Positions 1-64,000 of a stretch of DNA of 64,000 nt are shown one piece after another. The stretch's first letter is position 1. Every line of letters starts with the position of its first letter. Position numbers and translations under genes: made by a program. Source of the DNA: Burkholderia stagnalis (GTDB taxonomy: Bacteria > Pseudomonadota > Gammaproteobacteria > Burkholderiales > Burkholderiaceae). The stretch lies in NCBI RefSeq assembly GCF_902830275.1, contig NZ_CADESW010000007.1, positions 248,001 to 312,000 on the forward strand, read 5' to 3'. A model generated the notes under the pieces. It saw nothing but the letters and a program-made list of their open reading frames with translations, ran no database searches and was not told where the DNA came from.

Positions 1-491
1 GCGCCGGCCGACACGTTGACGTTGAACGCGGGGTTGCTGCCGTACGTGATGCTCAGCGAGCCGGCCGTGATCGCATCGGACGACGTGAGGCCGGCCGACG
101 TCAGCTTGTTGGCGGACGCGAACTGCGAGACATTGACCTGGTACGAGCCCGCCACGGCGCCGCTGCCGCTCTTGATCGTCGTCGTGATGCCGGTGCCGCT
201 CGCCGTCGCGGCGAGGCTCGAGAGCGTGCTGCCGTTCGACAGGCCGGTGATCGCGGTCTGCAGCGCGGACAGGGCGGACTTCAGCTGGCCGATCGCCGTC
301 AGTTGGGTGTTGTCGGTGGTCAGCTTGCCATTGAGGATGGCCGCTTGTCCTGCCGTCTTCGACTGAACCATCGTCGTCACGAGCGAATTGACGTCGAGCG
401 TCGAATTGGTCGAGCCGCTGATGAGCGATTGCCCGGCCTGGGCCAGGATGCTGCTGATATCCGCGCTGCTGACGGGGGTGGTAGTGGTCAT
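1..491 (-). CDS. fliD: Flagellar hook-associated protein 2, filament cap (partial)
   Basis: Only the N-terminal 163 residues or so are in the window; the rest lies beyond position 1. The protein begins MTTTTPVSSADISSI and has the FliD N-terminal pattern, with LDVNSLVTTMVQSKTA near residue 32 followed by a coiled-coil stretch (LKSALSALQTAITGL) of the D0/D1 cap region. FliD forms the cap at the filament tip under which flagellin subunits fold. It lies downstream of fliC on the same strand, the usual Burkholderia order. The ATG at 491 is taken because FliD homology starts right after it. Family certain; only the start is visible. Confidence 0.93.
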   Translation of the reverse strand, partial: MTTTTPVSSADISSILAQAGQSLISGSTNSTLDVNSLVTTMVQSKTAGQAAILNGKLTTDNTQLTAIGQLKSALSALQTAITGLSNGSTLSSLAATASGTGITTTIKSGSGAVAGSYQVNVSQFASANKLTSAGLTSSDAITAGSLSITYGSNPAFNVNVSAG

Positions 492-548
492 GCCGTTGCT
501 CCGGTCGTCCGCGCAATCAACGCGCGCGATGCGGCGGGTGGCCGCGGT

Positions 549-576
549 TCAATGCAAAGAGGGAGGCATGCCTCCC
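549..576 (-). terminator. Candidate terminator after fliC
   Basis: A perfect 16-bp palindrome, GGGAGGCATGCCTCCC (561-576), is followed on the minus strand by TCTTTGCATT, a weak T-rich tract. It lies between fliC and fliD. A second hairpin (GGCGGGC, 5-base loop, GCCCGCC, 649-667) sits just after the fliC stop but has no T tract. Confidence 0.4.
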
Positions 577-682
577 TGGAGAATTCGTGTCGGGGCTGTT
601 GCGGCGGCGTCGCGCTGCGGCATGGCGACGCCGCCGAGCCCGGAGGCGGGCGGGCGAACTGCCCGCCGCGCGTGCTTCTCGA

Positions 683-1501
683 TTAGCCGAGGAGCTTCAG
701 GACTTGCTGCGGCATCGAGTTCGCTTGCGCCAGAACCGAGATGCCTGCTTGCTGCAGCACTTGCGCCTTGCTCAGGTTCGCCGTTTCCGTCGCGAAGTCC
801 GCGTCGGTGATCTGCGAGCGAGCTGCGCTCATGTTGGTTGCCTGGGTTTGCGTCGTCGAGATGGCAGCCGAGAACGTGTTCTGTGCCGCACCCAGCTGTG
901 CCTGGAACGTGTTGACTTGCTTCAGTGCCGCGTCGATCGACGTGAGTGCCGACTGAGCTGCCGTCTGGTCGCTGACGCTCAGGGTGTTCACGTTCATGCC
1001 CGAGCTGTTCCACACCGTGCCGCCGAAGTTGACGGCGACGGTCTGGTTCGCTGCCGCGCCGATCTGGAACGTGACGTTGCCTGCCGCGCTCAGGATGGTC
1101 TGGCTGTTGAACGTCGTTTGCGTCGCGACACGGTCGATTTCGCCGAGACGCGTCGTCACTTCAGCTTGCAGGTTCGCACGTGCGCCCGAATCCAGCGAGC
1201 CGTCGCCCGATTGCTGTGCCAGAACGCGGATGCGTTGCAGGTTGTCGATCGTCGATTGCAGCGCGCCGTTGGCGGTCTGGATCATCGAGATGCCGTTGTT
1301 CGCGTTTGCCACGCCTTGCGTCAGCGCGTTGATCGCTGCCGTTTGCGACGTCGAGATCGCGAGGCCTGCCGCGTCGTCAGCTGCGGTGTTGATGCGCTTG
1401 CCCGACGACAGGCGGTTGATTGCCTGCGACAGCGCGTTTTGCGTGCCCGACAGGTTCGTCTGCGTCGACAGCGACAGGATGTTGGTGTTGATGTTCAGCA
1501 T
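683..1501 (-). CDS. fliC: Flagellin, short form
   Basis: Flagellin of 272 residues, the filament subunit exported by the flagellar type III system. The start MLNINTNILSLSTQ and the end QQVLKLLG are canonical D0 segments; the N-terminal D0/D1 block (LSSGKRINTAADDAAGLAI) runs to about residue 140 and the C-terminal D1/D0 helices begin near residue 190. Only about 50 residues lie between, so the surface D2/D3 domains are essentially missing; flagellins of about 380 residues are common in the genus. The open frame extends 76 codons upstream, but the ATG at 1501 is the conserved flagellin start. A sigma-28-like promoter lies about 90 bases upstream. Confidence 0.97.
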   Translation of the reverse strand: MLNINTNILSLSTQTNLSGTQNALSQAINRLSSGKRINTAADDAAGLAISTSQTAAINALTQGVANANNGISMIQTANGALQSTIDNLQRIRVLAQQSGDGSLDSGARANLQAEVTTRLGEIDRVATQTTFNSQTILSAAGNVTFQIGAAANQTVAVNFGGTVWNSSGMNVNTLSVSDQTAAQSALTSIDAALKQVNTFQAQLGAAQNTFSAAISTTQTQATNMSAARSQITDADFATETANLSKAQVLQQAGISVLAQANSMPQQVLKLLG

Positions 1502-1592
1502 TTGCTTCCTCGTTTGGGAAAACGCCTGTGTGAGGCAGGTTTTCAATCTCGGCGTCGCGCTTATCGCGAGTTGCGCTGGCCGCCTTTCCTGG

Positions 1593-1620
1593 TTGACGGC
1601 GGCACCCGGCGAAAACTTTA
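1593..1620 (-). promoter_or_regulatory. Sigma-28 (FliA) type promoter of fliC
   Basis: Minus strand reads TAAAGTTT, 12 bases, then GCCGTCAA. The family consensus is TAAAGTTT-N11-GCCGATAA, so the -35 half is exact, the -10 half is close and the spacer is one base long. Its position upstream of fliC and the presence of fliA in the window support it. Confidence 0.65.
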
Positions 1621-1780
1621 GAGGGTTGATCGATGAAATTCGGGACGGAAGCTCGAGCGGCCCCGCGGATCGCGCGCGACGCCAAGGCCGGCGGGCATGC
1701 CGGCCGGTGCGGGCCGCCGGCCCGCGCAAGGCCGGACCGGCCGCGGCTGTCGCGCGGCGGCGGCGGGATCACGAAAAGGG

Positions 1781-1809
1781 TGGTTTTGTCTGTGATTCCC
1801 TGCTATGAT
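1781..1809 (+). promoter_or_regulatory. Probable housekeeping promoter of rpsU
   Basis: An extended -10 element TGC-TATGAT lies at 1801-1809. The hexamer 17 bases upstream (TGGTTT, 1781) is a poor -35, as often tolerated with an extended -10. Transcription from here would give a leader of about 230 nt before rpsU. Confidence 0.45.
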
Positions 1810-2043
1810 GGCGGGCTGAATTGAGATTTTCTGTCACGCCTGTTGCCGTTACGGCATCTCTGCTGGCAGTCAAACGCGGCGCTGCACGCGGCTGTGAAGC
1901 GTACTCGCGGTGCTTTCCGCCTCTCTTTTCCGGCCTCCGAGGCCGTATTTCCGCTCGTTTCGCCTGTTGTGGGAACGCCCGGATGGCCGGTGCGTGGCGC
2001 TTGGCCGCTACGTTTTTGACCGTTTAAGCAATTTAGGAACGAC

Positions 2044-2256
2044 ATGACGACGATTCTTCTGAAAGAAAACGAGCCGTTCGAAGTGGCGATTCGCCGCTTT
2101 CGTCGCGCTATCGAAAAAAATGGCCTGATCGCTGAACTGCGCGAGCGCCAGTCTTACGAAAAGCCGACCGCAGTCCGCAAGCGCAAGAAGGCAGCTGCCG
2201 TCAAGCGCCTGCACAAGCGCCTGCGCAGCCAGATGCTGCCGAAGAAGCTCCACTAA
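2044..2256 (+). CDS. rpsU: 30S ribosomal protein S21
   Basis: A 70-residue basic protein of the small ribosomal subunit. [19 protein letters not shown] and the Lys/Arg-rich C-terminus ([18 protein letters not shown]) are typical of bS21, and length is standard. S21 takes part in translation initiation. In this genus the gene stands alone beside fliC; here it has its own upstream -10 element and a strong downstream terminator, so it looks monocistronic. Confidence 0.98.
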
Positions 2257-2277
2257 AAGCTTCCCCGGTTCGCCGCG

Positions 2278-2326
2278 AAACGGCGGAGCGTGCTTCGAAA
2301 GAAGCCGCTCCGCCGTTTTGCTTTTT
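2278..2326 (+). terminator. Rho-independent terminator of rpsU
   Basis: AACGGCGGAGCG pairs with CGCTCCGCCGTT around a 15-base loop, followed by TTGCTTTTTG. It begins 22 bases after the rpsU stop. Confidence 0.88.
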
Positions 2327-2439
2327 GCGCGCCGTTAGGGCCGGCGCAAGCCCGTTATTAAATTAGCGTGAACAGGCCCTGGGGCGCCGTCCGGGCGGCG
2401 GGCAGCGGCGAGGCCGCGCCGCCCGCTGCCCGCACGCCG

Positions 2440-4563
2440 TCAGAAGTCGAGCTTCGCGCTCACGCTCACCGTGCGCGGGTCGCCCGGCTTCACGTAGCCC
2501 GCGTACTGGAATTCCCAGTAGCGGCGGTTCAGCAGGTTGTCGATCGACGCCCGCAGCGTGAGCTCGCGGCCGCCGATGCGGGTCAGGTAGCTCGCGCCCG
2601 CGTTGACGACGAGGAAGCCCGGCGCGTCGATGCCGCCGGCCGCGCGCAGCGGCGTCGCGCCCGTGAACTTCGCGTCGGCGCCGAGCGTGAGGCCCGGCAC
2701 GCCCGGCACCGCATAGCCGAGCTTGCCGGCCACGACGAAGCGCGGCGCGCCCGCGACGCGGTTGCCGTTGTTGGCGGCACCCTTCGCATACCACGCGTCG
2801 AGCAGCATCACGTCGAGGCCCGCGTTCCAGTGCTTGCCGAGCTGCGCGGTCGCGCCGAGCTCGATCCCCTGGAACACCGATTCGCCGTCCTGCACATAGA
2901 CGTTCGCGGCGTTCGCGTATTCCGCGCGGCGCTCGATGCGGAACAGCGCGGCCGTCGCGCTCCAGCGCGCATGCTCGCTCTTGATGCCCACTTCGTATTG
3001 CTTGCTGCGCAGCGGCTTGAGCACGACGCCCGCGTTCGCGTAGATGTCGTTGACGCGGCTGCCCGGTTCGAGCGATTCGACGTAGCTCGCGTACGCGGTG
3101 GTGGTCGGCGCGATCCTGAACATCACGGCGAAGGTTGGCGTCACGACGCCGTTCTGGCTGTAGCCGGGGTTCTCGCCGCCGGTCGGCTTGAACGAGGTCT
3201 GCTCGTAGTTCATGTAGCGCGCGCCGGCGAGTGCCGACCAGCGCTCGGTGAGCGCGACGGTGTCGCTCGCGAACAGCGATTTCTGCGTGATCTCGCTGTC
3301 GCGGTACTGGACGATGCCGTGCGGGCTTTCGAAGCGATGCGGGTTCGGCGAGTAAATATTGCCGGCGCCGAGCGACTGGAACACGCTGTTCGTCGAATAG
3401 TCGTTCGCCTGCTTCTGCCAGGACGCGCCGAGCACGATCTGGTGGCTGAACGGGCCCGTGCGCACCTTGCCTTCGAGCATCGCCTGCCACTGGCTGAAGC
3501 GGTGGTCCTCCATCCCCACGTAGCGGCTGTCGGTGTAGTCGCCGGCCGCGTTCTGCAGGTACAGCGTGCTCTCGTTGCGCCGGCGCGTCGCCTTGCTGTA
3601 GCTGTAGGTCGTGCTGAGCTGCCAGTCGGGCGCGAGCTGGTACTGCACGCCGAACGTGTAGAGCTGCAGGTTCGTGTTCAGGTACTGGTCGTTGCTGCCG
3701 AGGTTCGTCGTGCCGCCGCTCAGCGTCGCCGGCAGCGCGCTGCCCGTGTAGCTGCCCATGTAGATCGACGGCGTCTGGCCCGTCGTGCGGCGATCCTGGT
3801 ACAGCGCGTCGAACGTGACCGACAGGTCGCGCGTCAGGTTCGCCTGCAGCGCCAGCGAGACGCTGTCGCGGCGGATGTTGCCGTCGTTGTAGGTCTTGCC
3901 TTCCTCGTGCGTCGCGTTCAGCCGCGCGCCGAACCTCCCGTTCGGCCCGAAGCGCTGGCCGAGGTCGGCGTGCTCGGTCCAGATGCCGGTGCTGCGATAG
4001 CCGACGTCGACGCTGCGCACCGGCGTCGCGCCCGGCTGCTTCGTCACGTAGTTGACCATGCCGCCGGGCGTCGCGAAGCCGTACATGAAGCCGCCGAGCC
4101 CCTTCAGCAGCTCGACGCGTTCGAGCTGCTCGTACGGCATCGTGATGCCGTACGCGACGAACGGCAGGCCGTTGATCTTGTAGCCGTTCTGCCAGTCGAG
4201 CTGCATCCCGCGCACGGTCGTGTAGCTGGCCCACGCGCCGTACGCGCCGCTGTTGTCGGACACCGACGCGTCGCCCGCGAACACGTCGCCGAGCTTGTAC
4301 GGCCGGCGCGCCTCGAGTTCGTCGCTGGTCACGATCGTCGTCGAAAATGGCGTGTCGAGCTGGCGGCGCGACCCGAGCGCGCCGCTCGAGATTTCATCGC
4401 GCAAGTGCTGCGGCGAATCGTGCGTGGCCGTGATGTCGAGGGCCGGCAGGGTGGCGGCGCCGGCGGGCGCTTCGTCGGCGCGGGCGAGCGACGCCGCGCA
4501 GAACGCGAGGGCGGCGGCCAGCCGGAGCGGATGGGCGGAACAGCGGATCAGGCGGTCGGTCAT
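2440..4563 (-). CDS. TonB-dependent siderophore receptor
   Basis: Outer-membrane receptor of 707 residues that likely imports a ferric siderophore. A signal peptide (LRLAAALAFCAASLARADE) ends near residue 29. A plug domain spans about residues 45-170, with VTSDELEARRPYKLGD, TTVRGMQLDW and GFATPGGMVNYVTKQPG. A beta-barrel follows and ends with a terminal Phe (SAKLDF), as needed for BAM-dependent assembly. No N-terminal signalling extension is seen, so it is probably not a FecA-type transducer. The upstream Fur box implies iron repression. The specific siderophore cannot be told. The divergent PepSY membrane protein probably works with it. Confidence 0.93.
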   Translation of the reverse strand: MTDRLIRCSAHPLRLAAALAFCAASLARADEAPAGAATLPALDITATHDSPQHLRDEISSGALGSRRQLDTPFSTTIVTSDELEARRPYKLGDVFAGDASVSDNSGAYGAWASYTTVRGMQLDWQNGYKINGLPFVAYGITMPYEQLERVELLKGLGGFMYGFATPGGMVNYVTKQPGATPVRSVDVGYRSTGIWTEHADLGQRFGPNGRFGARLNATHEEGKTYNDGNIRRDSVSLALQANLTRDLSVTFDALYQDRRTTGQTPSIYMGSYTGSALPATLSGGTTNLGSNDQYLNTNLQLYTFGVQYQLAPDWQLSTTYSYSKATRRRNESTLYLQNAAGDYTDSRYVGMEDHRFSQWQAMLEGKVRTGPFSHQIVLGASWQKQANDYSTNSVFQSLGAGNIYSPNPHRFESPHGIVQYRDSEITQKSLFASDTVALTERWSALAGARYMNYEQTSFKPTGGENPGYSQNGVVTPTFAVMFRIAPTTTAYASYVESLEPGSRVNDIYANAGVVLKPLRSKQYEVGIKSEHARWSATAALFRIERRAEYANAANVYVQDGESVFQGIELGATAQLGKHWNAGLDVMLLDAWYAKGAANNGNRVAGAPRFVVAGKLGYAVPGVPGLTLGADAKFTGATPLRAAGGIDAPGFLVVNAGASYLTRIGGRELTLRASIDNLLNRRYWEFQYAGYVKPGDPRTVSVSAKLDF

Positions 4564-4581
4564 TGTGCAAGTTCAAAGAAC

Positions 4582-4600
4582 GATAGTGCGAATCATTCTC
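4582..4600. promoter_or_regulatory. Fur box
   Basis: GATAGTGCGAATCATTCTC matches 15 of 19 positions of the Fur consensus GATAATGATAATCATTATC. It lies 19 bases upstream of the TonB receptor start and in the region shared with the divergent PepSY gene, so it may control both. Confidence 0.8.
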
Positions 4601-4794
4601 ATTACGTTAAAATGCCGCGCATCGTATCAAAACCCGTTGGCTCCGCAACAATTCCATGACGATTGCAAGGACATCCGGCCGCGCCGCGCGCGGGCGGGGC
4701 GCATGCTGGCTTTCTCGACCATACCCATGACCAGCCTTCCGACGATGATCCGGGCCGGCGCGCGTGCGCGCCGCCCGCTTTTGCGCGGTGCGCG

Positions 4795-6030
4795 ATGAAC
4801 GCGGTGCTGCGGCCTGTGCTGGTGCGCCTGCACCGCTGGTTCGGTCTCGCGATCGCGCTGTTTCTGTTCGTCGCGGGGCTGACCGGCGCGCTGATCGCGT
4901 GGGATCACGAACTCGACGCGCAGCTGAATCCCGATTTCTACGTGGCACGCAGCAGCGGCGCGCCGCTTTCCGCGCTGGCGCTCGCGAGCCGGATCGAGGC
5001 GGCCGATCCGCGCGTGCAGGTCACCTATCTGCCGCTCGGCGTCGAGCCCGGCCGGACGCTGCAGGCCGGCGTCGTGCCGCGCGTCGACCCGGCCACCGGG
5101 CAGCCGGCGGCGCTCGACTTCAACCAGATCGCGATCGACCCGGCCACGGGCGCCGTGCAGGGCCGCCGCGAGTGGGGTGCGCTGTCGCTGGCGCGGCTCG
5201 ACCTGATGCCGTTCATCTACCGGCTGCACTACACGCTGTTCCTGCCGGTGCGCGGCGGCGTGAATCTCGGGTTCTGGACCATGGGCATCGTCGGCATCGT
5301 CTGGGCGCTCGATTGCCTGATCGCGCTGGTGCTGGCCTTTCCGAGCGTGAAAAGCTGGCGCAAGTCGTTCGCGTTTCGCGTGCGGCGCGGCGGCTATCCG
5401 CTCGTGTTCGACCTGCACCGGTCGGGCGGCGTGTGGGTGTGGGGGCTGCTGCTCGTCGTTGCGGTCACGTCGGTGTCGATGAATCTCTCCAACGAGGTGG
5501 TGCGCCCGCTCGTCGCGCGGTTCTCGCCGCTGGCCGCGACGCCGTACACGAACCCCGAGCGGTTCCCGCCCGCGCCGGCGGGCAGCGTGACGCTGCCGCG
5601 CGAACGGATCGTCGAGATCGCGCGCGCGGCGGGGCGCGACGCGGGCTTTGCCGCGCCGCCTGGCGCGCTGCTGTTCGTGCCGGCGATGAATGTCTATGCA
5701 GTCGGCTACTTCACGCCCGGCAACGACCACGGCGACGTCGGGCTCGGCAACGCATGGCTGTACTGGGACGCCGTGACCGGCAAGCCGGTGGCCGCCCAGG
5801 TGCCGGGGCGCGGCTCGGCCGGCGACCTGTTCATGCAGGCGCAGTTCCCGCTGCACTCCGGGCGGATCGCGGGCGTGGCGGGCCGCGCGGCCGTCAGCGC
5901 GCTCGGGATCGTGATCGCGATGCTCGGCGTGACGGGTGTCTGGATCTGGCTGAAGAAGCGTGCGGGGCGGGTGCGCGCGGCGCGCAATGCGCGGGCGGCT
6001 GCGTTGGCTGGGCCGGCTGCATCGCGCTGA
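4795..6030 (+). CDS. PepSY-associated TM domain (iron-regulated) membrane protein
   Basis: Inner-membrane protein of 411 residues in the PepSY_TM family, which often neighbours siderophore receptors and is proposed to reduce or release imported iron. Visible are an N-terminal helix (RWFGLAIALFLFVAGLTGAL), a large periplasmic portion, a central pair of helices (VNLGFWTMGIVGIVWALDCL; VWVWGLLLVVAVTSVSMNL) and a C-terminal helix (VIAMLGVTGVWIWL) followed by a basic tail. The frame is open from a TTG at 4663, but family homology starts at the ATG at 4795. It is divergent from the receptor across the Fur box and convergent with tag. The iron role is inferred from family and context. Confidence 0.88.
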   Translation: MNAVLRPVLVRLHRWFGLAIALFLFVAGLTGALIAWDHELDAQLNPDFYVARSSGAPLSALALASRIEAADPRVQVTYLPLGVEPGRTLQAGVVPRVDPATGQPAALDFNQIAIDPATGAVQGRREWGALSLARLDLMPFIYRLHYTLFLPVRGGVNLGFWTMGIVGIVWALDCLIALVLAFPSVKSWRKSFAFRVRRGGYPLVFDLHRSGGVWVWGLLLVVAVTSVSMNLSNEVVRPLVARFSPLAATPYTNPERFPPAPAGSVTLPRERIVEIARAAGRDAGFAAPPGALLFVPAMNVYAVGYFTPGNDHGDVGLGNAWLYWDAVTGKPVAAQVPGRGSAGDLFMQAQFPLHSGRIAGVAGRAAVSALGIVIAMLGVTGVWIWLKKRAGRVRAARNARAAALAGPAASR

Positions 6031-6054
6031 GCGGCCCGTCGCGCCGCGTTCCGG

Positions 6055-6657
6055 CTAGCGCGCGCGTTTCGCGCGCGCCGGCTGCTTGCCGCCGAGCGCC
6101 GCGCACTGCGCGCGGCACGGGCAGCCGAGTTCGTGATCGTTGATCATGCCGGTGGCCTGCATCAGCGCGTAGCAGATCGTCGAGCCGACGAACTTGCAGC
6201 CGTATGCCTTCAGCGCCTTGCTGAGCGCGTCGGAGCGCTCGGTCGACGCGGGCGCGTCGCGATACGACTCCCATGCGTTCTGGATCGGCGCGTGGTCGAC
6301 GAACGACCACATGAACGCGGCGAGCGAGCCGTGTTCGTCGCGAATCCGCTGCACGGCCCGCGCGTTGGTCACCGCGGCTTCCACCTTCGCGCGATTGCGC
6401 ACGATGCCCGGATCCTCGAGCAGCTTGTCGATGCGCTTCGGCGTGAAGCGCGCGACCGCGTCGACGTCGAAATCGGCGAATGCGGCGCGGTAGCCGGCGC
6501 GCTTGTTCAGGATCGTCGACCACGACAGCCCGGCCTGCGCGCCTTCCAGGATCAGCATCTCGAACAGATGGCGGTCGTCGTGAGACGGCATGCCCCACTC
6601 CGTATCGTGATAGTGAGCGTCCGCCTCCGTCTTCACCCAGTTGCACCGCTGCGCCAT
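6055..6657 (-). CDS. tag: DNA-3-methyladenine glycosylase I
   Basis: A 200-residue base-excision repair enzyme that removes 3-methyladenine from alkylated DNA. RCNWVKTEADAHYHDTEWG at the N-terminus, FEMLILEGAQAGLSW and the C-terminal NDHELGCPC are hallmarks of Tag; Cys5, His17 and the late His/Cys pair form the family's zinc site. The tail (KQPARAKRAR) is basic. It is convergent with the PepSY gene, 24 bases away, and appears monocistronic. Confidence 0.95.
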   Translation of the reverse strand: MAQRCNWVKTEADAHYHDTEWGMPSHDDRHLFEMLILEGAQAGLSWSTILNKRAGYRAAFADFDVDAVARFTPKRIDKLLEDPGIVRNRAKVEAAVTNARAVQRIRDEHGSLAAFMWSFVDHAPIQNAWESYRDAPASTERSDALSKALKAYGCKFVGSTICYALMQATGMINDHELGCPCRAQCAALGGKQPARAKRAR

Positions 6658-6800
6658 CGTCTGCCTCGCTTCCCATGTCGATTCGATCGCGCCAGCATAG
6701 CGGAAGCACCGGCGCGCGGCAAAGCCGGCCGAACGGCAGATGGGCGCGCGGCGCCGATCCGGTTAAGCTTGGCGCCTGTTCGAATCGGCAGGATGAAGTG

Positions 6801-7673
6801 ATGACGGAAATTCTTTACGCGATCGGCATCGACGGCGGCGGCACCGGCACCCGCGCGGTGCTGGCGGATCGGCAGGGCCGCGAGCTCGCGCAAGGGCGCG
6901 GCGGCCCGTCGGGGCTCGGCCTCGGCATCGAGCGCGCGTGGGCGTCGATCGGGGTCGCGTGCGCGGACGCATTCACCCAGGCGGGCATCGCGTTCGACTG
7001 GTCGCGCTGCGCGCTCGGCTGCGGGCTGGCGGGCGTGAACAATGCGGGCTGGCTCGCGGCGTTTCGCGCGCAGGCGCCGCTCGATGCGCTGGCGGTCGAA
7101 AGCGATGCCTACACGACGGTCGTCGGCGCGCACGGCGGCGCGCCGGGGCTCATCGTCGCGCTCGGCACCGGCAGCATCGCGGCGGCGCTCGATGCGGCCG
7201 GCGCGTGCCGGATCGCGGGCGGCTTCGGCTTTCCGTCGGGCGACGAGGCAAGCGGCGCGTGGCTCGGCATGCGCGCGCTCGCGTACGCGCAGCAGGCGCT
7301 CGACGGCCGCGCGCCGCGCGACGCGTTCGCCGGCGCGCTGCTCGCCGAGACCGGCGCCGCGGATCGCGACGCGCTCGTCGCATGGTCGTGCGACGCGAAC
7401 CAGACGGCCTATGCGCGCCTCGCGCCGCTCGTGTTCGCGCACCGCACGCATCCGTATGCGGCGGCGCTGATCGCGCAGGCGGGCGACGAGATCGGCAAGA
7501 TGATCGATGCGCTCGATCCGCTGCACGCGCTGCCGGTTGCGCTATGCGGCGGGCTGGCCGACGCGCTCGCGCCCGCGGTGCCCGCGCGCCATGCGGCACG
7601 GCTGCGCGCGCCGCTCGAGGATTCCGCGCACGGCGCACTGCGCCTCGCGCTGGCGGTGGCCGGCGGCGCTTGA
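6801..7673 (+). CDS. BadF/BadG-type ATPase, N-acetylglucosamine kinase-like
   Basis: A 290-residue ASKHA-fold sugar kinase. Phosphate-binding loop 1 is GIDGGGTGTRAVLAD (residues 8-22); ALGTGSIAAAL and GGFGFPSGDEASGAWLG follow, and CGGLADALAP near the C-terminus closes the nucleotide site. Eukaryotic-type GlcNAc kinases and bacterial glucosamine kinases share this pattern. Substrate is inferred from the family: glucosamine or GlcNAc, probably from cell-wall recycling. The ATG at 6801 directly precedes the first motif. No sugar transporter or nag gene is adjacent. Confidence 0.85.
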   Translation: MTEILYAIGIDGGGTGTRAVLADRQGRELAQGRGGPSGLGLGIERAWASIGVACADAFTQAGIAFDWSRCALGCGLAGVNNAGWLAAFRAQAPLDALAVESDAYTTVVGAHGGAPGLIVALGTGSIAAALDAAGACRIAGGFGFPSGDEASGAWLGMRALAYAQQALDGRAPRDAFAGALLAETGAADRDALVAWSCDANQTAYARLAPLVFAHRTHPYAAALIAQAGDEIGKMIDALDPLHALPVALCGGLADALAPAVPARHAARLRAPLEDSAHGALRLALAVAGGA

Positions 7674-7775
7674 GCGGCGCGGGTGCGCCACGGGTGCGGC
7701 ACACGCGCTGCCCGTCGGTGCGCGCCCGCCGTGCGGGGGCCCGCGCGAGGCCGGCCGGTGCGGCGGCGCGGCCCC

Positions 7776-8143
7776 GGCTCTTCGACTCTCCGACTCTCCG
7801 ACTCTCCGACTCTCCGACTCTCCGACTCTCCGACTCTCCGACTCTCCGACTCTCCGACTCTCCGACTCTCCGACTCTCCGGCTCTCCGACTCTCCGACTC
7901 TCCGACTCTCCGGCTCTCCGACTCCCCGACTCCCCGACTCCCCGACTCCCCGACTCCCCGACTCTCCGACTCTCCGACTCTCCGACTCTCCGACTCTCCG
8001 GCTCCCCGGCTCCCCGGCTCCCCGGCTCCCCGGCTCCCCGGCTCCCCGGCTCCCCGGCTCCTCGGCTCCTCGACTCCCCGACTCCCCGACTCCCCGACTC
8101 CCCGGCTCCCCGGCTCCTCGGCTCCTCGGCTCCTCGGCTCCTC
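7776..8143. repeat. 8-bp tandem repeat array, 46 units
   Basis: Forty-six contiguous 8-bp units without a single insertion or deletion. After a degenerate first unit (GGCTCTTC) come 45 units of five types: GACTCTCC (20), GACTCCCC (9), GGCTCCCC (8), GGCTCCTC (6), GGCTCTCC (2). Variants are grouped in blocks, as expected from local duplication and slippage. The plus strand is pyrimidine-rich; the minus strand carries GGGG tracts every 8 bases in the CCCC blocks. It fills the gap between the kinase stop and the HAD gene. Because 8 is not a multiple of 3, all plus frames read a similar Ser/Pro/Arg/Leu-rich pattern, which is not a gene. Confidence 0.97.
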
Positions 8144-8233
8144 CGCCCCCGATCCTGACAACCGCCCGACGCCGCCCGGAGCGCGACGCTAGAATGGCGG
8201 TTCCGCTGAGCCACCCGCGTCCTACTCCGTCCC

Positions 8234-9058
8234 ATGTACAAAGCCATCGCCACCGATCTCGACGGCACCCTGCTGAACAGTGATCACCAGCTCGATCCGT
8301 ACACGATCGAGACCGTCCGCCGTCTCGACCGCGACGGCCTGCAGTTCATCATCGCGACCGGGCGCCACTATGCGGACGTCGCGGGCATTCGCGACCTGCT
8401 CGGCATCCGGCCGTACCTGATCACGTCGAACGGCGCGCGCGTGCATGCGCCCGACGACGCGACGATCCACGCGCAGGACATCGATCCGGCGATCGTCCGC
8501 CGCCTCGTGCAGCCCGACATCGTCGGCGCGCACGGCCGCGTGATCGTCAACCTGTTCGCGGATCACGGCTGGCTGATCGACCGCGACGCGCCGCACCTGC
8601 TCGATTTCCACCAGGATTCGGGTTTCCGCTACGACGTGATCGACATGGCCGCGCATGCGGGCTCGGACATCGCGAAGGTGCTGTACATCGGTGAGCCGGC
8701 GGACCTGGCGGTCGTGTCCGAACGGTTGCACGCGCAATTCGGCGACGCGCTGTACGTGACGTACTCGCTGCCCGACTGTCTCGAGGTGATGGCGGCGAAC
8801 GTGTCGAAGGGCCGCGCGCTGCGCGCGGTGCTCGGGCGGATCGGTGTCGAAACGGGCCACTGCATCGCGTTCGGCGACAACATGAACGACATCGACCTGC
8901 TCGAAACCGCGGGCCACGCGTTCATGATGAACAACGCGAACCCCGATCTCGTCGCGCGCCTGCCGCACATTCCGCGGATCGGCAACAACTTCGACGCGGG
9001 CGTCGCGCGCCACCTGCGCACGCTGTTCGCGCTCGACGGCGGCGTGGCCGCGCGCTGA
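8234..9058 (+). CDS. Cof-type HAD-IIB family hydrolase
   Basis: A 274-residue HAD phosphatase of the Cof/YbiV type, probably acting on sugar phosphates or similar small phosphates. Motif I is TDLDGTLLN with the Asp8 nucleophile and Asp10; motif II is ATGRH; the lysine is in SKGRALRAVL; motif IV is GDNMNDIDLLE. The IIB cap lies between motifs II and III. The start ATG at 8234 is 90 bases after the 8-bp array, so array length could affect its expression. Exact substrate unknown. Confidence 0.92.
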   Translation: MYKAIATDLDGTLLNSDHQLDPYTIETVRRLDRDGLQFIIATGRHYADVAGIRDLLGIRPYLITSNGARVHAPDDATIHAQDIDPAIVRRLVQPDIVGAHGRVIVNLFADHGWLIDRDAPHLLDFHQDSGFRYDVIDMAAHAGSDIAKVLYIGEPADLAVVSERLHAQFGDALYVTYSLPDCLEVMAANVSKGRALRAVLGRIGVETGHCIAFGDNMNDIDLLETAGHAFMMNNANPDLVARLPHIPRIGNNFDAGVARHLRTLFALDGGVAAR

Positions 9059-9060
9059 AT

Positions 9061-9086
9061 GAAAAACGGGCGCCGATGGCGCCCGT
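9061..9086 (-). terminator. Terminator of aqpZ
   Basis: Minus strand: ACGGGCGCC, ATC loop, GGCGCCCGT, followed by TTTTC. It lies 73 bases past the aqpZ stop and right after the HAD gene on the other strand; the plus-strand version has no T tract. Confidence 0.8.
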
Positions 9087-9158
9087 CGAAACTGCCTGCC
9101 TCGATTTTCTTCGACAGCGTGAGGCTCGCTGCTCCTGCCCGCTTGACCCCGTAGTGTG

Positions 9159-9902
9159 TTATTCGCTTGTGCGGGCGGATGCCGGCGGCAGCAGGTCGAG
9201 GGCGTTGTCGCGCCCCGCGACCAGCGGATAGACGATTCCGGCGATGGCCGCGCCGATCAGCGGCGCAACCCAGAACAGCCACAGCTGCCCGATCGCCTCG
9301 CCGCCGACGAACAGCGCCGGGCCGGTCGAGCGGGCCGGGTTCACCGACGTGTTGGTGACCGGAATCGAAATCAGGTGGATCAGCGTCAGGCACAGGCCGA
9401 TCGCGATCGGCGCGAAGCCGGCCGGCGCGCGCTTGTCGGTCGCGCCGAGAATCACGAACAGGAAGAACGCGGTCATCACGACTTCGCAGATGAACGCCGC
9501 GCCGAGCGCGTAGTGGCCGGGCGAGCGCTCGCCGAAGCCGTTCGTCGCGAAGCCGCTGCCCACCACGTCGAAGCCCGGCTTGCCGGTCGCGATCAGGTAC
9601 AGCACGAATGCGCCGAGCGTCGCGCCGACCACTTGCGCGACGATATACGGCGCGAGGTCCCGCGCCGGGAAGCGGCCGGCGACCGTCAGGCCGACGCTCA
9701 CCGCCGGATTCAGATGGCACCCCGAAATATGTCCGATCGCGAATGCCATCGTCAGCACGGTGAGGCCGAACGCGAGCGCGACGCCCGCGAAGCCGATGCC
9801 GAGGCCCGGAAAGGCCGCGGCGAGCACGGCGCTGCCGCAGCCGCCGAGCACCAGCCAGAAGGTGCCGAAGAGCTCTGCCGCAAGGCGCTGAGAAAGATTC
9901 AT
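9159..9902 (-). CDS. aqpZ: Aquaporin Z
   Basis: Water channel of 247 residues with six membrane helices. Both NPA boxes are present: [11 protein letters not shown] and [12 protein letters not shown]. The aromatic/arginine filter Arg follows the second NPA. The ATG at 9902 ([18 protein letters not shown]) matches the family start; six more codons upstream would require a TTG. A terminator lies downstream. Aquaporin Z, rather than a glycerol facilitator, is favoured because there is no Asp after the second NPA. Confidence 0.95.
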
Positions 9903-10209
9903 GCAGGTGTTCCCGTTCAAATGAAATGGAGGGGGAAGGTGGCATCGGGATCGACGTCATATCCCGGAATTGGTCTGGATTATAGGAAATGAAGCGGGGC
10001 CGAGAGGGTCAACGATTGTTAAATTCGGATGGCTGACGAACGGCTTTTATTAGAATAAGCCCGCATTCTCGATATAGCCGTTTCGGTTAAGAATACGGGC
10101 ATTTATTTCAACGGGCACGGTGGCAGTGCGGATTGCGTAACGGATGCTTTGTGTCTAGGCTGGAATTGCCGGGGCCGCATCATGGGCATCATGAAACAGG
10201 GAGCTGAAA
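9903..10209. other. AT-richer intergenic region between aqpZ and the H-NS-like gene
   Basis: No gene is supported. The segment is AT-richer than its surroundings and holds an imperfect inverted repeat: GCCCGCATTCT (10059-10069) against AGAATACGGGC (10090-10100), one mismatch. It probably contains the promoters of both divergent genes, and AT-rich DNA of this kind is a natural H-NS target. Confidence 0.5.
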
Positions 10210-10506
10210 ATGTCTCAATACGCGAAACTCAAGGCGCAGATCGCCGATTTGCAGGCTCAGGCGGATGACGTGCGTCGTCAGGAAGTCGAGGCGGTGATCG
10301 CCGAAGTGCAGCGGGTGATTGCCGAATACGGCCTGACCGCCCAGGATCTCGGATTCGCCGAGCGCGCGCGGCGCGGCCGGCCGCCGAAAAAGGCGCCGCT
10401 GCCGCCGAAATACCGCGACCCGAAGTCGGGCGCCACCTGGAGTGGCCGCGGCAAGCCGCCGAATTGGATCGTCGGCAAAAACCGCGACCGGTTTCTGATC
10501 GAATAA
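10210..10506 (+). CDS. H-NS histone family nucleoid protein (first copy)
   Basis: A 98-residue protein with an N-terminal coiled coil (KLKAQIADLQAQADDVRRQE), for oligomerisation, and a C-terminal H-NS DNA-binding domain, YRDPKSGATWSGRGKPPNWI. The linker holds an AT-hook-like RRGRPPKK, as in the Bordetella/Burkholderia BpH3-type proteins. Expected role: silencing of AT-rich promoters and chromosome structuring. A second family member lies at 45180-45473. Monocistronic, with a strong terminator. Confidence 0.93.
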   Translation: MSQYAKLKAQIADLQAQADDVRRQEVEAVIAEVQRVIAEYGLTAQDLGFAERARRGRPPKKAPLPPKYRDPKSGATWSGRGKPPNWIVGKNRDRFLIE

Positions 10507-10521
10507 GCGAACCGGGAAACG

Positions 10522-10556
10522 AAAAGAGCCGCATCGACGATGCGGCTCTTTTGCTT
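10522..10556. terminator. Bidirectional terminator after the first H-NS-like gene
   Basis: AAAAGAGCCGCATCG pairs with CGATGCGGCTCTTTT; T-rich tracts exist in both directions. It ends the H-NS-like gene and also faces the glycosyltransferase coming from the right. Confidence 0.85.
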
Positions 10557-10656
10557 TTCGCGGCCGATTTCGGCGCGCATTTCGCGGCTCGTTTCCGGCC
10601 TGTTTCCAGGCTGCTGCCGCGCTGTTTTCGCGCGGTTTCCCGGCGAATTTGCGGCT

Positions 10657-11721
10657 TTAGCCGCCCGCCGCGCGGCGCAATGCCGGCTGCCGGGTTGCCG
10701 CGCAAAGCGTTTCGTAAGTATCGACGTAGCGCTGCGCCATGGCCTTCGCGCTGAAGCGGGTATCGAAACGCGCGCGGATCGCGTCGCGCGACAGGCTGTC
10801 GATCCGGTGCAGCGCGCCGACCGCGCCCTGCACGTCCTCGACGATGAAGCCGGTCACGCCGTCCTCGATCACCTCCGGCACCGAGCCGCGGTTGAATGCG
10901 ACCACCGGCGTGCCGCACGCCATTGCCTCGATCATCACCAGCCCGAACGGCTCCGGCCAGTCGATCGGAAACAGCAGCGCCTTCGCGCCGGACAGGAACG
11001 CGGGCTTTTGCGCCTCGTTGATTTCTCCGATGAATTCGACGTGCGCCTCGCCCAGCAGCGGCTCGATCACGTCCTTGAAGTAGTCGGCGTCGGCCTTGTC
11101 GACCTTCGCGGCGATCTTCAGCGGCAGCCCGCTCTGCGCAGCGATCCGGATGGCGGTGTCGACGCGCTTCTCCGGGCAGATTCGTCCGAGGAACGCGAGG
11201 TACTCGGGCTTCACGTCCGGCTGCGGCTTGAGCAGCGTGCCGGGCAGCCCGTGGTACACGGTGCCGGCCCACGCGGCCTGCGGCAGCGGCTTGCGCTGCG
11301 AATCGGAGATCGACACCACCGGGGCATCGGGGAACGCGTCGAACACCGGCTGCAGCTCGGGCAGGTCGAGCCGCCCGTGCAGCGTCGTCACGTACGGCGT
11401 GTCGAGGCGCGACATCAGCGGGAACGGCAGGTAGTCGAGGTGGAAGTGCAGCACGTCGAACTCGTGCGCGACGCGCGCCACGTGCTCGAGCAGCCGCATA
11501 TGGGGGGCGATCGAATCGCGGATCGACGGATCGAGCCGCAGCGCGCGCGGCCAGGCCGCCTCGAGGCGGGCGGACGTGACCGAGTCGCCGCTGGCGAACA
11601 GCGTGACGTCATGCCCGAGTTCGACGAGGGCTTCGGTGAGATAGGACACGACACGCTCGGTGCCGCCGTAGAGCTTCGGGGGGACGGCTTCGTAGAGCGG
11701 CGCGATCTGGGCAATGCGCAT
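10657..11721 (-). CDS. Glycosyltransferase family 4 protein
   Basis: A 354-residue GT-B-fold glycosyltransferase. The N-terminal acceptor domain begins MRIAQIAPLYEAVPP, with LYGGTERVVSYL. The C-terminal donor domain holds FLGRICPEKRVDTAI and the EX7E signature EPFGLVMIEAMACGTPVVAF. It should transfer a sugar from a nucleotide-sugar to a glycan or lipid acceptor; neither can be specified. It stands alone rather than in a polysaccharide cluster. The ATG at 11721 is where the fold begins; the upstream open frame is low complexity. Confidence 0.88.
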   Translation of the reverse strand: MRIAQIAPLYEAVPPKLYGGTERVVSYLTEALVELGHDVTLFASGDSVTSARLEAAWPRALRLDPSIRDSIAPHMRLLEHVARVAHEFDVLHFHLDYLPFPLMSRLDTPYVTTLHGRLDLPELQPVFDAFPDAPVVSISDSQRKPLPQAAWAGTVYHGLPGTLLKPQPDVKPEYLAFLGRICPEKRVDTAIRIAAQSGLPLKIAAKVDKADADYFKDVIEPLLGEAHVEFIGEINEAQKPAFLSGAKALLFPIDWPEPFGLVMIEAMACGTPVVAFNRGSVPEVIEDGVTGFIVEDVQGAVGALHRIDSLSRDAIRARFDTRFSAKAMAQRYVDTYETLCAATRQPALRRAAGG

Positions 11722-12355
11722 GGGCGATCTCCTGTGTCGGTCGCGGGCGGCGCTGGCGCACCTGTTCCGATCCCGTACGAGGTTGCATGAGGGGCGGGAC
11801 CTGCCGAAACACGCGGTTGGCGGGGCGTGGCCGGGCGCCGAGGGGGCGGCGTCCGTACGGCAAGCTGCGGGGGCGGGCCGACACGTGTCGCGCTGCCCAT
11901 TGAAGTCCATTATCGGGATCGGCCGGCGGGGTTCGAGTGTTTTTTCAAACACTTAAGGCTTGTTACACGCTGAAATACGCGTGAAAGGCGATGCCCGGGG
12001 TTGAAAAAGGCGGTGGCGCAGAATGTGAGATGGCCAAGACTATTGTTGCGCCTGCGTGAAAAAGCACTATAATTTTTACCGATCCACGCGCCGGAACCCT
12101 CGTCTACCGGCCCTCCGCGGCATTCAGCCGCGTCATTTCGGCCTCCAGCCTTTCAATTGGCTTTGTCAGAAAAATTCCTACACGGTTTACAGACAAATCC
12201 TGCATGGCGCACGCCATTTCGCTGATACCGGCATAAAACCCGTTTGGCCAAAATTCGGCTGTAAGACTATAAACGTGCCGAATCGGGGCCACGAGCCATG
12301 CGATCGAGCAAACGTTTTCATAACACAAATGGCCGAAGTTCTTAACGGGGAAATC
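11722..12355. other. Long upstream region of flhDC
   Basis: A 634-base gap without a supported gene. It contains the TATAAT promoter candidate at 12046-12073 and the presumed flhD leader (about 12080-12355), which is AT-richer than its surroundings. An open frame from 12056 into flhD lacks conserved sequence before the flhD start. The size suggests several regulators act here. Confidence 0.5.
12046..12073 (+). promoter_or_regulatory. Candidate promoter of flhDC
   Basis: TTGCGC (12046-12051), 16 bases, then a perfect TATAAT (12068-12073). Transcription from here gives a leader of roughly 275 nt before flhD. A long regulated leader is usual for flhDC in enterobacteria; here this is inference. 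Confidence 0.55.
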
Positions 12356-12676
12356 ATGAGCGCTACAAGCGAAATGCTCAGTGAGATCAAAGAGGTGAAC
12401 CTGTCGTACCTCCTGCTCGCCCAGCGCCTGCTGCGCGAGGACAAAGCGATGGGCATGTTCCGCATGGGCATTTCCGAGGAACTGGCCGACGTGCTCGGCA
12501 ACCTGACGCTCGCGCAGACCGTGAAGCTCGCGGCGTCGAACCAGATGCTGTGCCGCTTCCGCTTCGACGATCACGCACTGCTGTCGTCGCTCGCGGACAA
12601 GGGCCGCAGCGCAGTCGTCTCGAACGCCCATTCGGCGATCCTGATGGCCGGCCAGCCGGTCGAAAGCGTCCGCTGA
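12356..12676 (+). CDS. flhD: Flagellar transcriptional regulator FlhD
   Basis: A 106-residue subunit of the FlhD4C2 master activator of flagellar class II genes. [20 protein letters not shown] at the N-terminus and [17 protein letters not shown] are conserved FlhD helices; Cys in NQMLCRF matches the conserved inter-subunit cysteine. The ATG at 12356 with GGGG eight bases upstream is chosen; an in-frame ATG at 12329 is possible. flhC follows after 97 bases. Confidence 0.94.
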
Positions 12677-12773
12677 CGCGTCCCGCCCTGCGTTCGTCCC
12701 GGTGCCTCGCGCACCGTCGGGCGGCGCATCGGCGATTCCATCCGAAGCAACGACACGCGGACAGCTATCAACT

Positions 12774-13328
12774 ATGGCAAGCAAAAGCGTCGTGGTCGAG
12801 GTGAAGGAAATCACCCTCGCCATCGAACTGATCGAACTGGGCGCCCGGCTGCAGTTGCTGGAGGCGGAGACGAGCCTGTCGCGGGATCGTCTGATCAAGC
12901 TGTACAAGGAGTTGAAGGGCGTGTCGCCGCCGAAGGGGATGCTGCCGTTCTCCACCGACTGGTTCATGACGTGGCAGCCGAACATTCACTCGTCGCTGTT
13001 CTACAACATCTACCGGTTCATGCAGGACCACGGCCGCTGCGAGCCGATCCAGTCGATCGTGAAGGCGTACCGGCTCTACCTGGAGCACGTGAACCTGTCC
13101 GGCGACGAGGCGGCGCTGAGCCTCACGCGCGCGTGGACGCTCGTGCGCTTCTTCGATTCGGGGATGCTGCAGATGACCCCGTGCACGCGCTGCGGCGGCC
13201 ACTTCGTCGCGCATGCGCATGATCCGCATCAAGGTTTCGTCTGCGGCCTGTGCCAGCCGCCGTCGCGCGCGGGCAAGACCCGCAAGGCGGCCGCCGCGCA
13301 GGCGGAACGGGCGGCGATGGCGCTCTGA
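12774..13328 (+). CDS. flhC: Flagellar transcriptional regulator FlhC
   Basis: A 184-residue partner of FlhD. The DNA-binding helices lie in the first 120 residues ([34 protein letters not shown]), and the C-terminal zinc site has CTRC and CGLC about 20 residues apart. FlhD4C2 recruits RNA polymerase at class II flagellar promoters. ATG at 12774 as in homologues. The basic, Ala-rich tail ([14 protein letters not shown]) is a genus feature. Confidence 0.95.
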
Positions 13329-13433
13329 GCCTCGCCGGGCCGGGCCCGGGCGGCGGCGCGGCGGGGGCGGCAGCGATGCGCGACACGGCGCGTACTGCTG
13401 GTAAACACCGTCGGGCGGCCGGCGCGCGGCGCT

Positions 13434-13460
13434 CAAAGTTTTCCTGCCGACTGCCGTAAA
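13434..13460 (+). promoter_or_regulatory. Sigma-28 promoter of the motA-che operon
   Basis: CAAAGTTT (13434-13441), exactly 11 bases, GCCGTAAA (13453-13460), against the FliA consensus TAAAGTTT-N11-GCCGATAA. It lies about 48 bases upstream of motA and makes motAB-che a FliA-dependent late operon, in keeping with fliA at 33442. Confidence 0.85.
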
Positions 13461-13507
13461 CCACTTAACGGCGGTCTCCCCGCCGGCCATTCGTGAGGGA
13501 CAGGGCA

Positions 13508-14368
13508 GTGCTGATTATCGTGGGAACACTCGTGACGATTTTGTCCGTCTTCGGCGGTTACGCGCTGGCAGGCGGGCATCTGGGCGCCTTGATCCAGCCG
13601 ATCGAAATTCTGATGATCGTCGGCGCGGGCGTGGGCGCGTTCATCCTCGGCAACGGCATGAAGACCATCAAGGCGACCTTGCAAGTGCTGCCGACGCTCT
13701 TCAAGGGCTCGAAGTACAACAAGGACGTCTACATGGAGCTGATGGGGCTCCTGTACGTGCTGCTCGCGAAGGCGCGCAAGGAAGGCACGCTGACGCTCGA
13801 GGCCGACATCGACGATCCGGACAAGAGCCCGATCTTCACGCAATACCCGAAGATCCTCGCCGATCGCCACATCGTCGAATTCCTGACCGACTACCTGCGC
13901 CTGATGGTGGGCGGCAACATGAACGCGTTCGAGATCGAGAGCCTGATGGACGAGGAGATCGAGACGCATCACACGGAAGGCGAAGGCCCCGCGCACGCGC
14001 TGATGCGCGTCGGCGACGCGATGCCGGCGTTCGGCATCGTCGCGGCGGTGATGGGCGTCGTGCACACGATGGCCTCCGCCGACAAGCCGCCCGCGGTGCT
14101 CGGCGCGATGATCGCGCAGGCGCTGGTCGGCACGTTCCTCGGCATCCTGCTGTCGTACGGCCTGATCGGGCCGCTCGCGAGCCTCGCGGAGCAGCGCGTG
14201 GCCGAGTCGACCAAGATGTTCCAGTGCATCAAGGTGACGATCCTCGCGAGCCTGAACGGCTACGCGCCGGCGATCGCGGTCGAGTTCGGCCGCAAGGTGC
14301 TGTTCTCGACCGAGCGGCCGTCGTTCGCCGAGCTCGAAGAGCACGTGCGCCGCGTGAAGGCGAAGTGA
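13508..14368 (+). CDS. motA: Flagellar motor stator protein MotA
   Basis: Inner-membrane stator subunit of 286 residues that with MotB forms the proton channel driving rotation. Four helices: residues about 1-25 and 30-50 at the N-terminus, and a second pair at about 165-190 and 200-225. The cytoplasmic loop has LLAKARKEGTLTLEADI with the Arg/Glu residues that contact FliG. The GTG start at 13508, preceded by AGGGA, gives the canonical MLIIVGTLVTILSVFGGY. First gene of the operon; motB follows 13 bases later. Confidence 0.96.
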   Translation: MLIIVGTLVTILSVFGGYALAGGHLGALIQPIEILMIVGAGVGAFILGNGMKTIKATLQVLPTLFKGSKYNKDVYMELMGLLYVLLAKARKEGTLTLEADIDDPDKSPIFTQYPKILADRHIVEFLTDYLRLMVGGNMNAFEIESLMDEEIETHHTEGEGPAHALMRVGDAMPAFGIVAAVMGVVHTMASADKPPAVLGAMIAQALVGTFLGILLSYGLIGPLASLAEQRVAESTKMFQCIKVTILASLNGYAPAIAVEFGRKVLFSTERPSFAELEEHVRRVKAK

Positions 14369-14381
14369 CGCGGAGCCCCAG

Positions 14382-15413
14382 ATGAGCAAGAGCAAGGATC
14401 GCGCAATCGTCGTCAAGCGGGTGGCCCCGGCGAAGAAGGGCCACCACGGCGGCGCCTGGAAGCTCGCGTACGCGGACTTCATGACCGCGATGATGGCGTT
14501 CTTCCTGCTGATGTGGCTGCTGAGCTCGGTCACGCCGGTGCAGCTCAAGGGGATCGCCGAATACTTCAACACGCCGCTGAAGGCCGCGCTGTTCGGCAGC
14601 GGCGATCGCAGCGCGCAGGATTCGAGCATCCTCAACGGCGGCGGGCGCGACATCTCCAGCATCGACGCGGGCACGACGCGCCGCACCGACGGCTCGACGA
14701 GCCTCGCGGACCGCGTCGCGAAGAAGAACGACGAGAATGCGCAATCGCAGGCGCAGGGCGCGATCGAGCGCCGCGAGCAGGCGCGCCTGCACGACCTGCA
14801 GATCAAGCTGATGGCCGCGATCGAGGCGAACCCGACGCTACGCCAGTTCAAGCAGCAGATCCGCATCGATTCGACGCTGATGGGCCTGCGCATCGAGATC
14901 GTCGATTCGCAGAAGCGGCCGATGTTCGCGATGTCGAGCGACCACGTCGAGCCGTACATGCGCGACATCCTGCGCGAGATCGGCAAGACCCTCAACGACG
15001 TGCCGAACCGCATCATCGTGCAGGGCCACACCGACGCGGTGGCGTATGCGGGCGGCGAAGGCGGCTACAGCAACTGGGAGCTGTCCGCCGACCGCGCGAA
15101 CGCGTCGCGCCGCGAGCTGATCGCCGGCGGCATGGACGAGGCGAAAGTGCTGCGCGTGCTCGGCCTCGCGTCGACGCAGAACCTGAACAAGGCCGATCCG
15201 CTCGATCCGGAAAACCGCCGGATCAGCGTGATCGTGCTGAACCGCAAATCCGAAGACGCGCTGATGCGCGACGACGCGACGACGACCACGCTGTCGGCCG
15301 ACGCGGCGGGCTCGAAGCAGCTTGCCCAGCAGCTGGCCGCCCCGGCGCCGGCGGTTGCGCGCCCGGCGCTCGCCCCATCCGTCGCGCCCGCCGCGTCCGC
15401 GCCGCGACCCTGA
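14382..15413 (+). CDS. motB: Flagellar motor stator protein MotB
   Basis: A 343-residue stator subunit with one transmembrane helix containing the proton-carrying Asp32 (LAYADFMTAMMAFFLLMW). The C-terminal OmpA-like domain binds peptidoglycan (IIVQGHTDAVAYAGG; NWELSADRANASRREL). The last 40 residues are Ala/Pro rich. The conserved N-terminal cytoplasmic Lys/His-rich tail (KKGHHGGAWK) is present. Overlaps nothing; a CheY-like gene begins 16 bases after. Confidence 0.96.
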   Translation: MSKSKDRAIVVKRVAPAKKGHHGGAWKLAYADFMTAMMAFFLLMWLLSSVTPVQLKGIAEYFNTPLKAALFGSGDRSAQDSSILNGGGRDISSIDAGTTRRTDGSTSLADRVAKKNDENAQSQAQGAIERREQARLHDLQIKLMAAIEANPTLRQFKQQIRIDSTLMGLRIEIVDSQKRPMFAMSSDHVEPYMRDILREIGKTLNDVPNRIIVQGHTDAVAYAGGEGGYSNWELSADRANASRRELIAGGMDEAKVLRVLGLASTQNLNKADPLDPENRRISVIVLNRKSEDALMRDDATTTTLSADAAGSKQLAQQLAAPAPAVARPALAPSVAPAASAPRP

Positions 15414-15429
15414 TGCTCCCGAGACAGAC

Positions 15430-15807
15430 ATGATCCGAACCATTCTTGCCATCGACGATTCCGCGACCATGCGCGCGCTGCTGCAGGCGACGCTGGTCCA
15501 GGCGGGCTACGACGTGACGGTTGCGCCGGACGGCGAAGCCGGCTTCGACATGGCGGCCACCAAGCGCTACGACCTCGTGCTGACCGACCAGAACATGCCG
15601 CGCAAGAGCGGGCTCGAGGTGATCTCGGCGCTGCGCCAGCTGACCGCCTACGCGGACGCGCCGATCCTCGTGCTGACGACCGAGGGCAGCGATGCGTTCA
15701 AGGCCGCCGCGCGCGACGCTGGCGCCACCGGCTGGATCGAGAAACCGATCGACCCGGCCGAGCTGATCGACCTGGTCGCGACGCTGTCCGCGCCGGCTGC
15801 TTCCTGA
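15430..15807 (+). CDS. CheY-like response regulator (upstream of cheA)
   Basis: A single receiver domain of 125 residues. The acidic pair is DD at residues 9-10, the phosphoacceptor Asp53 (LVLTDQNMP), the Thr pair near 83 and Lys105 (EKPID). It lacks the aromatic switch pattern at the usual position (GWIEKP instead of GYVVKP), unlike the second CheY at 23462, so it may be a phosphate sink or act on another target rather than FliM. Burkholderia and Ralstonia che operons often carry two CheYs; this is the cheA-proximal one. The ATG is at 15430; upstream frame is motB shadow. Confidence 0.92.
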   Translation: MIRTILAIDDSATMRALLQATLVQAGYDVTVAPDGEAGFDMAATKRYDLVLTDQNMPRKSGLEVISALRQLTAYADAPILVLTTEGSDAFKAAARDAGATGWIEKPIDPAELIDLVATLSAPAAS

Positions 15808-15840
15808 CCTGAACGCGACGTATTTATCCGGTGACCCGGC

Positions 15841-18072
15841 ATGACTCTCGACATCACTCAGTTCTACCAGACGTTCTTCGATGAAGCGGACGAGCTCCTC
15901 GCGCAGATGGAGCAGCTGCTGCTGAACCTCGACGTCGATGCGCCCGATCCCGAGGATCTGGCCGCGATCTTCCGCGCCGCGCACTCGATCAAGGGCGGGG
16001 CGGCGACGTTCGGCTTCTCGGCGCTTACCGACACGACGCACATTCTCGAATCGCTGCTCGACCGCGCGCGCAACCACGAGCTGACGCTGACGAAGGAAAT
16101 GGTCGACGCGTTCCTGGAAACCAAGGACGTGCTGTCCGACCAGCTCGCCGACTACCGCGCGAGCGCGGAGCCTGACGCGGCCGCCGCCGCGACGATCTGC
16201 GCGAAGCTCGAGCGGCTGAAGGCCGCGAGCAGCGGCGACGCGGCCGCCGCGCCGGCGCCCGCTGCCGCACCGGCGCCCGCACCGGCCGCCGCCGCACCGG
16301 CCGAGCCGGCCGGCTCCGGCGCGCCCGATCATGTGATCGAGCAGGCGTTCGAGGTCGCGCATCCGGCCGCCGCGGCCGCGCCGGCCGATACGGGGGACGG
16401 CCCGCACCTGAAGATCACGCTGTCCGGCGTCGACGCGAAGGACCGCGAGCTGCTCACCGAGGAACTCGGCAATCTCGGCAAGATCGTCGGCCGCCAGGAG
16501 GTGGCTGCCGACCTGACGCTGTGGCTCGAATCGGACGTGTCGTCGGACGACATCGTCGCGGTGTGCTGCTTCGTGATCGACGAAAGCCAGATCCGCATCG
16601 GCCGCGGCACCGCGCCGGCCGCGAACGCGGCACCGGCCGAGGCGGCTGCCGACGCCCACGTTGCCGCACCGGCCGCCGCACAGTCGGCCCCGGCTGCTGC
16701 CGCCCCCGCCGCTGCCGCGCCGGCCGCCGAGCCGCAGCCCGCCGCCGCGCCCGCGCCCGCGCCGGCCGCCGAGCCGCAGGCCGCCCAGCCGGCTGCCGCG
16801 CAACCGGCCGCGCAGCCGCACCATGACGACAAGCGCGCGCGCCCGGCCGCCGCGGCCGCATCGGGCGGCGAAGGCAGCTCGATCCGCGTCGGCGTCGAGA
16901 AGGTCGACCAGCTGATCAACCTGGTCGGCGAGCTGGTGATCACGCAGGCGATGCTCGCGGAAACCGCGAGCGCGTTCGACCCGGCGCTGCACGACCGCCT
17001 GTTCAACGGGATGGCGCAACTGGAACGCAACGCGCGCGACCTGCAGGAAGCGGTGATGTCGATCCGGATGATGCCGATGGACTACGTGTTCAGCCGCTTC
17101 CCGCGCCTCGTGCGCGACCTGGCCGGCAAGCTCGGCAAGCAGGTCGAGCTCGTCACGTTCGGCCAGGCGACCGAGCTCGACAAGAGCCTGATCGAGCGGA
17201 TCATCGATCCGCTCACCCACCTCGTGCGCAACAGCCTCGACCACGGGATCGAGACCGTCGACAAGCGGCTTGCCGCCGGCAAGGACGCGGTCGGCCAGCT
17301 CGTGCTGTCGGCCGCGCATCACGGCGGCAACATCGTGATCGAGGTCAGCGACGACGGCGGCGGCCTGAACCGCGAGCGGATTCTCGCGAAGGCCGCGAAG
17401 CAGGGCATGCAGATTCCCGACAACATCAGCGACGACGAAGTGTGGCAGCTGATCTTCGCGCCGGGCTTCTCGACCGCCGAGACGGTGACCGACGTGTCGG
17501 GCCGCGGCGTCGGGATGGACGTCGTGAAGCGCAACATCCAGTCGATGGGCGGCCACGTCGAGATCTCGTCGCACGCCGGCCAGGGCACCACGACGCGCAT
17601 CGTGCTGCCGCTCACGCTCGCGATCCTCGACGGGATGTCGGTGAAGGTCGGCGGCGAGATCTTCATCCTGCCGCTGAACTTCGTGATGGAGTCGCTGCAG
17701 CCGTCGGCGGAAGACATCTACACGGTCGGCAACGGCGAGCGCGTGGTGCGCGTGCGCGGCGAATACCTGCCGCTCGTCGCGCTGCACGAGGTGTTCTCGG
17801 TGGGCGACGCGCGCACCGATCCAACCCAGGGGATCGTCACGATCATGGAAACCGAAGGGCGCCGCTTCGCGATGCTGATCGACGAACTGGTCGGCCAGCA
17901 GCAGGTGGTCGTGAAGAACCTCGAAACCAATTACCGCAAGGTTCACGGCATCTCGGCAGCGACGATCCTCGGCGACGGCAGCGTCGCGCTGATCGTCGAC
18001 GTCGCGGCGCTGAACCGCGAAACGCGTGCGACGCACGGGGCCCATGCGGGCGCCGCGGTCGCGATGTTCTGA
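15841..18072 (+). CDS. cheA: Chemotaxis sensor histidine kinase CheA
   Basis: Kinase of 743 residues. P1 HPt domain with phospho-His48 ([10 protein letters not shown]); P2 CheY/CheB-binding region around residues 185-255; two Ala/Pro-rich linkers (about 130-160 and 260-335); P3 dimerisation helices near 345-425; P4 ATPase with the N box [10 protein letters not shown] and G boxes VSDDGGGL and GRGVGMDVV; and a C-terminal P5 CheW-like domain. It autophosphorylates under MCP control and passes phosphate to CheY and CheB. Linkers are longer and more Ala/Pro rich than in E. coli. Followed by cheW after 29 bases. Confidence 0.97.
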
Positions 18073-18101
18073 CTCTCGCCATCAACCGATTGGGGGCAAA
18101 C

Positions 18102-18635
18102 GTGTCTGCTGAAGTCCAAATGATCAATCCGGCCGCGGCGAACGCGGCCACGAGCCGCCGCGATGCGGAGCATGGCGATGCGACGGGTCAGGAATTCCTC
18201 GTCTTCACGCTCGGCGACGAAGAGTACGGGATCGACATCCTGAAAGTGCAGGAGATTCGCGGCTACGACAGCGTCACGCGCATCGCGAACGCGCCCGATT
18301 TCATCAAGGGCGTGATCAACCTGCGCGGGATCATCGTGCCGATCGTCGACATGCGGATCAAGTTCCACCTGGGCCGCGTCGAGTACGACCACCAGACCGT
18401 CGTGATCATCCTGAACGTGTCGAATCGCGTGGTCGGGATGGTGGTCGACGGCGTGTCCGACGTGCTGACGCTGCAGACCGACGCGATCATGCCCGCGCCG
18501 GAATTCGGCGCGACGCTGACGACCGAGTACCTGACGGGCCTCGGCACGGTCGATGGCCGGATGCTGATCCTGATGGACATCGAGAAACTGATGTCGAGCC
18601 GGGAAATGGCGCTGATCGAGACGCTCGGCGCGTAA
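18102..18635 (+). CDS. cheW: Chemotaxis coupling protein CheW
   Basis: A 177-residue scaffold joining receptors to CheA. The CheW SH3-like fold runs from [18 protein letters not shown] to the end, with [16 protein letters not shown] and [10 protein letters not shown]. The GTG at 18102 is chosen because a GGGGG Shine-Dalgarno lies five bases before it; the ATG at 18120 is the alternative, and the first 25 residues are not conserved either way. Confidence 0.96.
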
Positions 18636-18672
18636 GCACGGCCGGGCGCAAGGAATTTCGGGAGAATCTGCG

Positions 18673-20550
18673 ATGTTGCAAAACTGGTCGATCCGCACGA
18701 CGCTCACGGCGGTCGGGCTCATACTCGCGTGCCTCGCCGCGGCGGTCGGCGGGCTCGGCCTCTACGCGCTCCATCACGCGAGCGGTTCGCTCGACGAGAT
18801 CGCGCACGTCGACCTGCCGGCGATCCACGCGCTCGACGACACGTCGACGTACCTGCTGCGCGCCCGCGTGTCGCTCGACCGCTTCCGCGCGCTGAGCGAA
18901 GCCGGCAACGCCGACGAGGCGGCCAAGGTGCTGGCGCGCGCGCAGGAACTGTTCACGAAGTCGAGCCAGAACTGGCAGACGTTCCAGTCGACGTCGAAGG
19001 ACGGCATCGAGCCGGCGCTGCTCGACGAGCTCTCCGCCCGCTACGCGACGATCGTGAAGGACGGCGTCGAGCCGGAGTTCACGGCCGCGCGCGCGAACGA
19101 CATGGCCGCGTACCACGCGATCGCCGACACGAAGATCAGCCCGATGTTCGTCGTCTACGACCAGGCCGCGGCGGCCGTCGTCAGCGCGCTGCAGAAGCGC
19201 GCCGAAACGCGCCAGGCGGCGACGCAGACGCGGATCGCGCTGATGATCGGGCTGATCACGGCCGGCATCGCGCTGGCGGTCGTGATGGTGATCGTGATCC
19301 GCTTCGCGCTGCGCGGGCTGATCGTGCAGCCGCTCGAATCGGCGGTCGCGCACTTCGAGCGCATCGCCGAGGGCGACCTGACCGCGCCGGTGCAGGCCGC
19401 CGGCGACAACGAGATCGGCCGCCTGTTCGGCGGCATCCGCCGGATGCAGGACGCCGTCACGACGATGGTGCAGGCCGTGCATCGCGGCGCCGAGTCGGTC
19501 GACGTCGGCGCGCGCGAGATCTCGACCGGCAACACCGACCTGTCGCAGCGCACCGAGGAGCAGGCCGCGTCGCTGCAGGAAACCGCATCGAGCATGGAGC
19601 AGCTGACCGGCACCGTGCGGCAGAACGCCGAGAACGCGCGCCAGGCGAGCCAGCTCGCGGTGAACGCGTCGGACATCGCGACGCAGGGCGGCGAGGTGGT
19701 CGGCCAGGTGGTGTCGACGATGCAGGACATCGCGACGAGCTCGGGCAAGGTCGTCGACATCATCGGCACGATCGAAGGCATCGCGTTCCAGACCAACATC
19801 CTCGCGCTGAACGCGGCGGTGGAAGCGGCCCGCGCCGGCGAACAGGGCCGCGGCTTCGCGGTGGTCGCGGGCGAGGTGCGCTCGCTCGCGCAGCGCAGCG
19901 CGACGGCCGCGAAGGAAATCAAGCAGCTGATCGGCGATTCGGCGGACAAGGTGCAGAGCGGCTCCGAGCTGGTCGCGCGCGCCGGCACGACGATGGACGA
20001 GATCGTGCAGGCCGTGCGCCGCGTGACCGACATCATGGGCGAGATCAGCGCCGCGTCCGAAGAGCAGTCGACCGGCATCGAGCAGGTCAACCGCGCGGTC
20101 GGCCAGATGGACGCCGTCACGCAGCAGAACGCCGCGCTCGTCGAGCAGGCCGCGGCCGCCGCCGCGTCGCTCGAGGAGCAGACGCGCCAGATGAAGGCGG
20201 TCGTGTCGGGCTGGCGGGTGATCGGCGGCATCGCGCATACGCCCGCGAAGGCGGCGCAGCCCGCCGCGCGGCCGGCGCAGCACGCGCATGCGCCTGCACC
20301 GGCGCCCGCCGCCGCGCGTGCGCCCGCGAAGCGCGCCGCCGCCGCGATCGAACCGAAGGCCCCGGCCGCCCATGCGGCGCCGGCAGCAAGCGGTTACGCG
20401 CCGCGCCTCGCGAAGTCGGCTGCCGCCGATGCCGCGAAGCCCGCCGCGCCGGCCGCGAAGCCCGCGCTCGTGCGTCCGGCGCTGGCAGGCGAGCCGAAGC
20501 CGGCGCCTGCGGCCGCCGGCGCGTCCGACGACGATTGGGAGACCTTCTAA
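18673..20550 (+). CDS. Methyl-accepting chemotaxis protein (Tar/Tsr type)
   Basis: A 625-residue receptor: TM1 about residues 10-32, a four-helix periplasmic ligand domain, TM2 about 190-215, HAMP, then the signalling domain with methylation helices ([20 protein letters not shown]) and the hairpin tip ([20 protein letters not shown]). After the coiled coil comes an Ala/Pro-rich tail of about 100 residues ending in DDDWETF, the pentapeptide that tethers CheR and CheB. cheR starts three bases after its stop. The ligand cannot be predicted; an amino acid is typical for this ligand-domain family. Confidence 0.95.
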
Positions 20551-20553
20551 ATC

Positions 20554-21546
20554 ATGCTGTCCGCGCGCGCTTTGCATCGTGCCGAACCCCAGGACGCCCC
20601 GCACGGGGACGCTTCCCGGTCGCCGCAACGGGCGGGCGAGACGGGGCGCGACTTCGCGTTCACGTCCGCCGATTTCGCGCGCATCCGTACGCTGATCCAT
20701 CACCGTGCGGGCATCTCGCTGTCCGAGCACAAGCGCGACATGGCGTACAGCCGGCTCGCGCGCCGGCTGCGCGCGCGTGGCCTCGACTCGTTCCGCGACT
20801 ATCTCGACCTGCTCGAACAGGAAAACGATCCTGCCGAGTGGGAGGCGTTCACCAACGCGCTGACCACCAACCTGACCGCGTTCTTCCGCGAGGCGCATCA
20901 CTTTCCGATCCTCGCGGATTTCGTGAAGGGCCGCGAAGCGCCGGTGTCGGTGTGGTGCTCGGCCGCGTCGACCGGCGAGGAGCCGTATTCGATCGCGATC
21001 ACGCTGATCGAGGCGCTCGGCGACTCGGCGGCGCGCAGCGCGTCGATCCTCGCGACCGACCTCGACACGCAGGTGCTCGCGAAGGCCGAGGCCGGCATCT
21101 ACACGTACGACCAGGTCAAGCACCTGTCGCCGGAGCGCCTGAAGCGCTTCTTCCTGAGAGGCACCGGCGCGCAGGCCGGCCGCGTGAAGGTGCGCCCCGA
21201 GCTGCGCGCGATGATCCGCTTCGAGCAGCTGAACCTGACCGATGCCGACTACGGGATCCCGAAGCCGTTCGACGCGATCTTCTGCCGCAACGTGATGATC
21301 TATTTCGACAAGCCGACGCAGGGGCAGGTGCTGTCGCGCTTCGAGCCGCTCGTGAAGCCGGGCGGGCTGCTGTTCGCCGGCCACTCGGAGAACTTCACGT
21401 ACGTGACGCAGGCGTTCCGGCTGCGCGGCCAGACGGTCTACGAACTGACGCGCGCGCCGAAGGGCGCGCCGTCGGCCGGCGGCGGCGCCGCGCCGCGCGC
21501 GCGCCTGAGCGGGGCCGCGACGCCGGCCGTCGGAGAACGGCGATGA
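20554..21546 (+). CDS. cheR: Chemotaxis protein methyltransferase CheR
   Basis: A 330-residue SAM-dependent enzyme that methylates receptor glutamates. The N-terminal helical domain ([35 protein letters not shown]) is followed by the SAM-binding core with [31 protein letters not shown] and LFAGHSENF. Its beta-subdomain should bind the WETF tail of the preceding receptor. It overlaps cheD by four bases (ATGA), a sign of translational coupling. The last 20 residues are low-complexity Ala/Gly. Confidence 0.97.
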
Positions 21547-22292
21547 GCGCGCTGCCGATCGCAACCAACCACTACTTCGACAGCCACTTCGGCCGTCCGG
21601 GCGTGAAGCTGTTGCCGAACGAGTTCTACACGACCGGCGAGGACATGGTGCTGGTGACCGTGCTCGGCTCGTGCGTGGCCGCATGCCTGCACGACCCGTA
21701 CGCGGGCATCGGCGGGATGAACCACTTCATGTTGCCCGACGACGGCGCGGACGCTTGCGCGGCCGCGTCCGAGTCGATGCGCTACGGCGCATACGCGATG
21801 GAAGTGCTGATCAACGAGCTGATCAAGGCGGGCGGCCGCCGCGAGCGCTTCGAGGCGAAGGTGTTCGGCGGCGCGGCCGTGCTCGCCGGCATGACGACGA
21901 TCAACATCGGCGACCGCAATGCGGACTTCGTGCGCCGCTACCTCGCGCTCGAGCGCATCCGCATCACGGCGGAGGACCTGCAGGACGTGCACCCGCGCAA
22001 GGTCGCGTTCATGCCGCATTCGGGGCGCGCGATGGTGAAGAAGCTGCGCCTGCAGGTGCCCGGCGTGACCGAGCGCGAAGCCGCGCTCGCGCGCCACGCG
22101 GAAGCCGTGCGCGCCCGCTCGCGCGCGCACGTGGAGCTGTTCGCCGCGCCGGCCAGGCGGCCCGCGCAGGCCGGCGGGATCAACCTCTCGAAGCAGCCGG
22201 TCGCGGCGCCGCCGGCCCGGCCGGCACGGCCGAGGATCGAATTGTTCGGTGCGCGCGGCGCAGGCGCCGCGAGCCAGACCGTATCGAAATAG
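21543..22292 (+). CDS. cheD: Receptor glutamine deamidase CheD
   Basis: A 249-residue deamidase that converts receptor Gln to Glu at methylation sites. The Cys-His-Thr site is visible: Cys in [12 protein letters not shown], His in [11 protein letters not shown], and Thr in the TTINIGDRN stretch. [10 protein letters not shown] is also conserved. The C-terminal 50 residues are Ala/Pro/Arg rich and variable. Its start overlaps the cheR stop. In species with CheZ, CheD usually acts as deamidase and not as CheC partner. Confidence 0.96.
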
Positions 22293-22309
22293 CAGGAGGC
22301 AAGAACGCA

Positions 22310-23395
22310 GTGCATAAGATCAAGGTATTGTGCGTCGACGATTCGGCGCTGATCCGCAGCCTGATGACGGAGATCATCAACGGCCAGCCCGACATGGAAG
22401 TGTGCGCGACCGCGCCCGATCCGCTCGTCGCGCGCGAGCTCATCAAGCAGCACAACCCCGACGTGCTCACGCTGGACGTCGAAATGCCGCGCATGGACGG
22501 GCTCGACTTCCTCGAGAAGCTGATGCGCCTGCGGCCGATGCCGGTCGTGATGGTGTCGTCGCTGACCGAGCGCGGCTCGGAAATCACGCTGCGCGCGCTG
22601 GAGCTCGGCGCGGTCGACTTCGTCACGAAGCCGCGCGTCGGCATCCGCGACGGCATGCTCGACTACGCGGAAAAGCTCGCGGACAAGATCCGTGCGGCCT
22701 CGCGCGCCCGCGTGCGGCAGGCGCCGCAGCCGCAGGCCGCGGCCGCGCGCGCGAGCAGCGGCCACCCGGCCGCGCCGATGATCAACAATCCGCTCGTCAG
22801 TACCGAGAAGCTGATCATCGTCGGCGCGTCGACGGGCGGCACCGAGGCGATCCGCGAAGTGCTGACGCCGCTGCCGCCGGATGCGCCGGCGGTGCTGATC
22901 GCGCAGCACATGCCGCCCGGCTTCACGAAGTCGTTCGCGCAGCGCCTGAACGGCCTGTGCCGGATCTCGGTGAAGGAAGCCGAGCACGGCGAGCGCGTGC
23001 TGCCCGGCCATGCGTACATCGCGCCGGGCCATGCGCACCTGCTGCTCGCCCGCAGCGGCGCGAACTACATCGCGCAGCTGTCCGACGAGCCGCCGGTGAA
23101 CCGGCACCGCCCGTCGGTCGACGTGCTGTTCCGCTCGGCGGCGACGCACGCCGGCAAGAACGCGCTCGGCGTGATCCTGACCGGCATGGGCCGCGACGGC
23201 GCGGCCGGCCTGCTGGAGATGAAGCGCGCGGGCGCGTACACGTTCGCGCAGGACGAAGCGAGCTGCATCGTGTTCGGCATGCCGCGCGAGGCGATCGCGC
23301 TCGGCGGCGCGGAAGAAATCGTGCCGCTCGCCGACATGAGCCGCCGCGTGATGGCGCGACTCGCGACGATGGGCGATCGGGTGCAGCGCGTATAA
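22310..23395 (+). CDS. cheB: Chemotaxis response regulator methylesterase CheB
   Basis: A 361-residue two-domain enzyme. The receiver domain holds CVDDSALIR, the phospho-Asp56 (LTLDVEMP) and TKPRVG. After a linker comes the methylesterase with the catalytic Ser in [11 protein letters not shown], His in [10 protein letters not shown] and Asp in [10 protein letters not shown]. It removes receptor methyl groups after phosphorylation by CheA. The GTG start at 22310 has AGGAGG ten bases upstream. The family's proposed receptor-tail tether fits the WETF tail at 20550. Confidence 0.97.
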
Positions 23396-23461
23396 GGAAA
23401 AACGACGGAGGCGGGCTATCATGCACGCGTCCCGACGAAACGAATCTGGAAAGGAATGAAG

Positions 23462-23857
23462 ATGGACAAGAGCATGAAAATCCTGGTGGTGGACGATTTC
23501 CCGACGATGCGCCGGATCGTCCGCAACCTGCTCAAGGAACTGGGCTACACGAACGTCGACGAGGCGGAAGACGGCGCGGCCGGCCTTGCGCGGCTGCGCG
23601 GCGGCGGCTTCGACTTCGTGATCTCCGACTGGAACATGCCGAACCTCGACGGTCTGGCGATGCTCAAGGAAATCCGCGCGGACGCGACCCTCACGCACCT
23701 GCCGGTGCTGATGGTCACGGCCGAGTCGAAGAAGGAGAACATCATCGCGGCGGCGCAGGCCGGCGCGAGCGGCTACGTCGTGAAGCCGTTCACGGCGGCG
23801 ACGCTCGACGAGAAGCTCAACAAGATCATCGACAAGATGGCCAAGACCGGGAGCTGA
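23462..23857 (+). CDS. cheY: Chemotaxis response regulator CheY
   Basis: A 131-residue receiver acting on the flagellar switch FliM. DD at 11-12, phospho-Asp56 (VISDWNMP), Thr86, Tyr105 and Lys108 (GYVVKPF) match E. coli CheY closely. Two ATGs are in frame; that at 23462 is chosen because AAGGA ends six bases before it, while it abuts the ATG at 23456. cheZ starts right after. Confidence 0.97.
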
Positions 23858-23858
23858 C

Positions 23859-24599
23859 GTGAACGAGCCGATCCACGCGGCGATGGCCGGGGCGGGCTTC
23901 GCCGCCGACAGCTTGCCCGATGGCGCCGATCTGACGAGCGACCGCATCCTCGCGCGCATCGGCCACGTTACCCGCGCGCTGCGCGACTCGATGCGCGAAC
24001 TCGGTCTCGACAAGCATATCGAGCGCGCGGCGGAAGCCGTGCCCGACGCGCGCGATCGCTTGCGCTACGTCGCGACGATGACCGAGCAGGCGGCCGAACG
24101 CGTGCTGTCCGCGATCGAGCTGGCCAAGCCGGTGCAGGAACGCATGCAGAACGAGGCTGAGGCGCTCGACGCGCGCTGGTCGCAGTGGTATGCGGCGCCG
24201 ATCGAGCGCGCGGAGGTTCGCGAGCTGATGGACGACACGCGCGCGTTCCTGCGCGCGCTGCCGGAAGCGACGACCGCGACCAATGCGCATCTGCTCGAGA
24301 TCATGCTCGCGCAGGACTTCCAGGATCTGACCGGGCAGGTGATCAAGAAGATCACGGACATGGTCTACCTGATCGAGCAGCAGCTGCTCACCGTGCTGGT
24401 CGAGAACATCGCGCCCGAGCGGCGCGAGCAGTTCGCGGCGACCGCGGCCGCGCTCGCGCTGGAGGCCGAGCAGACGATGAGCAGCACCGGCAGCCCCGTC
24501 TCGCTGCTGAACGGCCCGCAGATCAACCCCGAAGGCAAGACCGACGTGGTCCAGGACCAGGCGCAGGTCGACGACCTGCTCGCCAGCCTCGGCTTCTGA
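23859..24599 (+). CDS. cheZ: CheY-P phosphatase CheZ
   Basis: A 246-residue, mostly helical protein. The catalytic segment [17 protein letters not shown] carries Asp156 and Gln160, equal to Asp143/Gln147 of E. coli CheZ. The C-terminus DLLASLGF is the CheY-binding peptide on a flexible tether. GTG start one base after the cheY stop. Last gene of the che operon; a very strong hairpin follows. Confidence 0.96.
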
Positions 24600-24605
24600 C
24601 CGGCG

Positions 24606-24642
24606 CGTGCGGCGCCGCCCGGCAAGCGGGCGGCGCCGCACG
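24606..24642 (+). terminator. Strong hairpin at the end of the che operon
   Basis: A perfect 16-bp stem, CGTGCGGCGCCGCCCG with its complement, around a GCAAG loop, seven bases after the cheZ stop. There is no T tract, so it may stop polymerase only partly or protect the 3' end. Confidence 0.5.
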
Positions 24643-24862
24643 TCCGTCGCACCCGGATTGCGGATCGCGGCGGCCCGTCACGGCGGCCGCCTGCGCGAAC
24701 CCGGACGAACCCCAACGTCGGTCCTTGACACTTTGAAACGCCGCGCAGGCATACTACGCTTCAGCATCAAGACATCTTTTGGTTTGTCTGACATGAACCT
24801 CGGCGATGGCGCGGGCGACTCCGCCGCGCGATCGACTACGAGGCCAGTCCCTGGGGGGGAAC

Positions 24863-25366
24863 GTGAAGCTGAAACGTTTGGGCTGTGCCGTTGCGTGCGC
24901 GACGGTCTCGATGGGCGTGCTGTGGAGCATCCACGCGCACGCTGAATTGGGCGGCGCGCCGATGTCGCCGCCGGCGGACGATCATGCCGCCACCGTGCGC
25001 GCGGTGCAGCGCGCGATGCGCTCGGCCGACGGCGTGTCGGCGAGCGCGGCCACCTATACCGTGCGCGAGGTCACGCTCGGTTCCGGCACCGTGATCCGCG
25101 AATACACCTCCGCCGCGGGCAGCGTGTTCGGGCTCGCGTGGCGCGGCCCGACGATGCCGGATCTCGCGGCGCTGCTCGGCAATTATTTCCCGCAGTACAG
25201 GGCCGGCGTCGACGCGGCCCACGCGGCGCGCGGCTGGCGCGCGCCCGTGTCCGTCGAGACGGGCACCCTCGTGATCCGGACGGGCGGCCACATGGGCTCG
25301 TTCTCCGGCCAGGCCTGGCTGCCGCAGGCGCTGCCTGCCGGCCTGACCGGCAACGACATCCAGTGA
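24863..25366 (+). CDS. DUF2844 domain-containing secreted protein
   Basis: A 167-residue protein. A signal peptide (LGCAVACATVSMGVLWSIHA) ends with AHA before ELGGAP, so the mature protein is probably periplasmic. The conserved part includes YTVREVTLGSGTVIREY and VFGLAWRGPTMPDLAALLG. No catalytic motif is evident. The start is a GTG at 24863 with a G-rich Shine-Dalgarno (GGGGGGGA). It sits 16 bases upstream of the DUF3443 gene, and the two are probably co-transcribed and act together. A loose TTGACA (24725) with CATACT 19 bases on is a possible promoter. Function unknown. Confidence 0.85.
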   Translation: MKLKRLGCAVACATVSMGVLWSIHAHAELGGAPMSPPADDHAATVRAVQRAMRSADGVSASAATYTVREVTLGSGTVIREYTSAAGSVFGLAWRGPTMPDLAALLGNYFPQYRAGVDAAHAARGWRAPVSVETGTLVIRTGGHMGSFSGQAWLPQALPAGLTGNDIQ

Positions 25367-25382
25367 CAGCGGGAGACCGATC

Positions 25383-26603
25383 TTGCGCAATCCTCGTACC
25401 TTCATCCGCTGGTTCGGCGCGCTGAGCTTCGCGGCCGCGACGGCGGTGCTCGTCGCCGCATGCGGCGGCGGCGACGGCAACAACAACGGCGGCGGCTCCA
25501 CGCCGGTCGCGTCGAACACCGCGGTCATCACCGTGGATCGCGGCGTCGCGAACGTCATCAACATTCCGACCGTCAGCGTGACCGTCTGTGCGCCCGGCAC
25601 GTCGAACTGCCAGGTCGTCAACAACGTGCTGGTCGATACCGCGTCGTACGGGCTGCGGCTCGTCAGCGGCGCCGTGACGGGCGTGCTCGGCAGCCTGCCC
25701 GTGTCGACCGTGGGCGGCGCGCCGCTCGCCGAGTGCGGCAAGTTCGTGTCGACCTACACGTGGGGCTCGGTGCGCACCGCCGACCTGAAGATCGGCGGCG
25801 AAACGGCGAGCGCGCTGCCGGTGCAGGTTCTCGGCGACCTCGGCACCACGGGCGTGCCGACCTCGTGCACGAACAACGGCACGGCCGCCAACACGGCGAG
25901 CGCGCTCGGCGCGAACGGCATCCTCGGCATCGGGCCGGCGCCGCTCGACTGCGGCACGACCTGCACGACGACGACGGCCGCCGCGAGCAACAACTACTAC
26001 GCATGCCCGAACGGCAATGCGAGCTGCGCGGTGACGCTCGTGCCGCTGGCGCAGCAGGTCGCCAACCCGGTGCACCGTTTCGCGGTCGACAACAACGGCG
26101 TGATCGTGCAGATGCCGGACATCGCGAGCAGCGGCCAGGGCAGCGCGACCGGGCTGCTGACGTTCGGGATCGGCACGCAGGCCAACAATACGCTGCGCGC
26201 GAGCACCGTGCTGACGTCCACCACGACCGGCGACCTCAACGCGACGTTCCTCGGCGGCGCGGTCACCGCGTTCTTCGATACGGGCTCGAACGCGTACTTC
26301 TTCAACGATTCGACGCAGCGGATCTGCACGCGCAACACCGAGTTCTACTGCCCGGCGTCGACGGTCACCTACACGGCGACGCTCACCGGCCAGAACGGCA
26401 CGCAGAGCCAGGTGTCGATGCCGGTCGCGAATGCGGATTCGGTGTTCTCGAACGCGTCGGCGTTCGCGTTCAACGACATCGCGGGCCCGTTCGGCAACGC
26501 GGGGTGGCTCGATCTCGGCCTCACGCATTTCTACGGCAAGACGATCTACTTCGGGATGGACCGGCGCAGCAGCGGCGGCGCGGCGCCTTACGTCGCGTAT
26601 TGA
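25383..26603 (+). CDS. DUF3443 lipoprotein, pepsin-like aspartic peptidase candidate
   Basis: A 406-residue lipoprotein: lipobox LVAAC with Cys27, then a Gly/Asn linker. Two Asp-Thr motifs lie about 214 residues apart: VDTAS (Asp85) and FDTGS (Asp299). Between them are GILGIG (179-184) and TGLLTFGIGT, and near the end WLDLGLTHFYGK then YFGMD. These recall the order of pepsin landmarks: first DTGS, GILGL, the GxLxFGG strand, second DTG, and the ILG...FL..yY..FD end. The first motif has Ala for Gly. Cysteines are many (CTNN, LDCGTTC, CPNG, ICTRN, FYC), fitting disulfides outside the cytoplasm. Start is TTG with GGGAGA upstream. Peptidase activity is inference; DUF assignment is from memory. Confidence 0.85.
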   Translation: MRNPRTFIRWFGALSFAAATAVLVAACGGGDGNNNGGGSTPVASNTAVITVDRGVANVINIPTVSVTVCAPGTSNCQVVNNVLVDTASYGLRLVSGAVTGVLGSLPVSTVGGAPLAECGKFVSTYTWGSVRTADLKIGGETASALPVQVLGDLGTTGVPTSCTNNGTAANTASALGANGILGIGPAPLDCGTTCTTTTAAASNNYYACPNGNASCAVTLVPLAQQVANPVHRFAVDNNGVIVQMPDIASSGQGSATGLLTFGIGTQANNTLRASTVLTSTTTGDLNATFLGGAVTAFFDTGSNAYFFNDSTQRICTRNTEFYCPASTVTYTATLTGQNGTQSQVSMPVANADSVFSNASAFAFNDIAGPFGNAGWLDLGLTHFYGKTIYFGMDRRSSGGAAPYVAY

Positions 26604-26910
26604 ACGGCATTACGCAGGCGGCATGACGAGGGGGGCGAGCAATCGCCCCCTTTTCTTCTGTCGGCCGGGGCGGCGGGATATTCCGGCAACAAATGCGCGG
26701 GCGATTATCGCGTCGATAACGGCACGCCGCCGTGATTTAAAAAACGAAATGACGCGTTACGTCATTGATTAAATCGATCCGGCTGCAGCCGCGCCGCCCG
26801 GCGTAAAGCGCTGCCCGGGGCTGCCGCAAAAGTGGCTGATTTCCTGAAAATCCCGCCTATACTTCACGCGTTGGTCCGGTGTCGTTCAAATAGAACAGGA
26901 GGTCAATAAA
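26604..26910. other. Intergenic region before the DUF805 gene
   Basis: Holds the DUF3443 terminator (26631-26659) and, at 26858-26863, a TATACT that could be the -10 of the DUF805 gene; no convincing -35 is seen. No other gene is supported. Confidence 0.45.
26631..26659 (+). terminator. Terminator of the DUF2844-DUF3443 unit
   Basis: GGGGGCGA and TCGCCCCC form an 8-bp stem with a four-base loop, followed by TTTTCTTCT, 28 bases after the DUF3443 stop. Confidence 0.85.
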
Positions 26911-27294
26911 ATGAATTTCACGGATGCAATTCAATCGGTCTTCAATCAATACGCACGATTCGACGGCCGCGCGCGTCGCGCGGAATACTGGTATTTCGCG
27001 TTGCTGACGTTCATCGTGTCGATCGCGTGCCAGCTCGTCACGATGGTCGGCCGCAGCGAGAACACGATCGCGCTGCTGCTGGCGATCGCGGCCCTGCTGG
27101 TCTCGCTGGCGCTGATCGTGCCGAGCCTCTCGGTGACGGTGCGCCGCCTGCACGATATCGGCCGCTCCGGCTGGTTCCTGCTGATCGCGCTCATTCCGGT
27201 CGTCGGCGGGATCATCCTGCTCGTCTGGATGTGCTCGCGCGGCAACAACGGCCCGAACCGCTTCGGGCCCGATCCGCTCGCCGCGGCGGCCTGA
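26911..27294 (+). CDS. DUF805 family membrane protein
   Basis: A 127-residue inner-membrane protein with three or four helices (WYFALLTFIVSIACQLV, IALLLAIAALLVSLALIV, WFLLIALIPVVGGIILLVW). The family signature is present: FDGRARRAEYWYF near the N-terminus and VRRLHDIGRSGW in the loop, with NGPNRFGPDP at the end. AGGAGG lies before the ATG. Role of the family is unknown. Confidence 0.93.
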   Translation: MNFTDAIQSVFNQYARFDGRARRAEYWYFALLTFIVSIACQLVTMVGRSENTIALLLAIAALLVSLALIVPSLSVTVRRLHDIGRSGWFLLIALIPVVGGIILLVWMCSRGNNGPNRFGPDPLAAAA

Positions 27295-27600
27295 CCCACC
27301 GGCGCGCATCGCAGGCGGCCGCGGCGGGGTGCCCGCCGCCGCCGGTCGCCGGCTGCCCGTCGCCGGAACGTAGCCGACTGTCCGTAGCCGACTGCTCGTA
27401 GCCGACTGCTCGTAGCCGGCTGCCCGTCGCCCGTTTCCAAACCGCTTTGCCTACCGGCGACCGCCGCCCGCCGCAGCGTCGCCCGATTCTCCGAAATACC
27501 CCCCTTTCCCGGCTTTGCTCGACCGATCGCCGGTTGACCGGTCCATGAATAATCGGTGTCACTGGAAAACGGCATCCCGCCGTACCCGTCTGGAGGCCCC
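27295..27600. other. Intergenic region upstream of flhB
   Basis: Contains the 14-bp tandem repeat at 27369-27424 and a symmetric stretch CCGGTTGACCGG near 27531. No gene is supported. The flhB promoter should lie here; I see no clear sigma-28 or sigma-54 match. Confidence 0.5.
27369..27424. repeat. 14-bp tandem repeat, four units
   Basis: Four contiguous 14-bp units: CGTAGCCGACTGTC, CGTAGCCGACTGCT twice, and CGTAGCCGGCTGCC. Degenerate copies extend on both sides. Confidence 0.9.
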
Positions 27601-28806
27601 GTGGCAGACGAGAGCGATCTCGACAGAACCGAAGCCGCCACTCCGAGGCGCCGCGAGAAGGCGCGCGAGGAGGGGCAGGTCGCGCGCTCGCGCGAGCTGG
27701 CTTCGTTCGCGCTGCTCGCGTCGGGCTTCTACGGCGCGTGGCTGCTGTCGGGGCCGATCGGCACGCACCTGCGCACGATGCTGCGCGGCGCGTTCACGTT
27801 CGAGCGCGCGACCGCGTTCGATACCAACCGGATGCTGTCGGCGGCGGGCAGCGCGAGCCTCGAAGGGCTCGCCGCGCTCGCGCCGATGCTGGCGCTGATG
27901 GGGCTCGCCGCGCTGCTCGCGCCGATGGCGCTCGGCGGCTGGCTGGTCTCGTCGAAGACGTTCGAGCTGAAGTTCGACCGCCTGAACCCGATCACGGGCC
28001 TCGGCCGGATCTTCTCGATCCAGGGGCCGATCCAGCTCGGCATGTCGCTCGCGAAGACGCTGGTGGTGGGCGGCATCGGCGGCATCGCGATCTGGCGCAG
28101 CAAGGAAGAACTGCTCGGCCTCGCGACCCAGCCGCTCGACGCGGCGCTCGCGGATGCGCTGCACCTCGTCGCCGTGTGCTGCGGCACGACGGTCGCCGGC
28201 ATGCTGGTCGTCGCCGCGCTCGACGTGCCGTATCAACTCTGGCAGTACAACAAGAAGCTGCGCATGACGAAGGAAGAAGTGAAGCGCGAACATCGCGAGA
28301 ACGAAGGCGATCCGCACGTGAAGGGCCGCATCCGCCAGCAGCAGCGCGCGATCGCGCGGCGCCGGATGATGGCGGCCGTGCCGAAGGCCGACGTGGTCGT
28401 CACGAACCCGACGCACTTCGCCGTCGCGCTGCAATACACGGATGGCGAGATGCGCGCGCCGAAGGTGGTCGCGAAGGGCGTGAACCTCGTCGCCGCGCGC
28501 ATCCGCGAGATCGCCGCCGAGCACAACGTGCCCACGCTCGAAGCGCCGCCGCTCGCGCGGGCGCTGTATCACAACGTCGAACTCGAGCGCGAGATTCCCG
28601 GTTCGCTGTATTCGGCCGTCGCCGAAGTGCTCGCGTGGGTGTACCAGCTCAAGCGCTTCCGGCGTGAAGGCGGCGACGTGCCGGCCACGCCGGTCGATCT
28701 CGACGTGCCGGCCGAGCTGGACAAGGGCGCGTCGGTGTCGGCGGAGGATGAGCAGAAAGAGGTCGAGGACGTGCTTGGCGCGACCGCGCGCGGAGGCCAG
28801 GCATGA
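27601..28806 (+). CDS. flhB: Flagellar export switch protein FlhB
   Basis: A 401-residue export-apparatus protein. Four membrane helices lie in the first 210 residues, then the linker and the cytoplasmic domain with the self-cleavage site NPTH at residues 269-272, the same numbering as in enterobacteria. Cleavage switches export from rod/hook to filament substrates. The N-terminal EAATPRRREKAREEGQVARS is typical. GTG at 27601 with GGAGG upstream is the start; it overlaps flhA by four bases. Confidence 0.97.
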   Translation: MADESDLDRTEAATPRRREKAREEGQVARSRELASFALLASGFYGAWLLSGPIGTHLRTMLRGAFTFERATAFDTNRMLSAAGSASLEGLAALAPMLALMGLAALLAPMALGGWLVSSKTFELKFDRLNPITGLGRIFSIQGPIQLGMSLAKTLVVGGIGGIAIWRSKEELLGLATQPLDAALADALHLVAVCCGTTVAGMLVVAALDVPYQLWQYNKKLRMTKEEVKREHRENEGDPHVKGRIRQQQRAIARRRMMAAVPKADVVVTNPTHFAVALQYTDGEMRAPKVVAKGVNLVAARIREIAAEHNVPTLEAPPLARALYHNVELEREIPGSLYSAVAEVLAWVYQLKRFRREGGDVPATPVDLDVPAELDKGASVSAEDEQKEVEDVLGATARGGQA

Positions 28807-30905
28807 GCACCCCCGCCGGCCTGTTCGCGAAGCGCCCGAACCTGCTCGCAGGCGCCAACCTGCGCGCGCTCGCGGGCCCGGTCCTCATCTGCATGATCCT
28901 GGGGATGATGATCCTGCCGCTGCCGCCGCTGCTGCTGGATCTGCTGTTCACGTTCAACATCGCGCTGTCCGTGATGGTGCTGCTCGTCAGCATGTACACG
29001 ATGAAGCCGCTCGACTTCGCGGCCTTCCCGAGCGTGCTGCTGTTCTCGACGCTCTTGCGGCTGTCGCTGAACGTCGCGTCGACGCGCGTCGTGCTGCTCG
29101 AGGGCCACACCGGCCCGGACGCAGCCGGCCAGGTGATCGAGGCGTTCGGCCACTTCCTCGTCGGCGGCAACTTCGCGGTCGGCATCGTGGTGTTCGTGAT
29201 CCTGATGATCATCAACTTCATGGTGATCACGAAGGGCGCGGGGCGGATCGCGGAAGTGTCCGCGCGCTTCACGCTCGACGCGATGCCCGGCAAGCAGATG
29301 GCGATCGACGCCGACCTGAACGCGGGCCTGATCAACGAGGAACAGGCGCGCAAGCGCCGTACCGCCGTCGCGCAGGAAGCCGAGTTCTACGGCTCGATGG
29401 ACGGCGCGTCGAAGTTCGTGCGCGGCGACGCGATCGCGGGCCTGATCATCATGGCCATCAACGTGATCGGCGGGCTGATCGTCGGGATGATCCAGCACGA
29501 CATGACGTTCGCCGCGGCCGGCACGAACTACACGCTGCTGACGATCGGCGACGGCCTCGTCGCACAGATCCCGTCGCTCGTGATCTCGACGGCGGCCGGC
29601 GTGATCGTGTCGCGGGTCGCGACCGACGAGGACATCGGCACGCAGATCACCGGCCAGCTGTTCACCAACCCGCGCGTGCTGACGATCACCGGCGTGATCA
29701 TCGTGATCATGGGGCTGATCCCCGGCATGCCGCACTTCGCGTTCCTGCTGCTCGGCGGCGGCGCGATCTGGCTCGCGCGCACGCAGGCGCAGCGCGCGGC
29801 GGCCCGCAAGGCGGCCGGCGACGTCTCCGACATCGCGCCGCCCGCGGCGCTGCCGGCCGACAGCCACGAGGCGACCTGGGACGACGTGCAGCTGATCGAC
29901 CCGCTCGGCCTCGAAGTCGGCTACCGGCTGATCCCGCTCGTCGACAAGAACAGCGACGGCGAGCTGCTCAAGCGGATCAAGAGCATCCGCAAGAAATTCG
30001 CGCAGGAAATCGGCTTCCTGCCGCCGGTGATCCATATCCGCGACAACCTCGAGCTGCGGCCGAACGCGTACCGGATCGCGCTGAAGGGCGTCGAGATCGG
30101 CGCCGGCGAGGTGTTCCCGGGCCAGTGGCTCGCGATCAACCCGGGCCAGGTGACGGCCGCGATGCCCGGCGTGCCGACCACCGACCCGGCGTTCGGGCTG
30201 CCGGCCGTGTGGATCGACGTCGCGATGCGCGAGCAGGCGCAGGTGTACGGCTACACGGTGGTCGACGCGAGCACGGTCGTCGCGACCCACCTGAACCACC
30301 TGGTCGTCCAGCACGCGGCCGAGCTGCTCGGCCGCCAGGAAGTGCAGGCGCTGATCGAGCGCACCGGCAAGGATTCGCCGTCGCTCGTCGAGGACCTCGT
30401 GCCGAAGACGATCTCGCTCACCACGCTGCAGAAGGTGCTGCAGAACCTGCTCGAGGAAGGCGTGCCGATCCGCGACATGCGCACGATCATCGAAGCCGTG
30501 TCCGAGCAGGCCGGCCGCCTCACCGACGCATACGACATCACCGCCGCGGTGCGCCTCGCGCTCGGCCGCGCGATCACGCAGCAGTGGTATCCGGGCGGCG
30601 GCGAGATGCAGGTGATGGGCCTCGACGCGAATCTCGAGCGCGTGCTGTCGCAGGCGCTCGCCACCGGCGCGAACCCGGGCCTCGAGCCGGGCCTCGCGCA
30701 CGCGCTCCTGACCGGCACGCAGGAAGCGATGCTGCGTCAACAGAATCTCGGGCTGCCGCCCGTGCTGCTCGTGCAGCACGCGCTGCGCGCCATGCTGGCG
30801 CGCTTCCTGCGCCGCAGCCTGCCGCAATTGAAAGTGCTGTCGTACGCCGAAGTGCCGGACACACGCACGATCAAGGTCGTTAACGTCATCGGGGGTTCCG
30901 CTTGA
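28803..30905 (+). CDS. flhA: Flagellar export gate protein FlhA
   Basis: A 700-residue type III export gate component. Eight membrane helices fill the first 330 residues, with the FHIPEP-family loop between the helices (GAGRIAEVSARFTLDAMPGK; DADLNAGLINEEQARKRR). The C-terminal cytoplasmic domain (about 350-690) docks chaperone-substrate complexes. Start overlaps flhB, and its stop overlaps the TTG of flhF, so flhB-flhA-flhF are translationally coupled. Confidence 0.97.
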   Translation: MSTPAGLFAKRPNLLAGANLRALAGPVLICMILGMMILPLPPLLLDLLFTFNIALSVMVLLVSMYTMKPLDFAAFPSVLLFSTLLRLSLNVASTRVVLLEGHTGPDAAGQVIEAFGHFLVGGNFAVGIVVFVILMIINFMVITKGAGRIAEVSARFTLDAMPGKQMAIDADLNAGLINEEQARKRRTAVAQEAEFYGSMDGASKFVRGDAIAGLIIMAINVIGGLIVGMIQHDMTFAAAGTNYTLLTIGDGLVAQIPSLVISTAAGVIVSRVATDEDIGTQITGQLFTNPRVLTITGVIIVIMGLIPGMPHFAFLLLGGGAIWLARTQAQRAAARKAAGDVSDIAPPAALPADSHEATWDDVQLIDPLGLEVGYRLIPLVDKNSDGELLKRIKSIRKKFAQEIGFLPPVIHIRDNLELRPNAYRIALKGVEIGAGEVFPGQWLAINPGQVTAAMPGVPTTDPAFGLPAVWIDVAMREQAQVYGYTVVDASTVVATHLNHLVVQHAAELLGRQEVQALIERTGKDSPSLVEDLVPKTISLTTLQKVLQNLLEEGVPIRDMRTIIEAVSEQAGRLTDAYDITAAVRLALGRAITQQWYPGGGEMQVMGLDANLERVLSQALATGANPGLEPGLAHALLTGTQEAMLRQQNLGLPPVLLVQHALRAMLARFLRRSLPQLKVLSYAEVPDTRTIKVVNVIGGSA

Positions 30906-32608
30906 ACATTCGCAAATTCACCGGCGCGACGAGCCGCGACGCACTGCGTCTCGTGCGCGAGGCACTCGGCGCCGACGCCGTCGTGCTGTCGAACCGTACG
31001 CTCGATGACGGCAGCGTCGAAATCGTCGCGCTCGCCGATGCCGAACTGTCGGCGATCGCCCCGCCGGCTGCCGATGCGGCCGCGCTGCCCGGCGCGGCGT
31101 TGCGGGCCGGCGGCACGATGCCGGCGGCCAGCGCCGCGGCGGCGGCGCGTGCTTCGGCGATGAACCCGTATGCGACCGGCGACGGCGGCTTGCCGGACGT
31201 GTTCTCGTCGGTGTTCGGCGCGAGCGCCGACGCGGCAGACGCACCGGCGGCGCCGGCCGCGAGCGTGCCGGCTGCAGGATCGCCCGCCGAACCCGCCCCG
31301 TGGCTCGTCGAGCACGCGAAGCGCCTGACGCAGCAGCGCGACGCGCTGATCGCGCGCGCGCAGGCTGCGCCGGCGGAAGACAGCGCGATCCGCGCGCCGC
31401 ACGACGCGGCCCGCACCGTGACGACCCCCGAATGGGCGCGCGACATCGTGCGCAACGTCGAGCGCAACGTCGCGCGCCGCCAGCCGGCCGACGAACCGGC
31501 GCCGCGCCGTATCGCCGATGCACCCGCCGCACCCGCCGCGAAGCCCGCGGAGCGCGCACGGCTGGCCGAGGACACGGCCGCGGCCGTGGCCGACGCGGTG
31601 AAGGCGCGCCTCGAGCGCATCGTCAACGACACGGTGATGAGCGAGCTCGGTTCGCTGCGCGGGATGATGGAGGAGCAGTTCGACGGCCTGATGTGGCAGG
31701 AGCGCCAGCGCCGCAGCCCCGTGCACGGCGCGCTGACGAAGCACCTGTTCGCGGCCGGCTTCTCCGCGCAGCTGGTGCGGATGATGGTCGACAACCTGCC
31801 GCAGGGCGAAGGCACGGAAACCTTCGAGCAGGCGTCCGAGTGGGCGCAGTCGGTGCTCGCGTCGAACCTGCCGGTGCTCGACAGCGAGGATGCGCTGATG
31901 GAGCGCGGCGGCGTGTTCGCGCTGATGGGCCCGACGGGCGTCGGCAAGACCACCACCACCGCGAAGCTCGCCGCGCGCTGCGTGATGCGTTTCGGCGCGA
32001 GCAAGGTCGCGCTGCTCACCACCGACAGCTACCGGATCGGCGGCCACGAGCAGCTGCGTATCTTCGGCAAGATCCTCGGCGTGCCGGTGCACGCGGTGAA
32101 GGACGGCGGCGACCTGCAGCTCGCGCTGTCCGAGCTGCGCAACAAGCACATCGTGCTGATCGACACGATCGGCATGAGCCAGCGCGACCGCGCGGTGTCC
32201 GACCAGATCGCGATGCTGCACGGCGCGAACACGCCGGTGCAGCGCCTGCTGCTGCTGAACGCGACGAGCCACGGCGACACCCTCAACGAGGTCGTGCAGG
32301 CGTACCGCAGCGCGGACGGCCAGCCGGCGCTCGCCGGCTGCATCCTCACCAAGCTCGACGAGGCGACCCATCTGGGCGGCGTGCTCGACACGGTGATCCG
32401 CTACAAGCTGCCCGTGCACTACGTGTCGACCGGCCAGAAGGTGCCGGAGAACCTGTACGTCGCGACCCGGAAATTCCTGATGAAGAGCGCGTTCTGCGTG
32501 CCGCGCGACGGCTCGCCCTTCGTGCCGCAGGACGAGGACATGCCCGCGCTGCTGTCCGCGCTGACCGCACGCTCGACCGCCGAGCTGCACGAGGTGCGCT
32601 TTGGATAA
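30902..32608 (+). CDS. flhF: SRP-family GTPase FlhF
   Basis: A 568-residue GTPase that sets flagellar position. MNIRKFTGATSRDALRLVRE opens the basic N-terminal domain; an Ala/Pro-rich stretch spans about 60-220; the NG domain holds G1 GPTGVGKTTTTAKLA (from residue 342), LLTTDSYRIGGHEQL and DTIGMSQRD; and TKLDEATHLGG is G4/G5. Start is TTG, overlapping the flhA stop. Longer than many homologues because of the low-complexity linker. Confidence 0.96.
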   Translation: MNIRKFTGATSRDALRLVREALGADAVVLSNRTLDDGSVEIVALADAELSAIAPPAADAAALPGAALRAGGTMPAASAAAAARASAMNPYATGDGGLPDVFSSVFGASADAADAPAAPAASVPAAGSPAEPAPWLVEHAKRLTQQRDALIARAQAAPAEDSAIRAPHDAARTVTTPEWARDIVRNVERNVARRQPADEPAPRRIADAPAAPAAKPAERARLAEDTAAAVADAVKARLERIVNDTVMSELGSLRGMMEEQFDGLMWQERQRRSPVHGALTKHLFAAGFSAQLVRMMVDNLPQGEGTETFEQASEWAQSVLASNLPVLDSEDALMERGGVFALMGPTGVGKTTTTAKLAARCVMRFGASKVALLTTDSYRIGGHEQLRIFGKILGVPVHAVKDGGDLQLALSELRNKHIVLIDTIGMSQRDRAVSDQIAMLHGANTPVQRLLLLNATSHGDTLNEVVQAYRSADGQPALAGCILTKLDEATHLGGVLDTVIRYKLPVHYVSTGQKVPENLYVATRKFLMKSAFCVPRDGSPFVPQDEDMPALLSALTARSTAELHEVRFG

Positions 32609-33416
32609 ACCGATGATCGACCAGGCCGAAGGACTGCGGCGCCTGCTGGCCGGGCGCGCATCGAGGATCGTGGCGGTGGTGGGCGGGCCGACGGGGGTCG
32701 GCTGCACCGCGACGGTCGTGAACCTGGCCGCGGCGCTTGCCGCGCTGGGCAAGGACGTGCTCGTCGTCGACGAGCGCGCCGACGTGAATTCGGCCGCGGC
32801 GACGCTGGCCGGCGCGTGGCTGCGCGACGGCGAGCGCACGCGCGTCACCGCCGGGTTCGGCGTGTGCGCGGCGGCGACGCTCGCGCGCGCCGGCTACAGC
32901 GAAGCGCACCTGAGCGATTTCATCGACGGGCCGGCCGACATCGTGCTGATCGACGCGCAGCTCGACGCGGACGGCGGTTTCTCCGCGCTCGCGCGCGAGG
33001 CGCACGACGTGCTGATCGTCACGCGGGTGGCCGCGCAGGCGATCACCGAGGCCTACGCATGCATGAAGCGGCTGCATTTCGCGCACGCGGTCGCGCAGTT
33101 CCGCGTGCTGACCAACCACGTCGGCAGCCACGACGACGCGAAGACCGCGTTCGAGAACCTCGCGGGCGTCGCGAGCCGCTACCTGACCGTGTCGATCGCC
33201 GATGCGGGCTGCGTGAGCGCCGATCCGCTCGTCGAGCGCGCGCGCGACCTGGTGCGCACGGCAGTCGACGCGTTTCCGTCGTCGCCGGCCGCGCGCGATT
33301 ACCGGCAGATCGCCGCCGACTTGCTGTACTGGCCGTTGCGCCCGCGGCCGGGCGCCGGACGGCACCGCGCGGGCGGCAGCCCGTCGTTCGAGGCAGGCGC
33401 GGCACACGCCGCGTGA
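32601..33416 (+). CDS. flhG: MinD/ParA-like flagellar number regulator FlhG (FleN), atypical P-loop
   Basis: A 271-residue MinD-like protein that normally activates FlhF GTPase and limits flagellar number. The FlhF-activating motif DQAEGLRRL (residues 7-15) is intact. The P-loop reads GGPTGVGCTAT (28-38), whereas MinD-type ATPases have KGGxGKT: both lysines are replaced, the second by Cys35. VLVVDERADVNSAAATL follows at the usual place, but the usual acidic Walker B segment is degraded (IVLIDAQLDADGG). Start taken as TTG at 32601 (overlaps flhF by eight bases); an ATG at 32613 would lose part of the motif. Confidence 0.9.
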   Translation: MDKPMIDQAEGLRRLLAGRASRIVAVVGGPTGVGCTATVVNLAAALAALGKDVLVVDERADVNSAAATLAGAWLRDGERTRVTAGFGVCAAATLARAGYSEAHLSDFIDGPADIVLIDAQLDADGGFSALAREAHDVLIVTRVAAQAITEAYACMKRLHFAHAVAQFRVLTNHVGSHDDAKTAFENLAGVASRYLTVSIADAGCVSADPLVERARDLVRTAVDAFPSSPAARDYRQIAADLLYWPLRPRPGAGRHRAGGSPSFEAGAAHAA

Positions 33417-33441
33417 GCGCCACCGGAAGGAGAGAGCCACG

Positions 33442-34173
33442 ATGTATAACGCTCAAGGAAGGATTTCCCAGGCCGACGTGCTGTCGCAGTACGCGCCGCT
33501 CGTGCGCCGCCTGGGCCTGCAGCTCGTCGCGAAGATGCCGGCGAGCGTCGATCTCGACGATCTGATCCAGGCCGGCATGATCGGCCTGATGGACGCGGCC
33601 GGCCGCTACAAGGAAGACCAGGGCGCGCAGTTCGAGACCTACGCGACGCAGCGCATCCGCGGCGCGATGCTCGACGAGCTGCGCAGCAACGACTGGCTGC
33701 CGCGCAGCCTGCGCAAGACGTCGCGCGAGGTCGAGCACGCGGTGCACAAGGTCGAGCAGCAGCTCGGCCGCGCCGCGAGCGAGGCGGAGATCGCGCAGCA
33801 CCTGAACATGCCGCTCGACGAATACCAGGGGATGCTGCAGGACCTGCACGGCAGCCAGCTCATCTACTACGAGGATTTCGACCGCGCGGCCGACGACGAG
33901 CCGTTCCTCGACCGCTACCGCGTCGATCACGCCGATCCGCTGTCGTCGCTGCTCGACGAGCATCTGCGCGAGGCGCTGATCGAGGCGATCGAGCGGCTGC
34001 CGGAGCGCGAGAAGCTGTTGATGTCGCTGTACTACGAGCGGGGCCTGAACCTGCGCGAGATCGGCGCGGTGCTCGAGGTCAGCGAGTCGCGCGTGTGCCA
34101 GCTGCACAGCCAGGCGGTCGCACGCCTGCGCGCGCGCCTGCGCGAGCAGGCGTGGGTCGGCACGGAGAACTGA
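33442..34173 (+). CDS. fliA: RNA polymerase sigma factor for flagellar genes, sigma-28
   Basis: A 243-residue sigma factor with regions 2 (VDLDDLIQAGMIGLMDAAGR; FETYATQRIRGAMLDELR), 3 (LPRSLRKTSREVEHAV) and 4 (LPEREKLLMSLYYERGLN; LREIGAVLEVSESRVCQLHS). It directs late flagellar and chemotaxis transcription from promoters such as those before fliC and motA. ATG at 33442 with AAGGAGAG upstream. No flgM is in the window. Confidence 0.97.
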   Translation: MYNAQGRISQADVLSQYAPLVRRLGLQLVAKMPASVDLDDLIQAGMIGLMDAAGRYKEDQGAQFETYATQRIRGAMLDELRSNDWLPRSLRKTSREVEHAVHKVEQQLGRAASEAEIAQHLNMPLDEYQGMLQDLHGSQLIYYEDFDRAADDEPFLDRYRVDHADPLSSLLDEHLREALIEAIERLPEREKLLMSLYYERGLNLREIGAVLEVSESRVCQLHSQAVARLRARLREQAWVGTEN

Positions 34174-34233
34174 CCCCTTCATCGGCGCGCGTCGCACACG
34201 CGCGTGCCGGTCACGCAATTTTCGTGGCGATTT

Positions 34234-34241
34234 GCTACAAT
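34234..34241 (+). promoter_or_regulatory. Candidate -10 element for the riboswitch-ahcY transcript
   Basis: An extended -10, GCTACAAT preceded by TTT, lies about 13 bases upstream of the first riboswitch helix. No good -35 was seen. Confidence 0.45.
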
Positions 34242-34253
34242 CCCACCCGTTTT

Positions 34254-34365
34254 CCGAGGAGCGTTGCGACGGACCATCAGCGTCCGCCAGGCTCGGAAAG
34301 CTTCACCAAGCGGCAGGGCCCGTGCGCATTGCGCCGGCAAGCCGCTTCCTGAACGGCGCTCACGT
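34254..34365 (+). ncRNA. S-adenosylhomocysteine (SAH) riboswitch
   Basis: The leader of ahcY has the SAH-aptamer pattern: CCGAGGAGCGTTGCGAC, a variable stem, GCCAGGCTCGG closing the first helix, a second hairpin, and AACGGCGCTCAC, whose GGCGCTC can pair back with GAGCG to make the conserved pseudoknot. The position immediately upstream of ahcY is the classic location. On binding SAH such switches turn on expression of the hydrolase that removes it. Confidence 0.93.
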
Positions 34366-34402
34366 CACCATTTTCTAAACTTTTTTTAGAAAGGAGGGCG
34401 TG

Positions 34403-35821
34403 ATGAACGCCGTCATCGATTCCAAAGCTTCCAACGATTACCTCGTCGCCGACATGGCGCTTGCCGGCTGGGGCCGCAAGGAACTGAACATTGCCGAGAC
34501 CGAAATGCCGGGCCTCGTGCAGATCCGCGACGAATACAAGGCGCAGCAGCCGCTGAAGGGCGCGCGCATTGCCGGCTCGCTGCACATGACGATCCAGACG
34601 GGCGTGCTGATCGAGACGCTGAAGGCGCTCGGCGCCGACGTGCGCTGGGCCTCGTGCAACATCTTCTCGACGCAGGACCACGCGGCTGCCGCGATCGTCG
34701 AAGCCGGCACGCCGGTGTTCGCGTTCAAGGGCGAGTCGCTCGACGAATACTGGGAGTTCTCGCACCGCATCTTCGAATGGCCGAACGGCGAGTTCGCGAA
34801 CATGATCCTCGACGACGGCGGCGACGCGACGCTGCTGCTGATCCTCGGCTCGAAGGCGGAGAAAGACCGCTCGGTGATCGCCAAGCCGACCAACGAGGAA
34901 GAGGTCGCGCTGTACAAGTCGATCGCGAAGCACCTCGACATCGACGCGAACTGGTACTCGAAGCGCCTTGCGCACATCAAGGGCGTGACCGAGGAAACCA
35001 CGACCGGCGTGCACCGCCTGTACCAGATGGAAAAGGACGGCCGCCTGCCGTTCCCGGCGTTCAACGTGAACGATTCGGTCACCAAGTCGAAGTTCGACAA
35101 CCTGTACGGCTGCCGCGAGTCGCTCGTCGACGGCATCAAGCGCGCGACCGACGTGATGATCGCGGGCAAGGTCGCGGTCGTCGCGGGCTACGGTGACGTG
35201 GGCAAGGGCTGCGCGCAATCGCTGCGCGGCCTTGGCGCGACCGTGTGGGTCACGGAAATCGATCCGATCTGCGCGCTGCAGGCGGCGATGGAAGGCTACC
35301 GCGTCGTGACGATGGAATACGCGGCCGACAAGGCCGACATCTTCGTGACGGCGACCGGCAACTTCCACGTGATCGGCCACGATCACATGAAGGCGATGCG
35401 CCACAACGCGATCGTCTGCAACATCGGCCACTTCGACTCGGAAATCGACGTTGCGTCGACCCGCCAGTACCAGTGGGAAAACATCAAGCCGCAGGTCGAC
35501 CACATCATCTTCCCGGACGGCAAGCGCGTGATCCTGCTGGCCGAAGGCCGCCTCGTGAACCTCGGCTGCGCGACCGGCCACCCGTCGTTCGTGATGTCGA
35601 ACTCGTTCGCGAACCAGACGCTCGCGCAGATCGAGCTGTTCACCCGCGGCGGCGAGTACGAGAACAAGGTGTACGTGCTGCCGAAGCACCTCGACGAGAA
35701 GGTCGCGCGCCTGCACCTCGCGCGCATCGGCGCGAACCTGTCGGTGCTGTCGGACGACCAGGCGGCGTACATCGGCGTGTCGAAGGAAGGCCCGTTCAAG
35801 CCGAACCACTACCGCTACTGA
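34403..35821 (+). CDS. ahcY: Adenosylhomocysteinase
   Basis: A 472-residue NAD-dependent enzyme that splits SAH into adenosine and homocysteine. Visible: [15 protein letters not shown] and [14 protein letters not shown] near the N-terminus, the NAD loop [16 protein letters not shown], and the C-terminal [20 protein letters not shown] with HYRY. ATG at 34403 is five bases after AAGGAGG; a GTG at 34400 is too close. Controlled by the SAH riboswitch and clustered with metF. Confidence 0.98.
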
Positions 35822-35948
35822 TGCGGCAAGCCGCCGCCCGCCCCGGCGGCGGGGCGCGCCGCGAAGCGTTTTCGTTTTCGCGCGCGCCCCGCAACCGGCG
35901 CGGCGGCGGCGCCGTTCCGCCCGAGCGTCCACCGAACCGGAGCATTAC

Positions 35949-36302
35949 ATGAGCGTCATCCTGTCCTGGATCATCAATGCCCTCGCGCTGCTGATCATCA
36001 CCTACCTGGTGCCGTCGATCCACATCAAGAGCTTCGGCACCGCGCTGATCGTCGCGGTCGTGCTGGGGTTGATCAACACGGTGATCCGTCCGGTGCTGAT
36101 CCTGCTGACGCTGCCCGTCACGGTCGTCACGCTCGGGCTGTTCATCCTCGTCGTGAACGCGCTGTGCTTCTGGTTCGCGTCGTCGCTGCTCAAGGGCTTC
36201 GAGGTATCCGGGTTCTGGTCCGCATTCTTCGGTTCGATCCTGTACAGCATCGTGTCCTGGCTGCTGTCCGCCCTGATCTTCGGCCAGCGCAACATCGGCT
36301 GA
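35949..36302 (+). CDS. Phage-holin-4_2-type small membrane protein
   Basis: A 117-residue membrane protein with four helices (LSWIINALALLIITYLVPSI; ALIVAVVLGLINTVIRPVLI; LPVTVVTLGLFILVVNALCF; FWSAFFGSILYSIVSWLLSA). The family is named for similarity to a phage protein but is a chromosomal gene of unknown role; there are no phage genes nearby. It is consistently placed between ahcY and metF in relatives, as I recall. metF follows after 27 bases, so they are probably co-transcribed. Confidence 0.88.
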   Translation: MSVILSWIINALALLIITYLVPSIHIKSFGTALIVAVVLGLINTVIRPVLILLTLPVTVVTLGLFILVVNALCFWFASSLLKGFEVSGFWSAFFGSILYSIVSWLLSALIFGQRNIG

Positions 36303-36329
36303 GCGGGCCCGTCCAGCGCCTCCTGAATC

Positions 36330-37160
36330 ATGAAACCGATCGAACTCTCGTTTGAATTCTTCCCGCCGAAGACGGCGGAAGGCGTCGAGAAGCTGCGCGC
36401 GACCCGTGCGCAGCTGCTGCCGCTGAAGCCGAAATTCGTCTCCGTGACGTTCGGCGCCGGCGGCTCGACGCAGCAGGGCACGCTCGATACCGTGCTCGAC
36501 ATGCAGAAGGACGGCCTCGAGGCCGCGCCGCACCTGTCGTGCATCGGCTCGTCGAAGGACAGCCTGCGCGCGATCCTCGACCAGTACCGCTCGCACGGCA
36601 TCCGCCACATCGTCGCGCTGCGCGGCGACCTGCCGTCCGGCATGGGCGAGGTGGGCGAGCTGCGCTACGCGTCGGAGCTGGTCAGCTTCATCCGCGCGGA
36701 GCATGGCGACTGGTTCCGCATCGAGGTCGCCGGGTATCCGGAATACCATCCGCAGTCGCGCTCGCCGAAGGCCGATCTCGAGAACTTCGCGCGCAAGGTG
36801 AAGGCCGGCGCGAATTCCGCGATCACGCAGTACTTCTTCAACGCGGACGCGTATTTCCGCTTCGTCGACGACGCGCGCAAGCTCGGCGTCGAGGTGCCGA
36901 TCGTGCCGGGCATCATGCCGATCACGAACTTCTCGCAGCTGATGCGTTTCTCCGAGATGTGCGGCGCCGAAGTGCCGCGCTGGATCGCGCGCCGGCTCGA
37001 GAGCTTCGGCGACGACCGCGACGCGATCCGCGCGTTCGGCGCGGACGTCGTCACGGGCCTGTGCCAGCGCCTGATCGACGCGGGTGTGCCGGGGCTGCAC
37101 TTCTATACGCTGAACGCCGCGGCCGCGACCAAGACGATCTGCGAACGGCTCGGCGCGTAA
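36330..37160 (+). CDS. metF: 5,10-methylenetetrahydrofolate reductase
   Basis: A 276-residue flavoprotein TIM barrel that makes 5-methyl-THF for methionine synthesis. LSFEFFPPKTAEGVEKL holds the catalytic Glu, VTFGAGGSTQQGT and LSCIGSSKDSL are conserved, and RHIVALRGDLP is an FAD-binding segment. It closes the SAH-methionine loop with ahcY. A strong terminator follows. Confidence 0.97.
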   Translation: MKPIELSFEFFPPKTAEGVEKLRATRAQLLPLKPKFVSVTFGAGGSTQQGTLDTVLDMQKDGLEAAPHLSCIGSSKDSLRAILDQYRSHGIRHIVALRGDLPSGMGEVGELRYASELVSFIRAEHGDWFRIEVAGYPEYHPQSRSPKADLENFARKVKAGANSAITQYFFNADAYFRFVDDARKLGVEVPIVPGIMPITNFSQLMRFSEMCGAEVPRWIARRLESFGDDRDAIRAFGADVVTGLCQRLIDAGVPGLHFYTLNAAAATKTICERLGA

Positions 37161-37180
37161 GCGTCGCGGTCTGCGCATGT

Positions 37181-37217
37181 GAAAAGCCCCGCCGGCATTG
37201 CCGGCGGGGCTTTTTCT
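37181..37217. terminator. Bidirectional terminator between metF and the amidase gene
   Basis: AAAAGCCCCGCCGGC and GCCGGCGGGGCTTTTT form a near-perfect stem with a short ATT loop; T tracts exist in both directions, serving the convergent genes. Confidence 0.92.
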
Positions 37218-37231
37218 TTGGCCCGCCGGTT

Positions 37232-38713
37232 CTACCCCCGCGCCTGCATCAGCGGCGGCCGGCGCTCGAACCACGGCCGCGCCTGCTCGAGCTGCCGCGC
37301 GAGCTTCAGCAGCAGCGCGTCGTCGCCGTGGCGCGCGACGAACTGCACGCCGATCGGCAGGCCGCGCGCATTCCAGCAGAGCGGCACCGACATCGCCGGC
37401 TGGCCGGTCAGGTTGAACAGCTCGGTGCAGCCGGCCCACGCGAACGCCTTCTGCGACGCCTGCGCGAGCAACGCCTTCAGCAGCGGCTTGATCGGCAGCG
37501 CCGCGAGCAGCTTCATCTGCGCCTGCTCGAACGGCGTCGGCTGCAGCTCGCCGATCCGCACCGGCGGGCCCGCGAGCGACGCGCACAGGATCACGTCGTA
37601 GCGCGCGACGTGCCGCGCGACCTGCACGGTGAGCTGGCGCTGCCACTCGAGCACGTCGGGCAGCCGCGTGCGCGCGAGCCGCCGGCCGACGACGGCCATC
37701 GCCCAGGTCGCCGCCTCGAATTCGCTGCGCCGCGGCGTGCGCCCGGTCAGCGCACGCGCGCCGAGCACCATCTCCTCGGCGATCGTCGACCACAGCGTCA
37801 GGAAGGTTTCGGCGGCGCGCGCGTAGTCGACGTTCAGCGCGGCCGGTTCGACGTGATGGCCGAGCGACGCGACGAGCGCGGCGGCGTCGTCGAGCGCCGC
37901 GCGCGTGTCGGCGGCGAGCGCCGGCGCGAGCATCGGGTCGACGACGACGCCGATCCGCAGCGCGTCGGGCGGCGTGTCGAGCGCGCCGAGGAAGGTACCG
38001 GGCGCACCGGGCGGCAGCGCCTGGCCGGTCGTGACGTCGAGCAGCAGCGCGCTGTCGCGCACGCTGCGCGCCACCGCGTGCTGCACCACCAGGTCGCCGT
38101 TCATCGGGATGTCGACGAGCGCCGGATGGCGGCTGGGCTTCAGGCCGAACAGCCCGCAGCACGACGCGGGGATGCGGATCGAGCCGCCGCCGTCGGACGC
38201 ATGCGCGAGCGGCACGATACCGGCCGCGACGGCCGCCGCCGCGCCGCCGCTCGAGCCGCCCGGCGTGTGGTCGAGGCTCCACGGGTTGCGGCACGCGCCG
38301 AACAGCGCCGGCTCGGTGTAAGGCATCTGGCCGATCTCGGACGTGTTGGTCTTGCCGAAGAAGTTGAAGCCGGCCGCGCGGCTGCGCGCGATCAGCGGCG
38401 AATCGGCGTCGGGCGCGAAATACCGGTAGTGCCGGCTGCCCATCGACAGCGGCAGGCCCGCCACGGCCGCGCCGAGATCCTTGATGAGGTAGGGCACGCC
38501 GGCAAACGGCGCGCCGGGCGCGGGCGGCGCGGCGGCGCGCTCGCGCGCGGCGTCGTAGTCCTGCAGCACGATCGCGTTGATCGCCGGATTGACCGCTTCG
38601 GCCTGCGCGATCGCCGCGTCGAGCAGCTCGCGCGGGCTCACCTTGCGTTGACGGACGAGATCGGCGAGGCCGATCGCGTCATGGGCGAGATAGTCCGAAA
38701 GCACCGCTGTCAC
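37232..38713 (-). CDS. Amidase signature family protein
   Basis: A 493-residue amidase with the Ser-cisSer-Lys triad: Lys in YLIKDLGAAV, the glycine-rich loop TPGGSSGGAAAAVAAG and the nucleophile in SDGGGSIRIPAS. N-terminal LADLVRQRKVSPRELLDAAI is typical. It hydrolyses a carboxamide; substrate unknown. It is not GatA, as gatB and gatC are absent. GTG at 38713 is preceded by AACGGGG; a second GTG nine bases in is possible. Confidence 0.9.
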   Translation of the reverse strand: MTAVLSDYLAHDAIGLADLVRQRKVSPRELLDAAIAQAEAVNPAINAIVLQDYDAARERAAAPPAPGAPFAGVPYLIKDLGAAVAGLPLSMGSRHYRYFAPDADSPLIARSRAAGFNFFGKTNTSEIGQMPYTEPALFGACRNPWSLDHTPGGSSGGAAAAVAAGIVPLAHASDGGGSIRIPASCCGLFGLKPSRHPALVDIPMNGDLVVQHAVARSVRDSALLLDVTTGQALPPGAPGTFLGALDTPPDALRIGVVVDPMLAPALAADTRAALDDAAALVASLGHHVEPAALNVDYARAAETFLTLWSTIAEEMVLGARALTGRTPRRSEFEAATWAMAVVGRRLARTRLPDVLEWQRQLTVQVARHVARYDVILCASLAGPPVRIGELQPTPFEQAQMKLLAALPIKPLLKALLAQASQKAFAWAGCTELFNLTGQPAMSVPLCWNARGLPIGVQFVARHGDDALLLKLARQLEQARPWFERRPPLMQARG

Positions 38714-38781
38714 CCCCGTTGCGACGTGTCGCGATGAAGAGAGGCGGCCGGCCCCGCGCGGAGCCGCCGCCGAGGCGCGCG

Positions 38782-39474
38782 TTACAGATGCTCGGCGAGG
38801 AACGTCAGCGTGCGGCCGTGCGCGAGCGCCGCCGCGCGCTGGTTGTACGACGCGCGATCCGTGCAGTTGAAGCCGTGCTCGGCGCCCGCGTACAGGTGGA
38901 ACGCCGCATTGTCGCGGCCCGCGAAGGCCGCCTTCACCTGGTCGACCGCCGCGAGCGGGATGCCGTGGTCGTTCTCCGCATAATGGAACAGGATCGGTTG
39001 CGTGATGCGGCCGGCGACGTCGAGCGCGTTCTGGATCCCGCCGCCGTAGTACGCGACCGCCGCGTCGATCTTGCCGGTCGCGGCCGTGAGGTATGCGAGG
39101 CGGCCGCCGAAGCAGTAGCCGATCGCGGCGAGCTTGCCGTCGACTTCGGGCCGCGCGCGCAGCAGGTCGGCCGCCGCCGCGATGTCCGCGACCGCCGCGT
39201 TCACGTCGGTCTTCTGCAGCAGCTCGATGCCCTTGTCGCGATCCGCGCCGTCGTAGGCCAGCTCGACGCGCGGCTGCGTGCGCCAGAACACGTCCGGCGC
39301 GAGCGCGACGTAGCCGTCGGCCGCGTACTGGTCGGCCACCGCGCGGATGTGCGCGTTCACGCCGAAAATCTCCTGCAGGATGAGGACGGCCGGGCCCGTG
39401 CCGCGCTTCGGCAGCGCGAGGTAGCCGCCGAAGCTGTCATTGCCGGTCGGGATGTCGATCCATTGTGCAGTCAC
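38782..39474 (-). CDS. Dienelactone hydrolase family protein
   Basis: A 230-residue alpha/beta hydrolase. The family Cys nucleophile is in IGYCFGGRLAYL, with the Asp in AENDHGIPL and the His in GAEHGFNCTDR. LILQEIFGVNAHIRAV is the standard segment after strand 3. The GTG at 39474 has AGGAG upstream. Probable role is hydrolysis of a lactone or ester; there are no catechol-pathway neighbours, so a true dienelactone pathway is not supported. Divergent from the nitronate monooxygenase gene. Confidence 0.9.
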   Translation of the reverse strand: MTAQWIDIPTGNDSFGGYLALPKRGTGPAVLILQEIFGVNAHIRAVADQYAADGYVALAPDVFWRTQPRVELAYDGADRDKGIELLQKTDVNAAVADIAAAADLLRARPEVDGKLAAIGYCFGGRLAYLTAATGKIDAAVAYYGGGIQNALDVAGRITQPILFHYAENDHGIPLAAVDQVKAAFAGRDNAAFHLYAGAEHGFNCTDRASYNQRAAALAHGRTLTFLAEHL

Positions 39475-39708
39475 GTTGAACTCCTGGCGAGCGAGGCCGC
39501 GCCGCGCGCGTCTCGCGGATGGAAAAAGGGGTCGGTCTAGTGTGCCATCAAACATCGCGGGCTGCAGTGCGCGGCCCTGGGTGCCGGGTTCTCGCGCGGC
39601 GATCGTTCCGTTCACGATTATTCATTTTTCGGTGGCGCGGCGCTTCGGTACAGTCGATCGCACCAGCCCTTTACAAAGCGCTTGCGCGCGTCACCGAAGG
39701 ATCCCGCC

Positions 39709-40788
39709 ATGTCCGCCCATTCCCTTTCCACGCCGTTCGCCGAACGCTTCGGCCTGCGCCTGCCGCTCGTGCAGGCGCCGATGGTTGGCGCGACCACGCC
39801 CGCGATGGTCGCGGCCGCGTCGAATGCCGGCGCGCTCGGCAGCCTCGGCGCGGGCGCGTTGCCGCCCGAGCGTCTCGCCGACGAAGTCGCGCAGATTCGC
39901 GCGGCCACCGATCGCCCGTTCGCGGTCAACCTGTTCGTGCTGACGGAGGCGGCGCCCGACGCGGCGACGCTCGCGCGCGCGCTCGCGGCGATCGACCCGC
40001 TCAACGCCGCGCTCGGCCTGCCGCCCGGCACGGCGCCCGCGCGCTTCGCGCCCGATTTCCGTGCCCAGCTCGACATGCTCGTATCGCTGCGCGTGCCGGT
40101 CGCGAGCTTCACGTTCGGCGTGCTCGACGCGGCCGATGTTGCTCGGCTGAAGGCGGCCGGCACCTACGTGATCGGCACCGCGACGCACGTCGCCGAAGGG
40201 CTGGCATGGCAGCAGGCCGGCGCCGACGCGGTGTCCGCGCAGGGCGCCGAGGCGGGCGGCCACCGCGGCACGTTCATCGGCGCGGCCGACGACGCGCTGA
40301 TCGGCACGATGGCGCTCGTGCCGCAGCTCGTCGACGCGACCGGGCTGCCGGTGCTCGCGGCCGGCGGCATCATGGACGGCCGCGGCATCGCGGCGGCGCG
40401 CGCGCTCGGCGCGCAGGCGGCGCAGCTCGGCACCGCGTTCCTCACCTGCGCGGAAAGCGCGATCGCGCTCGACTGGAAGGCACGGCTGCGCGCGAGCGCC
40501 GACACGTCGACGCAGGTCACGCGCGCGATCACCGGGCGTCATGCGCGCGGGCTGCGCAACACGCTGATGGCGCGGCTCGGCGCGCGGCCCGAAGACGTCG
40601 CGCCGTATCCGGTGCAGAACGCGCTCACGCAGCCGCTGCGCCAGGCCGCCGCGCGCGCGAACGACGGCGACTACCTGGCGCTGTGGGCCGGGCAGGGCGC
40701 GCCGCTCACGCGCCGGCGCGGCGACGCGCTGACGACGTCGCAGCTGATCGACGCGCTCGATGCCGAATGGCGTGCGGCGGCGGGCTGA
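39709..40788 (+). CDS. NAD(P)H-dependent flavin oxidoreductase, nitronate monooxygenase-like
   Basis: A 359-residue FMN TIM-barrel protein. LPLVQAPMVGATTPAMVAAA opens the barrel, GADAVSAQGAEAGGHRGTF holds the conserved His of the family, and LAAGGIMDGRGIAAARALGA is the FMN-phosphate site. Class I nitronate monooxygenases oxidise toxic alkyl nitronates; enoyl-ACP reductase FabK shares the fold, so the exact activity is uncertain. ATG at 39709. A hairpin lies downstream. Confidence 0.88.
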   Translation: MSAHSLSTPFAERFGLRLPLVQAPMVGATTPAMVAAASNAGALGSLGAGALPPERLADEVAQIRAATDRPFAVNLFVLTEAAPDAATLARALAAIDPLNAALGLPPGTAPARFAPDFRAQLDMLVSLRVPVASFTFGVLDAADVARLKAAGTYVIGTATHVAEGLAWQQAGADAVSAQGAEAGGHRGTFIGAADDALIGTMALVPQLVDATGLPVLAAGGIMDGRGIAAARALGAQAAQLGTAFLTCAESAIALDWKARLRASADTSTQVTRAITGRHARGLRNTLMARLGARPEDVAPYPVQNALTQPLRQAAARANDGDYLALWAGQGAPLTRRRGDALTTSQLIDALDAEWRAAAG

Positions 40789-40809
40789 TCACAGCCTGTT
40801 CGACATCGG

Positions 40810-40837
40810 CGATACGCGCGCGCCGGCGCGCGTATCG
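40810..40837 (+). terminator. GC-rich hairpin after the flavin oxidoreductase gene
   Basis: CGATACGCGCG and CGCGCGTATCG form a perfect 11-bp stem around CGCCGG, 22 bases past the stop. No T tract follows, so terminator function is only likely. Confidence 0.5.
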
Positions 40838-40987
40838 TGCAGCGATCCCGCGTACAAAATGGCGATCAAAAACAAGTCGGGATTGCATTGAATACAGCCT
40901 TTCGCGCGGGCGTGAGAAATTAGCGGAAACCCTTATCCGGCCGGGCTCTCGGCGATCTCTGAAAGGCGTTTGATACGCATCCGCATC

Positions 40988-41005
40988 GGTAGTGTTACCA
41001 CTACC
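40988..41005. promoter_or_regulatory. Perfect dyad, candidate operator
   Basis: GGTAGTGTTACCACTACC: two perfect 7-bp arms around TTAC, about 200 bases before the ABC binding-protein gene. It resembles a dimeric repressor site; no regulator gene is adjacent. Confidence 0.5.
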
Positions 41006-41204
41006 CCAAAAAAGTCCCACAAATTAATTTGATCACCTACACTTCGGCGCAAGTACGGTCGGGCGGCTGCTAAAAGCGGCGGCTTGACGTGCTGAGGCCA
41101 AGTGCATGAACGATGCAACCGGCGAATCGTCCAGTGAATGCAAACACAGGGATGGCAGCGGGGCACCGGGCGATGGCGTTTTTGGGACGAAACTGGAGAC
41201 TTAC

Positions 41205-42347
41205 ATGAAAATCAAGATGCAAAAGCTGTTGCCGATCACTGCAGCGGCGATGCTGTGCGCTGCTGCCGCAAGCAACGCGTCCGCCCAACAAGTCGTCAAG
41301 ATCGGCCACGTTGCGCCGTTGACGGGTGGTATTGCACACCTTGGCAAGGACAACGAAAACGGCGCGCGTCTCGCGGTGGAAGAGGCCAACGCCAAGGGCC
41401 TGACGATCGGCGGCCAGAAGATCACGCTTCAGCTCGACCCGCAGGACGATGCAGCCGACCCGCGCCAGGCCACGCAGGTCGCGCAGAAGCTCGTCGACGA
41501 CAAGGTCGTCGCGGTGGTCGGCCACCTGAACTCGGGCACGTCGATCCCGGCCTCGAAGATCTACAGCGATGCGGGCATCGTGCAGATCTCGCCGTCGGCG
41601 ACCAACCCGGCTTACACGCAGCAAGGCTTCAAGACGACGTACCGCGTCGTCGCGACCGACGCGCAGCAGGGCCCGGCGCTTGCGAACTATGCGCATTCGA
41701 AGGGCATCAAGAGCGTCGCCGTGGTCGACGATTCGACCGCCTACGGCCAGGGTCTCGCGAACGAATTCGAGAAGAAGGCGAAGGCGCTCGGCCTGAAGGT
41801 GATGTCGCACGATGCGACGAACGACAAGGCGGTCGACTTCCGCGCGATCCTGACCAAGATCAAGGGCGAGAACCCGGACGCGATCATGTACGGCGGCATG
41901 GATGCGACCGGCGGCCCGTTCGCGAAGCAGGCGAAGCAGCTCGGCCTGCGCGCGAAGATCTTCGCGGGCGACGGCGTGTGCACGGAAAAGCTGGCCGACC
42001 TGGCCGGCGATGCGACCGACAACGTCGTGTGCTCGGAAGCCGGTGCGTCGCTCGAGAAGATGCCGGGCGGCGGCGCGTTCAAGGCCAAGTTCGAGAAGCG
42101 TTTCGGCCAGCCGATCCAGATCTACGCGCCGTTCACGTATGACGCGGTGAACATCATCGTCGACGCGATGAAGCGCTCGAACTCGACGGATCCGGCGAAG
42201 ATCCTGGCGGCGATGCCGGCGACGAACTACACGGGCGTGATCGGCACGACGACCTTCGATTCGAAGGGCGACCTGCAGCACGGCGTGATCTCGCTTTACA
42301 ACTACAAGAGCGGCAAGAAGACGCTGCTCGACGAAGTGAAGATGTAA
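41205..42347 (+). CDS. Branched-chain amino acid ABC transporter substrate-binding protein
   Basis: A 380-residue periplasmic binding protein of the LivK/LivJ type. A Sec signal peptide (LLPITAAAMLCAAAASNASA) is cut before QQVVKIG. The fold has IGHVAPLTGGIAHLGKDN, the conserved VVGHLNSGTSIPASKIYSD and FTYDAVNIIVDAMKRS. The permease and ATPase genes are absent here, so it must join components encoded elsewhere. ATG at 41205 with GGAGA upstream. The two Cys (VCTEK, VVCSE) probably form the usual disulfide. Confidence 0.94.
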   Translation: MKIKMQKLLPITAAAMLCAAAASNASAQQVVKIGHVAPLTGGIAHLGKDNENGARLAVEEANAKGLTIGGQKITLQLDPQDDAADPRQATQVAQKLVDDKVVAVVGHLNSGTSIPASKIYSDAGIVQISPSATNPAYTQQGFKTTYRVVATDAQQGPALANYAHSKGIKSVAVVDDSTAYGQGLANEFEKKAKALGLKVMSHDATNDKAVDFRAILTKIKGENPDAIMYGGMDATGGPFAKQAKQLGLRAKIFAGDGVCTEKLADLAGDATDNVVCSEAGASLEKMPGGGAFKAKFEKRFGQPIQIYAPFTYDAVNIIVDAMKRSNSTDPAKILAAMPATNYTGVIGTTTFDSKGDLQHGVISLYNYKSGKKTLLDEVKM

Positions 42348-42368
42348 TCAAGCGGTCGACGGAGGGGT

Positions 42369-42409
42369 GAAGCGCGCATGCGGCAACGCATGCGCGCTTC
42401 GTTTTTTTG
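42369..42409 (+). terminator. Terminator of the substrate-binding protein gene
   Basis: GAAGCGCGCATGC and GCATGCGCGCTTC make a perfect 13-bp stem with a six-base loop, followed by G and seven T. Confidence 0.95.
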
Positions 42410-42433
42410 TGACGCGGGCGCGGTGACTTGCCG

Positions 42434-43636
42434 TCAGAGCTTCAGATGCGCGAGCACCTTCGGCGCGATGGCCGCGACGAGCGCCGCGCACAGCGCGACG
42501 ACCGCGAGCCCGATCGTCAGGTTCGCGGCCTGCGCGACCGCGCCGATCACGACCGGTCCGAACAGCAGTCCGAAATACGCGAGGCCGGCCACGTGCGCGA
42601 GGCCTTCGGCCGCATGGATGCCCTTCACGCGCGCGGCGGCGGCGAACAGCACCGGCATCATGTTCGCGAGGCCGAGCCCCATCAACGTGAAGCCGGTCAG
42701 CACGGCGGCCGGATGCGGCAGCAGCAGCGCGCCGATCATGCCCGCGCACGCGAGCGACGCGCTCGCGAACACGAGCTGCGGCGCGCCGAAGCGGGCGCGC
42801 ACCGCGTCGCCGGCGAAGCGCGCGGCCGCCATGCCGCCGGAGAACGCCGCATACGCGGCGCTCGCGAGCGCGGGGCTGGCCGCGACGACGTCGCGCATGT
42901 ACACCGTCGCCCAGTCGTACATCGCGCCTTCGGCGATCAGCGCGATCAGCGCGATGCCGCCGAGCATCCACAGCGCGGGCGAGCGCCAGCGGTTGCCGCC
43001 GCCGTGCGCATGCTCGTGATGCGGGACGTGCGGCAGCACCGCCGGGCACGACGCGACGAGCACCGCGGCGCTCACCGCCGCGGCGAGCGCGAGATGCGCG
43101 GCGGGCGCCATGCCGGCCGACAGCAGCGCGCCGCCGGCCGCCGCGCCGGCCATCCCGCCGACGCTGAACATGCCGTGCAGCGCCGACATGATCGGCCGTC
43201 CGAGCGCGATCTCGACCGCGCTCGCCTCCGCGTTCATCGCGACGTCGAGCGTCGCCATCGAGAAGCCGAACAGCGCGAGCACCGCGAGCAGCATCCAGTA
43301 GTCGGGCACGACGAGGATCAGCGCGCCGCAGGCCGACATCACGAGCCCGCCCGCGAGGCACGCGGTGCGCGAGCCGACGCGCGCGATCCAGCGCGCGACC
43401 GTCAGCATCGCGGCGATCGAGCCGCCCGCGACCGCGAACAGCGCGATCGACAGCAGCCCGGGGCTCAGCGCGAACTTGTCGCGCACGGTCGGCACGTGCA
43501 CGCCCCAGGACGCGTACATCATGCCGGCGACGAAGAACAGCGCCATCGTGGCGGTGCGGGCTCGCTGGCGGACCGGCAGCGACAGGGCGAGGTGGGCGGC
43601 GGGCGCCGCCGCGAGGTCGGGGGAGGAATCGGACAC
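42434..43636 (-). CDS. MFS transporter
   Basis: A 400-residue major facilitator with 12 helices (for example MALFFVAGMMYASWGVHVPT, LLAVLALFGFSMATLDVAM, LWMLGGIALIALIAEGAMYD). A His-rich cytoplasmic loop (HVPHHEHAHGGG) separates the halves. The substrate is unknown; relatives are often called fucose-permease-like. The GTG at 43636 gives a 30-residue hydrophilic N-terminus; the alternative ATG at 43546 starts directly at helix 1. The 7-bp array lies 91 bases upstream, in its presumed promoter region. Confidence 0.86.
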   Translation of the reverse strand: MSDSSPDLAAAPAAHLALSLPVRQRARTATMALFFVAGMMYASWGVHVPTVRDKFALSPGLLSIALFAVAGGSIAAMLTVARWIARVGSRTACLAGGLVMSACGALILVVPDYWMLLAVLALFGFSMATLDVAMNAEASAVEIALGRPIMSALHGMFSVGGMAGAAAGGALLSAGMAPAAHLALAAAVSAAVLVASCPAVLPHVPHHEHAHGGGNRWRSPALWMLGGIALIALIAEGAMYDWATVYMRDVVAASPALASAAYAAFSGGMAAARFAGDAVRARFGAPQLVFASASLACAGMIGALLLPHPAAVLTGFTLMGLGLANMMPVLFAAAARVKGIHAAEGLAHVAGLAYFGLLFGPVVIGAVAQAANLTIGLAVVALCAALVAAIAPKVLAHLKL

Positions 43637-43726
43637 GGAAAGCTCGTCAGGAGAAAGATGCGCGGACGTACGCGACGTCGCCGGGAATCGTCCGATTCTA
43701 TCGAACCCCTTACGATTCCGCAGAGT

Positions 43727-43987
<261 letters not shown>

Positions 43988-44165
43988 CCCGGGCGGGGGA
44001 GCGCGGCAGGCGCGCGAGGCCCGTGATGCCCGTGACGCCCAATGACACGCGGCACCCCGCATCCGGCACCTGCCGATCGGACGATGCGCGGTAACGGCTG
44101 CGACGGGTAACATCGATCCGCACGCGGCCTGCACGATGCGCCGCGATTCGACCGCAGGAGATTTC

Positions 44166-44825
44166 GTGAACATCGACCCCGCCCTTCCGTTGCACCTGCT
44201 GCACCGCTGCGCGCTCGGCACGCTCGCGACGCACGCGCGCGATCCGCAAGGCTTCCCGTATCCGACGGTCGTGCCGTTCGCGCCGGATGCGCGCCACCGG
44301 CCGGTGATCCTCGTGAGCGGCCTCGCCGAGCACACGCGCAATCTCGCCGCCGACCCGCGCGCGGGCTTCCTGATCGTCGACGCGCCCGACGGCGACGTGC
44401 TGAACGCCGAGCGCGCGACGCTGCTCGGCCGCTTCGCACCGGTCGACGCCGATCCGCATCTCGCCGCGCGCTACCTGCGCTACGAGCCGGACGCGGCGCG
44501 CTATCTCGCGCTCGGCGACTTCACGTTCCGGGCGCTCGACGTCGAGCGGCTGCGCTATATCGGCGGGTTCGGCCGGATGGGCTGGGTGGAGGGCACGGCG
44601 CTCGACGCGCATGCGCCGCTCGGGTTCGACGACGAGCAGGCGCTGTGGGCCGCGTACGACACCGCCGGCGTGCGGCGCGCCGGGCTCGACCTGCTGGGCG
44701 TCGACCGCTGCGGCGCGGACTGGCGCGTTGACGGCCGGCGGCTGCGCACCGCATTCGATGCGCCGCAGACGGACCTCGGCGCACTGCGCGCGCGGCTGCT
44801 CGAATGCGCGCAAGGTGTGACCTGA
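44166..44825 (+). CDS. HugZ-like pyridoxamine-oxidase-fold protein
   Basis: A 219-residue split-barrel protein: the N-terminal barrel has LGTLATHARDPQGFPYPTVV and RHRPVILVSGLAEHTRN, and the C-terminal part resembles DUF2470/HugZ (VERLRYIGGFGRMGWVEG). Family members bind FMN or haem, and HugZ proteins help use haem iron. Haem use is only a family inference as no haem uptake gene is near. The GTG at 44166 is preceded by CAGGAG. Confidence 0.82.
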   Translation: MNIDPALPLHLLHRCALGTLATHARDPQGFPYPTVVPFAPDARHRPVILVSGLAEHTRNLAADPRAGFLIVDAPDGDVLNAERATLLGRFAPVDADPHLAARYLRYEPDAARYLALGDFTFRALDVERLRYIGGFGRMGWVEGTALDAHAPLGFDDEQALWAAYDTAGVRRAGLDLLGVDRCGADWRVDGRRLRTAFDAPQTDLGALRARLLECAQGVT

Positions 44826-45179
44826 CGTCGCGGTTCTCCAATGTTTAATTCCGTTGACTATACAAGTGGATTTTGTCGAACCTGTCGTCAGATGAAAGCT
44901 TTGATTTTATCGATGCAGGGTAATTGCGTATGCTGAAAGTCTTAATGCGTTGCGGCTTATGTCCTAATCTCCGTGTAAGGACGTGAAAAATTGAGAAATC
45001 GGCGCGGCGGGTCAAAATGACCTGGCTGAATGGCAATTCGAATCGGTATTTTCATTGAGTCTCGCTTCAATCAAATCTTTTTTGTGCTAATCTCTGGCTT
45101 CAAAATCCGAGGCACAGATATTTCAAGAATGGTGAGCCGGCTGCAGATCGGCGCCATTGGTCAGATAAAAAGGGAAACT
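44826..45179. other. AT-rich upstream region of the second H-NS-like gene
   Basis: A 354-base gap, clearly AT-richer than its surroundings, with no supported gene. A TGC-TAATCT extended -10 candidate lies near 45085-45093. The AT-rich composition fits H-NS autoregulation. The frame open from 45030 into the gene has no conserved residues before 45180. Confidence 0.5.
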
Positions 45180-45473
45180 ATGTCTTCTTACAAGGACCTG
45201 CTGGCCCAGCGGGAGAAGCTGGAGAAGCAAATCGAAGAGGCGAAGTCGCGCGAATACGCGGAAGTCCTCAATGACGTGAAGCAGAAAATCTCCGACTACG
45301 GCTTTACGCTGGCCGAGCTCGGTCTGAGCCGTGCGAAGGCAGGCAAGGTCGGCCGTCCGCGCGCCGGCGTCGCGGCCAAGTATCGCGATCCGGAATCGGG
45401 CGCGACGTGGTCGGGCCGCGGCAAGCCGCCGCGCTGGATCGCCGGCAAGAACCGCGAACAATTTGCAATCTGA
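45180..45473 (+). CDS. H-NS histone family nucleoid protein (second copy)
   Basis: A 97-residue protein. The N-terminal coiled coil (YKDLLAQREKLEKQIEEAK) is followed by the DNA-binding domain KYRDPESGATWSGRGKPPRW with a GRPRAG hook before it. It shares nearly all DNA-binding residues with the copy at 10210 but little of the coiled coil, so the two may form separate or mixed oligomers. ATG at 45180; terminator downstream. Confidence 0.94.
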   Translation: MSSYKDLLAQREKLEKQIEEAKSREYAEVLNDVKQKISDYGFTLAELGLSRAKAGKVGRPRAGVAAKYRDPESGATWSGRGKPPRWIAGKNREQFAI

Positions 45474-45497
45474 ACGTTTGTTCGCCGTTCCCGCGCT

Positions 45498-45533
45498 GAA
45501 AGGCCGCGTGTCCGTCACGGAGCGCGGCCTTTT
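45498..45533 (+). terminator. Terminator of the second H-NS-like gene
   Basis: AAAGGCCGCG and CGCGGCCTTT form a 10-bp stem, with further pairing in the loop, followed by TTTGC. Confidence 0.85.
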
Positions 45534-45679
45534 GCTTTGCGCGCGTCCCGTGCCGGCGGAATGTCACGGAAATGTCATGAACGCGCGTGAATGAAAATGC
45601 GACCCGTTCGCATAACCAGTTGATTTAAATAAGAAATTTGGGGTTATCGGAATGGGGTGCTGGGCGCTCTTGGTAGAAT

Positions 45680-45700
45680 CCGATATCGCACACCGATATC
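45680..45700 (+). promoter_or_regulatory. Double CGATATC repeat overlapping the CDF gene promoter
   Basis: Two CGATATC copies (45681-45687 and 45694-45700), 13 bases apart, start two bases after an extended -10 (TGG-TAGAAT, 45671-45679) and end nine bases before the ATG. Such a place suits a repressor. Confidence 0.45.
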
Positions 45701-45709
45701 TCATATTTC

Positions 45710-46876
45710 ATGTCCACCTTTTCCGGCGAAGCGCAAAGCGGAGAAAAGCACGCCGTCGCGCGCAAGAGCACGCTCGTCAGTATCGTGCTGAATGTCGTGC
45801 TTGCGACATTTCAGATCGCGGTCGGCACGATTGCGCATTCACAGGCGTTGATTGCCGACGGTGTCCATTCGATTTCGGATTTGATCTCGGATTTTGTCGT
45901 GCTGGTTGCGAATCGGCATAGCGGCGCATTGCCGGACGCCGATCACAATTACGGGCACAGCCGCTACGAGACGGTCGCATCGCTGTTTCTCGGCGGGATT
46001 CTGATCGCGGTGGGGATCGGCATGCTATGGCGCGCCGGCGATCGCCTCGTGCATCTCGAGGATATTCCGCCCGTCCATGTGAGCGCGCTGGTCGTCGCGG
46101 TCGTCGTGCTGGTGTCGAAGGAGGCACTGTTTCGCTACATGCTGCGCGAGGCGCAGCGCGTGCGCTCGGCGATGCTCGTCGCCAATGCATGGCATGCGCG
46201 CTCGGACGCCGCGTCGTCGCTCGTCGTCGCGATCGGCATCATCGGCAGCCTGGCCGGCTTCCGGCTGCTCGACCCGATCGCGGCCGCGATCGTCGGCTTC
46301 ATGGTTGCGCGCATGGGCTGGACCTTCGGCTATGACGCGCTGCAGGACCTGTCCGATCGCGCGCTCGACGAAACCGACACCGCGGAGATTCGCGCGCTGC
46401 TAGCGGCCACGCCCGGCGTGCGTGACGTGCACGACCTGCGCACGCGCAAGATGGGCGATTCGGCGCTCGTCGATGCGCACATCCTCGTCGATCCGATGAT
46501 CTCGGTATCGGAAGGGCATTACATCGCGGAGACCGCACGCGCACGCGCGCTGTCGGACCGGCGCGTGCTCGACGCGCTGATCCACGTCGACCCGGAGAAC
46601 GACGCCGCGCGCCGGCCCGCGCTTGCACTGCCGCCGCGCAGCGAGATCGCGGCGCGTCTCGAGGCCGAGCTCGCGCAGCGCGGCCTGCGCGCGCGCGCGG
46701 TGAATCTCCACTACCTGAGCACGGGGCTCGAGATCGACGTGACGCTGGATGACAGCCCGCACGCGAGCGGCGACACCGATGCCACGCTCGCCGAGCAGCT
46801 CGACATCGAAGCGCTGAAGCGGCAGTTCGGTGCGCGCCGCATCGGCTTCACGCGGGCGGTGCGGGGCAAGTCGTAA
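45710..46876 (+). CDS. Cation diffusion facilitator (CDF) metal exporter
   Basis: A 388-residue efflux protein with six helices in the first 215 residues. Metal-site residues are visible in helix 2 (LIADGVHSISDLISD) and helix 5 (NAWHARSDAASSLVV). A cytoplasmic ferredoxin-like domain follows (HDLRTRKMGDSALVDAHILV), and then a second domain of about 100 residues (RSEIAARLEAELAQRGLRAR) longer than in classic CDF proteins. It exports a divalent cation such as Zn, Mn, Co or Fe; metal cannot be chosen from sequence. Convergent with the Lrp gene, 11 bases away. Confidence 0.92.
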   Translation: MSTFSGEAQSGEKHAVARKSTLVSIVLNVVLATFQIAVGTIAHSQALIADGVHSISDLISDFVVLVANRHSGALPDADHNYGHSRYETVASLFLGGILIAVGIGMLWRAGDRLVHLEDIPPVHVSALVVAVVVLVSKEALFRYMLREAQRVRSAMLVANAWHARSDAASSLVVAIGIIGSLAGFRLLDPIAAAIVGFMVARMGWTFGYDALQDLSDRALDETDTAEIRALLAATPGVRDVHDLRTRKMGDSALVDAHILVDPMISVSEGHYIAETARARALSDRRVLDALIHVDPENDAARRPALALPPRSEIAARLEAELAQRGLRARAVNLHYLSTGLEIDVTLDDSPHASGDTDATLAEQLDIEALKRQFGARRIGFTRAVRGKS

Positions 46877-46887
46877 CGCAGGCAGGC

Positions 46888-47358
46888 CTAGAGCGGCAGC
46901 TGCGTATCGAACTTGATCTCGCGCAGCACGACGCTCGTGCGCACCTGCGACACGGCCGGGATCTTGAAGATGCGTTCGTGCAGGAACACGTCGTAGGCCT
47001 TGATGTCGGGCGCGACGATCTTGAGGATGTAGTCGGCTTCGCCGGTCGTGCTGTAGCACTCGGTGACTTCGGGGCAGGTCGAGATCTCGCGCTCGAATTG
47101 CTCGACGCCGCCCTCGTTGTGGCGCGTCAGGTGCACGTGCGCGAGCGCGCAGACATGCAGGCCGAGCTTCTCCCGATCGAGCAGCGCCGTGTAGCGCTGG
47201 ATCACGCCCGACTGCTCCATGTCCTTGATGCGGCGCCAGCACGGCGTGCTGGACAGGCCGACCTGGTCGGAGATTTCCTGGACGGAACGGCGCGCGTCGA
47301 GCTGCAACAGGCGAAGGATTTTTTGCGAAAAGGAATCGAGCGTCACCTGCGCCTCCAT
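46888..47358 (-). CDS. Lrp/AsnC family transcriptional regulator
   Basis: A 156-residue regulator. The N-terminal winged HTH has KILRLLQLDARRSVQEISDQ and VGLSSTPCWRRIKDMEQSGV; the C-terminal RAM ligand domain has GEADYILKIVAPDIKAYDVF. It would bind an amino acid and act on amino-acid genes. It stands alone; its target cannot be told, though the Lrp type suits the nearby branched-chain amino acid binding protein. Confidence 0.93.
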   Translation of the reverse strand: MEAQVTLDSFSQKILRLLQLDARRSVQEISDQVGLSSTPCWRRIKDMEQSGVIQRYTALLDREKLGLHVCALAHVHLTRHNEGGVEQFEREISTCPEVTECYSTTGEADYILKIVAPDIKAYDVFLHERIFKIPAVSQVRTSVVLREIKFDTQLPL

Positions 47359-47437
47359 GCGGCAACTACAACACTCTGAATGTTAGAGGTGCGCGAAAGG
47401 AAAGGCAATCCGACACGGTGTCGCTGAGCGAGATTCG

Positions 47438-48091
47438 CTAATTTGCACGCGGGTCCGTAGGGTTTTGTGCTGTTGCGCCGTTGTCCGTGCCGTCAGCGGC
47501 GGCGCGCGCCGCGAGCGCGGCCTGCTGCACGCGCAGGTCGGCGAGCATGTTGCAGAACAGCGCGCCTTGCTCGATCGCGTCGTCGAGCGCGACGTGCGTG
47601 TGCGGATGGTCATCGAACCAGTGCTTCGGGAAGCGCGGCTTGATCGCCTTGCGGTACGGCAGGCCCGTCATCGCGAACGCGAGCGTCTTGATGTCGAGCG
47701 CCGACCACGAGAACGGGCAGCGGCCCGCGAAGCGCATCATGTACCAGAACATGAACGTGAAATCGAAGCCGGCCGGCATCGCGACGAACACCGGCTTGCC
47801 GGGCAGCGCCTCGACCCAGTCGACGTACGCGACGAGCGCCGCTTCCGGCGCCTGCAGGTCGGTGCGGCACGCGGCCCACGCTTCGGGCTGGGTCTTCCAC
47901 CAGGCGTCCTGCACCGGATGCGGCTGCGCGCCGGGCAGCGTCTCGAGGTTCGCGGAGAACGTCGCGATCAGCTGCTTGTCCTCGGTGTACGCGGCGGACG
48001 CGAAGCTCAGCATCGAGTGCGGGCCGGGAATCGGGCCGTCCGCCTCGACGTCGGTGCTGACGTAGATTTCCTGAATGGCCGTCTGGTTCAT
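47438..48091 (-). CDS. DEDDh-type 3'-5' exonuclease
   Basis: A 217-residue protein resembling the exonuclease fold of DnaQ/ExoX relatives. ExoI motif is in [12 protein letters not shown] (Asp and Glu), and ExoIII is [11 protein letters not shown] with His and Asp. The rest is less conserved, and the middle Asp is not certain ([14 protein letters not shown]). Overlaps the MBL gene by four bases, so they are co-transcribed. Substrate not known. Confidence 0.82.
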
Positions 48092-48732
48092 CCGAACACC
48101 TTGTCGGACACGAACGGGTTCGTGCGGCGCTCGTCGCCGAACGTCGACACCGGGCCGTGGCCCGGCACGAACGTGACGTCGTCGCCGAGCGGCCAGAGTT
48201 TCTCCTTGATCGAGCGCACGAGATCGGCATGGTTGCCGCGCGGGAAGTCGGTGCGGCCGATCGAGCCGGCGAACAGCACGTCGCCGACGATCGCGAGCCG
48301 GTGCGCGCGGCTGAAGAACACGACATGGCCCGGCGTGTGGCCCGGGCAGTGATAGACCTCGAGCGCTTCGTCGCCGAACTGCACGGTATCGCCGTCGTTC
48401 AGCCAGCGATCCGGCTCGAATGCGTCGGCCGCCGGAAAGCCGAAGCGTTCGCTCTGCGTCGGCAGCTTCTCGATCCAGAAGCGCTCGTCTTCCTGCGGCC
48501 CTTCGATCGGCACGCCGTAGTGCGTCGCGAGCGCCTTCGCGCCCGCGCAGTGGTCGATGTGCCCGTGGGTGAGCAGCACCTTCTCGACCTGCACGTTCTG
48601 CCGCGCGACTTCCTGCTGGATCCGTTCGAGGTCGCCGCCCGGATCGACGACGGCGGCGCGGCCGGTGGCCTCGCAGACGAGCAGCGAACAGTTCTGCTGG
48701 AACGGCGTGACCGGGATGAGCGTGACTTTCAT
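48088..48732 (-). CDS. MBL-fold metallo-hydrolase, glyoxalase II-like
   Basis: A 214-residue metallo-beta-lactamase-fold enzyme. Zn ligands are in [43 protein letters not shown] and VPGHGPVST. It is of the YcbL/small GloB type, hydrolysing thioesters such as S-lactoylglutathione; specificity is inferred. Coupled to the exonuclease gene by ATGA overlap. Confidence 0.93.
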
Positions 48733-49371
48733 GGAAGCACCGGCGGGCTAAAAGGTTCGATTGTACCGGGCGCGCAGGCCCCCTGTTCGGCGCGGTGCGC
48801 GCGGCGTCGCGACACGCGCGCGGCCGCGCCGATTGTTACGGGCATAGCGAGAATCAATGGCGCGCCGGGGCCCGTTTTCGGGCAGTGATTTTGATTTCTG
48901 TATAATGCCGCCCATCGCGCATGATTTTCATGCGCTCCGCTGATGTTCGAGCCCCACTGACAGGGGGCCATGAGCATCGTCAAAGCATCTGCCGCCGGGG
49001 AGTCCGGCGGCGAATCCAGCACCGAGCATTCTCCGGTGCTCACGTCTTGTCCGGCCGGGCGCTGCGCGCCCGCCGCGGCCCTGCTGCCGCGCCGCCGGAT
49101 GAGGCCTGTGCCGCCGTTCCTGTGCGCTGGCTGTACGCAGCGCGCGCGAACGTGGGAAGCCATGTTCGATGGCGGCATGTGGGGTCTGGTCAGGCTGCCG
49201 GGGACAGGTTGCGCCAGACGTGAAAGCTAATCAGGACGGTTGCGGCGAGTACGAAAGCCGCGTCCATGCAAGCCTGCCTGCTCGCATTCGAGCCGGGCGC
49301 GCATGCATTTGCCGTCCGGGCCGCGTATCAACGAAGTGAAGGAGCGGCCCGAACCAGAAGGCGACACGTCG
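48733..49371. other. Long region upstream of rlpA without a supported gene
   Basis: A 639-base gap. A perfect TATAAT (48901-48906) precedes a hairpin-rich stretch (48912-49220), reported as a candidate RNA below. The open frames here have no recognisable features and skewed residue use (Arg/Ala/Pro). Confidence 0.6.
48912..49220 (+). ncRNA. Candidate structured RNA or long leader of rlpA
   Basis: Starting just after TATAAT, the plus strand has successive perfect hairpins: GCGCATGA/TCATGCGC (48916-48934), GCCGCCGG/CCGGCGGC, AGCACCG/CGGTGCT, GGGCGC/GCGCCC and GTCTGG/CCAGAC (49184-49219). I could not match it to RNase P, tmRNA, SRP, 6S or a riboswitch class from memory. It may be an independent RNA or the rlpA leader. 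Confidence 0.35.
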
Positions 49372-49974
49372 ATGAATTTTCGATTTCCGAGCCGTTTCGG
49401 GACTGTGGCTGTATTTCTCGCGCTGACGGGTTGTGCCGTGCAACCCAGCCAGACGACGAGCGGCACGAACCAGAAGAATGGGGTCAGGACGACCGCCGCG
49501 AACGCGGACAACGACAAGCAACTGAATTTCGACTCGGCGCTGGCCTCCATGCCGGCCGCCGACAGCAAGGACGCGAAGAGCACGTCGCTCGCGGATGCGG
49601 CGCCGATCGACGGCGCCAACGTGTCCGATTTCCGCCAGACCGGCCGCGCGTCGTGGTACGGCCGCGGCTTCCACGGCCGCCGCACCGCGAACGGCGAGCG
49701 CTTCAACATGAACGCGTTCACCGCCGCGCACCGCACGCTGCCGCTCGCGTCGTACATCCGCGTGACGAACCCGACGAACGGCAAGTGGGTCGTCGTGAAG
49801 GTCAACGATCGCGGCCCGTACAAGCGTGGCCGGGTGCTCGACCTGTCGTATGCGGCCGCGAAGGTGATCGGCCTCGTGCATGCCGGCACCGGCCGCGTGA
49901 AGATCGAGGGGCTGTCGCCGCAGGAAGCGCGCGAGGCGCGCGACGAAATGCTCGCGTCGAACTCGACCCGGTAA
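49372..49974 (+). CDS. rlpA: Septal ring lytic transglycosylase RlpA-like lipoprotein
   Basis: A 200-residue lipoprotein: lipobox LTGC with Cys21, a Ser/Thr/Asn-rich linker of about 65 residues, then the double-psi beta-barrel RlpA domain (GRASWYGRGFHGRRTANGER; VVVKVNDRGPYKRGRVLDLS). It acts on denuded peptidoglycan at the outer membrane or septum. There is no C-terminal SPOR domain, unlike E. coli RlpA. ATG at 49372; terminator shared with convergent rsmI. Confidence 0.93.
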   Translation: MNFRFPSRFGTVAVFLALTGCAVQPSQTTSGTNQKNGVRTTAANADNDKQLNFDSALASMPAADSKDAKSTSLADAAPIDGANVSDFRQTGRASWYGRGFHGRRTANGERFNMNAFTAAHRTLPLASYIRVTNPTNGKWVVVKVNDRGPYKRGRVLDLSYAAAKVIGLVHAGTGRVKIEGLSPQEAREARDEMLASNSTR

Positions 49975-50005
49975 CGCGGCGGATTCCGCTTCCGTCAGCG
50001 AACCC

Positions 50006-50042
50006 AACGACAAAGGGCTGCCATCGGCAGCCCTTTGTCGTT
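50006..50042. terminator. Bidirectional terminator between rlpA and rsmI
   Basis: AACGACAAAGGGCTGCC and its complement form a perfect 17-bp stem around ATC, 31 bases after the rlpA stop and 18 before the rsmI stop. Confidence 0.9.
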
Positions 50043-50059
50043 GCAGCGGCGCCGGCCGT

Positions 50060-50938
50060 TCAACCGTCCTTCAACGCGAGCGCGCGCGCATACAGCGCGT
50101 TGCGCGGCGCGCCCGTCAGCGCGGCCGCGAGCTTTGCCGCACTCTTCACCGGTACCTCTTCCAGCAGCAGCCTGAGCAGCGCGTCGTGCGCGGTGTCGTC
50201 GGCCGCGCCCGCGTCGGCCGGCGCGCCCTCGACGACCAGCACGAACTCGCCGCGCTGCCGGTTCGCATCGCCCTCCAGCCACGTCAGCCCTTCGGCCAGG
50301 GTGCCCTGGAACAGCTGTTCGTGTAGCTTCGTCAGTTCGCGCGCGATCAGCAGCCGGCGCGCGGCGCCGAGCGTGTCCGCGAGCGCGGCGACCGTCTCGA
50401 CGATCCGGTGCGGCGCCTCGTAGAACACCAGCGCATAGGGGTGCGACGCGAGCGCCTGCAGCGCGCTCGCGCGCTGTTTCGCCTTCGGCGGCAGGAAGCC
50501 GGCGAACGTGAACGTGCCCGCCCAGTCTCCGGCGACGCTGAGTGCGGTCACGGCCGCGCTCGCGCCCGGCAGCGGCACCACCGCGAAGCCGGCCGCGCGC
50601 ACCGCGTCGACGAGCCGCGCGCCGGGGTCCGAGATGCCGGGCGTGCCGGCGTCCGATACATAGGCGACGCGTTCGCCGGCGCGCAGGTGTTCGATCACGC
50701 GCAGCGCCGCTTCGCGCTCGTTGTGCTCGTGCGCGGCGATGAGCGGCTTCGAGATGCCGTAGCGGGCGAGCAGCTGGCCGGTGTTGCGGGTGTCTTCGGC
50801 GGCGATGCGGTCGGCGAGGCCGAGCACGTGCAGCGCGCGCAACGTGATGTCGGCGGTGTTGCCGATCGGCGTCGCGACGACGTAGAGCGCGGCGCTCGGG
50901 TAGTGCTGCGTATGCGCAAGTTCGAGGAGGGCAGTCAT
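50060..50938 (-). CDS. rsmI: 16S rRNA (cytidine-1402-2'-O)-methyltransferase
   Basis: A 292-residue tetrapyrrole-methylase-fold enzyme. [52 protein letters not shown] and [14 protein letters not shown] are RsmI signatures. It methylates the ribose of C1402 in the decoding centre with SAM. Its ATG (complement of 50936-50938) overlaps the start codon of divergent yraN. Confidence 0.96.
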
Positions 50939-51437
50939 GGCGGGCAATGCGCGCGGGCGTGGCGCAGGCGGAACAAGGTCGGCATTGTGCCACGGGGCGC
51001 CGGCCGGATCGGACGGCGATCGCCGCGGGCCGTCGCGCGCGAGCGGGCAGGCGGCCGTGCGCACCGACAACTTTTCCGGCACGGCGCGATCCAAGTCGGT
51101 CGGCGCGGCGTTCGAGACGCGCGCGCGGCAGTTCCTCGAGCGCCGCCGGCTCGCATTCGTCGCGGCGAACGTGACGATGCGCGGCGGCGAGCTCGATCTC
51201 GTGATGCGCGAGCCGGACGGCACGCTGGTGTTCGTCGAGGTGCGCGCGCGGCGCAGCGCCCGGCACGGCGGCGCGGCGGCGAGCATCGGCTGGCGCAAGC
51301 GCATGCGGCTCGTCAAGGCGGCGCAGGGCTTCTGGGTGCGGCACGGGGCCGGCGCGCCGTGCCGCTTCGACGTGGTCGCGTTCGAGGCCGGGCAACTCGT
51401 ATGGCTGCGCGACGCGTTTCGTGCCGACGAGGTCTAG
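50937..51437 (+). CDS. yraN: UPF0102 family protein YraN (predicted nuclease fold)
   Basis: A 166-residue protein if the ATG at 50937 is used. The conserved core runs from [20 protein letters not shown] with the PD-(D/E)xK-like [20 protein letters not shown]. The first 40 residues are low-complexity Gly/Ala/Arg; a GTG at 51057 would give 126 residues, nearer the family length (about 115-140), and is a serious alternative. Gene order rsmI-yraN-diaA-BON is conserved with E. coli yraL-N-O-P. Confidence 0.9.
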
Positions 51438-51564
51438 CCGAGAGCTGTGACGAGATGTAAAGAGTTCTCGCCGTGCGCCCGGATGAGGCCCCGGAGTACG
51501 GTAAACTCGCCGCACTCATGATGTCGCGCGCGGCCCGCCGCGCGCAGCACCGGATCAGGAATCG

Positions 51565-52149
51565 ATGTCAGTCGAACGTATTCAGCAACATTTCCGCGAC
51601 AGCGCCGCGCTACAGCACGAAGCCGGCGACGCGCTGTCGCTGCCGATCGCGGCCGCGGTCGATGCGATGTTCGCCGCGCTGGCGAACGGCAACAAGATCG
51701 TCGCGTGCGGCGACGGCCCGTCGGCCGCCGCCGCCCACTACCTCGCCGTGTCGCTCGTCGGCGGCTTCGAGCGCGAGCGGCCGGGCCTGCCCGCGCTCGC
51801 GCTCGCCACCGATGCGTCGCAGGGCGGCATGACCGGCGCGATGGTGCCGGACCAGCTGTTCGCGCAGCAGGTGCGCGTGCTCGGGCAGACCGGCGACATC
51901 CTGCTGGTGCTCGACCCGAGCGGCGCGTCGCCGCGCGTGCTGGCCGCCGTCGAGGCCGCGCACGAGCGCGAAATGACGGTGGTCGCGCTGACGGGCGGCG
52001 GCGGCCACGCGCTGGCGGCCGCGCTGTCCGACACCGACATCCCGATCAGCGTGCCCGCCGAGCGCGCGGCGCGCATTCAAGAAGTCCATCTGCTGACCAT
52101 CCACTGCCTGTGCGACGGCATCGACGCGATGCTGCTGGGTGAGGATTGA
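51565..52149 (+). CDS. diaA: SIS-domain protein, DiaA/GmhA-like
   Basis: A 194-residue single SIS domain: CGDGPSAAAAHYLAVSLVGG, then TDIPISVPAERAARIQEVHL. Order within the rsmI-yraN-SIS-BON cluster favours DiaA, the DnaA-binding initiation stimulator of E. coli, over the heptose isomerase GmhA, whose pathway genes are absent here. Typical length 190-196. BON gene follows 17 bases later. Confidence 0.85.
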   Translation: MSVERIQQHFRDSAALQHEAGDALSLPIAAAVDAMFAALANGNKIVACGDGPSAAAAHYLAVSLVGGFERERPGLPALALATDASQGGMTGAMVPDQLFAQQVRVLGQTGDILLVLDPSGASPRVLAAVEAAHEREMTVVALTGGGGHALAAALSDTDIPISVPAERAARIQEVHLLTIHCLCDGIDAMLLGED

Positions 52150-52166
52150 ACGAAGGAGAGCCGTCG

Positions 52167-52958
52167 ATGAAGAAAAGCCGCGTCAAACAGACGCTCGTCA
52201 GAACCACGCTGCTCGCCGCGCTGACGGCGGGGCTCGCGGTGTCGCTGCAGGGCTGCGTGCTCGGCGTGGTCGGCGCAGCGGCCGGCGGCAGCGCGCTGAT
52301 CGCCACCGATCGGCGCACGCTCGGCGCGCAGACGGAGGATCGCGAGATCCAGCTCAAGGCGACGTCGCAGATCAACAGCGGCCTGCCGGACCAGGCGCAC
52401 GTGAACGTGACCGTCTTCAACCGCCGCGTGCTGCTGACGGGTGAAGTGCCGAACGACGCGTCGAAGCAGCGCGCCGAGGAAATCGTGCGCGCGATCAACA
52501 ACGTGAACGGCATCGTCAACGAGCTCGCGATCGGCCCGGCCAGCTCGCTGTCGGATCGCGCGAACGACTCGTATCTCGAAGGGCGCGTGAAGACCGCGCT
52601 GATCGGCGAGAAGGGCATCTCCGCGAACCATTACAAGGTTGTCGGCGAGCGCGGCAACCTGTACCTGATGGGCCTCGTGACGGTCGACGAAGGCAACCGC
52701 GGCGCGGAAGTCGCGAGCCAGGTGCCGGGCGTCGAGAAGGTCGTGAAGGTGTTCCAGTACATCAAGCCGGCGGACGCGCAGGCGCTGCAGCCCGCGCCCG
52801 CGAGCGGCGCCGCCGCGGCGTCGGCCGCGCCGGCGGACGGCACGACGGTCGGCGCGGTGCCCGACACGGCGGTGACGTCCACGCCGCTGCAGCCGCCCGC
52901 GCCGATCTCGAATTCGACCAACGTGCACCCGGGCAATCCGAAGGCGGTGCCGCAATGA
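52167..52958 (+). CDS. BON-domain outer-membrane lipoprotein (DolP-like)
   Basis: A 263-residue lipoprotein: lipobox LQGC with Cys30, then two BON domains (about 50-125 and 130-200; VNVTVFNRRVLLTGEVPNDA and KVVGERGNLYLMGLVTVDEG). The C-terminal 65 residues are an Ala/Pro/Thr-rich tail absent from E. coli DolP. DolP maintains outer-membrane integrity at division sites. ATG at 52167 with AAGGAGAG; overlap with the cytochrome gene is four bases. Confidence 0.88.
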   Translation: MKKSRVKQTLVRTTLLAALTAGLAVSLQGCVLGVVGAAAGGSALIATDRRTLGAQTEDREIQLKATSQINSGLPDQAHVNVTVFNRRVLLTGEVPNDASKQRAEEIVRAINNVNGIVNELAIGPASSLSDRANDSYLEGRVKTALIGEKGISANHYKVVGERGNLYLMGLVTVDEGNRGAEVASQVPGVEKVVKVFQYIKPADAQALQPAPASGAAAASAAPADGTTVGAVPDTAVTSTPLQPPAPISNSTNVHPGNPKAVPQ

Positions 52959-53299
52959 AGGTGATGCGGTGGATGCAACGCGCGGCGGCGGCGGTGCTGC
53001 TGGCCGGCACGTTCGGCGCGGTCGCGCACGCGGACGTCGGCGACGGGCTCAAGGTCGCGCGCAGCAATGCGTGCATGGGCTGCCACGCGGTCGACCGCAA
53101 GCTGGTCGGCCCGTCGTTCAAGGACATCGCCGCGCGCTACAAGGCAGACCCGCAGGCCGTCGCGAAGCTGTCGAAAAAGGTGAAGGAGGGCGGCTCCGGC
53201 GTGTGGGGCGCGATCCCGATGCCCGCGCATCCGCGGATGAGCGATGCGGACGCCCGATCGGTGGTGGAATGGGTGTTGGCGGGCGCGCCGTCGAAGTAA
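52955..53299 (+). CDS. Class I cytochrome c
   Basis: A 114-residue secreted c-type cytochrome. A signal peptide (AAAAVLLAGTFGAVAHA) is cut before DVGDGL; the haem site is CMGCH, and the axial Met is in PMPAHPRMSD. The DVGDGLKVARSNACMGCHAV pattern is that of cytochrome c-551/c-552 electron carriers. Start overlaps the BON gene stop, so they are co-transcribed. Confidence 0.93.
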   Translation: MKVMRWMQRAAAAVLLAGTFGAVAHADVGDGLKVARSNACMGCHAVDRKLVGPSFKDIAARYKADPQAVAKLSKKVKEGGSGVWGAIPMPAHPRMSDADARSVVEWVLAGAPSK

Positions 53300-53350
53300 T
53301 TCGACACTATTGCCAAGCGTTCGAAAGCGTGTGTATGATGGTTGACTGTT

Positions 53351-53426
<76 letters not shown>

Positions 53427-53468
53427 ACGAATTCGAAAAGGCTTGGCCGAATAAGACAGAAGCGATGT

Positions 53469-53485
53469 TTTGCACCGGGTGCAAA
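53469..53485. promoter_or_regulatory. Perfect TTTGCACC dyad
   Basis: TTTGCACCGGGTGCAAA is a perfect 8-bp dyad with one central base, between the tRNA and the oxidase cluster. A related TTGCA-CGA-TGCAA lies at 54564-54576. Confidence 0.4.
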
Positions 53486-53526
53486 GTTATGCTTCTACTT
53501 ACAAAGCACAGCCTGATGCTTCGCAA

Positions 53527-53553
53527 ACAAAGCCGGCCTCGAGTCGGCTTTGT
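53527..53553 (+). terminator. Candidate terminator after tRNA-Ala
   Basis: ACAAAGCCG pairs with CGGCTTTGT around a nine-base loop; weak T content afterwards. It would end the tRNA transcript about 100 bases downstream. Confidence 0.5.
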
Positions 53554-53889
53554 CGTATCTGCGCGACTTGCACTGATTCCCACAGCCCCCACAAGCCCCC
53601 ACAGTCCTCGGACTGACGCGCCGTCTCGTTGTCAAACCGAGACGCGTTGCGCCGGGTCGTTACCGAGCGAAACGCCCCCACAGCCCTCCCAGCCATCACA
53701 CGCGGCCTTTCGTGGCCGATGCCGACCTTCGAGCAAAAACGCCATTGCGCCATGCAAAGCGCAGGGTTTTTGTTCCTTGCGTTGGCACTCATATCTGCCA
53801 TGCTGAATCGGACAAGGGAACGCACTTTCGACGCGAGTGGTGCTTTCGGTCCCCGAGTGCCGAACTTGAATCGCCAGCAAGGAGGTCGT

Positions 53890-54405
53890 ATGGAACTGCA
53901 CATTCAATCGCACCATTGGGAGCGGCGCATGCCCGACTGGCTTGCCGCCGCCGTGGCGGGTCTTGCGGGTGGCGCCTTGGTGATCGTGCTGGAATTCTTC
54001 TGGTCGACCATGGTGCTGTATGAAAGCCCGTGGCAGCCGACCCACAAGATCGCGGCGATGGTGTTGGGCCAGAGTGCGCTCGAACAGATGTCGCAATTCA
54101 GCTTCGGCATCGTGGGGACGGCGCTGATCCTGCACTACGTGCTCGGCGCCATCATGGGGATGATTCTCGCAGCCATCATCGCGCCGTTCCGCTTCGATTC
54201 GAGCGTGGGCATGGAGGTCGTCGTCGGGGTGGCCTTCGGGATCGTCGCGTATGTGTGGAACTTCTATGTCATGACGGCCGTATTCCCCTGGTTCGTCTCG
54301 GAACGGGGATCCGGCCCCTTGCTGGCAAACCTGCTGTTCGGCGTGGTCACCGCCATCGTCTACGGCGCGCTGGAACGGCGGCGCAAGCAGGACGCGAGGC
54401 CCTGA
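53890..54405 (+). CDS. Small polytopic membrane protein of the oxidase cluster
   Basis: A 171-residue membrane protein with four helices (LAAAVAGLAGGALVIVLEFF; FGIVGTALILHYVLGAIMGM; VVVGVAFGIVAYVWNFYVMT; LLFGVVTAIVYGAL). I do not recognise a named family. AAGGAGG lies four bases before the ATG at 53890. It is followed after 306 bases by coxB. Upstream extension of the frame (to 53629) has no homology-like features. Confidence 0.75.
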   Translation: MELHIQSHHWERRMPDWLAAAVAGLAGGALVIVLEFFWSTMVLYESPWQPTHKIAAMVLGQSALEQMSQFSFGIVGTALILHYVLGAIMGMILAAIIAPFRFDSSVGMEVVVGVAFGIVAYVWNFYVMTAVFPWFVSERGSGPLLANLLFGVVTAIVYGALERRRKQDARP

Positions 54406-54711
54406 CGCACCGTTTTTTCCCGACGCGCCGTAACCCCTTGCGCGATCGGGAAATGGCCGCCTCGGCAACCCATGCCGGAGGCGGTCGTCTTGCATTGCAT
54501 CGCAGCAGGCGACGCCTTCATTCACGCGCCTCCGTTCATCGAGCGCTCCGCCCCTGCGCTGCCTTGCACGATGCAAAGGAGAGGACTACCTTTGCTCTAG
54601 AGCCGCTTACAACATGCAGCGAAGCGGTCCAGGCCAGACGTGCCGGCGCAGGCAGTACGGCAAGAGCGTGCTGCCGGCGGCTCCAGCGAGTGACGCGCAG
54701 CGAGGTAGGCT
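54406..54711. other. Intergenic region upstream of coxB
   Basis: No gene is supported. It holds a near-perfect hairpin (CCGCCTCGGCA against TGCCGGAGGCGG, from about 54470), the TTGCA-CGA-TGCAA dyad (54564-54576), followed by AAGGAGAGGAC, and a GC-rich leader. Confidence 0.5.
54564..54576. promoter_or_regulatory. TTGCA-N3-TGCAA dyad before coxB
   Basis: A 5-bp perfect dyad with three-base centre, sharing the TTGCA/TGCAA arms with the dyad at 53469. Candidate operator. Confidence 0.35.
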
Positions 54712-55857
54712 ATGGCGCTTGCGATTGCCCTGATCCTGATCATCGTATTGGCGGTGGGGTTTCACTTTGCCAGTCCGTGGTGGATCACGCCGATTGCGTC
54801 GAACTGGGTGCGCATGGACGACATGCTGACGATCACGCTCGTGATCACCGGCGCGCTCTTCATCGCGATCAACCTGTTCATCGTGATCGCACTGCTGCGC
54901 TACCGCCACCGCGGCGGGCATCGCGCGGCCTACGAGCCGCACAACAGGCGGCTGGAATGGTGGCTGATCGGCCTGACCTCGGTCGGCGTGGCGGCATTGC
55001 TGGCGCCGGGCCTGTTCGTCTACGCGGACTACGTGCGGCCGCCGCACAACGTGCTGCAGATGGAGGTGCTCGGCCAGCAGTGGCAATGGCGCTTCCGCTT
55101 TGCCGGCCCCGGCGGCAAGCTGGGCACGACGGACGTGCGCTACGTCAGCAACGACAACCCGTTCGGCCTGAACCCCGGCGACCCCAACGGCCGCGACAAC
55201 TACCTGATCGAGACGCCCGAGGTGCACCTGCCGCTGAACCGGCCGATCCAGGTGCTCACCCGCTCGCGCGACGTGCTGCACGACTTCTACGTGCCGCCGT
55301 TCCGCGCGCGCATGAACATGGTGCCCGGCATGGTGACCACCTTCTGGTTCACGCCGACCAAGGCAGGGCGCTACGACATCCTGTGCGCGCAGCTCTGCGG
55401 CATCGGGCACTCCAACATGCGCGGTGTGGTCGTGGTGGAAGACGAAGCGGCGTTCTCGCGCTGGCTGGCGCAGCAGAACACGTTCGCGCAGCGCCAGCAG
55501 GCGAAGGTGCAGGCCGCAGCCGCCGCCACCGGCGGCAGCGCGCAGGCGCTGGCCGACCAGGGCAAGGCGCTCGCGGAGGCCAAGGGCTGCATCGCCTGCC
55601 ATACCGTGGACGGCAGCCCGCGCGTGGGCCCCACCTGGAAGGGGCTGTACGGCAAGACCGAAACGATGGCCGACGGCAGCACCGCCAAGGTCGACGAAGC
55701 CTATCTGCGCGCGTTCATCCGCGACCCGGCGGCCCGCGTCGTGAAGGGCTTCGCACCGATCATGCCGCACTTCGACCTGAGCGAGCAGGAACTCGCCGCG
55801 CTGGTGGCCTACATCAAGGCGCAAGGCAGCCCGGCCGCCGGCAGCGCAGCCAACTAG
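54712..55857 (+). CDS. coxB: Cytochrome c oxidase subunit II fused to cytochrome c (caa3 type)
   Basis: A 381-residue protein. Two N-terminal helices (ALILIIVLAVGFHFA; ITGALFIAINLFIVIALLRY) are followed by the CuA cupredoxin domain with LHDFYVPPFRARMN and ILCAQLCGIGHSNM, giving the Cys/Cys/His/Met CuA ligands. A C-terminal cytochrome c domain (about 280-375) has CIACH and an axial Met in PIMPHF. The fusion defines a caa3-type oxidase that can take electrons directly from a c-type cytochrome. coxA follows after 13 bases. Confidence 0.95.
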   Translation: MALAIALILIIVLAVGFHFASPWWITPIASNWVRMDDMLTITLVITGALFIAINLFIVIALLRYRHRGGHRAAYEPHNRRLEWWLIGLTSVGVAALLAPGLFVYADYVRPPHNVLQMEVLGQQWQWRFRFAGPGGKLGTTDVRYVSNDNPFGLNPGDPNGRDNYLIETPEVHLPLNRPIQVLTRSRDVLHDFYVPPFRARMNMVPGMVTTFWFTPTKAGRYDILCAQLCGIGHSNMRGVVVVEDEAAFSRWLAQQNTFAQRQQAKVQAAAAATGGSAQALADQGKALAEAKGCIACHTVDGSPRVGPTWKGLYGKTETMADGSTAKVDEAYLRAFIRDPAARVVKGFAPIMPHFDLSEQELAALVAYIKAQGSPAAGSAAN

Positions 55858-55870
55858 CGGAGCACACGCA

Positions 55871-57625
55871 ATGCCCTACGCGCACACCGACCACGTCCCG
55901 CAAAGCTTCTGGACCCGCTATGTCTGGAGCCAGGACCACAAGGTCATCGCCGTGCAATATGCGCTGACCGCCATCGTCATCGGCCTGGTCGGCATGGTGC
56001 TGTCGGACCTGATGCGGCTGCAGCTCGGCTTTCCGGGCAAGTTCAGTTTCATCGACGCCACCCACTACTATCAGTTCGTCACCATGCACGGGATGATCAT
56101 GGTGATCTACCTGCTGACGGCGCTGTTCCTCGGCGGCTTCGGCAACTACCTGATCCCGCTGATGCTCGGCGCGCGCGACATGGTGTTCCCGTTCCTCAAC
56201 ATGCTGAGCTACTGGGTCTACCTGCTGGCCGTGCTGGTGCTCGTGGCGAGCTTCTTCGTGCCGGGCGGGCCGACCGGCGCGGGCTGGACGCTGTATCCGC
56301 CGCAGGCCATCCTGCCGGGCACGCCGGGCGTGGAGTGGGGCATCGTGCTGATGCTGGTGTCGCTGGCGATCTTCATCGTCGCGGCCACGATGGGCGGCCT
56401 GAACTACGTCACCACCACGCTGCAGGCGCGCACGCGCGGCATGACGCTGATGCGCATGCCGCTCACGGTGTGGGGCATCTTCGTCGCGACCATCCTGGCG
56501 CTGCTGGCGTTTCCGGCGCTGTTCGTGTCGGCGGCGATGATGCTGCTCGACAAGACGCTCGGCACCAGCTTCTTCGTGCCGGCCGTGGTGTCGATGGGAC
56601 AGACGCTCAAGCACGCCGGCGGCAGCCCGCTGCTGTTCCAGCACCTGTTCTGGTTCTTCGGGCATCCGGAGGTCTACATCGTCGCGCTGCCGGCGTTCGG
56701 CATCGTGTCGGATCTCATCAGCACGCACGCGCGCAAGAACATCTTCGGCTACCGGATGATGGTGTGGGCCATCGTCATCATCGGCGCGCTGAGCTTCGTG
56801 GTGTGGGCGCACCACATGTTCATCGCGGGCATGAATCCGTACTTCGGCTTCTTCTTCGCCACCACCACGCTCATCATCGCCGTGCCGACCGCGCTCAAGG
56901 TCTACAACTGGGTGCTGACGCTGTGGCGCGGCGATATCCACCTTACCGTGCCGATGCTGTTCGCCATCGGCTTCGTCAGCACCTTCGTGCTGGGCGGGCT
57001 GACCGGGCTCTACCTCGGCAACGTGAGCGTGGACATTCCGCTGTCGAACACGTACTTCGTGGTCGCGCACTTCCATATGGTGATGGCCGTGTCGCCGATC
57101 CTCGTGGTGTTCGGCGGCATCTACCACTGGTATCCGAAGGTGACGGGCCGCATGCTGAACGACACGCTCGGGCGCGCGCACTTCTGGATCACCTTCGTCG
57201 GCACCTATGCGATCTACTTCCCGATGCACTATCTCGGCATCCTGGGCATGCCGCGGCGCTACTACGCGTATGACGGCTACAGCTTCATTCCGCCTTCGGC
57301 GCAGACGCTGAACGCGTTCATCACCGTCGTCGCGCTGATCGTCGCGGTGGCGCAGCTGCTGTTCCTGTACAACCTGGCGTGGAGCCTCGTGCGCGGCAAG
57401 CGCGCCGACGGCAACCCGTGGCGGGCCACCACGCTCGAATGGCAGACGCCGCAAACGCCGCCCGCGCACGGCAACTGGGGCGCCGCGCTGCCCGTCGTCT
57501 ACCGCTGGGCATACGAATACAGCCCGCCGGGGCGCGACGAAGACTTCGTCCCGCAAAACCAGCCGCCCGAGACGGCGCCCGAACCGGCCCGCCCGACGCT
57601 TCAACCCGGCGAGGCGCACGAATGA
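55871..57625 (+). CDS. coxA: Cytochrome c oxidase subunit I
   Basis: A 584-residue haem-copper oxidase core with 12 helices. Haem ligand His in FVTMHGMIM, the GHPEVY segment with CuB His and cross-linked Tyr, VWAHHMF for the other two CuB His, and VAHFHMVMA for haem a3 and a. It reduces oxygen to water while pumping protons. Glu of GHPEV and other A1-type residues are present. Its stop overlaps the next start (ATGA). Confidence 0.97.
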   Translation: MPYAHTDHVPQSFWTRYVWSQDHKVIAVQYALTAIVIGLVGMVLSDLMRLQLGFPGKFSFIDATHYYQFVTMHGMIMVIYLLTALFLGGFGNYLIPLMLGARDMVFPFLNMLSYWVYLLAVLVLVASFFVPGGPTGAGWTLYPPQAILPGTPGVEWGIVLMLVSLAIFIVAATMGGLNYVTTTLQARTRGMTLMRMPLTVWGIFVATILALLAFPALFVSAAMMLLDKTLGTSFFVPAVVSMGQTLKHAGGSPLLFQHLFWFFGHPEVYIVALPAFGIVSDLISTHARKNIFGYRMMVWAIVIIGALSFVVWAHHMFIAGMNPYFGFFFATTTLIIAVPTALKVYNWVLTLWRGDIHLTVPMLFAIGFVSTFVLGGLTGLYLGNVSVDIPLSNTYFVVAHFHMVMAVSPILVVFGGIYHWYPKVTGRMLNDTLGRAHFWITFVGTYAIYFPMHYLGILGMPRRYYAYDGYSFIPPSAQTLNAFITVVALIVAVAQLLFLYNLAWSLVRGKRADGNPWRATTLEWQTPQTPPAHGNWGAALPVVYRWAYEYSPPGRDEDFVPQNQPPETAPEPARPTLQPGEAHE

Positions 57626-58233
57626 CCACCCTGCCACGCCCCTTCGTTCCCGACACGCCGCCGGTCTCGCCGAATGCGAGCCGCATCGGCCTGTTCGTCT
57701 TCATGGCGGTGGCGACGGCGCTGTTTTCGCTGCTGCTGCTCGCCTACGGCATGCGCATGCGCGAGCCCGACTGGGAGCCGATCCCGCATCCGGCGCTGCT
57801 GTGGTGGAACACCGGCGCGCTGGCGCTGGCCAGCCTCGCCATGCAGCGTGCGCGGCAGATGACGTTGCATCGCGCGGCGTGGCTGGTGGCCGGCGGCGTG
57901 CTGGCGGCCGTGTTCGTGATCGGGCAGCTGATCGCCTGGCGCATGCTCGCGGCGGCCGGGCAGACCGTCGCCGGCAACCCGTCCAACAGCTTTCTCTACC
58001 TGCTCACCGGCCTGCACGGGATGCATGTGCTGGGCGGGCTGGTGGCCTGGGCCTTGACGATCGCGCTTCTCCGGCGCGCGGACCCGTTCCGGGCCCAGCG
58101 CGCCATCTCGCTGTGCGCGATCTACTGGCATTTCCTGCTGGCTGTCTGGCTCGTGCTGCTGGCGGCGATGTGGTGGATCACCCCCGGGATCGTCGCCGCC
58201 ATCTGCGGGCCGTTGTATGGAGCCGCGTCATGA
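57622..58233 (+). CDS. Haem-copper oxidase subunit III, first copy
   Basis: A 203-residue membrane protein with five or so helices. It has the subunit III pairs LTGLHGMHVLGGL and CAIYWHFLLAVWLVLLAA. Starts on the coxA stop. Shorter than the second copy and more diverged; may be an accessory or assembly subunit. Confidence 0.88.
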   Translation: MTTLPRPFVPDTPPVSPNASRIGLFVFMAVATALFSLLLLAYGMRMREPDWEPIPHPALLWWNTGALALASLAMQRARQMTLHRAAWLVAGGVLAAVFVIGQLIAWRMLAAAGQTVAGNPSNSFLYLLTGLHGMHVLGGLVAWALTIALLRRADPFRAQRAISLCAIYWHFLLAVWLVLLAAMWWITPGIVAAICGPLYGAAS

Positions 58234-58937
58234 CCTCGCCCACGCTGCCCACCGAATCCGCCGCCCCCGCGCCCGACGCCTCCGGGCCCGACGGCTGGCA
58301 CGGCATCGTCACGGACTGGTCGGCCGACCGCGCAGCCTTCAAGGTGCCGTGGGGCAAGGCGATGATGTGGATCTTCCTGCTGTCGGACACCTTCGTCTTC
58401 AGCAGCTTCCTGATCGGCTACATGACGGTGCGCATGTCGACCACGGTGCCGTGGCCAGACCCGTCCAAGGTGTTCGGGCTCACGGTGGGCGGCGTGGACG
58501 TGCCGTTGCTGCTGATCGCGATCATGACGTTCACGCTGATCACCAGCAGCGGCACCATGGCGATGGCCGTCAACTTCGGCTACCGGCGCGACGTCAGGCG
58601 CGCCGCCGCCCTGTTGCTGGCGACCGCGCTGCTGGGCGCGACCTTCGTGTCGATGCAGGCCTTCGAATGGACCAAGCTGATCGTCCATGAAGGCATCCGC
58701 CCGTGGGGCAACCCGCTCGGCGCCGCGCAGTTCGGCGCGTGCTTCTTCATGATCACCGGGTTCCACGGCTTTCACGTGACCTGCGGCGTGATCTACCTGC
58801 TGCTGATCGCTCGCAAGATCCTGCAGCCGGGGTTCACCGAGCACGGCAACTTCCAGATCGTCGAGATCGCCGGCCTGTACTGGCACTTCGTCGACCTGGT
58901 GTGGGTGTTCATCTTCGCGCTGTTCTACTTGTGGTGA
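58230..58937 (+). CDS. coxC: Cytochrome c oxidase subunit III, second copy
   Basis: A 235-residue subunit III. WGKAMMWIFLLSDTFVFSSF, FFMITGFHGFHVTCGVIYLL and GLYWHFVDLVWVFIFALFY are canonical, including the His/Glu pairs of the family. Overlaps the first copy by four bases. Two adjacent subunit III genes are the oddity of this cluster. Confidence 0.93.
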   Translation: MTSPTLPTESAAPAPDASGPDGWHGIVTDWSADRAAFKVPWGKAMMWIFLLSDTFVFSSFLIGYMTVRMSTTVPWPDPSKVFGLTVGGVDVPLLLIAIMTFTLITSSGTMAMAVNFGYRRDVRRAAALLLATALLGATFVSMQAFEWTKLIVHEGIRPWGNPLGAAQFGACFFMITGFHGFHVTCGVIYLLLIARKILQPGFTEHGNFQIVEIAGLYWHFVDLVWVFIFALFYLW

Positions 58938-58945
58938 GGCAGATC

Positions 58946-59287
58946 ATGGACCACACCGATTCCGCCCATCGGCCCGACGCCGCGCACGGGCAGCAGCATC
59001 CGATCGGCCTCTACCTGAAGATCTGGGGCCTGCTGTTCCTGTTGAGCACGATGTCGTACCTGGTGGACTACTTCCACGTGCAGGGCCTGCTGCGCTGGAC
59101 GCTGATCATCGTGTTCATGATCGCCAAGGCCGGGCTGATCGTGTCGATCTTCATGCACATGATGTGGGAGCGGCTGGCGCTGGTGTACGCAATCCTGATC
59201 CCGCCCCTGTGCCTGCTGGTGTTGATGGTGCTGATGGCGGCCGAAGCGAATCACACGTTCGGCATGCGGGAACTCTTCTTCCACTGA
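58946..59287 (+). CDS. coxD: Cytochrome c oxidase subunit IV
   Basis: A 113-residue membrane protein with three helices (KIWGLLFLLSTMSYLVDYF; IIVFMIAKAGLIVSIFMHM; VYAILIPPLCLLVLMVLM). The MAKAGLIVSIFMHM-like segment marks the prokaryotic COX4 family. ATG at 58946, eight bases after the subunit III stop. Last gene of the oxidase operon. Confidence 0.92.
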   Translation: MDHTDSAHRPDAAHGQQHPIGLYLKIWGLLFLLSTMSYLVDYFHVQGLLRWTLIIVFMIAKAGLIVSIFMHMMWERLALVYAILIPPLCLLVLMVLMAAEANHTFGMRELFFH

Positions 59288-59300
59288 TCTCTTCGCCGAT

Positions 59301-59326
59301 CGGGGCGCGCACGCATTTGCGCCCCG
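59301..59326 (+). terminator. Hairpin after the oxidase operon
   Basis: CGGGGCGC and GCGCCCCG pair around ten bases, 13 bases past the coxD stop. No T tract; weak support. It also faces the converging CGNR gene. Confidence 0.45.
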
Positions 59327-59329
59327 GGT

Positions 59330-60010
59330 TCATGCCGACGCGTCGCTGTCGCTGTCGCGCTCTGCGTCTCCATCGGGCGCACCCCTGACCGCACGGTAGT
59401 GCCGCCGGGCCTTCGCCACGTTCCCGCAGGTCGACATGTCGCACCACTTGCGGCGCCCTGTCTTCGAGCGGTCGATGAACAGCCACGCGCAGTTCGACCC
59501 CGCGCACATCCGCAGCCGCCCGTCGGGCAAGGCGTCGAGGAGCTTCACCGCGTCGAGCGCAATCTGCTGGGCCGGCAGATGCAGGTCCGCCGGATCGGGC
59601 GGCTCGCCGAATTCGACGCGCCCGGCCGTCGCGACCAGCCGCCGGCCGCTCATCGCGTGCCGCCATGCGTGCTCCAGCGTTTCCAGATCTGCGGCAGCCA
59701 CCGGTGCGCGATGCGAGAACGCGCCGAAGATGCCGAACAGCGCTTCGCGCAGGCGCTTGGCGTCGCGCAGCGCGCGCTCGGCCGCGGCCGGCGCGTCGGC
59801 CGCGCGGGATGCAAGCCGCTTCAGGTCGAGCGCGGGGAACGCCGCCGACGTCGCCAGCCACGCGAGATAGGCGTCGTAATCCGGCAGCCAGTCGCGCGGC
59901 GCGTGGTCGCGGCCGGTCACCGTATTGACGAAATCGAGTACGGGATGGCCGCCGACATAATCGCGAGCCGCGAACGGGTGCGCCTCGATAACCGGTGAAA
60001 TGCTCGACAT
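59330..60010 (-). CDS. CGNR zinc-finger transcriptional regulator
   Basis: A 226-residue regulator. The N-terminal stress-related helical region (HPVLDFVNTVTGRDHAPRDW) precedes the CGNR zinc finger near 167-210: CAGSNC, then WCDMSTCGNVAKARRHYR, with four Cys. Probably a one-component repressor. It is divergent from the arginase-family gene and probably binds the inverted repeat between them (60022-60057). Confidence 0.9.
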   Translation of the reverse strand: MSSISPVIEAHPFAARDYVGGHPVLDFVNTVTGRDHAPRDWLPDYDAYLAWLATSAAFPALDLKRLASRAADAPAAAERALRDAKRLREALFGIFGAFSHRAPVAAADLETLEHAWRHAMSGRRLVATAGRVEFGEPPDPADLHLPAQQIALDAVKLLDALPDGRLRMCAGSNCAWLFIDRSKTGRRKWCDMSTCGNVAKARRHYRAVRGAPDGDAERDSDSDASA

Positions 60011-60021
60011 GGGTGGAATGC

Positions 60022-60057
60022 GTGCTAACCTTTGATAGTTGTTTAAAAGGTTAGCAC
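60022..60057. promoter_or_regulatory. Long inverted repeat, candidate CGNR operator
   Basis: Perfect 12-bp arms GTGCTAACCTTT (60022-60033) and AAAGGTTAGCAC (60046-60057) separated by 12 bases. It occupies the 80-bp gap between the divergent CGNR regulator and arginase-family genes; the AT-rich spacer could carry the -10 or -35 of either. Confidence 0.8.
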
Positions 60058-60090
60058 ATCCATCAGGCAGCCATTGCGCGAGGAAAGGTC

Positions 60091-61044
60091 ATGACGGCAT
60101 CGACACCTTCACCCGGCTCGCCGGTCGAGTTCATCGCCGCGCCCAGCAGCCTCGGCCTGCGGCCGAACGAGGCCGGACTCGAACCCGAGACCTGGCGCGG
60201 CCCCGAGGTGCTGTTGGCCACCGGCCTTGCCGCGCGCGTCGGCGCGAGCGTGTCACGGCTGGCGCATCCCGCCTATGCGTTCGCGCCGCAATCCGGCACG
60301 CGTATTCGCAACGGGGTGTCGATCCGCGGCTATTCGCTCGATCTCGCCGCGCACGTTGCCGACGCCCGTGCGCGGCACGCGTTTCCGGTCGTGCTCGGCG
60401 GCGATTGCAGCGTGCTGCTCGGCTGCCTGCTCGGCAACCGGCGTGCGGGCGGCAGGGGGCTCGTTCACGTCGACGGGCACAGCGACTTCTTCCACCCCGG
60501 CAACTACGACACGTCGAAGCGGCTCGGTTCCGTCGCGGGCATGGATCTCGCGCTGGCGACCGGGCGGGGCGAGCCGCTGCTGACACGCTGGCCGGGGCTC
60601 GACGGCGCGCTGGTCGACGATTCCGATGCCTGCCAGGTGGGAGAGCGCGATGCCGGGACGGCGGAATTCGACGCGGCTTACGGCGATATCGCGCGCACCG
60701 GCATCACGCGCATCACGATCCAGCAGCTGCTCGCGCGCGGGCCTGCGGCTGTCGCGTCGGCGCTGGTCGACTGGCTCGCGGCGCGCGCGCTCGAGCAGGC
60801 CTGGCTGCACGTCGATCTCGACGTGCTGGACCAGTCGCAGCTCCCGGCGGTGGATTCGCCCGGTTCGCCGGGGCTGGATTTCGACGGGCTGGACGCGCTG
60901 CTTGGCCCGCTCGTCGCGTCGGGCCGAATCGCGGGCGTCGACTTCACCATCTACGACCCGGGGCGCGATCCCGGCCTCGCGCATGCCGGGCGCATTGCCC
61001 GCACGATCGAGCGATGTGCGGCCGCGCGCGCAACGCAAGCGTGA
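60091..61044 (+). CDS. Arginase/agmatinase-family ureohydrolase-like protein
   Basis: A 317-residue ureohydrolase-fold protein. Metal motifs are GGDCS (103-107), VDGHSD (Asp128, His130, Asp132) and DLDVLD (Asp242, Asp244). In canonical arginases the first is GGDHS, so a metal-binding His is Cys106 here. The TGITRITIQQLLARG segment near 203 is standard. The substrate may be arginine, agmatine or another guanidine compound. Divergent from a CGNR regulator that probably controls it. Confidence 0.87.
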   Translation: MTASTPSPGSPVEFIAAPSSLGLRPNEAGLEPETWRGPEVLLATGLAARVGASVSRLAHPAYAFAPQSGTRIRNGVSIRGYSLDLAAHVADARARHAFPVVLGGDCSVLLGCLLGNRRAGGRGLVHVDGHSDFFHPGNYDTSKRLGSVAGMDLALATGRGEPLLTRWPGLDGALVDDSDACQVGERDAGTAEFDAAYGDIARTGITRITIQQLLARGPAAVASALVDWLAARALEQAWLHVDLDVLDQSQLPAVDSPGSPGLDFDGLDALLGPLVASGRIAGVDFTIYDPGRDPGLAHAGRIARTIERCAAARATQA

Positions 61045-61123
61045 ACCCATCGGTCGGCTCCGTCCGTTCGCGGCACATGAATTGCGCGATCCCGTCACCC
61101 TCAACCACTCGCGGGAGAACGCG

Positions 61124-61321
61124 ATGAATGAAGACCGGATCAAGGGCCAATGGAAACAACTGGCCGGCAAGGTGAAGGCGCAATGGGGCAAGCTGACCGA
61201 CGATGATCTGGCGGTCGCCGACGGCGACAGCGAGTATCTGGTCGGCCGGATCCAGGAGCGCTACGGCATCGCACGCGACGAAGCCAGGAAGCAGTTGCAG
61301 GACTTCAGTCGCACGCTTTGA
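61124..61321 (+). CDS. CsbD family stress protein
   Basis: A 65-residue protein: MNEDRIKGQWKQLAGKVKAQ followed by WGKLTDDDLAVADGD and GRIQERYGIARDEA, the standard CsbD repeat. Members are induced by general stress; molecular role unknown. GGGAGAA precedes the ATG. It lies 79 bases after the arginase-like gene. Confidence 0.92.
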   Translation: MNEDRIKGQWKQLAGKVKAQWGKLTDDDLAVADGDSEYLVGRIQERYGIARDEARKQLQDFSRTL

Positions 61322-61417
61322 TCGTGACTGACGCGCGCCGCCGTCAACGGCGGCGGCGCGCGAAGCGGAATTTCAGCGGCGGGTAAATATTTCACTGCAC
61401 GGTATTCCACAGCAGGG

Positions 61418-62827
61418 CTACCGCGTCGCGAAACTCGGCCGCTTCGGATCGTAGGTCCACCCCGGCACCAGATACCGCATCGCCATCGCATCGTCGCGCG
61501 CCGTGCCGCCGACTTGCCGGTACAGCGCATGCGCGGCTTCCACCTGCGCCATGTCGAGCTCGATCCCGAGGCCCGGCCGCTCCGGCACGGCCACCCGGCC
61601 GCCGACGATCGCGAGCGGCTCGCGCGTGAGCCGCGCGTCGCCTTCCTGCCAGATCCAGTGCGTGTCGATCGCGGTGATCGCGCCCGGCGCGGCCGCGGCC
61701 GCGTGCGTGAACATCGCGAGCGACACGTCGAAATGGTTGTTCGAGTGCGAGCCCCACGTGAGCCCCCAGTCGCGGCACAGCTGCGCGAGCCGCACCGAGC
61801 CCTGCATCGTCCAGAAATGCGGATCGGCGAGCGGGATGTCCACCGCTTGAAGCCGCACCGCGTGATCCATCTGCCGCCAGTCGGTCGCGATCATGTTGGT
61901 CGCGGTCGGGATGCCGGTCGCGCGGCGGAATTCCGCCATCACCTCGCGTCCCGAATAGCCGGCTTCCGGCCCGCACGGATCTTCCGCATACGCGAGCAGG
62001 TGGCCCTGCCCGCGGCACAGCGCGACCGCCTCGTCGAGCGACCACGCGCCGTTCGGGTCGAGCGTCACGCGCGCCTCCGGAAAGCGCGCCTTGATCGCCG
62101 CAATGGCTTCCATCTCGTCGTGGCCCGCCATCACGCCGCCCTTCAGCTTGAAATCGGCGAAGCCGTAGCGCTCGACCGCCGCCTCGGCCTGCCGCGCGAT
62201 CGCGGCGGGCGTCAGCGCCGCCTCGTTGCGCAGCCGGAACCACGCGTGCGGCGCGTCGCGCTCGTCGCGGTACGGCAGGTCGGTGCGCTGCCGGTCGCCG
62301 ATGTAGAACAGGTACGCGAGCATCGGCACCGCGTCGCGCTGCTGCCCTTCGCCGAGCAGCGCCGCGACGCTCACGTCGAGGCACTGGCCGAGCAGGTCGA
62401 GCAGCGCGGCCTCGATCGCGGTGATCACGTTGTCGAGCCGCAGGTTGATCTCGTGCGGTTGCCGCAGCACCGCGGCTTCGCCGGCCGACGTCACCTCGTG
62501 GCGGATCGCGCGGCCGGCCGCCGCGCCGCTGCCCGCGAGCGCCGCGCGCACCGCGTTGAGCGTCGCCTGGTAGCGCCCGATCGGCTGGCCGATAACGAGA
62601 TCCGCCATCCGCTCCAGCGCGTGGCGGATGCCTTCGCCGCCCGGCACCTCGCCGACGCCGGTTCGCCCGCTGCTGTCGCCGAGGATCACGAGGTTACGGG
62701 TGAAGAACGGCGCATGCGCGCCGCACAGGTTCAGCAGCATGCTGTCGCGCCCGGCAACGGGGATCACCTGCATGCGCGTGACGCGCGGGGTGCCCGGCGT
62801 CGCGCCGGTGCTGCGGGATTCGGACAT
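61418..62827 (-). CDS. gudD: Glucarate dehydratase
   Basis: A 469-residue enolase-superfamily enzyme that dehydrates D-glucarate to 5-keto-4-deoxyglucarate. Catalytic residues are present: Lys227/Lys229 (FKLKGG), Asp257/Asn259 (LDPNGAW), Glu282 (YAEDPCG), Asn311 (TNMIATDW) and His361 ([10 protein letters not shown]). It starts at the ATG at 62827 with AGGAG upstream. The transporter gene that normally precedes it, gudP, is ruined here. Confidence 0.95.
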
Positions 62828-62871
62828 GGCTTCGCTCCTGGTTGGCGCGGGCCGGCGGGGGCCCGCGGCGT

Positions 62872-63266
62872 TCATGTCAGCTCGACGCGGCGAATCTCGC
62901 TGACGACGAACAGGTAACAGGCCACCGCGACGAGCGCGTGCGCGCCGACATGGACCAGCTCGCCGTTGAACGAGCCGCTGGTGTCGACGATGTAGCCGAC
63001 CGCGATCGGCGTCGTGATGCTGGACAGGTTGCCGCAGGTATTGAGCGGCGCGCCGCTCAGGCCGGCGATCTGGCGCGGCGCGGTGTCGGCGTTGACGGCC
63101 CGGCCGAGCGCGCCGAGCCCCTTGCCGAAGCACGACAGCGCCATGAACAGCACGACGAGCACGTGCGACTCGGCTCAGGCGGACGCCCGCCGTCCGTGTG
63201 CCGGGCCGGACGCGTCTACCGTCGCCGCGAGGCGCGACGATCGAGCGCGTCCGGATCATTCTGCAT
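62872..63266 (-). pseudogene. gudP: gudP glucarate/galactarate MFS permease, internally deleted
   Basis: The 3' part (62872-63177) encodes the last 100 residues of a GudP-type permease ([57 protein letters not shown]), but a TGA stands directly before it. About 90 bases upstream an ATG at 63266 opens [16 protein letters not shown] and stops. An intact GudP has about 450 residues, so about 1 kb of the middle is missing. Lies between gudD and a LysR gene. Confidence 0.82.
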
Positions 63267-63339
63267 GGCGAAAATTCCACTTTCATGCCAATTGATGACT
63301 TGATCGATTCAGGTTTTGAATCGCCGCACGATGCGGGCC

Positions 63340-64000
63340 TCAGACGTGCTGCCCCGCCACGTGCCGCACGAGGAACTCGACCACGGCGCGCACGCCCGGC
63401 AACTGGCCGCGGCGGTGCGTCATCAGCAGCGTCGTGGTCACGCGGCCCGCGTCCCAGTCCGGCAGCACGCGAGCAAGCGTGCCCGCATCGAGCGCGTCGC
63501 GCACGATCCAGTCCGGCAGGCACGCGATGCCGAGGCCGGCCACCGCCGCGTGCAGCAGCACCGTCGATTCGTCCGCGTGCAGGCGCTCGCGCGGCGCGGC
63601 TTCGACGCTGTCGGCGCCGCGCCCGAGGCGCCACGGCATCGCCTGAAGGTTCGGGTAAAGGCCGTCGTGCCGCGCGAGGTCGGCCGGGGCCGCCGGCTCG
63701 CCGGCGCGCGCGAGATAGGCGGGCGACGCGACCAGCACGATCGGCGACACCGCGAGCGGGCGCTGCACCAGCGCGGAATCGGGCAGCGGCGCGAAATGGC
63801 TGCGCACCGCGATGTCGAAGCCTTCCTGCACGAGATCCACGCGCCGGTCGCTCGCATGAATTTGCAGCTGCAAGTGCGGATGGGCGAGCGCGAGCGCCGG
63901 CAGGCAGGGCGCGAGCACATGCTGCGCGATCGGCACCGCGCTCGTGATCCGCACGATCCCGCGCGGCTCGGCGGCCTGCCGCAGCACCGCGTCCCGCGCG
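63340..64000 (-). CDS. LysR family transcriptional regulator (5' end outside the window)
   Basis: The last 220 or so residues of a LysR regulator: the substrate-binding domain [40 protein letters not shown] and [20 protein letters not shown]. The N-terminal HTH lies beyond 64000. The CrgA-like pattern ([14 protein letters not shown]) is common for regulators of this type. Its link to the gud genes is unproven. Confidence 0.93.

What the first reader, a model, noticed from the sequence alone, without database searches (positions are those of the whole stretch)
24863..26603. A secreted pepsin-like protein pair inside the flagellar locus
The DUF3443 lipoprotein has two Asp-Thr motifs (VDTAS at 84-88, FDTGS at 298-302) with GILGIG and TGLLTFGIGT between, and a WLDLGLTHFYG...YFGMD end, in the order of pepsin landmarks. 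Single-chain pepsin-type enzymes are rare in bacteria. It is coupled to a DUF2844 secreted protein and sits between cheZ and flhB. First motif has Ala where catalytic pepsins have Gly, so it may be a weak enzyme or a binding protein.
Basis: partly seen in the sequence, partly recalled or inferred. Interest (0 to 1): 0.72.

Follow-up and report, generated by a model that had tools for sequence, protein, structure and literature searches.

The report
Pepsin-like surface lipoprotein and partner
A bacterial gene family of unknown function looks like a surface-anchored relative of the stomach enzyme pepsin, found together with one small secreted partner protein, and in this bacterium its active site seems partly altered.

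Summary
Window 25383-26603 encodes a DUF3443 (PF11925) lipoprotein, preceded by a secreted DUF2844 (PF11005) protein at 24863-25366.

No structure could be predicted because the tool was off. Sequence evidence still favours a two-lobed pepsin-type fold. Both Asp are present in 130 of 130 distinct domains. A profile alignment to pepsin-type enzymes showed all five landmarks in exact register in 13 of 13 template variants, first-ranked in 12, with lobe-swapped alternatives. The score is weak (E about 0.03), some settings lose the register, and no Pfam A1 hit was shown. I call it a probable divergent clan-AA family, not a proven A1 member.

DUF2844 lies just upstream of 119 of 119 DUF3443 copies. 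The flagellar setting looks incidental: hairpins bracket the pair, no sigma-28-like site was found, and other copies lie elsewhere.

The N-lobe motif is DTG in 95 of 130, DTA in the window's lineage, and DTE, DTM, DTK, DSK or DTS in others; the C-lobe D[ST]G never varies. The window protein is probably a weak or inactive peptidase. No paper in the searched library names either family. No activity was tested.

The parts
24863..25366 (+). DUF2844 (PF11005) secreted protein, 167 aa, GTG start; signal peptide judged by eye to end AHA, mature end ELGG
   Evidence: Pfam E 2.1e-45; translation; in 25 aligned members A27, L29 and G30 are invariant and A25 nearly so
25383..26603 (+). DUF3443 (PF11925) lipoprotein, 406 aa, TTG start, 16 bases after the DUF2844 stop
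   Evidence: Pfam E 1.6e-128; translation
25461..25463 (+). Lipobox Cys27 (LVAAC-GGG), predicted lipid anchor
   Evidence: Sequence; strict lipobox in 124 of 130 distinct family members, the other 6 also with Cys-Gly after a hydrophobic run
25635..25637 (+). Asp85, N-lobe catalytic-type Asp in VDTAS
   Evidence: D in 130 of 130; aligned to pepsin Asp32
25641..25643 (+). Ala87, in place of the Gly of DTG
   Evidence: 95 G, 25 A, 5 E, 2 M, 2 K, 1 S of 130
25914..25934 (+). NGILGIG, N-lobe hydrophobic-hydrophobic-Gly (psi-loop) motif
   Evidence: G182 invariant in 69 of 69; aligned to pepsin Gly122
26157..26174 (+). LTFGIG, interlobe strand equivalent to pepsin LLGGID
   Evidence: G262 invariant in 69 of 69; aligned to pepsin Gly168
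26277..26279 (+). Asp299, C-lobe catalytic-type Asp in FDTGS
   Evidence: D in 130 of 130, followed by [ST]G in 130 of 130; aligned to pepsin Asp215
26508..26522 (+). LDLGL, C-lobe hydrophobic-hydrophobic-Gly motif
   Evidence: G379 invariant in 69 of 69; aligned to pepsin Gly302
24597..24650 (+). Strong hairpin after cheZ, possible transcription barrier before the pair
   Evidence: MFE -47.9 kcal/mol, z -5.7; no T run, and not reported by the terminator scan
26628..26653 (+). Intrinsic terminator-like hairpin with T run just after DUF3443
   Evidence: 11-bp stem (that scan found 4 such sites against 1.9 expected); fold z -3.3

Best explanation
DUF3443 is a bilobal protein of the pepsin/retropepsin superfamily (clan AA). 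It is exported through a lipobox and anchored by lipid, probably to the outer membrane. It folds with several disulfides and places Asp85 and Asp299 opposite each other in a substrate cleft. DUF2844 is its dedicated secreted partner, encoded just upstream in the same two-gene unit; I think it binds DUF3443, as an inhibitor, stabiliser or substrate. In most of the family the DTG/DSG dyad is intact and peptide hydrolysis is the likely activity. In the window's lineage the N-lobe Gly is Ala, so this copy is probably a weak or inactive peptidase that still binds peptides, comparable to mammalian pregnancy-associated glycoproteins. Shown: genes, motif conservation, pairing, lipobox, landmark register. 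Inferred: fold, membrane side, partner contact, chemistry.
For: Both Asp in 130 of 130; C-lobe D[ST]G in 130 of 130. HMM-HMM alignment to an 11-sequence A1 profile matches all five landmarks exactly. With alternatives listed, this register appears in 10 of 10 leave-one-out and 3 of 3 realigned templates, first-ranked in 12 of 13; all 23 other listed hits are lobe-swapped at the Asp, Asp85 on Asp215 or Asp299 on Asp32. Of 200 query shuffles none kept more than 3 landmarks. My A1 HMM ranks DUF3443 members first to seventh of 934 proteins, best E 0.0057. Pfam clan-AA models (clan recalled) appear below cut-off: Asp_protease_2 in 10 of 69, gag-asp_proteas in 7, Asp_protease in 1, PE-PGRS_C in 1 at E 0.0016; the four located Asp_protease_2 and PE-PGRS_C hits span a motif Asp. 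Ten conserved cysteine positions. DUF2844 upstream of 119 of 119 copies, not de-duplicated; both families in the same 4 of 369 genomes; partial r 0.49 given cheZ and cheR, 0 of 2000 permutations as high. A change at Gly34 in pregnancy-associated glycoproteins is said to displace the catalytic water while pepstatin binding remains (PMC4890903, passages).
Against: The profile score is weak: E about 0.03, probability 1.7%. 1 of 150 column-shuffled templates scored higher and 30 of 100 block shuffles of the query scored as high, so score alone proves little; it ranked first of 45 families, next best 22.9 against 23.9. In one search the register was lost with context pseudocounts off (0 of 5), fell to 3 of 5 at -mact 0.3, and without alternatives listed was kept in only 4 of 10 leave-one-out runs. 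Of the 23 lobe-swapped hits only 4 also have the hhG Gly exactly in register. A single pepsin gave no register, and a 6-sequence template gave only a lobe-swapped match. PF00026 was not among the 25 of 28 families shown. No pepsin turned up in solved structures. No model could be made. The raw DUF2844-DUF3443 distance correlation (0.91) is hardly above the other gene pairs (0.88-0.93). Activity and partner contact are untested.
Confidence: 0.62

Rival explanations
1. The whole family is non-catalytic: a pepsin-fold binding protein (as TAXI-type or PAG-type proteins are recalled to be), with DUF2844 as its ligand or co-assembly partner.
For: The N-lobe Gly is replaced in 35 of 130, even by Glu, Met or Lys, which should disturb catalysis. 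The states need 6 changes on a quick tree of 69 rows.
Against: Both Asp, the following Thr/Ser in each lobe and the C-lobe Gly are kept in 130 of 130. Pseudo-enzymes often lose an Asp (recalled). DTG is kept in 95 of 130.
Confidence: 0.25
2. Active peptidase throughout, window copy included; Ala is tolerated at position 87 and DUF2844 is the substrate or propeptide-like regulator.
For: Retention of both Asp even in the 25 DTA copies. Strict gene pairing.
Against: A change at the matching Gly34 is reported to inactivate pregnancy-associated glycoproteins (PMC4890903, passages). Glu, Met and Lys occur at the same place in kin.
Confidence: 0.12
3. Not an aspartic-peptidase fold; the D[TS]G motifs are convergent surface loops in a Cys-rich beta protein.
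For: No hit to A1 models or pepsin structures; weak profile score that block shuffles reach; register lost under some settings.
Against: Five landmarks in exact register and lobe-swapped alternatives; both Asp invariant; four aspartic-peptidase Pfam models below threshold.
Confidence: 0.1
4. A flagellum-specific factor (for example a sheath, hook or chemotaxis accessory).
For: 44 of 88 copies in the called loci have cheZ upstream and flhB or flhA downstream within six called genes.
Against: Bracketed by hairpins; no sigma-28-like site in the 263 bases upstream; other copies lie by a BamC-type gene, LysM/M23, earP and others; present in Acidobacteriota records in other settings.
Confidence: 0.04

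Closest known systems
Peptidase family A1 (pepsin; PF00026), including bacterial shewasins
   Same: Single chain, two D[TS]G-type motifs, hhG after each, LxGG-type strand between, landmarks in register
   Different: No PF00026 match shown; 80 residues between hhG and the middle Gly against 46 in pepsin, with four conserved Cys there and an NPV...DNNG motif; lipoprotein. Shewasin D lacks a signal peptide and is mainly cytoplasmic (PMC4814920, passages)
PE-PGRS_C / PecA aspartic peptidases of mycobacteria (PF20729)
   Same: Bacterial, surface-located, DTG/DSG; one DUF3443 member matches the model over its N-lobe at E 0.0016
   Different: Below cut-off (18.3 against 33 bits); [quoted passage not shown] no DUF2844-type partner was seen in those passages
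Retropepsin-like bacterial proteases (PF13650; RloA, RimB)
   Same: Same superfamily motif; the three located Asp_protease_2 hits cover the DUF3443 C-lobe Asp
   Different: Single-lobe relatives (recalled; 90-position model); DUF3443 has two lobes in one chain. RloA carries signal peptides (PMC12239564, passages)
Pregnancy-associated glycoproteins
   Same: A1 relatives with the Gly34 site of DTG altered and both Asp kept, described as inactive but pepstatin-binding (PMC4890903, passages)
   Different: Mammalian, true A1 by sequence (recalled); no partner gene known to me

Membership tests
DUF3443 (PF11925) | Match over curated cut-off along the model | tested here: met
   429 bits against 25, positions 2-367 of 367
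DUF2844 (PF11005) | Match over curated cut-off along the model | tested here: met
   154 bits against 22.4, positions 1-130 of 130
Clan AA aspartic peptidase fold | Asp in D[TS]G plus hhG psi-loop motif, twice in one chain | tested here: inconclusive
   Both Asp 130 of 130 and C-lobe D[ST]G 130 of 130; both hhG Gly invariant in 69 of 69. N-lobe DTG complete only in 95 of 130, not in the window
Clan AA aspartic peptidase fold | Three-dimensional fold with the two Asp in contact | not testable with these tools
   Structure prediction switched off
Peptidase family A1 (PF00026) | Significant sequence match to the A1 model or to pepsin | tested here: not met
   Not among the 25 of 28 families shown for 69 members; window protein matches only DUF3443; no pepsin hit in solved structures
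Peptidase family A1 (PF00026) | Profile alignment with landmarks in register | tested here: inconclusive
   5 of 5 landmarks in 13 of 13 variants, but E about 0.03, settings that lose it, and block shuffles reach the score
Peptidase family A1 (PF00026) | Peptide hydrolysis at acid pH, pepstatin-sensitive | not testable with these tools
   Needs a bench assay
PE-PGRS_C (PF20729) | Match over curated cut-off | tested here: not met
   18.3 bits against 33; 1 of 69 members at E up to 10
Retropepsin-like (PF13650) | Match over curated cut-off | tested here: not met
   10 of 69 members at E up to 10, best E 0.0014 = 19.7 bits against 24.3

The most novel reading that the evidence does not exclude
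An unrecognised family of bacterial surface pepsins with an obligate, co-evolving secreted partner. In one ortholog group, which holds the copies between cheZ and flhB, the N-lobe active-site Gly was lost again and again while both Asp stayed, turning peptidases into peptide-binding pseudo-peptidases. In five loci a canonical DTG copy stands in tandem with a DTE copy, each with its own partner gene, like an enzyme and its inactive twin.
Probability: 0.3. Interest if true: 0.72.

Novelty: new variant of a known kind. Interest (0 to 1): 0.55.

Why it matters
[quoted passage not shown] A second, surface-anchored family, in 143 of 299 sampled genomes of the window's taxonomic family and in some Acidobacteriota records, would bear on where the duplicated two-lobed enzyme arose. 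It would also turn two 'unknown function' families into a testable enzyme-partner pair. The repeated loss of one active-site Gly offers a natural series for asking what a pepsin fold does once catalysis fades.

Tried and rejected
Flagellar function: rejected as the main idea, because the pair is bracketed by hairpins, lacks a sigma-28-like site (best 8 of 16, reached by 173 of 200 shuffles) and sits elsewhere in other copies. The sigma-70-type scan also found no site between cheZ and DUF2844, so the pair's own promoter is not shown.

Viral origin: 21 pattern matches in viral contigs, none a relative.

Identity of DUF2844: no informative Pfam or structure match; the best structure hit was a designed repeat protein at E 0.014, judged chance.

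NCBIfam: no match to either protein. Papers: none for DUF3443 or DUF2844. The search on their Pfam and InterPro accessions gave 11 papers, judged from the listing to be Plasmodium locus names starting with the same letters. None for two recalled B. cenocepacia locus tags. No InterPro, MEROPS or preprint source was on hand, so prior notice there is not excluded.

Neighbours of copies in other settings: 10 proteins scanned gave no common theme.

Profile comparison with a single pepsin or a 6-sequence template gave no full-length register; only the 11-sequence template and its variants did. This weakens the result.

Rows dropped: of 83 non-redundant rows I aligned a chosen part, 69 rows in all with the window and three distant loci; several loci on the minus strand were left out of that alignment. 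135 domains were reduced to 130 distinct ones. Gene calls did not place DUF2844 next to 20 of 88 copies; the six-frame search (score at least 100 bits) replaced that count. The loci are the best 80 of at least 524 relatives, so the sample leans to near kin.

Full report
WHAT IS THERE. Pfam assigns it to DUF3443 (E 1.6e-128) and the gene 16 bases upstream, 24863-25366, to DUF2844 (E 2.1e-45); cheZ and flhB flank them, with a DUF805 gene also lying before flhB. The genome is 8.03 Mb in 149 contigs and holds one DUF3443 match. The nearest named records are Burkholderia, best 78% identity, so I take the window to be a Burkholderia; its species was not determined.

IS IT A PEPSIN-TYPE PROTEIN? (1) Conservation: in 130 distinct domains (135 before removing identical ones) Asp85 and Asp299 are present in all 130. 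The C-lobe motif is DSG in 100 and DTG in 30. In the 69-row alignment Ser88, Gly182, Gly301 and Gly379 are also invariant. (2) Profile comparison: hhalign of the 69-row profile with 11 A1 sequences, four of them bacterial, aligned 296 columns and put Asp85, Gly182, Gly262, Asp299 and Gly379 exactly on pepsin 32, 122, 168, 215 and 302. With alternatives listed, this register appeared in 10 of 10 leave-one-out templates and 3 of 3 other alignments, ranked first in 12 of 13. All 23 other listed hits were lobe-swapped at the Asp, as expected of a duplicated two-lobed fold, though in only 4 of them was the hhG Gly also exactly in register.

LIMITS OF THAT TEST. The score is low (23.9; E 0.03; probability 1.7%). 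It ranked above 44 decoy families made from neighbouring ORF clusters, some of which may not be genes (best decoy 22.9), but 1 of 150 column-shuffled templates beat it. Shuffling single query columns reached the score in 0 of 100, but shuffling ten-column blocks reached it in 30 of 100. In these 200 shuffles at most 3 of 5 landmarks stayed in register (once), and both Asp together in 13. With context pseudocounts off the register was lost; at -mact 0.3, 3 of 5 landmarks remained; without alternatives listed, 4 of 10 leave-one-out runs kept it. A smaller template found only a lobe-swapped match, and a single pepsin found none. Order and spacing therefore carry the evidence, not the score.

INDEPENDENT MODELS. 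Scanning 69 members against Pfam gave, below cut-offs, Asp_protease_2 in 10 (best E 0.0014), gag-asp_proteas in 7 (0.0042), PE-PGRS_C aspartyl peptidase-like in 1 (0.0016) and Asp_protease in 1 (0.18). Unrelated models also appeared at similar levels, such as Rit1_C in 3 (0.0066). PF00026 was not among the 25 of 28 families shown. I located hits by scanning 30 of the 69 singly. Asp_protease_2 covers residues 241-294 of L013, 244-306 of L119 and 241-265 of L091, each spanning the C-lobe Asp (256, 255, 254); PE-PGRS_C covers 39-159 of L014, spanning its N-lobe Asp44 and GILG at 137. An HMM built from my A1 alignment ranked DUF3443 members first to seventh of 934 proteins, best E 0.0057, aligning DTGS and NGILGI with DTGS and dGilGL. 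The rank-sum p-values are not independent tests, since members are related.

EXPORT. A strict lipobox precedes the domain in 124 of 130 members; the other six also show Cys-Gly after a hydrophobic run. Ten cysteine positions are conserved, one of them shared between neighbouring columns, which suits an oxidising compartment. The outer-membrane side is inferred from Gly after the Cys.

THE PARTNER. In the same 369 class genomes, DUF3443 and DUF2844 occur in the same 4, once each. In 114 loci searched in six frames, 119 of 119 DUF3443 copies follow a DUF2844 on the same strand, and 120 of 120 DUF2844 matches are followed by DUF3443; these loci were chosen for DUF3443 and not de-duplicated, so the second figure is partly built in. 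In 29 loci with one of each gene, DUF2844 and DUF3443 distances correlate at 0.91, hardly different from the other gene pairs (0.88-0.93), but at 0.49 after removing cheZ and cheR distances (0 of 2000 permutations as high; shared ancestry may still contribute). Both have median distances nearly three times those of cheZ and cheR. DUF2844 has an almost invariant A-x-L-G at the predicted mature start. Contact, inhibition or cleavage is inference.

SETTING. A -47.9 kcal/mol hairpin without T run follows cheZ and a terminator-like hairpin follows DUF3443. No sigma-28-like site and no sigma-70-type site by the scan lies between cheZ and DUF2844, so the promoter is not located. Of 88 copies in called loci, 44 have cheZ upstream and flhB or flhA downstream within six called genes, 57 have cheZ upstream and 53 flhB or flhA downstream. 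These are mostly Burkholderia, Paraburkholderia and Trinickia; several Caballeronia have cheZ upstream but other genes downstream, and Collimonas, Neisseriaceae and Acidobacteriota records show neither. Copies elsewhere sit beside BamC-type, LysM/M23, earP and other genes. The family is in 143 of 299 sampled genomes of the same taxonomic family, with up to six matches counted in one genome, and in 4 of 369 of the class.

THE ALTERED MOTIF. Position 87 is Gly in 95, Ala in 25, Glu in 5, Met in 2, Lys in 2 and Ser in 1 of 130. On a tree of 69 rows built without the motif columns (quick method; 25 of 66 inner branches open) the states need 6 changes. Ala falls in two separate groups (Burkholderia; Caballeronia and kin), and 18 of the 19 altered rows lie in one supported group of 40 that holds the window, the exception being L119 with Ser. 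The count cannot tell gain from loss; loss of Gly is my reading. In five loci (L054, L060, L061, L064, L118) an upstream DTG copy is followed by a DTE copy. For mammalian pregnancy-associated glycoproteins a change at the matching Gly34 is described as displacing the catalytic water while pepstatin binding remains (PMC4890903, passages; its wording reverses the two residues). Hence my estimate that the window protein is weak or inactive while DTG members are probably active.

LITERATURE. Rawlings and Bateman found pepsin homologues in seven bacterial species, without signal peptides (PMC2761423, passages; 'Burkholderia' and 'DUF' do not occur in its main text). Shewasin D is active, pepstatin-sensitive and mainly cytoplasmic (PMC4814920, passages). 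PecA is a surface aspartic protease of mycobacteria with DTG/DSG (PMC6819658, abstract start and passages). RloA enzymes carry signal peptides and are retropepsin-like (PMC12239564, passages). For PMC11313796 only the outline and abstract were seen. No paper in the library names DUF3443 or DUF2844.

VERDICT. Probable divergent, two-lobed clan-AA lipoprotein family with a dedicated partner; fold likely (about 0.88 by my estimate), catalysis in DTG members plausible (about 0.6), catalysis in the window copy doubtful.

Noticed in passing
L054, L060, L061, L064, L118 (DUF3443 domains at about 3.7-7.2 kb of each locus): Tandem DUF2844-DUF3443 pairs in Trinickia and one Paraburkholderia record: the upstream copy has DTG, the downstream copy DTE.
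   Followed up: partly
   Followed up: no
L138, L141: A second recurrent setting: DUF2844-DUF3443 divergent from a BamC-type lipoprotein gene (Lipoprotein_18 in L138; the L141 gene judged by its similar start).
   Followed up: partly
window 26911-27294: DUF805 membrane-protein gene between the pair and flhB, after the terminator-like site and with the region's only sigma-70-type match just upstream.
   Followed up: no
window 24597-24650: Very stable hairpin after cheZ without a T run (z -5.7).
   Followed up: partly
L107, L114, L120, L121: Acidobacteriota records carry the same gene pair at 42-49% identity in other settings, which suggests ancient origin or transfer.
   Followed up: no
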